Shown in pieces: positions 1 through 25,079 of a stretch of 25,079 bases of DNA (the stretch's first letter is position 1; every line of letters begins with the position of its first letter). Origin of the DNA: a virus; IMG/VR virus record IMGVR_UViG_3300028829_000334, positions 1 through 25,079 of that record. One strand, given 5' to 3'. The position numbers were made by a program, and so were the translations under genes. The notes beneath the pieces were generated by a model that had not been told where the DNA came from, ran no database searches, and saw nothing but the letters and a program-made list of their open reading frames with translations.

Positions 1-399
1 GCACTCAACACAGGCAAGATCACTACACCATCTGGACGTGAGTTCGCGTTCCCAGATGTAACCAGACGTAAGCATGGGGGTGTGACATTTTTCACACAGA
101 TTAAAAATTATCCTGTGCAATCGTTCGCAACCGCTGACATCGTACCTATATCTCTGATATATGTAGACAAGATGCTTACAGCTAACAAGATGCAATCATG
201 TGTCGTAAACTCTGTACACGATTCCTTAGTGATAGATGTACACCCAGACGAAGAGGACAAAGTACTACGCATTATCAACTCTGCCAACGACAGGTTAGCA
301 GAACTGGTAAATGTTAAGTGGGGTATAGACTTTAACGTACCCTTATTATTAGAAGCAAAGATAGGGCCAAATTGGCTTGACACAAAAGACGTACTGTGA
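1..399 (+). CDS. Family A DNA polymerase, C-terminal part (5' end outside the window)
   Basis: The frame is open from base 1 to a TGA at 397-399, giving the last 132 residues of a polymerase whose start lies to the left. Two family A palm-domain signatures are visible: NYPVQSFATADI (about residues 38-49), which corresponds to the N-x-P-x-Q-x3-AD segment of E. coli Pol I, and VNSVHDSLVIDV (about 69-80), motif C with the catalytic VHD aspartate. The protein is the likely replicative polymerase of the phage and acts at the fork with the SSB, exonuclease and endonuclease genes that follow. An internal GTG at base 82 could be mistaken for a start, but the homologous reading continues upstream of it. 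Whether the full protein has an exonuclease or a DnaJ-like insert cannot be seen here. Confidence 0.9.
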   Translation, partial: ALNTGKITTPSGREFAFPDVTRRKHGGVTFFTQIKNYPVQSFATADIVPISLIYVDKMLTANKMQSCVVNSVHDSLVIDVHPDEEDKVLRIINSANDRLAELVNVKWGIDFNVPLLLEAKIGPNWLDTKDVL

Positions 400-443
400 T
401 ATAACCACCGTCTGTCTTAAATGAAATATAGGAGAATATAAAC

Positions 444-1340
444 ATGACACAAGTAACAACAGCAACAGATAACTATGCAGCAATGGCCCAGCAGATGGGC
501 ATGTCAACCGCTATGCCTTCCTCTGAGAAGAAGAAGTCTAGCAACCTTCCACGTTTGCGTATCCACCACAACCCATTGATGGGTGAGATGGAAGTCAAAG
601 GTAAGATGGTAAAGGTTGAGGTAGTTGATGGTGGTACATACAAACTAGAAGTACCAGAAGACCAGACCTACTATGCTGGTAGTGCAATCATTCGTCCATT
701 CTTACAGCGCTTTATGTACAAGCGTTTTATCATGGGCACTGATAACTCACCTAATCGTTATGTCAAAACTGTTATGGCTAATGACCTTAACAGTGACATG
801 AAGGACAACGATGGCGGCTTCAACTGTGGTAAACCTTCTGGTTGGATTGAAGACTTCGCTGCGTTGCCTGACACGATGAAGGATCTTATTCGCTCTATCA
901 AACGAGCGCGTGTTCTGCTTGGCACAGTAGAGCTTGTAGATCCTGTAGATGAAGATGGTAACAGCGTAACACTTGCGCCTAGCCCATTCATCTGGGAGAT
1001 TGAGAATCGTGACGCCTTCAAAACAGTTGGCGGCATCTTTACTCAACTCACAAAAATGCGGCGTCTACCACCTCAGCACACCTTCGCCGCTACCACAGAG
1101 AAGCGTGAGTTACCTAATGGTAATTGTTTCTATCTGCCTAACGTGCAGTTAGATGCTGCAAACACTATCGACATTGCAGATAGTGACTCACAGGAAACGT
1201 TGGCTAACTTTCTAGCTTGGATTTCAAACTATAACGAGTACATTTTAGGTGCTTGGGATGAGAACAAGCATAAGAATGATGACGTTGACGAAGAGCTTGT
1301 TGACTCTTTCGTTGACATCGACGCTGACGAGTTCGTGTAA
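444..1340 (+). CDS. Putative single-stranded DNA-binding protein
   Basis: The protein has 298 residues and starts at an ATG preceded by TAGGAGAA. No catalytic motif is visible. The C-terminus is strongly acidic (DDVDEELVDSFVDIDADEFV, residues 279-298) and ends in an aromatic/hydrophobic tip, as in T7 gp2.5 and bacterial SSB tails that dock the polymerase and other partners. Near the N-terminus there is a basic stretch (KKKSS, about 29-33) followed by beta-rich sequence around residues 35-75. Its position directly between the DNA polymerase and an exonuclease fits a replication-fork SSB. The call rests on the tail and the neighbourhood, not on a recognised OB-fold signature. It could instead be another abundant replication accessory protein. 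Its stop overlaps the next start (TAATG), so the two are probably translationally coupled. Confidence 0.5.
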   Translation: MTQVTTATDNYAAMAQQMGMSTAMPSSEKKKSSNLPRLRIHHNPLMGEMEVKGKMVKVEVVDGGTYKLEVPEDQTYYAGSAIIRPFLQRFMYKRFIMGTDNSPNRYVKTVMANDLNSDMKDNDGGFNCGKPSGWIEDFAALPDTMKDLIRSIKRARVLLGTVELVDPVDEDGNSVTLAPSPFIWEIENRDAFKTVGGIFTQLTKMRRLPPQHTFAATTEKRELPNGNCFYLPNVQLDAANTIDIADSDSQETLANFLAWISNYNEYILGAWDENKHKNDDVDEELVDSFVDIDADEFV

Positions 1341-2179
1341 TGAACCATCCTGCTGAACTGTCTATTCATTCTTACTTGGTCAATGCGACTAAGGGTGAGT
1401 CCTCTATGTCAGAGGAAACCATCCAACAAGTAGGCGCAGAGGTTATGGAAGCAATGCGTAAACAGTTTGGTGGGGGCAATAAGCGTGACGGGTTTCGCTT
1501 ACGTATGTCTAACATAGGTAGGCCAACCTGTCAGCTTTGGTTTGAGAAGAACAAGCCAGAGACTGCGTTGCCCAAGCCAACCACATTTGTAATGAACATG
1601 TTACTAGGAGATATAGTTGAGGCTGCTTTCAAGGGCATATTAAAAGAAGCAGGTGTATCATATCGTGATGCAGAACATGTGACGCTTGAGTTAGACAAGA
1701 CAAAAGTAAATGGTACGTATGATCTAATTATAGACGGTGCCGTAGACGATGTTAAGTCTGCCTCTGATTGGAGTTACAGAAACAAGTTCGAGTCCTTCGA
1801 TACATTAAAGGGTAGTGATCCATTTGGATATGTAGGTCAGTTAGCTGGCTACGCTAAAGCGTCAGGCACTAAGGCTGGTGGCTGGTGGGTAGTCAATAAG
1901 GCTAATGGAAATATTAAATATGTTCCTGCAGATACTATTGACATGAAAGAAGAAATCACTATATTGAATAAGACAGTTGATACTGTCGAGAGTAATGAGT
2001 TTAAACGTTGCTTCAGCCCTGTACCTGAAACATTCAGGGGGAAGGCAACGGGTAATACCATTCTCAATGATAGCTGTAAGTTCTGTGACTACAGGTTCAG
2101 TTGCTTTGAAGGTCTGACGGAAACTGAATCACGAGTATCACAGGCTAAGAACAAACCTACAGTTGCGTACATAGATTAA
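1340..2179 (+). CDS. Cas4/RecB-like PD-(D/E)XK exonuclease with predicted Fe-S cluster
   Basis: The protein has 279 residues and belongs by motif to the PD-(D/E)XK exonuclease group (RecB/AddB/Cas4-like). E94 lies in the helix GDIVEAAFKG, D128 in NGTYDLI, D137-V-K139 forms the catalytic D-x-K, and Q167-x3-Y171 (GQLAGY) is the motif III-like QxxxY. Four cysteines, C64 before the nuclease core and C246-x2-C249-x5-C255 after it, have the spacing of the 4Fe-4S cluster that closes the fold in Cas4 and AddB. The likely role is to degrade host DNA or process DNA ends during phage replication and recombination. The ATG at 1340 overlaps the stop of the SSB-like gene by one base. A second ATG at codon 23 has no better ribosome site, so the longer form is kept. 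Confidence 0.8.
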   Translation: MNHPAELSIHSYLVNATKGESSMSEETIQQVGAEVMEAMRKQFGGGNKRDGFRLRMSNIGRPTCQLWFEKNKPETALPKPTTFVMNMLLGDIVEAAFKGILKEAGVSYRDAEHVTLELDKTKVNGTYDLIIDGAVDDVKSASDWSYRNKFESFDTLKGSDPFGYVGQLAGYAKASGTKAGGWWVVNKANGNIKYVPADTIDMKEEITILNKTVDTVESNEFKRCFSPVPETFRGKATGNTILNDSCKFCDYRFSCFEGLTETESRVSQAKNKPTVAYID

Positions 2180-2190
2180 AGGAGAAACAT

Positions 2191-2418
2191 ATGTTAGGTG
2201 ATGATGAAGTAAAAGAAATGCAGGATCAGATTGCTGCTATGGAAAAGGATCTCGCGGAACGTAAGAAGGAGTTACACGAAGCTAGATATGCAGGGCTACG
2301 TTCAGCTATGGAAGCACGTAAGGCCGCAGACGATGCGGTACGACAGGAGCTACGATCACTAGGTGTATCTACTGTAAGTAGTTTGCCTAGTCCTTGGAAT
2401 GGATTGTGGCGCATCTAA
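2191..2418 (+). CDS. Small coiled-coil protein of unknown function
   Basis: The protein has 75 residues with a clear AAAGGAG ribosome site upstream. Residues 5-55 are dominated by Glu, Lys, Ala, Gln and Arg with heptad-like spacing and read as one long helix or coiled coil. The tail (about 58-75) is Ser/Pro rich and ends in WNGLWRI. I do not recognise a family. It lies between the exonuclease and endonuclease I, and its TAA is directly followed by the ATG of endonuclease I, so it is likely co-translated with the nuclease. A role as a small partner of one of the flanking nucleases is possible, but nothing in the sequence shows it. Confidence 0.7.
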   Translation: MLGDDEVKEMQDQIAAMEKDLAERKKELHEARYAGLRSAMEARKAADDAVRQELRSLGVSTVSSLPSPWNGLWRI

Positions 2419-2871
2419 ATGCGGGGTAAGCAATACTCTGCTGCCCTGAAACATGGGTATAGGAGCGGTCTTGAGGTAAGAAACAAGGACTATCTTAACG
2501 AACTTGGACATCCATTCAAGTACGAAGCTATTAAGATAGAGTGGGAAGACCTCATGTACCGTACCTATACTCCTGACTTTATTTTAAAGAATGGTATTAT
2601 AATTGAAACTAAAGGCAGGTTTACAGCAGACGATAGGCGCAAACATTTAATGATACAGAAGCAACATCCCAAGTTGGATATACGTTTTGTATTTACAAGT
2701 AGCAGAGCTAAACTAAGTAAGGGTGCTAAGACTACGTATGGACAATGGTGTGAGAAGAATAAATTCTTGTACCATGATCGCATTATTCCAGAGGAATGGC
2801 TGCACGAAAAGGGTAAAGACAAACATCCACCCTTGATACATTTTCCTCTAAAGAAAATAAAAAGGAGATAA
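2419..2871 (+). CDS. Endonuclease I (T7 gp3-type Holliday junction resolvase)
   Basis: The 150 residues match T7 endonuclease I (149 residues) along their whole length. The catalytic set is in place: E19 in RSGLE, D53 in YTPDF, E63 and K65 in IETKG, equivalent to T7 E20, D55, E65 and K67. Further shared blocks are DDRRKHLMIQKQHPKLDIRF (71-90), SSRAKLSKG and the C-terminal IIPEEW. The enzyme cuts four-way junctions and branched DNA, debranches replication products before packaging and helps break host DNA. The family works as an intertwined dimer. The start follows the previous stop with no spacer, so it is probably read by coupled translation. The ribosome site of the next gene lies in its last two Arg codons. 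Confidence 0.95.
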   Translation: MRGKQYSAALKHGYRSGLEVRNKDYLNELGHPFKYEAIKIEWEDLMYRTYTPDFILKNGIIIETKGRFTADDRRKHLMIQKQHPKLDIRFVFTSSRAKLSKGAKTTYGQWCEKNKFLYHDRIIPEEWLHEKGKDKHPPLIHFPLKKIKRR

Positions 2872-2872
2872 C

Positions 2873-3235
2873 ATGAGCGGCGAAAAAATATTTATGGACT
2901 TTGACCAGAACGATTACATCATACGAATAAGCCCCTTCTTAGATAAAAAAGGTGATTGGACAGGAGAAATAATGGTAGGCACTTGCACTACAGATGACAA
3001 TGTGTTATCAGCCTTTGACCATGCACAACTAATGAAGCTGTCTCACATGATGTGTGCGTCACTTCCTGTAATGGAAGAAGACTCAGCGGTACGTAGGTTA
3101 CTAGAGAATGAGGTAGAGCGAACCATTGATGATGCACTAGAGGAAGAAAAAGAAAAGCCAGCCATTGAGGTTGCAGGGGTATCAGATAATGTAATATCTG
3201 TATTATTTAATAGCAAAGGAGACACAGATGGTTGA
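2873..3235 (+). CDS. Conserved-looking acidic protein of unknown function
   Basis: The protein has 120 residues and starts one base after the endonuclease I stop, with AAGGAGA inside the upstream coding end. The N-terminal half (about 5-65) reads as a compact alpha/beta domain (FDQNDYIIRISPF, WTGEIMVGT, a helix with LMKLSHMM). The region 66-100 is a charged helix with EEEKEKP, and the tail is flexible. There are no catalytic motifs or membrane segments. It overlaps the DUF3310 gene by eight bases, so the three genes from endonuclease I onward form one translational unit. I do not recognise the family. A role in phage nucleotide or DNA metabolism is suggested only by position. Confidence 0.75.
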   Translation: MSGEKIFMDFDQNDYIIRISPFLDKKGDWTGEIMVGTCTTDDNVLSAFDHAQLMKLSHMMCASLPVMEEDSAVRRLLENEVERTIDDALEEEKEKPAIEVAGVSDNVISVLFNSKGDTDG

Positions 3236-3458
3236 CGTAGTAAACAAGCCACCACATTACAATACATCTAACATAGAATGCATTGATGCTATGGCAGCTA
3301 TGGTAGAAGACGCTGATGTAACAGCACACGAGGCATACTGTTGGCAGAATAGCTTCAAGTATCTGTGGCGTTGGAACTACAAGAATGGAATAGAGGATCT
3401 ACAAAAAGCTAAGTGGTACATAGAGCGTTTGATTGAGGAAGTGGACAGTAGGAAATGA
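3228..3458 (+). CDS. DUF3310 protein (T7 gp1.7-like nucleotide kinase domain)
   Basis: The protein has 76 residues and is nearly a bare DUF3310 domain: KPPHY (7-11), IECID (16-20), NSFKYLWRW (41-49) and DLQKAKWYI (57-65) are the family's conserved blocks. The founding phage member, T7 gp1.7, has dGMP/dTMP kinase activity, but it is much longer and the domain alone is not proven to be a kinase. Its place beside a ribonucleotide reductase agrees with a role in dNTP supply. The start overlaps the preceding gene by eight bases, with AAAGGAGA as the ribosome site inside that gene. Its TGA overlaps the next small gene's ATG (ATGA). Confidence 0.88.
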   Translation: MVDVVNKPPHYNTSNIECIDAMAAMVEDADVTAHEAYCWQNSFKYLWRWNYKNGIEDLQKAKWYIERLIEEVDSRK

Positions 3459-3613
3459 TAATCAAAACGTTTCTTACACTTGAGCTTGATGAAGACGATT
3501 ACCCTGTACCATCTGACGGGAATATTGAAGAAGAAATTAGGGCATTGTTTCTTGAATACATATATGATATTGATGGCCTAAACGTAAAACATTTGAAACT
3601 ATTTATGGAGTAA
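3455..3613 (+). CDS. Very small acidic protein (52 residues), unknown function
   Basis: An open frame of 52 residues (MIIKTFLTLELDEDDY... to ...HLKLFME) begins at an ATG that overlaps the DUF3310 stop by four bases (ATGA) and ends eight bases before the ribonucleotide reductase ATG. It fills the only gap between those two genes. The composition is acidic with a beta-like N-terminus and a C-terminal helix. The evidence that it is real is the ATGA coupling, the tight packing and the protein-like composition. No family is recognised. Confidence 0.6.
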   Translation: MIIKTFLTLELDEDDYPVPSDGNIEEEIRALFLEYIYDIDGLNVKHLKLFME

Positions 3614-3620
3614 TGATAAT

Positions 3621-5528
3621 ATGAATAACTATTTACCAACCGACTACCAGTCGTTCATCCACAAATCCCGCTATGCTAGGTGGATACAGAATGCAGGAAG
3701 GCGTGAGACATGGGATGAAACTGTAGGCAGATACATCGACAACGTAGTAAGACGTGTACTACCTGACAGCTTACATAGCCTTGCGTTAGAATGTGAGCAA
3801 GCTATCTTAGGCTTAGAGGTTGCACCTTCCATGCGAGCCATGATGACTGCAGGTCCAGCCCTCGACAGAGACAACACTGCTGGTTACAACTGTAGCTACC
3901 TACCCGTAGATGACCCTAAATCCTTCGATGAGGCTATGTACATCTTGCTCTGTGGTACTGGTGTTGGGTTCAGTGTCGAGCGTCAGTATGTTACTAAACT
4001 CCCTGAGATCCCTGAGCTGTTCTACAGTGATACAACTGTCGTTGTCAAAGACAGTAAGGAAGGTTGGGCTAAAGCGTTCCGTCAAGTTCTTGCTCTCCTC
4101 TGGGCTGGTGAGATCCCTAAGTGGGATGTCTCTCGTGTTCGTCCTGCTGGTGCTAGACTAAAAATATTTGGTGGCAGAGCCAGTGGTCCAGCGCCGTTAG
4201 TTGAACTGTTTAACTTCGCTATCACAACGTTCAAGAATGCACAGGGCCGTAAGCTTACAAGCATTGAGTGCCATGATCTTATGTGCTTCATTGGTCAGAT
4301 CGTTGTGGTTGGTGGTGTACGCCGTAGTGCTATGATTAGTTTGTCTAACCTTTCTGATGATCGTATGCGTCACGCTAAGTCAGGCCAGTGGTGGGAGACT
4401 GCAGCTTGGCGAGCGTTAGCTAATAACTCAGTTAGTTATACAGAGAAGCCTGACATGGAAACATTCATGCGTGAATGGCAAGCATTAGTAGAAAGTAAAT
4501 CAGGAGAGCGCGGTGTATTCAATAGGCAAGCAAGTAAAAATCAAGCTAAGAAATATAAAAGGCGTGATCCTAACTATGAGTTTGGAACTAACCCTTGCAG
4601 CGAGATTATACTCAGGCCGTATCAGTTCTGTAACCTTACAGAGGTTGTCATTCGTGCCACAGATACTCTTGCAGATCTGGAAAGAAAGGTTCGCATCGCA
4701 ACGATCCTTGGAACAATCCAATCATCGCTCACAAACTTTCCATACTTGCGTAAGGTGTGGAGCAAGAACACAGAAGAGGAGCGTTTGCTGGGTGTGTCGC
4801 TTACAGGAATAATGGACAACCCTCTTACTACGTCAGAGAACAAAGGATTGGAGAAGACCCTTGCACATCTTCGTGGAGTTGCTGTCAATACTAACGCTGA
4901 ACTTGCTGACACTCTTGGTATACCTCATAGCACTGCAATTACGTGCGTCAAACCATCAGGCACAGTCTCGCAACTGGTGGATTCAGCCTCTGGGATACAT
5001 GCTCGCCATAGTGCCTATTATATCCGTACTGTTCGTGGTGATAACAAAGATCCATTGACACAGTTTATGATGGATCAGGGCATTCCTAATGAGCCATGTG
5101 TTATGAAGGGAGACACGACTACTGTGTTTAGTTTCCCCGTCAAGTCACCTCGTAAGTCAATCACTCGCAATGATATGACAGCGATTGAGCAACTAGAGAC
5201 TTGGCTACTGTACCAACGTCATTGGTGTGAGCATAAACCAAGCGTTACTATATCAGTACGTGATGACGAGTGGATGGAAGTGGGTGCATTTGTTTACAAA
5301 CACTTTGATGAAATGTCAGGTGTGTCTTTCTTGCCACACTCAGATCATACATACCAACAAGCACCCTATCAAGATGTAGACAAGGATGTATATAATGTGT
5401 TACTAAAGTCTATGCCTAAGAAGATTGATTGGGCTGGGCTGTCTGAGTACGAGAAAGACGATAACACTGCCGCAATGCAAACTATGGCTTGCTCTGGTGA
5501 TGTGTGTGAAATAGTAGACCTAACATAG
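3621..5528 (+). CDS. nrdJ: Adenosylcobalamin-dependent (class II) ribonucleotide reductase
   Basis: The protein has 635 residues and belongs to the monomeric class II reductase group typified by Lactobacillus leichmannii RTPR (739 residues). Its residues match that mechanism: C91 (NCSYLP) and C337 (FCNLTE) are the redox pair, N324-P-C326-S-E328 carries the thiyl-radical cysteine and its glutamate, and C624-x4-C629 near the C-terminus is the shuttle pair that receives electrons from thioredoxin or glutaredoxin. KPSGT (444-448) is a further conserved block. It reduces ribonucleoside triphosphates to deoxy forms using B12, needs no oxygen or iron and needs no small subunit, and none is nearby. 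GGAG nine bases upstream supports the start. It is about 100 residues shorter than RTPR, as is common in phage. Confidence 0.95.
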   Translation: MNNYLPTDYQSFIHKSRYARWIQNAGRRETWDETVGRYIDNVVRRVLPDSLHSLALECEQAILGLEVAPSMRAMMTAGPALDRDNTAGYNCSYLPVDDPKSFDEAMYILLCGTGVGFSVERQYVTKLPEIPELFYSDTTVVVKDSKEGWAKAFRQVLALLWAGEIPKWDVSRVRPAGARLKIFGGRASGPAPLVELFNFAITTFKNAQGRKLTSIECHDLMCFIGQIVVVGGVRRSAMISLSNLSDDRMRHAKSGQWWETAAWRALANNSVSYTEKPDMETFMREWQALVESKSGERGVFNRQASKNQAKKYKRRDPNYEFGTNPCSEIILRPYQFCNLTEVVIRATDTLADLERKVRIATILGTIQSSLTNFPYLRKVWSKNTEEERLLGVSLTGIMDNPLTTSENKGLEKTLAHLRGVAVNTNAELADTLGIPHSTAITCVKPSGTVSQLVDSASGIHARHSAYYIRTVRGDNKDPLTQFMMDQGIPNEPCVMKGDTTTVFSFPVKSPRKSITRNDMTAIEQLETWLLYQRHWCEHKPSVTISVRDDEWMEVGAFVYKHFDEMSGVSFLPHSDHTYQQAPYQDVDKDVYNVLLKSMPKKIDWAGLSEYEKDDNTAAMQTMACSGDVCEIVDLT

Positions 5529-5541
5529 GAGAAGATATAAG

Positions 5542-5724
5542 ATGACTACACTAACTATAAACGAAGTAGAAGTTGAAACAGATTCTTTTAATGAAGAACA
5601 GAATAAAGTCTTTGAAGAAGTTAAGGTGTTAGATGTTGAAATACGTAGGTATATGTACCTAGCAAACGTATTGAAAGAAAAACAAGACACCTTAGCAAAT
5701 CTTCTCTTACCTAAAGAAGAATAG
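5542..5724 (+). CDS. DUF6447-like small phage protein
   Basis: The protein has 60 residues with an AGGAGA ribosome site 11 bases before the ATG. The layout is a short N-terminal beta segment (TLTINEVEVET, residues 3-13), an EEQNKVFEEV helix, then a helix with VLDVEIRRYMYLANVLKEKQ. This matches the short phage proteins grouped as DUF6447, which start with a TI-[DN]-G/E-x-E strand and end in a coiled-coil helix. Function is unknown in the family. It follows the reductase with 13 bases between, so it is part of the same left-arm transcription unit. Confidence 0.65.
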   Translation: MTTLTINEVEVETDSFNEEQNKVFEEVKVLDVEIRRYMYLANVLKEKQDTLANLLLPKEE

Positions 5725-5735
5725 GAGTATTTAAA

Positions 5736-6236
5736 ATGATTATTGAAGTATCAGTTACAGAAGAAATGATTATTGAAGCAACAAAGAAAGCCAGAGAGAT
5801 GGGCCAACTAAAAGGTTCAATGATGAACGGTGGGCGCAATCTTTCTGGCTTTCTTGGAGAACTGGCAGTGCATTCTCTGTTGGGTGGGGAGATCCATAAT
5901 ACATATGATTATGACATCCTTCTAAATGGTAAGAAGATAGACGTAAAAGCTAAGAGTACCAACTACAAACCTAAACCTGAGTATGCAGCTACGATCTTTA
6001 AGTACTCTGAGAAACAAGGCTGCGATTACTTTGTGTTTACAAACGTAAAGAAAGACTTGTCTAAGGTCTGGGTATGTGGTACATATGAACGTGACGGGTT
6101 CGTAAAGGATGGTACACTAAAGCGTAAGGGTGAAAAGTTTTACGCAGGTACTAGAGAAATCGAATACCTTAGAGATAACTACGAAATGAAGATAGGTGAT
6201 CTTAAGCCTATAGATGTATTAAAAGAAGCAGCATAA
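5736..6236 (+). CDS. Small PD-(D/E)XK-fold nuclease-like protein
   Basis: The protein has 166 residues and starts after TAGGAG. The pattern FLGELAV (E42), DYDILLNG (D58/D60) and KIDVKAK (D69-V-K71) is the order and spacing of a PD-(D/E)XK active site: a helix glutamate, an aspartate on the first strand of a hairpin and D-x-K on the next. The following strand YFVFTNV (98-104) and KVWVCGTY (110-117) complete the typical core. It is unrelated in length and motif layout to the exonuclease upstream, so this phage arm encodes three proteins of nuclease type. It may be a structure-specific or restriction-like endonuclease. The target is unknown. The presence of all three acidic/basic residues suggests an active enzyme. 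Confidence 0.7.
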   Translation: MIIEVSVTEEMIIEATKKAREMGQLKGSMMNGGRNLSGFLGELAVHSLLGGEIHNTYDYDILLNGKKIDVKAKSTNYKPKPEYAATIFKYSEKQGCDYFVFTNVKKDLSKVWVCGTYERDGFVKDGTLKRKGEKFYAGTREIEYLRDNYEMKIGDLKPIDVLKEAA

Positions 6237-6246
6237 GGAGAGTATA

Positions 6247-6504
6247 ATGGGCAACAATAAAAACATGAGAAAGCAACGTGGACTAGGGAAGCACGATGCA
6301 CCATTGCGTGTCCAGTACAATCAGGGGTCACAAGACTTCAGAGCAGGGCGTGTCACTAACCCATTTCATAAAGACACAATGCAGTACAGGGAATGGGAAA
6401 GAGGGTTTAGCAAATCCTATTTTGAAACATTGAAACGGCAGAAGGAATATGAATCTAAAAGAAGAAGCGAACAAATTTCTACAGGAGAAGTACAGCATGT
6501 CTGA
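6247..6504 (+). CDS. Ribosome modulation factor-like (RMF/CrpP-like) small protein
   Basis: The protein has 85 basic residues after AAGGAG. The centre (24-62) reads Y-N-Q-G-x-x-D-F-R-A-G-R-x-x-N-P-F, then REWERGFSKSYFE. This resembles the RMF/CrpP pattern of a helix ending in G-x2-[DA]-x2-x-G-x4-[NP]-[PY], a short loop, then a W-x2-G-[WF] helix. Bacterial RMF binds 30S ribosomes and drives 100S hibernation, and CrpP-type relatives have been reported with other activities. The similarity is short and by eye, so the function is tentative. The last eight bases overlap the MazG start and the MazG ribosome site lies inside its codons, which ties the two together. Confidence 0.5.
   Translation: MGNNKNMRKQRGLGKHDAPLRVQYNQGSQDFRAGRVTNPFHKDTMQYREWERGFSKSYFETLKRQKEYESKRRSEQISTGEVQHV
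6483..6488 (+). promoter_or_regulatory. Ribosome-binding site fixing the mazG start
   Basis: AGGAGA lies eight bases before the ATG at 6497. This favours that start over the in-frame ATG at 6449, which has no purine-rich site at the right distance and would add 16 residues overlapping the upstream gene by 56 bases. Confidence 0.75.
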
Positions 6505-6826
6505 CTTTAATTCGTATCAGCGTAACGCAAGTTCAACTGCCATCTATCCAGAGGAACATCGTATCCTCTACCCTGCGTTAGGGTTAGCTGGTGAGGCAGG
6601 TGAAGTAGCCAACAAGGTAAAGAAGCTTATACGTGACGGGCCAGATAAGCGGCCTGACACATGGCGAGAGGACATAGCCAGTGAGATTGGTGATGTACTC
6701 TGGTACTGCGCCGCACTAGCTACTGATCTGAACTTGTCATTAGGTATGATAGCAGGACAGAATGAAAAGAAACTAGGGCAACGAAAACAATCAGGAACTC
6801 TAGGCGGCGGTGGTGACACACGATAA
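6497..6826 (+). CDS. mazG: MazG-like nucleoside triphosphate pyrophosphohydrolase
   Basis: With the start at 6497 the protein has 109 residues, a single MazG domain. The magnesium-binding pattern E-x2-E followed by E-x2-D is complete: E33-x2-E36 in LAGEAGEVANK and E63-x2-D66 in SEIGDVLWY. MazG enzymes hydrolyse NTPs or dNTPs to monophosphates and PPi. In marine phages the gene is a recurrent auxiliary gene proposed to alter host (p)ppGpp or dNTP pools. Activity on ppGpp has not held up for every phage MazG tested. The C-terminal tail from about residue 96 is low-complexity (GGGG) and probably disordered. It is the last gene of the left arm, followed at once by a terminator, and overlaps the RMF-like gene by eight bases. 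Confidence 0.88.
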   Translation: MSDFNSYQRNASSTAIYPEEHRILYPALGLAGEAGEVANKVKKLIRDGPDKRPDTWREDIASEIGDVLWYCAALATDLNLSLGMIAGQNEKKLGQRKQSGTLGGGGDTR

Positions 6827-6830
6827 ACTA

Positions 6831-6860
6831 AAGGGGGCTTAATTGCCCCCTCTTTTATTT
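6831..6860. terminator. Bidirectional rho-independent terminator between convergent arms
   Basis: GGGGGC at 6833-6838 pairs perfectly with GCCCCC at 6845-6850 around a six-base loop. On the + strand it is followed by TCTTTTATTT, and on the - strand by TTTAGTTTAT, so it can work both ways. It sits in the 28 bases between the stop of mazG and the stop of the - strand ejection protein, whose TAA is inside the T tract. Confidence 0.9.
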
Positions 6861-9800
6861 ACTAAGTACGCCTTTGTAGATTCTTCCTAGCTCTATTAGA
6901 GCCTCGACTTCACTTGCTTCTGACATCTCAGGTGGCTCACCGTTCTGACGCATCCACTCACTCATAGCAAGCTTACGTGTGTCCTTGTCAAGCTTACGGA
7001 ACTTCTCGTGTGCTAGTAGAAGTGGATCAGTTCTAGCGCCACTAACTTTTTTAGCTAAGTCTAAGAACTTATTCTTTTGTGCCTTGAGGTAGGGAACAAT
7101 ACGTTTGTTTACAAACTTATCTATACTTTCAGACTTTCTTACCGCCCTCATGTCAGGGTCTGTACTGTTTAAGTACTCCTTACGCAACGATGTCTCATAA
7201 GATTTTGCCATGTCTACAAGGGCAGGAACTGCTTCTTGCATGTACCCATTTTCAATACGTTTACGTGATGGTATCTTAGATTTGCTACCCATCTCCCAAT
7301 CATTGAAGCCCTTATCTTTAAGGTATTCTCCTGATGGTGTGTCCATTGAATACTGTGTAATACCTGAAACAAGACCCAAGCCCATAGCTTTACGTTCTTT
7401 GTCAGGTTGAAATATATCTATACGCTCTTCTCTTTCAAACTCTTTTGATGGGGTAAATACGTTAGTCAATCCAGCCTGTCTAAATGACCTAGAGGTTTCC
7501 TCTAAAGAAGCATCTAAATAACTTTCTGTTAGTGTGGCTCTATCATCAGCTTGATCTGCATACCACGCAGGTCTGTATCCTGTAGCCCTCTGTAACTCAG
7601 GTATTTGTGTGATAGGTATAGCCCATGTACGTAAGTAATCTGCAACGCCTCTTGATACAAGCTTCTTAGCAGACTCGCTAGACACTAAGTCTTTCTCACT
7701 TGCAATGATGTTACGTATTTCTTCGACGTAAATGTTTCCGACTCCTGTTCTTGCAGCAGTACCCAAGAAAGTTTCTTGCACATCCTTTACATCAAACCAA
7801 GATTCAAATGTACCTTCGTTTAATCTACGTGCGCCTTCAGCTATCCATAGTGCCTGACGCATAGGGAAAAAGGAAGTAGCATCCCAAACTGTACCCTCTT
7901 CTGTTTGTATCTCTTTGTAGTCTGTGGGTGCGTCATCAGAATTTCTGTATTGCATTGCTGCTAGTATGCCTAAACCACCAGTTAAGTTACGTGCTATATT
8001 CTGCCTGTCCTTGCGGTCAAACTTATCACCAAACTTTTTACCATCAATGTTAAACGCACGTTTAATCATAGGATTAAGTGCACCACCACCGTACTGACCC
8101 ATAAGTTCTAGTGATTTAAACATGAAACGTGGAAAAGGAGTGGTAACTGCAGTAAGACCGTTGCGAGTTAAGAAGTTACTTATGGTATTAAATACAGGTA
8201 CTTCAGGTGGACTTGCATACGTAATGTCTAACGCTCTTCTGGTGCTGTCTTCGATTAATTGTTCAAAGGCAGGTGCACCTTTAGGTCTAACCTTACTACT
8301 GTTAGCGATAAGATCATCTAACTTTCCTTCTTTAAGAAGCTCCATGAGATCTTTACCGTAATCACGTTTTACTAGGCGCTCTAGCTCCCCAATAAACGCA
8401 GCCCTACGTATTGTAAATTCTTGTATTCTGTTTGGTGTATTGAGTAGTGTTACAGCATCTTCTACTTTAGATAAACCCTTATCAATAAATCCACCCTGAC
8501 CTCTGCCTGTAGCAGTCTGATATTCATTAACTAGATCAAACATATTAGTGTGTTGCTTCATAAACTCAGGGCGTTTAAGTACAAAGTCTGTCACTTCTTT
8601 AGACAACACAGGATTTAAATACATTCTTTGTAGCATTCGAGTACTACCCGCGTAACTATCCCAGCTTGCTAAGGTTCTGCCACCTGCACCCAACGCTTTA
8701 GCGCCAGCCTTTAGTACGCCTATATCACCTCTTTTTTGAAACTGATTAGACATATTAAGTAAGATGTTATCAAAAACATTTTCAAGAGTTTCTAGTGGAG
8801 TACGTATAACCGCAGATCCAGCGTTACGAAACGCAGTCTTAACCATAGATACCATGCCACCACGACGAATGTTTTCGATTCGCCGCCAGCCTTTTACAAA
8901 CCTGTTTTGTTTATCAGCCTGTACCTTTTCCTTAGCTCTAGTTAAATTATCTAGTGATGCAGCCTTACGTAGCTGCGATAACTTATTAAGTATTTTACCA
9001 GCTTCTGATCCACCAGAAACAACCATGTGCACGTAGTCATCAAACGACAGGCCGTACTTAGACAGTACATCAGCCAACTCTTGACTGTCTGCAAAGCCAC
9101 TGTCTGCATCTGTAGTAAGTCTAAACAGACCCTCAATAATTGTTTCATCTTTACGAAATGCTTTAGGGTTTTTCTTTTTAAACTCAGAGGCTACTGCCAC
9201 AATAGCGTTAAACTTTTCTGGTTTAAGTAATGGGTTGACTAGTTCATCAGCTTCATCTGTTAAACCAGTTAGTGCCTTTTCTTCTGTTACTTTGTACTTA
9301 CGCTCAGCAGTAACTCTATTAGACACAAAGTCAGCAGCACGTATGTCCTGCATAGCCTTTACATCTTCTGCAACCTCAAGGCCATGTGCTTTAGCTGCAT
9401 TAAAGTCTAGTGTCTTTTTACCATTAACTGTCTTTGAAATTACAATAGCTTTACCTGTAACCTCAGATATACTGGCTTCGTATTCGTCAATAAGCTGATC
9501 TGCAATGTCAGGGTTTTCGTCAGCTACCTTTTTAGCTTCTGCTTGTTTAGCAGCCGTAACAGAAGCAGAGTTTTTCTCTATCTCTGCCATAGTACGAGCG
9601 CCTGTAGTCTTGTTCTTAAGACCTTTCAGCACAGGTGCTGCTATTTGTTTTGTTCCTGTTATAGTAAAGGCAAGTTCCGCTGCACTAATGCCAAGGTTAA
9701 TAGCCATAACCCCGTACTTACCGTCTTCGTAAGCTTGCCTTGCGTTAGCTACATTTTCAGGAATGTCAGCAATACCTAAAGCAGCACCTAAAAAGGGTGA

Positions 9801-10415
9801 CCACTCTGCGCCTTCAACTATGTATGTAATGTGTAAAGGGGAGTAACCTTGGTTCACTAAAGCTTCTGCAAGTTCCCTTCGTATAGGGTTATCACCCTTT
9901 AACATTTCGTTTACCATGAAGGCACGATCTTCACGCTCAATAAAGTAGTCACGCAAAACGTCTTCACGTGTAGGTTTTCTTTCGTCCTCTACTACACTAG
10001 CCCCTAAAGGATCTGACAAATCTAGCATGTAAAATTTACCATCTGACAGTAGTCTTCTGGAAGACCACGCTTTAACTGCCTTATCATACATAGCATCTAA
10101 ATTTTCTTCACCCTCATCGAAAGAAGTATTCATTAAAGCGTCTACACGAGGGTCTAATCCCTCTGGCTCTTCTGTTATTTCCTGCTGCTGTTGTACTTTT
10201 TCATAGATACTTTTATCAGGAGCCTTATACAAAGGAGCCTGTATGGTAGCCTTACCGTCTTCTGTTTCTTCCTCGTCAACTGTGCTTGTAACAGGAGCGA
10301 ACATATCCCCTAAAATAGTAGATTCCGCAACAGGGCTTGGCTCAAAAAGATCATCATCTCTTTGTTCCTCTGCACCATCAAAAGATGGTAGCTTAGGTGC
10401 AAACATATCTTCCAT
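6855..10415 (-). CDS. Large internal virion (DNA ejection) protein
   Basis: The protein has 1186 residues and is the last gene of the structural arm, which is where T7-like phages carry their largest internal core proteins (T7 gp16 has 1318 residues). The N-terminal ~110 residues are acidic and repeat the short motif MFAPKL/MFAPVT. Then come long helical stretches, a hydrophobic segment near 210-255, and a conserved-looking block with NTPNRIQEFTIRRAAFIGE around 655-675. No lytic transglycosylase motif was recognised, so the peptidoglycan-cutting role of T7 gp16 may be missing or placed in another protein. The ATG at 10415 overlaps the preceding stop (TAATG). An in-frame TTG at 10433 would add six residues but breaks the coupling pattern used in this arm. 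The function is inferred from size, place and composition. Confidence 0.75.
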   Translation of the reverse strand: MEDMFAPKLPSFDGAEEQRDDDLFEPSPVAESTILGDMFAPVTSTVDEEETEDGKATIQAPLYKAPDKSIYEKVQQQQEITEEPEGLDPRVDALMNTSFDEGEENLDAMYDKAVKAWSSRRLLSDGKFYMLDLSDPLGASVVEDERKPTREDVLRDYFIEREDRAFMVNEMLKGDNPIRRELAEALVNQGYSPLHITYIVEGAEWSPFLGAALGIADIPENVANARQAYEDGKYGVMAINLGISAAELAFTITGTKQIAAPVLKGLKNKTTGARTMAEIEKNSASVTAAKQAEAKKVADENPDIADQLIDEYEASISEVTGKAIVISKTVNGKKTLDFNAAKAHGLEVAEDVKAMQDIRAADFVSNRVTAERKYKVTEEKALTGLTDEADELVNPLLKPEKFNAIVAVASEFKKKNPKAFRKDETIIEGLFRLTTDADSGFADSQELADVLSKYGLSFDDYVHMVVSGGSEAGKILNKLSQLRKAASLDNLTRAKEKVQADKQNRFVKGWRRIENIRRGGMVSMVKTAFRNAGSAVIRTPLETLENVFDNILLNMSNQFQKRGDIGVLKAGAKALGAGGRTLASWDSYAGSTRMLQRMYLNPVLSKEVTDFVLKRPEFMKQHTNMFDLVNEYQTATGRGQGGFIDKGLSKVEDAVTLLNTPNRIQEFTIRRAAFIGELERLVKRDYGKDLMELLKEGKLDDLIANSSKVRPKGAPAFEQLIEDSTRRALDITYASPPEVPVFNTISNFLTRNGLTAVTTPFPRFMFKSLELMGQYGGGALNPMIKRAFNIDGKKFGDKFDRKDRQNIARNLTGGLGILAAMQYRNSDDAPTDYKEIQTEEGTVWDATSFFPMRQALWIAEGARRLNEGTFESWFDVKDVQETFLGTAARTGVGNIYVEEIRNIIASEKDLVSSESAKKLVSRGVADYLRTWAIPITQIPELQRATGYRPAWYADQADDRATLTESYLDASLEETSRSFRQAGLTNVFTPSKEFEREERIDIFQPDKERKAMGLGLVSGITQYSMDTPSGEYLKDKGFNDWEMGSKSKIPSRKRIENGYMQEAVPALVDMAKSYETSLRKEYLNSTDPDMRAVRKSESIDKFVNKRIVPYLKAQKNKFLDLAKKVSGARTDPLLLAHEKFRKLDKDTRKLAMSEWMRQNGEPPEMSEASEVEALIELGRIYKGVLSK

Positions 10416-11590
10416 TAACCTTGATGACCCCAAAGTAAATTACCAAAAGTAGTTTTTACTGCACTATAAACTTCACCATCATGGACATACTGTATAACGG
10501 TATTAGCATCGAAGCTTTGTTTTTCTTCAAGTACATCTTCAACGGTACGAGGTGTTCCATCAGATTTGGTAGCAGGTTTAAAATCAGCAGTACCATTAAC
10601 CTGCAATTGAGTAGCTAAGACTTGATCTTCTGCGCCACCTGCATTTAATTCTGCAATTGTTGTATTATAATTAGTCTCTACTCTGTTGACTAAAGTTGCT
10701 TTATACTTAATGTATTCTTTAAGCACTTCATTAATAGCAGTCTTAGCACCTGCATCATCTTTCCAAGGCTCTGCCTGTCTGCGAGCATCTAATGCTAAAT
10801 AAGAATCTAGGTATAACGCTGCAACATCACCTTCATTGCCACTCTGAAAAGATTTAATTAAACCTTCAGGAGTCAGTTCTACAAACTCTTTGCCTCTAAA
10901 CTTACTCTTAACAGCATTATTAACAATACTATCTAAGGATTGCTTACTAAAATAATCTCCACCTAAATCGTTTTTCTTTTTAAACTCTAGGTATTTTTCA
11001 TGTGTATTATTATACATACTTTGAAGCGCTGTTTTTTCATCCGCAGTTTTTGCTTGTGACATAGCAAAGTCTAGCTCCACAAGTCTAGCTTCAAATGTCT
11101 TAGCTTTAGTTGTTATTGTTTTGGGTAGGGGTTTAAACTTTTCTGCAAAAGGAATGGCTTCTCCTTGACGAACTGCTGGACCAGCCTTAGCCTCAGTACG
11201 TAAGGTTGTAGCAACAGGAGAAACCTCTGAGCGCTCTAACTCATAGTCTTGTACTTCATACATTGTTCTAGGATCTAAGTCTTGTGCGGAATAGTTTTGA
11301 GCTTTAGTTAATGCAAACTCAGCACCCGCCTGTCCTTTTGTAAGTATATCCGTAGTTTGTTCTGGACTATAGTATAATGATAGTTGTTCTGCTAAAAGCT
11401 CTAACTTACGTTCTTGTTCACGTTCTAACTTTTTTTCTGACCTTGCTGCATCACGAGCTTCTTTATCTATCATACGTTGTTCAAGACGTTCTTCTTCTCT
11501 TTTACGAGAAGCTTCTCTGTTTTGTTCTTGTATACGAGAAGTCATGCCTTCTGAAAAGCCACCAATAAATGCACCCATATTAAACGCCAT
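10415..11590 (-). CDS. Internal virion protein (putative ejection/core protein)
   Basis: The protein has 391 residues. It opens with a glycine-rich hydrophobic segment (MAFNMGAFIGGFSEGM), then a highly charged helix at about 18-70 full of Arg, Lys and Glu that reads as a coiled coil, followed by mixed helical sequence. The hydrophobic-then-charged N-terminus and its place between the 626-residue core protein and the 1186-residue protein fit a T7 gp14/gp15-type protein that forms part of the ejection tube. The ribosome site AGGAGA lies in the last codons of the upstream gene, and its TAA overlaps the next ATG. No enzyme motif is visible. The specific equivalence to T7 proteins is not established by sequence. 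Confidence 0.65.
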   Translation of the reverse strand: MAFNMGAFIGGFSEGMTSRIQEQNREASRKREEERLEQRMIDKEARDAARSEKKLEREQERKLELLAEQLSLYYSPEQTTDILTKGQAGAEFALTKAQNYSAQDLDPRTMYEVQDYELERSEVSPVATTLRTEAKAGPAVRQGEAIPFAEKFKPLPKTITTKAKTFEARLVELDFAMSQAKTADEKTALQSMYNNTHEKYLEFKKKNDLGGDYFSKQSLDSIVNNAVKSKFRGKEFVELTPEGLIKSFQSGNEGDVAALYLDSYLALDARRQAEPWKDDAGAKTAINEVLKEYIKYKATLVNRVETNYNTTIAELNAGGAEDQVLATQLQVNGTADFKPATKSDGTPRTVEDVLEEKQSFDANTVIQYVHDGEVYSAVKTTFGNLLWGHQG

Positions 11591-11592
11591 TA

Positions 11593-12099
11593 CTATCTCC
11601 TAGCCATTAAACCTTTTACGCTATCTACTACATCATCAGCGACAGCTTCTACATTTTCTTCATCATCTACATCAACTTCTTTTTTCATTTTATCTCTAGC
11701 ACGTTTTACTGCTAAAGCAATCTTTGAATCAGGAAATTTATCAGGATCTATATTGGGATCTTCTAAACCCATGTCGTATTTAATTTTATTTTTATCACCA
11801 ATAAAAGCAAGCATTTCTAATAAGACAGGTTGTATAAGTATTCCAACATCTAATGTGTGCATACCCTGCATAGTACCACCTAACTGTATAGAGTTAGATA
11901 GTATGGACAATGGAGTACCCAATTCCATAACGTCTAGGAGTTCTTCTTGAAAAGATTCCTCTTGTAAACGAGAAGAATAAAACTCTAACGCTTCATCTAC
12001 AGTATTATACTTAGCAGGTTGTTGCCAAGGCTTGTTACCCATTTCAGATACCATACCCTGTCCACCTATAGGTGCGTCAAAGCTTGGAGTATTATCCAT
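11593..12099 (-). CDS. Hypothetical structural-arm protein (168 residues)
   Basis: The N-terminus is Gly/Pro-rich and flexible. A helical central domain (about 30-105) includes LDVGILIQPVLLEMLAFIGD, and the C-terminal part (about 120-168) is charged and helical (ALAVKRARDKMKKEVDVDDEENVEAV). The hydrophobic segment is amphipathic and interrupted by acidic residues, so I do not call it membrane-spanning. It overlaps the small upstream gene by eight bases and ends two bases before the 391-residue core protein, with the latter's ribosome site in its final Arg codons. Its position among internal virion proteins suggests a minor virion component or an assembly factor. I do not recognise a family. 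Confidence 0.7.
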   Translation of the reverse strand: MDNTPSFDAPIGGQGMVSEMGNKPWQQPAKYNTVDEALEFYSSRLQEESFQEELLDVMELGTPLSILSNSIQLGGTMQGMHTLDVGILIQPVLLEMLAFIGDKNKIKYDMGLEDPNIDPDKFPDSKIALAVKRARDKMKKEVDVDDEENVEAVADDVVDSVKGLMARR

Positions 12100-12304
12100 C
12101 TTTCATTGCCTTTCTTGCCATGTTAAGCTCACGAACATATTCAACAACCATTTCACTAGGTTCTTTTGTTGATGAAGTTTCTTCTGGCATCGTTGCTCTA
12201 CGTAACAACCCACCTTTTTCAGAAGTAGTTCCTGTTGCTACTTTTTTAGCCTGTGCCTTGCGTAAAATATTTAAGTATGCTCTTCTGTGATTATTATAAC
12301 TCAT
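12092..12304 (-). CDS. Small basic protein (70 residues), unknown function
   Basis: The preferred start is the ATG at 12304, which overlaps the stop of the 626-residue protein (TAATG), giving 70 residues beginning MSYNNHRRAYLNILRKAQAK. An in-frame ATG at 12322 would add six residues but overlaps the upstream gene more deeply. The first 25 residues are a basic amphipathic helix, the middle is Thr/Ser/Glu rich and probably disordered (GTTSEKGG, PEETSSTKEPSE), and the end is a helix. The overlap with both neighbours supports expression. The function is unknown. The tail-tip or core neighbourhood suggests a virion or assembly role. Confidence 0.65.
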   Translation of the reverse strand: MSYNNHRRAYLNILRKAQAKKVATGTTSEKGGLLRRATMPEETSSTKEPSEMVVEYVRELNMARKAMKDG

Positions 12305-14184
12305 TACGATCCCCATAACCATTTGCTAATAGCGCTATCTTTATCTGCAGTAAGTAGACTAGACACAAAATTACCAACTGCTCTGGAGTTAGCGTTACTG
12401 TCTTCGTCATTCGCACGAGAAGAGTATCCTTTTTGTCTTAGCTCTTCTAGTACTATTGCATTAATTCTATCTCTGTCGCTTTCTGCAGCGTTGAATGCCC
12501 ACGTCATAGTATCGTTATAAAATGAGTACAGATTATTATATGCAGTGTTAGAAACATCTAATGCATTTTTAGCGTTTAATTCACTTATTCTATTTTCAGT
12601 AGCATTATCAACAGTAGCAATTTGTCTACGCCAGTTAGCATTAAACTGATCTACTACCAGTCTATTGTTAGCATTGAATTGCTCACGTTGATTCTGTACA
12701 TTAGCGTTAAACTGTTCCATAGCATTTTGTTGGCCTGAATTATACTGTGCAATAGCATTAGCTTGTGCCGCATTAAATTGACTAACCTGAGAAGATAGAC
12801 CATCATAGAATTGATTAGTTTGATTTTCTGATGTTGCATTAAATGCATTAGCAGCATTTTCTGCAGCGGCATCTGTAAACATACTCTGTACTCTCGACTG
12901 TGCAGCAAACATATTAGCAGTCTGTCTATTATTTAAATTTGCCATATCCATCTGCATGAAGTTTTGTGCGTTTTGAACTGCGGCCTGTTGGCGATTGTTA
13001 AGATTAGCCATATCTAAGTTAGACAATGCAGCAGCCTCTGCCATAACAAGTGCTTGTCTATTGTTTAAGTTAGCCATATTCATGGTATTAGCTATACGAC
13101 TATTTTCAAGTGCAATTGTTTGCTCTGCAGTAAAATTCATATTAGCTATATCAGATACTTTACTAGCGTTTATAACACGAGCTTGAAATGCTTGATCGAA
13201 CTCTTGTCCTAAAAACTGCGCGCGTTGTTGTGCTGCAAGCATAGCACGTTGCTGACGATTAGATAAGTTTTGTGATTCAAATTTTGCAAAGGTAGCTGCG
13301 TCTGCTTGTGCTATAGGGAGAGCACTTTCAAGTGCAGCTTGAACCATAGCCTGCCCTGCCATACTAGATGCTCCAATACCACGAGAAGCCATAGATGCCA
13401 TTACTCCACGCAAAGCACCTGCAGCATACGCAGGCGGGTTGCTGGCGTCAAAGTCTCTAGTTAACTCAGCTAGTTGCCCAGATACTGTAGCTTTTTCAGT
13501 AGGAGTAGCTTGTGCTGCCTGCACTTCTTCAGTAAATTTAGCAGCTTTTTCTGCGTTAGCTGTTGAAGATACAAGTTCACCTTCTTGTATTTCGCGTTGT
13601 ACAGGGTTATCCATTAGGATGCCTTGACCCTGCTCCGCACTTAAATTAGAGACAGAACTTTCAGTCTGTTGTTCTGCTGTTACCTGAGCTTTTTCAGAAA
13701 CTTCCCCTTGCTCTACTTTAACATCTGCAGCTTTATCTACATCATCTTTAGTAGTAACAGTTTCTACTTTAGCAGCTTCTCTGGGATCAACTACAGGTGC
13801 AGCTTGTGTAGTGTCTACAGTTTTAACTTCCGCTGTAACAGGTTCTTTTGTCTGGCCTACAGAACTATCTACTACTTGCTCTGTGGTTTCCTCTATAAGC
13901 GTAGGGGTCGCCTTAGTAGCAGCAGGCATCGCCGCTGAAGGATCAAGTATTCTTTCTATGGTTACTTCAGGTACGGTTTTACCCGCATCACCACCAGGAG
14001 CAAAACTTTTAACTACGCCCCCACGAGCCATAGCCATAGCAGACTGTCGATACGAGTCCATCTTTTGCATTGCACTAGGATTACTTTGAAGGAACTGATC
14101 AAAGTTATTCATGTCTCCTTGATAACCAAGGGAACCTGCAATACGACTCATTGCATCTGGCTTAAATCCTTTAAACTGCATCAT
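12304..14184 (-). CDS. Internal virion/core protein with long 11-residue (hendecad) repeat
   Basis: The protein has 626 residues. The N-terminus (1-65) contains a helical segment and ARGGVVKSFAPGG, a motif I associate with marine phage structural proteins. Residues 70-245 are Thr/Glu/Val/Ala-rich and likely disordered. From about 300 to 540 it is almost all helix, Asn/Gln/Ala-rich, with MANLNNRQ at 370, 392 and 414 (exactly 22 apart) and a Q-[FY]-N-A motif whose aromatic falls at 448, 459, 470, 481, 492, 503 and 514 (exactly 11 apart). Eleven-residue repeats favour long, nearly straight helices or right-handed coiled coils, suitable for a tube or rod in the ejection apparatus. AAGGAA precedes the ATG at 14184. 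The next codon is also ATG, so the start is uncertain by one residue. Confidence 0.75.
   Translation of the reverse strand: MMQFKGFKPDAMSRIAGSLGYQGDMNNFDQFLQSNPSAMQKMDSYRQSAMAMARGGVVKSFAPGGDAGKTVPEVTIERILDPSAAMPAATKATPTLIEETTEQVVDSSVGQTKEPVTAEVKTVDTTQAAPVVDPREAAKVETVTTKDDVDKAADVKVEQGEVSEKAQVTAEQQTESSVSNLSAEQGQGILMDNPVQREIQEGELVSSTANAEKAAKFTEEVQAAQATPTEKATVSGQLAELTRDFDASNPPAYAAGALRGVMASMASRGIGASSMAGQAMVQAALESALPIAQADAATFAKFESQNLSNRQQRAMLAAQQRAQFLGQEFDQAFQARVINASKVSDIANMNFTAEQTIALENSRIANTMNMANLNNRQALVMAEAAALSNLDMANLNNRQQAAVQNAQNFMQMDMANLNNRQTANMFAAQSRVQSMFTDAAAENAANAFNATSENQTNQFYDGLSSQVSQFNAAQANAIAQYNSGQQNAMEQFNANVQNQREQFNANNRLVVDQFNANWRRQIATVDNATENRISELNAKNALDVSNTAYNNLYSFYNDTMTWAFNAAESDRDRINAIVLEELRQKGYSSRANDEDSNANSRAVGNFVSSLLTADKDSAISKWLWGS
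12565..13287 (-). repeat. Hendecad-repeat coding region
   Basis: This segment encodes about residues 300-540 of the 626-residue core protein. NLSNRQ at residue 306 and NLNNRQ at 372, 394 and 416 are 66, 22 and 22 residues apart, all multiples of 11. The F/Y/V/L-N-A register continues every 11 residues from 448 to 536. The repeats are clear in the protein and degenerate in the DNA. Confidence 0.8.
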
Positions 14185-14199
14185 TGTTTTATTTCCTTA

Positions 14200-14667
14200 T
14201 TATCCATTTACTATTTCGTTTAATCCCCAAATCATAGCAGCTAAACCTATTATAAATACTATGGCACCTGCTGTCAAGGATAAACCCCAAAACAATCTAT
14301 CTCTTGCAGCGGCCTGTTGCTCTAGTACTTCTCTATGACGCTGCCGTGCAGAGGCTTGCTCTTTGACTACTAGATCCCACATCCCTGGAGGTCCATATAA
14401 CTTACAGGCAGAACGTAATTCATCCATACACTCTTTATGTTTCATTTTAGCCTGAGCTATAGCAAAACCTTCTTCTTCAGATGAACTTAATCTTCCTAGT
14501 GGCCCCTTGTGCCTACCCTTTTCAGCCAGTTGTATTTCACTATCTAACTTTGCAAGCTTACCAAACTGAGGTAGTAAATCTGCTACGTCACCACCTGCTT
14601 TAATTGCAGAACTTACTGCACCAGCTATTTTAGTTACGGCCCCAGCTAGTGCTAGTACTTCAATCAT
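14200..14667 (-). CDS. Membrane protein with C-terminal transmembrane helix (lysis or virion candidate)
   Basis: The protein has 155 residues. The N-terminal 25 residues are Ala-rich and weakly hydrophobic (ALAGAVTKIAGAVSSAI). The middle (about 60-122) is a charged helix with LYGPPGMWDLVV at 90-101 and AR/Q-rich sequence before the membrane. Residues 126-149 form a strong transmembrane segment (FWGLSLTAGAIVFIIGLAAM). It overlaps the upstream small membrane protein by four bases (ATGA), so the two are probably made together. Short proteins with a helix, a G-P-x-x-W block and a terminal membrane anchor occur near the tail genes of other marine phages, as far as I recall, without assigned function. 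Here the place after the tail fibre is where T7 has its lysis genes. Confidence 0.7.
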   Translation of the reverse strand: MIEVLALAGAVTKIAGAVSSAIKAGGDVADLLPQFGKLAKLDSEIQLAEKGRHKGPLGRLSSSEEEGFAIAQAKMKHKECMDELRSACKLYGPPGMWDLVVKEQASARQRHREVLEQQAAARDRLFWGLSLTAGAIVFIIGLAAMIWGLNEIVNG

Positions 14668-14915
14668 TTAGTTCCTACCTGCATCCACAGAGAAGTAACT
14701 ATAAATGTAAGTACTGCAACTGTTCCTAATTGAACTAGTGTTTTCCATATACTTTTTTTAGTATCACGCCACGAGTCTAATAAACTACGTAATTCTTTAA
14801 TGTCAGTAGCGGCATCTGTATCAGATAATCCCAAATCACATAAAGCTTGTTTAGCTCCTTTTTTGGCTGCTCTATCCAACATGGCTTCTAGTTGCTCTGA
14901 AGTTAAATCACACAT
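14664..14915 (-). CDS. DUF6127-like small membrane protein, holin candidate
   Basis: The protein has 83 residues. The N-terminal half is a soluble helical region containing AAKKGAKQALCDLGL (16-30) and DIKELRSLLDSWRD (38-51), the layout of the DUF6127 family found in phages and alphaproteobacterial genomes. Residues 59-77 form one transmembrane helix (LVQLGTVAVLTFIVTSLWM), followed by a short tail. Its size, the single membrane segment and its position after the tail fibre, like T7 gp17.5, make a holin or pinholin possible. No endolysin is visible nearby to support that. TAATG couples it to the gene before and ATGA to the gene after. Confidence 0.7.
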   Translation of the reverse strand: MCDLTSEQLEAMLDRAAKKGAKQALCDLGLSDTDAATDIKELRSLLDSWRDTKKSIWKTLVQLGTVAVLTFIVTSLWMQVGTK

Positions 14916-15706
14916 TATTCTACTATTTCAAATACAGCAGAAGTTAGACAGGTAGAAGTGTGAATAGAACTTAAAGTTATTGAATTTGTTTGTTGTTGAT
15001 GCTCTCCTGCAGCTTGTGAAACCAACATTGTACTTCGTTCAATCATAAAACCGCTATCGTTTCCCGCACTTAAACTTGTACTAGAGTTAAAATTCCTAAA
15101 CTCATTACTAAAAGAACTAAACTCAGGACTTCTAGATACAAACCCAGAACCACCTGATTTAAGTCCTATAGAAACTATTATAGTGGCACCACTAGACGAA
15201 GAAAAAGGAGTATCAGAATCTTTAGGGCTTTTTGTTGTAATTGTTCCAGAGGTATTATTAGTACCAACAGAATCCGTTGAATATACATTAAAATTAGTAT
15301 ATGTATAATTGGGTCTTACTAAGAATACAGACCCGTCTGTAACTGCATAACCATCTGTACTACTAGACATAAACCCACCAATTGTAGTATTAGTTTCTGT
15401 ACCATTACAGACTTTATAACTTATGTTAGCTACATGTACTTTATTACCAGATAAAGTATTAACAACCCCAGCCGCAACAGTAAAACCTGTACCACCAAAA
15501 TTATTAAAATTTGGTAATGTTGAATACGAAGCATCAGCAGCAACTTGACGTGCTATTAGTATATCACCAGACTTAACGGTAACATCACTGGGTAAACTAA
15601 CCTGACCAGTACTTGCGCTGATAAATGCATACAAGGACGAAAATGAAGGTCTGTATATAAAACTTGCTGTCTTATTTGAGGGAGGAATAGTAGGAAAAGG
15701 AAACAT
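14915..15706 (-). CDS. Putative tail-fibre-associated structural protein, unknown fold
   Basis: The protein has 263 residues, rich in Ser, Thr, Gly and Asn, with the alternating hydrophobic pattern of a beta-structured surface protein. It has no signal peptide and no catalytic motif. Its start overlaps the stop of the long tail fibre (TAATG) and its stop overlaps the next ATG in the same way. Genes of this kind directly after a tail fibre often encode a fibre tip, a fibre chaperone or a second receptor-binding subunit, and any of these would fit. The N-terminal part has Pro-rich sequence (FPFPTIPPSN) and the C-terminus includes GEHQQQTNSITLSSIHT. I do not recognise a family. Confidence 0.7.
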   Translation of the reverse strand: MFPFPTIPPSNKTASFIYRPSFSSLYAFISASTGQVSLPSDVTVKSGDILIARQVAADASYSTLPNFNNFGGTGFTVAAGVVNTLSGNKVHVANISYKVCNGTETNTTIGGFMSSSTDGYAVTDGSVFLVRPNYTYTNFNVYSTDSVGTNNTSGTITTKSPKDSDTPFSSSSGATIIVSIGLKSGGSGFVSRSPEFSSFSNEFRNFNSSTSLSAGNDSGFMIERSTMLVSQAAGEHQQQTNSITLSSIHTSTCLTSAVFEIVE

Positions 15707-17826
15707 TATTGAAGAGCCTGTATTTGCAAATGCGTAAACCCATTTATCTTTGTAATAAACAAAAAGAAATCATCAGCATCTGTAGTTGTAAAACCTCCAG
15801 AAGATTTAGTAAATCCTGATAGCGTGACTGTTCCAGCAGATGCATTGTTTGTCATTTGAATAACTAAAGTATAATCACCTGCTGCTGTAGGTGCAGCTAA
15901 GGTAAAAGCACCGCCATTAATAATACGTTTTAAGTTACCGCCTGCAGGAGCAGGGGTATACGTACCGCTTGATTTAGTACCATCATCATCTGCTGTTGCT
16001 GTATAACCAGCCGTAATGTTATCATCTGTATCTGCTTTTAATATTTCAACGTCTGCAGTTTCCTTACCGTCCAGCGCATCTTGTAGTCCATCTACGTTTG
16101 CAATAGTATGATTGTGACTATCATCAGATACAGTAGCAGTTAATGTAACGTCTGCATCACCTTTAAAACTTACACTACCAGTAAGATCGCCTCCAAGAGT
16201 AATGGTTCTTGCAGTCGTTAGTGCTGCAGCTAAAGTAGCTGTACTCGCATTACCAGTTACAGATCCAGTAAACGTAGCGTCTGTTCCGTCTGTACCACTG
16301 TTTAGTACAACTGAACCATTCGTAGCTTTAGTATCGCCTGTTATATCGCCTGTTATATTTCCCGTTATATCACCAGAAATATTTCCCTCAAGATTAGCCA
16401 CTAGAGTTGCTACTGCATAACCACTGCTGCTTGCAGTGCTTGTGTTAACTACTGTACCTGACGGTTGATTGAGTGTGTCTTTAAATAGCTTCCATTTTTC
16501 ATCTGTAGCATCTCTAAAAAAACCAGTGTATCTATTTGCTGTACCGTCATTGTATTTACCATAAACACCTATATCAACAGAGTCACTAGTATTGTTTCTT
16601 GCTAAATCTATTAAAGGATCTTCTACAGAAAGATTAGTAGTATTTATAGTTGTTGTAGTACCAGATACAGTTAAGTCACCACCTACAATAATATTACCAG
16701 TAGTTTCTATTTCTCCAAAAAAACCTTTTTGCCATGTAGTCGTAGCGTCACCTAAAGTAAAGGAACCTGTAGAAGGTATAATGTTAGAAGCTACGTCTGA
16801 GTTAATAGTCACTGTATTGTTAGCATCTGTGCCTAATATAGTATTACCAGAAATTGTAGTGTTACCTGATATAATTGAGTTACCTGCAAGGGTACTATTA
16901 ATGCCACTAAATGTTATTGCAGTAGCAGTTCCAGATTTAATAACAAGACTACCAGAATTATTACTCAAGCCGCCCCACGTAACACCATCATCTTTTAACA
17001 AAACATTACCATCAGATACGTCTAAACTTAAATCGCCAGTAGAAAGGCTTAACGTAGTAGAATCTAAAATAAAATCGTCTAATACTAATCTACTTAATGT
17101 AGTAGACCCTACAACTTCTAACGTACCCTGAATAACTGTGTTGCCTGTATTATCTGCAACTGTAAATTTATCTGTATCATTAACGTCTATTTTTTCTGAA
17201 ACTACAAGGCCACCATTAAGAGTAGTGACACCTGCCACTTTTAATATGTTGTCTAAAGTAGTCTCATCTGTAACATCTAGCTTACCCGCAAGATCAATAT
17301 CAGCATCTGTAAATGTGGCTGCTGTAGTTGTATTAGATTTAATAATAAGATTACCTGAGTTATTATTTAAACTTCCCCACGTAACTGTATCGTCTAATAA
17401 AACTACATCGCCACCATCTACATTTATATTGATATCACCAGCAATATCTAAAGTTAAATCTCCAGCAGTTACATCAACTTCATTATTAGTAATGATTAAA
17501 TTACCAGTATTACCTGCGGCTATTGTGTGGCCCTTAACAATACCATCAAAGTACGCATCTTTAAACATATTACCAGTACTGCCTAGATCCGTAAAGTTAG
17601 TTGTTTTAGGAGTTACGGCACCCGCACTAACAATAATATTTTGGCTTGGTCCTACTTTTGTAATTGGAGCGCCTTCTCCTGCACTGCCATCGTGCTTGTG
17701 CCCTTGATTAACTCCCTCATTAAACGCAGCTTCAATTGCATTATATTCTGCGTCAAAATCATCTGCATCAATAACATTACCATTAGCAATATTGTTTGCA
17801 CCATCTTGTCTTGTGTAACCTGCCAT
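15706..17826 (-). CDS. Long tail fibre protein
   Basis: The protein has 706 residues. The N-terminus (1-65) has DADDFDAEYNAIEAAFNEG and GHKHDGSAGEGAPI, a block I know from phage fibre or base proteins that attach to the tail. Most of the rest is Gly/Thr/Asp/Asn-rich beta-repeat sequence typical of trimeric fibres. An internal duplication links residues about 123-173 with 265-307 (VTWGSLNNNSGNLIIKS and VTWGGLSNNSGSLVIKS). A block around 400-460 (TVSGTTTTINTTNLSVEDPL, then IGVYGKY and RDATDEKWKLF) is like cyanophage structural proteins. The C-terminal ~85 residues form a separate beta domain ending HLQIQALQ. It follows the nozzle gene as T7 gp17 does and starts after AAGGAA. It probably binds host receptors. 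Confidence 0.85.
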   Translation of the reverse strand: MAGYTRQDGANNIANGNVIDADDFDAEYNAIEAAFNEGVNQGHKHDGSAGEGAPITKVGPSQNIIVSAGAVTPKTTNFTDLGSTGNMFKDAYFDGIVKGHTIAAGNTGNLIITNNEVDVTAGDLTLDIAGDININVDGGDVVLLDDTVTWGSLNNNSGNLIIKSNTTTAATFTDADIDLAGKLDVTDETTLDNILKVAGVTTLNGGLVVSEKIDVNDTDKFTVADNTGNTVIQGTLEVVGSTTLSRLVLDDFILDSTTLSLSTGDLSLDVSDGNVLLKDDGVTWGGLSNNSGSLVIKSGTATAITFSGINSTLAGNSIISGNTTISGNTILGTDANNTVTINSDVASNIIPSTGSFTLGDATTTWQKGFFGEIETTGNIIVGGDLTVSGTTTTINTTNLSVEDPLIDLARNNTSDSVDIGVYGKYNDGTANRYTGFFRDATDEKWKLFKDTLNQPSGTVVNTSTASSSGYAVATLVANLEGNISGDITGNITGDITGDTKATNGSVVLNSGTDGTDATFTGSVTGNASTATLAAALTTARTITLGGDLTGSVSFKGDADVTLTATVSDDSHNHTIANVDGLQDALDGKETADVEILKADTDDNITAGYTATADDDGTKSSGTYTPAPAGGNLKRIINGGAFTLAAPTAAGDYTLVIQMTNNASAGTVTLSGFTKSSGGFTTTDADDFFLFITKINGFTHLQIQALQ

Positions 17827-17835
17827 GTTGTTTCC

Positions 17836-19473
17836 TTATTGTCTATCTTCTTGGCTGTATTCTAATAAAGCCGTATCAAGCGTAAATGTAGGGTTAGTTG
17901 AAAAATCTGATAACCTTATAGCTATAGTTTTTCCAGATCCAATTACATTTAAGTTATAAACGTTATCTAATACACCGCCGTATGTACCATATGTATGTGT
18001 AGAATTATATCCTGACCAACTGGTATTTACTAAAGTTTTATCTGATGGATCTTTTTCTGCAAAACGCACAGAAGTTCCAAATATAAATACAGCACTACCA
18101 GTACTAGATATTTGTTGAGTAGCTGGTTGAATTATTTTTGTATTTGTAGCTGAGGCAAAATCATATTTAATATTTAAATTTAATGCCATACTTGCAGTAG
18201 GCTCTGCGTACAAAGTCATTTTATAAAACGTCTTACGCATTTGAGGGTCTGTAAGGGGCATAAAAGGAGACTCATAAATAGCCTCTATTGCGCTACCATT
18301 AAAGGTAGCTCCAGTTTCCATTATATAAACATAGCCATCTTCATTAGCAAATGCTAATGTTTCTAATGTATTAGTATATCTACTATCTGCTATATGTGCT
18401 TTAATACCTTTTATAGTAGACCAAGATAAACCACCACCACCTTGAGATACAAATTTAGTTGCGATTAAACCTTTTGCTGCTTCTGTTTGTTCAGATTGAA
18501 CATAAGCAAAAATACGATATTGAGCTTTTTCTTTAAGTACAACAGAACAAAATATAGGAGTCTGATTTAAAAATGTAGTAGCATCTTTTACTATAATATC
18601 TGATACTACGTCTAATCCAAAGTCTCCTATACGATCTGTAGCACTCAATAGCCTAATACCATCAGGAGCCAGATACATAATATCGCCGCCCACTTCTTGA
18701 ATAGTATCCCCGTTAATGCAGCCAATACCGTTTGTAATAGGAGATATAACAAAATCAGCAGAGCTACTACCTGTTATTCTTTTAATCGTATCAGTAGTAA
18801 ATACGATAAGTTGATCACGAAAGGATATTAATCCAGTTACTTTGTTGCCTACATTAATAACCCCAGCACCATTAGCTACATTAAAATCGTCTACAGATTG
18901 TGGTGCTGTAAAATAAATATTATTATCTTTAGCATAGAATGCTGTAGATTTAAAGTATGCTACGTGTTGAGCGCCTAAAGGATCATTAGTTCCAATATCA
19001 TTTGAATCATTGCTGGAATCGTTTTTTAAAAAAGTAAGTGTGTTACCTGATGTATTGTATATAGCGGGAAAATTAGTTCCGTCTACAAATATAACCTTAT
19101 CATCGCCGTTTAGATTATATAAAACACTCTTAGCTTTACCTCCATTTGTAGCAGCACTAGACCCTAAACTAGTCCAACTTGTACCTGAACTTCTATAATA
19201 TTCAGTTTTATTATTGGTTGAATTTTTTCTTGCAGCTACAATATTACCTGAACCAATTACTTTAAGTGCTAGTATAGGACCAGTTCCTGTAACTGCAGTG
19301 TTGCTGTACTTATTATATCCTTTTAATTTAGTATATCCACCTTCTTTATTTACCTCAAAGTTTTGTAGTATAGTAGCAGATCCAACAGCATTAGTACCAT
19401 GCTGAAGTGGGCTAAGATTAGAGATAAGACCCCCTCTAAACTCAATAGGAAATGTCTGCCATTGTGTTGCCAT
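17836..19473 (-). CDS. Tail tubular protein B (nozzle; T7 gp12-like)
   Basis: The protein has 545 residues and directly follows tail tubular protein A, as gene 12 follows gene 11 in T7. The N-terminus (about 8-60) has EFRGGLISNLSPLQHG, then SATILQNFEVNKEGGYTKLKG, the 'fixed offset, name the variable, rule the region' opening that is common to podovirus nozzle/stabilisation proteins. The centre is beta-propeller-like, with LISFRDQLIVFTTDTIKRIT (about 216-235) and IMYLAPDGIRLLS, followed by a C-terminal beta region. It is shorter than T7 gp12 (794 residues), like nozzle proteins of other marine podoviruses. It seals the tail tip and holds fibres. TAATG couples it to the preceding gene. Confidence 0.85.
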   Translation of the reverse strand: MATQWQTFPIEFRGGLISNLSPLQHGTNAVGSATILQNFEVNKEGGYTKLKGYNKYSNTAVTGTGPILALKVIGSGNIVAARKNSTNNKTEYYRSSGTSWTSLGSSAATNGGKAKSVLYNLNGDDKVIFVDGTNFPAIYNTSGNTLTFLKNDSSNDSNDIGTNDPLGAQHVAYFKSTAFYAKDNNIYFTAPQSVDDFNVANGAGVINVGNKVTGLISFRDQLIVFTTDTIKRITGSSSADFVISPITNGIGCINGDTIQEVGGDIMYLAPDGIRLLSATDRIGDFGLDVVSDIIVKDATTFLNQTPIFCSVVLKEKAQYRIFAYVQSEQTEAAKGLIATKFVSQGGGGLSWSTIKGIKAHIADSRYTNTLETLAFANEDGYVYIMETGATFNGSAIEAIYESPFMPLTDPQMRKTFYKMTLYAEPTASMALNLNIKYDFASATNTKIIQPATQQISSTGSAVFIFGTSVRFAEKDPSDKTLVNTSWSGYNSTHTYGTYGGVLDNVYNLNVIGSGKTIAIRLSDFSTNPTFTLDTALLEYSQEDRQ

Positions 19474-20156
19474 TAAAAGTGTACCCTCGTATCACGTAAG
19501 TATTCTGTACGATTTATATTAATACTACGTAAGTGCTTAATGCCCTGAGTAAATTTTTGCATTGCTAGTTGTGAGGATTGAAGATCACCCCTAAACTGAT
19601 ACACATAATACATAGCCCCATCTACAATTACATAACGATATTGTTCAGGAAGATTAGGTACGTCAGAAAATAACTCTAAGTCAAAACCTGTAGTATAGTA
19701 TTCGTATATTAATTCGTATGCTTTGTCAGGTGCAGGTACTACTATTAATTCCCTACTAGGCGCACGTACAATATAACGTGGTGTACCTGTACTACTAGAG
19801 TTATATTCAGAATCTACATGTTTGTCAAGGTATTCTTCATAACTAAGCACTTTAAGTTTAATAGTATTTGTAGCTAATGTATCATCACGTTTAATTCTAA
19901 AGCTATTTAAATTAACTGTTTTAGCATCATATGGATAACTATAGCGTGACTCGCCCACTAATAATATTTCTGTTTCTTCTACGTGGTTCCAAGGCCATTC
20001 ATACTCTTCTTGTTGAATGTGTCTAATAGAAGAGTTAATTGAATCTTTAGCAAAACTGTAAAAACCTGTAGTTGTAGCAAAGTTAGCAGCAGTCAACTCT
20101 ACTTCATTAAGCCTACGATTTACATCATTAACTAAACTAATAAAATCGTATGCCAT
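19473..20156 (-). CDS. Tail tubular protein A (adaptor; T7 gp11-like)
   Basis: The protein has 227 residues (T7 gp11 has 196). It shows the family's helical opening (FISLVNDVNRRLNEVELT), the block FAKDSINSSIRHIQQEEYEW (about 34-53) and the WPWN turn that follows. A beta region comes next with YEEYLDKH and GTPRYIV, and there is a C-terminal helical end. This ring protein connects the portal to the nozzle. GGGAGAAA lies just before its ATG, overlapping the end of the 105-residue adaptor gene. Its TAA overlaps the nozzle ATG. Confidence 0.85.
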   Translation of the reverse strand: MAYDFISLVNDVNRRLNEVELTAANFATTTGFYSFAKDSINSSIRHIQQEEYEWPWNHVEETEILLVGESRYSYPYDAKTVNLNSFRIKRDDTLATNTIKLKVLSYEEYLDKHVDSEYNSSSTGTPRYIVRAPSRELIVVPAPDKAYELIYEYYTTGFDLELFSDVPNLPEQYRYVIVDGAMYYVYQFRGDLQSSQLAMQKFTQGIKHLRSININRTEYLRDTRVHF

Positions 20157-20158
20157 AC

Positions 20159-20476
20159 TTATTTCTCCCTAACACGTAATAATATTGAACGCTCATATTG
20201 TAATGCACCAAGTGTAGTTATTTTACAAGTAATCTTATATCGTTTGTTATTTGTACCTAATCCAAGTCTAATAGTAGCAACAGTATTTGTGTTAGTACCC
20301 TGTACAAATTGTATACCATCTACAGTATCTGCATCGCTAACCTGTGTTTTAATTCCACTAGCATTATCTATATACCAAGTAACTGCAGAAATAGTATCAC
20401 TACCTAAGAAACGTGACCAATCTACGCTATAATCAACAACTTCATCTTTATCTTTATCAGGCCATTTGTATGACAT
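20159..20476 (-). CDS. Putative phage fibre-tail adaptor protein
   Basis: The protein has 105 residues. The pattern KWPDKDKDEVVDYSVDWSRF (4-23), then DTISAVTW, a variable loop and a C-terminal beta run (YKITCKITT, about 80-88) matches the short phage proteins that carry a K-W-x-K/D-K-D-P-x-E-x-x-D-Y-x-x-D-W opening and are named fibre-tail adaptor proteins in databases. The fold suggested is a small Ig-like beta sandwich. It sits between the 761-residue repeat protein and tail tubular protein A, which fits a part that links fibres or repeat proteins to the tail. It starts after AAGGAAT. Confidence 0.65.
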   Translation of the reverse strand: MSYKWPDKDKDEVVDYSVDWSRFLGSDTISAVTWYIDNASGIKTQVSDADTVDGIQFVQGTNTNTVATIRLGLGTNNKRYKITCKITTLGALQYERSILLRVREK

Positions 20477-20485
20477 TTTTATTCC

Positions 20486-22771
20486 TTACGCTGCTACATA
20501 TACAGACTTTTTGTTGTCTTGTGGAGACACATAAACAATACGTGATTGTGGATTAATGTGTACTATATTGTTACTACTTTCAGGTAGTATGTAAACTGTG
20601 TTAGACTTTTCAGTTACATAAATGTTATCTTTAGTATCTTGTACCCTTAGATAAATTAGTCTATTTTTTGAGAAATTATCTACATTATAATTAGTTACAT
20701 TTTCAACTACTGTAACAGTTCCAGAAGAACTTGTCAAACCAGATAGTGATACAGCAGCACTTGTACCAATATTTATACTGTTACCTGTTGATGTAAATAA
20801 ACCTTCACTTACAGGGTTTATTATAGTAAAGACAGAATCTTGTCTTGTAATAGTAAAGTTAACTGAATCAGTTATTATGGAGGGTAAGTAGTCTAATACT
20901 GCAGCATGACCTGTTAAAGTAAATAAACCATTTAGTACAGACTCAGCTACAATCTTATTTACATCTTGACCAGTAATTGTAAATGTAGCAACTTCTAATG
21001 AAACACGTAAGTGCTTTACAAAGTTTGTGTCTTGACCCGTTACAATAAAGATGCCACTAGTTACACCTTCGCCAATAATACGTTCTGAGTCTTGTCCTGT
21101 TAGGGTAAAGTTGCCTTGATCAGCTACAAAATGTAGAACCGCTGCTGTGTTAACGTTTTGACCCGTAAGGCTAAACGTACCTACTAAGAAGACTTCACTT
21201 ATTGTTTCTGTAACCGCTTGACCAGTTAAGGTAAACCTAAAGCCATCGACAACACCTATTGTGTTGCCCATACCGTTGCCATGTACGGTACAGTAGTATC
21301 TTAAATCATCTGGTGCATCTGAGGCTACAGTTATCGTTACTGTAGCTCCTGAAGTACCTGCTGTTCCACTAGAGCTTACACTTGTAGTGTAACTGTTACC
21401 ACTACCATCTTTAAAACGTAATGGGTGATTAGAGTTAGAAGCATCACTTTGATCAAAGATATATGTTCTATTACGTTCTAGCGTTAGAACAGGATGATTA
21501 ACACCATCAATGTAGAAGACATTGCCACCACCATCATTGGCTACTGTAATAGTAAATGTCTTATCTGCAGTTTCAGCTTCAGCTACTAGGACTCTGTTGA
21601 TGTTTAAGTTAGAGTCTTGTACTGTTACAGCAAACGATTCACTTATTACACTCTCTACTACAGACTTAGTTAGATTTACATCTTGTCCTGTTAGAGAGTA
21701 GCTATTGCTTTCTACAACCTCAACAATGTCAGCATTAACATCCTGACCTGTAAGTGCAAACGTACCTGTGTCTGCAACAAGAAGCTGTACTTTTCTAGGA
21801 TCAGCATCCACCCCAGTCAGAGTAAATGTACCTGCGTCTGCTACTACATTAAGTTGTGCAGATACACTAGCGTCTTGTCCAGCTAAGGTAAAGCTACCAG
21901 AAGTTACATCAACACTACGTACAGAATTAGGTGTAGCATCTTGTAGTGTAGAAGTAAAGGAACCTACACCTGCAGGGAATGTAATACTAAATACAGAAGC
22001 CTGTCCAACTAGTGCAAGTGTACTTAAATCGACAGGGTATTCTACGCTACTTACAATGTCTTGACCTGTAAGGCTAAACAAACCTGTATTGGCTGTAAAT
22101 ATTTGACCTCTGATAAGATCATCTGCAGCCTGTGTTGTAGCGGTAAATGTGCCTGCATCTGCAGACAGATTAAGTGACTTAGTAACGTCTGTATCTTGAC
22201 CTGTTAGTGCAAACGTACCTGTAGTAACTTGTTCTACTGTATCAACATTTAATACAGAGTCTTGACCTGTAGTAGTAAATGTACCTACATCTACGGATAG
22301 GGATTTACCCTCAATAAACTCTGCATCTTGACCCGTAAGTGTAAAGCTACCTGTGTTAGCCAAGAAGCTGTCTTGTACAGACAGGTTAGTTAGAGTAATG
22401 CCAGTAAGTGTAAAGCTACCAGTAGTAACTTGCTCTACTGTATTAACATTTAATGCAGAGTCTTGGCCTGTAGTAGTAAAGGTACCTACATCTACGGATA
22501 GGGATTTACCCTCAATAAACTCTGCATCTTGACCCGTAAGTGTAAAGCTACCTGTGTTAGCCAAGAAGTTGTCTTGTACAGATAGGTTAGTTAGGGTTAT
22601 ACCAGTAAGAGTAAAGCTACCGTGATCTACATCTACGCTACGTACAGAGTTTAATGTAGCGTCTTGGCCCGTAAATGCAAGGCTACCATTGGCTGCAACT
22701 ATAGAGTATGCAACACCAATGGCCCCATCATCTGCAAGTGGGGCAGCAGCTAATGGGGAAAAGCCAAGCAT
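20486..22771 (-). CDS. Virion beta-repeat protein with inserted cupredoxin-like domain
   Basis: The protein has 761 residues. About 17 copies of a 20-23-residue unit centred on G-[ST]-F-[TA]-L-T-G-Q-D fill residues 30-395. A different domain follows at about 402-509, then eight more units (aromatic at 513, 533, 555, 575, 597, 617, 639, 659). The end (700-761) has short strands such as IYV, VYI, VHI, VYV about 10 residues apart. The inserted domain reads as a cupredoxin: FTITVAN, FDQSDASNSNHPLRF with H449, and YYCTVHGNGMG with C494-x2-H497-x3-M501, so all four type-1 copper ligands are present. A structural, surface-exposed role is likely from its place among tail and fibre genes. AAGGAG supports the start. 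The copper content is inferred only from residues. Confidence 0.8.
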   Translation of the reverse strand: MLGFSPLAAAPLADDGAIGVAYSIVAANGSLAFTGQDATLNSVRSVDVDHGSFTLTGITLTNLSVQDNFLANTGSFTLTGQDAEFIEGKSLSVDVGTFTTTGQDSALNVNTVEQVTTGSFTLTGITLTNLSVQDSFLANTGSFTLTGQDAEFIEGKSLSVDVGTFTTTGQDSVLNVDTVEQVTTGTFALTGQDTDVTKSLNLSADAGTFTATTQAADDLIRGQIFTANTGLFSLTGQDIVSSVEYPVDLSTLALVGQASVFSITFPAGVGSFTSTLQDATPNSVRSVDVTSGSFTLAGQDASVSAQLNVVADAGTFTLTGVDADPRKVQLLVADTGTFALTGQDVNADIVEVVESNSYSLTGQDVNLTKSVVESVISESFAVTVQDSNLNINRVLVAEAETADKTFTITVANDGGGNVFYIDGVNHPVLTLERNRTYIFDQSDASNSNHPLRFKDGSGNSYTTSVSSSGTAGTSGATVTITVASDAPDDLRYYCTVHGNGMGNTIGVVDGFRFTLTGQAVTETISEVFLVGTFSLTGQNVNTAAVLHFVADQGNFTLTGQDSERIIGEGVTSGIFIVTGQDTNFVKHLRVSLEVATFTITGQDVNKIVAESVLNGLFTLTGHAAVLDYLPSIITDSVNFTITRQDSVFTIINPVSEGLFTSTGNSINIGTSAAVSLSGLTSSSGTVTVVENVTNYNVDNFSKNRLIYLRVQDTKDNIYVTEKSNTVYILPESSNNIVHINPQSRIVYVSPQDNKKSVYVAA
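21245..21568 (-). other. Cupredoxin-like domain within the repeat protein
   Basis: This stretch encodes about residues 402-509 of the 761-residue protein and interrupts its repeat array. H449 in SNHPL and C494/H497/M501 in YCTVHGNGM match the order His, Cys, His, Met of plastocyanin-like copper sites. Closely similar segments occur, from memory, in other marine phage and marine bacterial proteins. Confidence 0.7.
22221..22622 (-). repeat. Tandem 201-bp direct repeat (two copies)
   Basis: Two copies of 201 bases, 22221-22421 and 22422-22622, are adjacent, in frame and nearly identical. The run ctacggatagggatttaccc occurs in both, exactly 201 bases apart. Each copy codes for 67 residues (three beta-repeat units, including SVQDxFLANTGSFTLTGQDA). 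The few base differences point to a recent duplication. Confidence 0.9.
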
Positions 22772-22781
22772 GTGTTACTCC

Positions 22782-23087
22782 TTAAACGGCAGTAGACCCT
22801 GCCATGTCATCCTGAGCCATTACCCAAGCATAGCACTTGTCCATGAATGTTGAGCCAGACGCAGCTTCGATATCTGTAAGGTTTGCGTTATACCGCTTAA
22901 AGTCTACCTCACGGGTATCATCATCAGGCGTTGCTGTAGCATATGCTGACAAGTCAATCATCACCATGAACTTTGGGTCAGTTCCACGTTGACGTGACAC
23001 AGCCGCTGTCACGATGCGGTAGTAAGCGTTATTGAAGGCTATGCCGTACTGAGAGGCACCTTCTGCGATATTGCTTTGAATAGCCAT
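22782..23087 (-). CDS. Small virion-associated protein of unknown function (101 residues)
   Basis: The ATG at 23087 is preceded by AAGGAG seven bases upstream. The longer reading from 23165 would run back into the adhesin gene and adds 26 unlike residues, so the shorter form of 101 residues is used. It opens MAIQSNIAEGASQYGIAFNN, has an inner beta pattern (YYRIVTAAVSRQR, FMVMIDLSAYA) and ends in a helix with FMDKCYAWVMAQDD. The layout (MAIQSN, then a strand, then a YAWV helix) is like short proteins found beside fibre genes in other phages, with no proven function. It sits between the second adhesin and the beta-repeat protein, and its stop is inside the next gene's ribosome site. Confidence 0.75.
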   Translation of the reverse strand: MAIQSNIAEGASQYGIAFNNAYYRIVTAAVSRQRGTDPKFMVMIDLSAYATATPDDDTREVDFKRYNANLTDIEAASGSTFMDKCYAWVMAQDDMAGSTAV

Positions 23088-23094
23088 TTGATTT

Positions 23095-23100
23095 CTCCTT
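23095..23100 (-). promoter_or_regulatory. Ribosome-binding site fixing the start of the 101-residue protein
   Basis: AAGGAG on the - strand lies seven bases before the ATG at 23087 and just after the stop of the second adhesin. It supports the shorter start over the upstream in-frame ATG at 23165. Confidence 0.8.
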
Positions 23101-24075
23101 TTAGGCGTAAATAAGTTCAGATGTGGTAATACTAGTAGTCCACCTGATATTGGTTGATGCTGCACCAGTAACTTGTACTTTTAAGCCACCGTTAGTTGTG
23201 TCAGCGGATAAAGCCATGCCCCAAGACGGTGTGTTGTCTAAGACAGTAGTGGCTGAGTTTACTAATACAGTTGTACCAGCATTAGCTTCCCTACGAATTA
23301 GTCCTTCTATCTTCCATGCTGCACAAGCTGTACCATCACCTGCTTTTTGACGAGCTACGATAGTGCCGTGAAAAGCGTAAGCACTGTTATTGGGTAGAAC
23401 GATTTGATTAGCAGTACCCGCACCTGGCGTGGTTGCGTGATTTGTAACCATTGCAGTGGCAGTGGCATCAGTTGTATCAGCCATCAATGGATATAAGCCA
23501 ATTTGAGCATCACCCTGATTGGCATGCTGACTGCCAGAAAACTTAATAGATGACTGGATATTGTTCTGACCAGCGTTCCCAATACAGATTGAATACGTTG
23601 CAGAAGCTAAAGAGTTACGACCAAGTGAAACAGAAGAATCTCCAGTAGCAAATGTTTGAGCGCCAAAGGCATGTGCCCCCCAATTAGTAGCGTTTGCCCC
23701 AAACCCAAATGCACCACTGCTAGAGCCAGTTGCTTTTGCGTAGTTCATTAGGGCAGCGGCCCCAGAACCACTAGCACCGTAGCTAGATGTGTTGTATGCT
23801 ATAGCGGCTGCGAAGCTGTCTGCGCCAGATGCTCTGGAATTTGCGAGGGCCATTGAATTAGTATTACTACTAACCGCCGAATCCCCTATGGCGATCGCAT
23901 TCGTACCAGTGGCTGAAGGTTGGGCTGAAGGAGAGCTTTCATTAGCAGCATAAAGGTCAGCACCACCACCACCACCACCACCAATAGCTGTTCCGTCGAG
24001 TAGAAGGCTAGTACCGTCAGAGCTAAGGGTTATAGCACTACCTGATCCTGTGTTATCTAAATTAACTGATCCCAT
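23101..24075 (-). CDS. YadA-head-like adhesin/fibre protein, second tandem copy
   Basis: The start at 24075 gives 324 residues: it overlaps the previous stop (TAATG) and has GGAGGT nine bases upstream. An ATG 13 codons earlier lies within the first adhesin gene. The N-terminus (1-31, GSVNLDNTGSGSAITLSSDG) is a short attachment-like domain, followed by seven glycines. Then comes a head of repeats such as NAIAIGDSAV, AFGFGANA and ISLGRNSLA-type units that resemble the left-handed beta-roll of YadA/trimeric adhesins. A conserved C-terminal domain (about 215-324) has LPNNSAYAFHGTI, AAWKIEG, ALSADTTNGG and SIRW/NIRW-type blocks. It is a paralogue of the gene upstream. It likely forms a trimeric surface fibre on head or tail that binds the host. 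Confidence 0.8.
   Translation of the reverse strand: MGSVNLDNTGSGSAITLSSDGTSLLLDGTAIGGGGGGGADLYAANESSPSAQPSATGTNAIAIGDSAVSSNTNSMALANSRASGADSFAAAIAYNTSSYGASGSGAAALMNYAKATGSSSGAFGFGANATNWGAHAFGAQTFATGDSSVSLGRNSLASATYSICIGNAGQNNIQSSIKFSGSQHANQGDAQIGLYPLMADTTDATATAMVTNHATTPGAGTANQIVLPNNSAYAFHGTIVARQKAGDGTACAAWKIEGLIRREANAGTTVLVNSATTVLDNTPSWGMALSADTTNGGLKVQVTGAASTNIRWTTSITTSELIYA
23961..23982 (-). repeat. CAC-triplet run encoding a seven-glycine linker
   Basis: Seven tandem CAC triplets on the + strand (ACC in the coding phase) code for a Gly7 hinge between the short N-terminal domain and the repeat head of the second adhesin. A similar Gly-rich stretch is at the right edge of the window in the first adhesin. 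Confidence 0.9.
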
Positions 24076-25079
24076 TAGTATGTTACCTCCGTAGTATTCA
24101 CGGTTGCCACCCACCTGATGGAGTGTGAAGCCTCACCTGTTACTGTAATAGCTACAGCGCCGTTTGTTGCGTCTGCTGACAAAGCTATACTCCAGTTAGC
24201 TGCACCTGTGCTTTCACTGATTTTGTTTATATTGTACGAGCCAAGGGTTGTTGAGGCTGCATTAGCTCCTCTAACTGCACCACCTTTAACTTCCCAAACA
24301 GCGAAGTCGTTTGTTTGCGCTGAGTTTTCACGGGCAATAACTGTACCTGTAAAGCCATAGCAAGAGTTGTTAGGCAGCGTAATTGAATTTGTTGCTGATG
24401 CAGCATTACCTGGAATAGATGTAAGTTGGGCAGGTGTTGCGTCTGTTGTTTCTTTTCCTAATACAAGTTCACCAGTTTGGCAATTACCTATTTGTGCGCT
24501 AAAAGTAGAGGAGCTATGAACCCTTTTACCTTGTACATTTGATCTACCTCTTACTCCTGTAGTGACACAGCCCGTTTCAAGTGCTTCTGAAAGTGCGCCA
24601 ACTGCAAAACTATAAAAACCTGAAGCTGTTGACGAATGACCTAATGCAACAGTTCTACCTCCATCAGAAATACAACTTTTTCCTATAGCAACAGAACCAT
24701 CACTAGTAGCTTTTGAAGTTTGACCAATAGCAATACTATTAGCACCACTAGCGCCGTAAGTATTAGTGTTGTTTACTATGGCTGCTGCAAAACTTTCTGT
24801 ACCAAAAGCACCAGCGTTTCCAAACGCCATAGAATAATTACCCTGAGCAAGAGCATTATAGCCAAAGGCTCCAGCCCTAGTTCCTATCGCATCTGTCTGT
24901 GTTCCTATTGAAAAACTTTCAGCACCTTGTGCGTATGCATTTTCGCCAATAGCTACTGCATCGCTTGCAGGCGCTCTAGCATTAAAGGCAATGGCTACAG
25001 CATTTGTGCCAGTAGCACTAGGAGCAGTAGGACTAGACGGGTTCTCAGCGTAAAGCTCAAGTGCTCCACCACCGCCACC
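24075..25079 (-). CDS. YadA-head-like adhesin/fibre protein, first tandem copy (5' end outside the window)
   Basis: The frame is open to the right edge, so at least 334 residues are present and the true start lies beyond 25079. An internal ATG at 24830 is only within the repeats. The visible part begins with five glycines and LYAENPSS, then SATGTNAVAIAFNARA, and continues with many AIGxNAxAxG units (IGQTSKATSDGSVAIGKS) typical of YadA-type heads. The C-terminal domain (LPNNSCYGFTGTV, FAVWEVKGGAVRGANA, ALSADATNGA, SIRWVATVNTTEVTY) matches that of the next gene block for block. It is therefore a diverged tandem duplicate. It probably encodes a trimeric fibre or adhesin on the virion surface. 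TAATG links it to the second copy. Confidence 0.8.
   Translation of the reverse strand, partial: GGGGGALELYAENPSSPTAPSATGTNAVAIAFNARAPASDAVAIGENAYAQGAESFSIGTQTDAIGTRAGAFGYNALAQGNYSMAFGNAGAFGTESFAAAIVNNTNTYGASGANSIAIGQTSKATSDGSVAIGKSCISDGGRTVALGHSSTASGFYSFAVGALSEALETGCVTTGVRGRSNVQGKRVHSSSTFSAQIGNCQTGELVLGKETTDATPAQLTSIPGNAASATNSITLPNNSCYGFTGTVIARENSAQTNDFAVWEVKGGAVRGANAASTTLGSYNINKISESTGAANWSIALSADATNGAVAITVTGEASHSIRWVATVNTTEVTY
24085..24090 (-). promoter_or_regulatory. Strong ribosome-binding site for the second adhesin
   Basis: GGAGGT on the - strand lies nine bases before the ATG at 24075 and fixes that start. It is one of the best Shine-Dalgarno matches seen in this arm, although the start already overlaps the upstream stop, so the second adhesin may be translated independently as well as by coupling. 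Confidence 0.8.

Follow-up and report, generated by a model that had tools for sequence, protein, structure and literature searches.

A predicted cupredoxin domain with a type-1 copper ligand set in a phage fibre-like protein

Does a phage fibre-like protein carry a domain built like a blue copper protein and, if so, what might such a domain be doing on a virion? The question is raised by a stretch of viral DNA of 25,079 nt (IMG/VR record IMGVR_UViG_3300028829_000334, positions 1 to 25,079; hereafter the window), in which one gene encodes a protein with an array of GxFxLTGQD-type repeats (Table 1). In this protein, which we call the carrier, the initial annotation had located a cupredoxin-like domain that interrupts the array and holds H449, C494, H497 and M501 in the order of blue-copper ligands, and the translation confirms the residues and their numbering. 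The domain, of ~108 residues, does break the array (the insertion as a whole spans about residues 398-512), with GxFxxTGx repeats flanking it on both sides and none lying within it. Trp is absent from the 761 residues of the carrier, Cys occurs once (C494) and Met, apart from the initial M1, also once (M501); M1 aside, sulphur is thus found only in the two side chains that a type-1 copper site calls for. When sequences were shuffled 20,000 times each, a loose version of the ligand pattern, H-x(30-60)-C-x(2-4)-H-x(2-5)-M, came up once for the whole protein and 19 times for the domain alone; this pattern was picked post hoc, with the sequence already known, and the conservation described below is stronger evidence against chance. 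Elsewhere in the repeat array, at 22200-22601, there is a tandem duplication of 201 nt (67 aa) whose copies are 92% identical, and the length of the carrier's shaft is evolving through unequal duplication.

Table 1. The carrier gene, its domain and ligand codons, and the two neighbouring adaptor genes (positions in the window)
Feature	Position	Strand	Evidence
Head-tail adaptor of SU10 type, 227 aa	19473..20156	-	Pfam PF24175, E 7.5e-17; phrog_10775 tail protein
Podophage fibre-tail adaptor (gp77-like), 105 aa	20159..20476	-	Pfam PF23148, E 4.3e-16, above cut-off
Carrier gene, GxFxLTGQD-type repeat protein, 761 aa	20486..22771	-	ORF translation; empty-site orthologue L205
Cupredoxin domain, residues 402-509	21245..21568	-	AlphaFold2 pLDDT 95.9; PDB matches; profile match
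M501 codon, axial ligand, sole internal methionine	21269..21271	-	Translation; isolate set
H497 codon, second histidine ligand	21281..21283	-	Translation; isolate set
C494 codon, sole cysteine of the carrier	21290..21292	-	Translation; isolate set
H449 codon, N-terminal ligand loop (NHPL)	21425..21427	-	Translation; 30/32 in isolate set

The first issue is the fold. The AlphaFold2 model of the domain, for which 33 aligned relatives from viral contigs served as input, has nine strands (pLDDT 95.9, pTM 0.88) and conforms to the definition of the cupredoxin superfamily, a Greek-key beta-sandwich of ~100-150 residues. When this model was compared with the PDB using Foldseek, cupredoxins led the ranking (nitrite reductase 2dv6, rusticyanin, laccases and plastocyanin), and the top match in VIA-align was the N-terminal cupredoxin domain of 2dv6 (Z 10.3, rmsd 2.3, 97 residues, 21% identity), with laccases and nitrite reductases supplying the cupredoxin domains in the remaining top rows. 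Since a Z of 8-10 is not by itself decisive for a small beta-sandwich, sequence profiles were compared as well. A model of the full-length carrier, built from seven sequences as a single chain, is poor (pLDDT 53), and its low score over the domain is attributable to the mere two identical rows available there, versus 33 in the domain model. Structure prediction and comparison have returned the cupredoxin fold that had been proposed and not another one, and there is hardly any doubt left that residues 402-509 adopt it. In BFVD, the domain model has counterparts (TM ~0.7, 19-24% identity) among the predicted beta-sandwiches of Pithovirus LCPAC302/304 and Marseillevirus LCMAC201, and giant viruses may, judging from such models, also have cupredoxin-like proteins.

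Homology to copper proteins was assessed with a profile of true cupredoxins, consisting of 36 PF00127-type domains from 30 bacterial Copper-bind loci plus poplar plastocyanin, the sequence of the latter having been checked against 1plc. Using hhalign, the phage family matched this profile with a probability of 96% (E 4.8e-9), versus 2.8% at most in 20 column-shuffled controls, and the alignment pairs H, C, H and M of the phage family with H, C, H and M of cupredoxins, the first His falling on plastocyanin's first His ligand. The ligand loop reads C-x2-H-x2-M in 71 of the 90 phage members and C-x2-H-x3-M in the other 19, both spacings being found in the bacterial PF00127 set, and a type-1 ligand set, defined as His plus Cys-x(2-4)-His-x(2-5)-Met in homologous loops, is present. 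By homology, that is, from the common register and the fold match and without measured distances, the four ligand side chains are close together, and the site is in all likelihood able to bind copper; there are no metal or occupancy data.

The domain escapes the standard signatures. Even at E up to 1, Pfam Copper-bind (PF00127) hits nothing in the window, nor does it match any member of the aligned phage set, which is why we file the domain in the cupredoxin superfamily and not in PF00127. Searches of the family against Pfam and NCBIfam yielded sub-threshold matches only, among which single members scored E about 0.07-0.09 against plastocyanin and halocyanin; a single-sequence search of the PDB found no cupredoxin, only antibody light chains matched via the YYC strand, and the profile search found no confident cupredoxin. 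The criterion for the plastocyanin subfamily, an Asn following the first His ligand (a second-shell hydrogen bond), is not fulfilled: this residue is Pro in 85 of 90 members and never Asn among those read, and the second shell therefore differs. A Tyr lies two residues ahead of Cys in 89/90 members. An internal disulfide is excluded because 89 of 90 members have a lone Cys in the domain and the entire carrier has only one.

The only invariant columns in a 39-row alignment are Y437, F439, H449, C494, H497, M501 and G502. In a set made non-redundant at 80%, C, H and M are kept in 58 of 58 cases and the first H in 59 of 60, and in isolates – which include cyanophages Syn1, S-SM1, Syn33, S-TIM5, P-SSM2 and P-HM1, Pelagibacter phages Baldr and Mosig, and Methylophilales phage Melnitz – each ligand is missing from at most one of 30 full domains, whereas the adjacent G502 is present in only 20. 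Among 93 members with less than 70% identity, all four ligands (HCHM) stand in 89, H, C and H have vanished jointly from three (which read YAQM, FSTM and FAVM at the ligand positions) and one is HCHL; Met-to-Leu substitution occurs in natural copper sites. Not one of these 93 has lost H, C or H singly, when about nine would be expected if losses were independent, which argues that H, C and H evolve as one unit, like a metal site. The patterns and profiles used for finding members contained parts of the motif (YYCTVHGN was among the six patterns), which favours intact copies, and degenerate members were sought on purpose, with the ligand-free isolate domain of phage RN05-S as query. Homologues do not, then, freely replace the ligands, and the alternative that had initially been left standing, namely that these residues are kept for structure only, is disfavoured by the joint losses. 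A ligand-free clade (L301, 201-446; loci L383-L426), in which H, C and H are gone and Met and the fold-shaping residues are kept, represents a natural control without ligands; the persistence of this derived clade implies that the copper site is dispensable in some members.

What kind of protein carries the domain is inferred from its neighbours and from relatives. The PF23148 gene immediately downstream of the carrier, which is followed by the PF24175 gene, is of the gp77 type, gp77 being the fibre-tail adaptor of podophage GP4. Location beside a gp77-type adaptor gene is one criterion for a podophage fibre attached through such an adaptor, gene order is conserved in relatives, and the carrier is thus probably a fibre that docks on that adaptor. 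The tail or fibre association put forward at the outset gains support from this arrangement, and from relatives of the domain that lie within annotated tail proteins, and it is very probable that the carrier is virion-borne. Just upstream, at 23101-25079 on the minus strand, are two proteins with YadA-head repeats (PF05658), one of 337 aa and one of at least 334 aa that runs past the end of the window, and both are probably further fibre or decoration proteins. On the same strand, a 706-aa fibre-like protein (15706-17826) has near its N-terminus an H-x-H motif, GHKHDG, of the type proposed for iron, which is a potential second virion metal site, and three structural-cluster proteins of 1192, 626 and 391 aa (6855-10433, 12304-14184 and 10415-11590) have no PHROG match. 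A second match in the window, at 18943-19113 (E 3.7e-4, 25% identity), was unsupported by the family profile and was discarded.

What the gene at the carrier's position encodes is highly variable. Across the 80 relatives that are nearest in the adaptor, its content changes, its product ranges from about 210 to 670 aa, and the domain occurs in only one of them, a near-identical contig. Four orthologues have N-terminus, repeats and C-terminus in common with the carrier and are without the domain; at the insertion point, one of these (L205) simply reads SNLNINRVLSSDAGT-FSLTGQ. In 14 more distant loci, the domain is again in the gene beside the same adaptor pair, once as two tandem copies. Taken together, empty-site orthologues and distant carriers indicate that the domain is a module that comes and goes at a hypervariable fibre locus.

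This module is widespread. Its relatives are encoded in at least 584 viral contig stretches, and the PHROG matches of the proteins concerned are tail fibre, baseplate wedge-tail fibre connector, baseplate wedge subunit and virion structural protein. In cyanophages, the domain makes up the C-terminal end of gp9, which links to the long tail fibres and is, by homology to T4, a virion component (334 phage records match), and it is also found in pelagiphage fibres. For S-SM1, a virion proteome of 41 proteins has been published (PMC3037559). The hosts of domain-carrying phages include Synechococcus, Prochlorococcus, Pelagibacter and Methylophilales, and these phages are mostly marine. Carriers are mostly cysteine-poor outside the domain, with none there in 43 of 117. 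Some phages have the domain twice: L023 in two adjoining genes, L084 and L081 in a single protein whose second copy no longer has the C-terminal half of the ligand set. The domain is unnamed in Pfam or PHROGs. A single scan of genome contigs gave one match, in a marine Dehalococcoidia assembly contig, one of 201 genomes of that phylum matched, and an origin of the domain from hosts is not shown.

The best overall explanation, which we hold to be reasonably likely, is that the domain is an exchangeable copper-type cupredoxin module in a fibre-like protein, displayed for contact with the host envelope. The carrier would fold inside the host cell, and each domain would take up one copper ion, most likely after lysis, from periplasm or water. 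The metal-loaded site would then stiffen the loop face, with H497 exposed on the outside of the fibre, and it is this metal-capped face that would most likely contact the host envelope, an idea resting on the hypervariability of the gene position, which is like that of a receptor-binding gene. Host contact as the domain's main role is inferred and can be advanced only tentatively; indeed, host-envelope contact and metal-stabilised folding are about equally open. That very abundant marine phages use type-1 copper in fibres and baseplate connectors for attachment or for triggering infection, via the bound copper or its redox state, is on balance somewhat unlikely; it would amount to a copper version of the Trojan Horse proposed for iron.

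If folding is what the metal serves, copper would act as a staple locking a beta-sandwich spacer or decoration for stability in water, with no role in host recognition, which is a serious possibility if not a probable one. It would account for the presence of the domain within shafts and at the C-termini of connectors, not always at tips, for its use as a generic module in many unrelated carriers, and for the fold-shaping Met and aromatic positions that the apo clade retains. However, the persistence of ligand-free members indicates that the fold manages without metal, so that a mere staple should have disappeared more frequently, and any of many beta-sandwich modules could be a spacer. A redox-active virion site, exchanging electrons or copper with the host envelope and thereby sensing or triggering commitment or exploiting copper uptake (as the 'Ferrojan' or Trojan Horse idea has it for iron), is distinctly unlikely: H-C-H-M is the ligand set of electron transfer, the Tyr before Cys is nearly universal and HxH iron motifs have led to marine phage fibres being proposed as adhesins that bear metal (PMC11705849), but there is no partner and hosts are diverse. 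Such a trigger, be it redox or copper exchange, is conceivable, yet nothing supports it. It is quite improbable that the fold is metal-free in nature, its residues being held for packing only. Cytoplasmic assembly is copper-poor, and the Met kept by the ligand-free clade shows that Met can serve packing, which would suit such a reading; yet the absence of single losses among the 93 members, where independent loss predicts some nine, and the location of the carrier's sole Cys exactly in the site both speak against it. Type-1 sites accept Zn or other ions under copper scarcity, but the Met-axial ligand set, in register with that of copper proteins, makes it very improbable that Zn or Fe fills the site instead of copper.

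Set beside known systems, the copper-type module that we favour has plastocyanin, amicyanin, pseudoazurin and bacterial PF00127 proteins among its closest counterparts, with which it has in common the Greek-key fold and His and Cys-x2-His-x(2-3)-Met in register; unlike type-1 blue copper proteins, it is embedded in fibre or baseplate proteins and is sub-threshold in Pfam. It also resembles the N-terminal domain of the Hyphomicrobium denitrificans nitrite reductase (2dv6 and 6tfo; Z 10.3 and 9.8, ~20% identity), which is likewise a module within a larger protein, although that protein is a redox enzyme whereas the phage carrier has no catalytic copper domain. With HxH iron fibres (T4 gp37 type; Alteromonas phage R22Y), it shares being a proposed metal feature on a marine phage fibre (PMC11705849), but in those the histidines are paired in a trimeric fibre and iron is proposed, while each phage domain has a mononuclear copper-type site to itself. 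Cyanophage petE, a host-derived plastocyanin metabolic gene (PMC3037559), likewise encodes a cupredoxin in a phage, but its product is a free protein serving the metabolism of the infected cell, not a domain fused into virion proteins. Viral nirK is similarly a separate metabolic gene and not a fibre cupredoxin domain (PMC8115048).

No report of a cupredoxin in phage fibres or virions was found in the open-access literature, which is weak evidence of novelty since subscription journals were mostly not covered, and the nearest published idea is that of iron-binding HxH fibres (PMC11705849). What appears to be new here is the virion-borne setting, the fold and the site themselves being already known. 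A fold and a likely cofactor can now be assigned to a domain that is common in records of 'virion structural protein' or 'tail fibre' without function, and its recurrence in tail proteins suggests that virus particles may have copper on their surface, for which there are no occupancy data. If the site does hold copper, then (i) virions would represent a class of marine copper protein, in cyanophages, pelagiphages and Methylophilales phages, (ii) phage adsorption would be tied to trace-metal chemistry and (iii) a role for metal in infection would become simply testable, by chelation and with site mutants.
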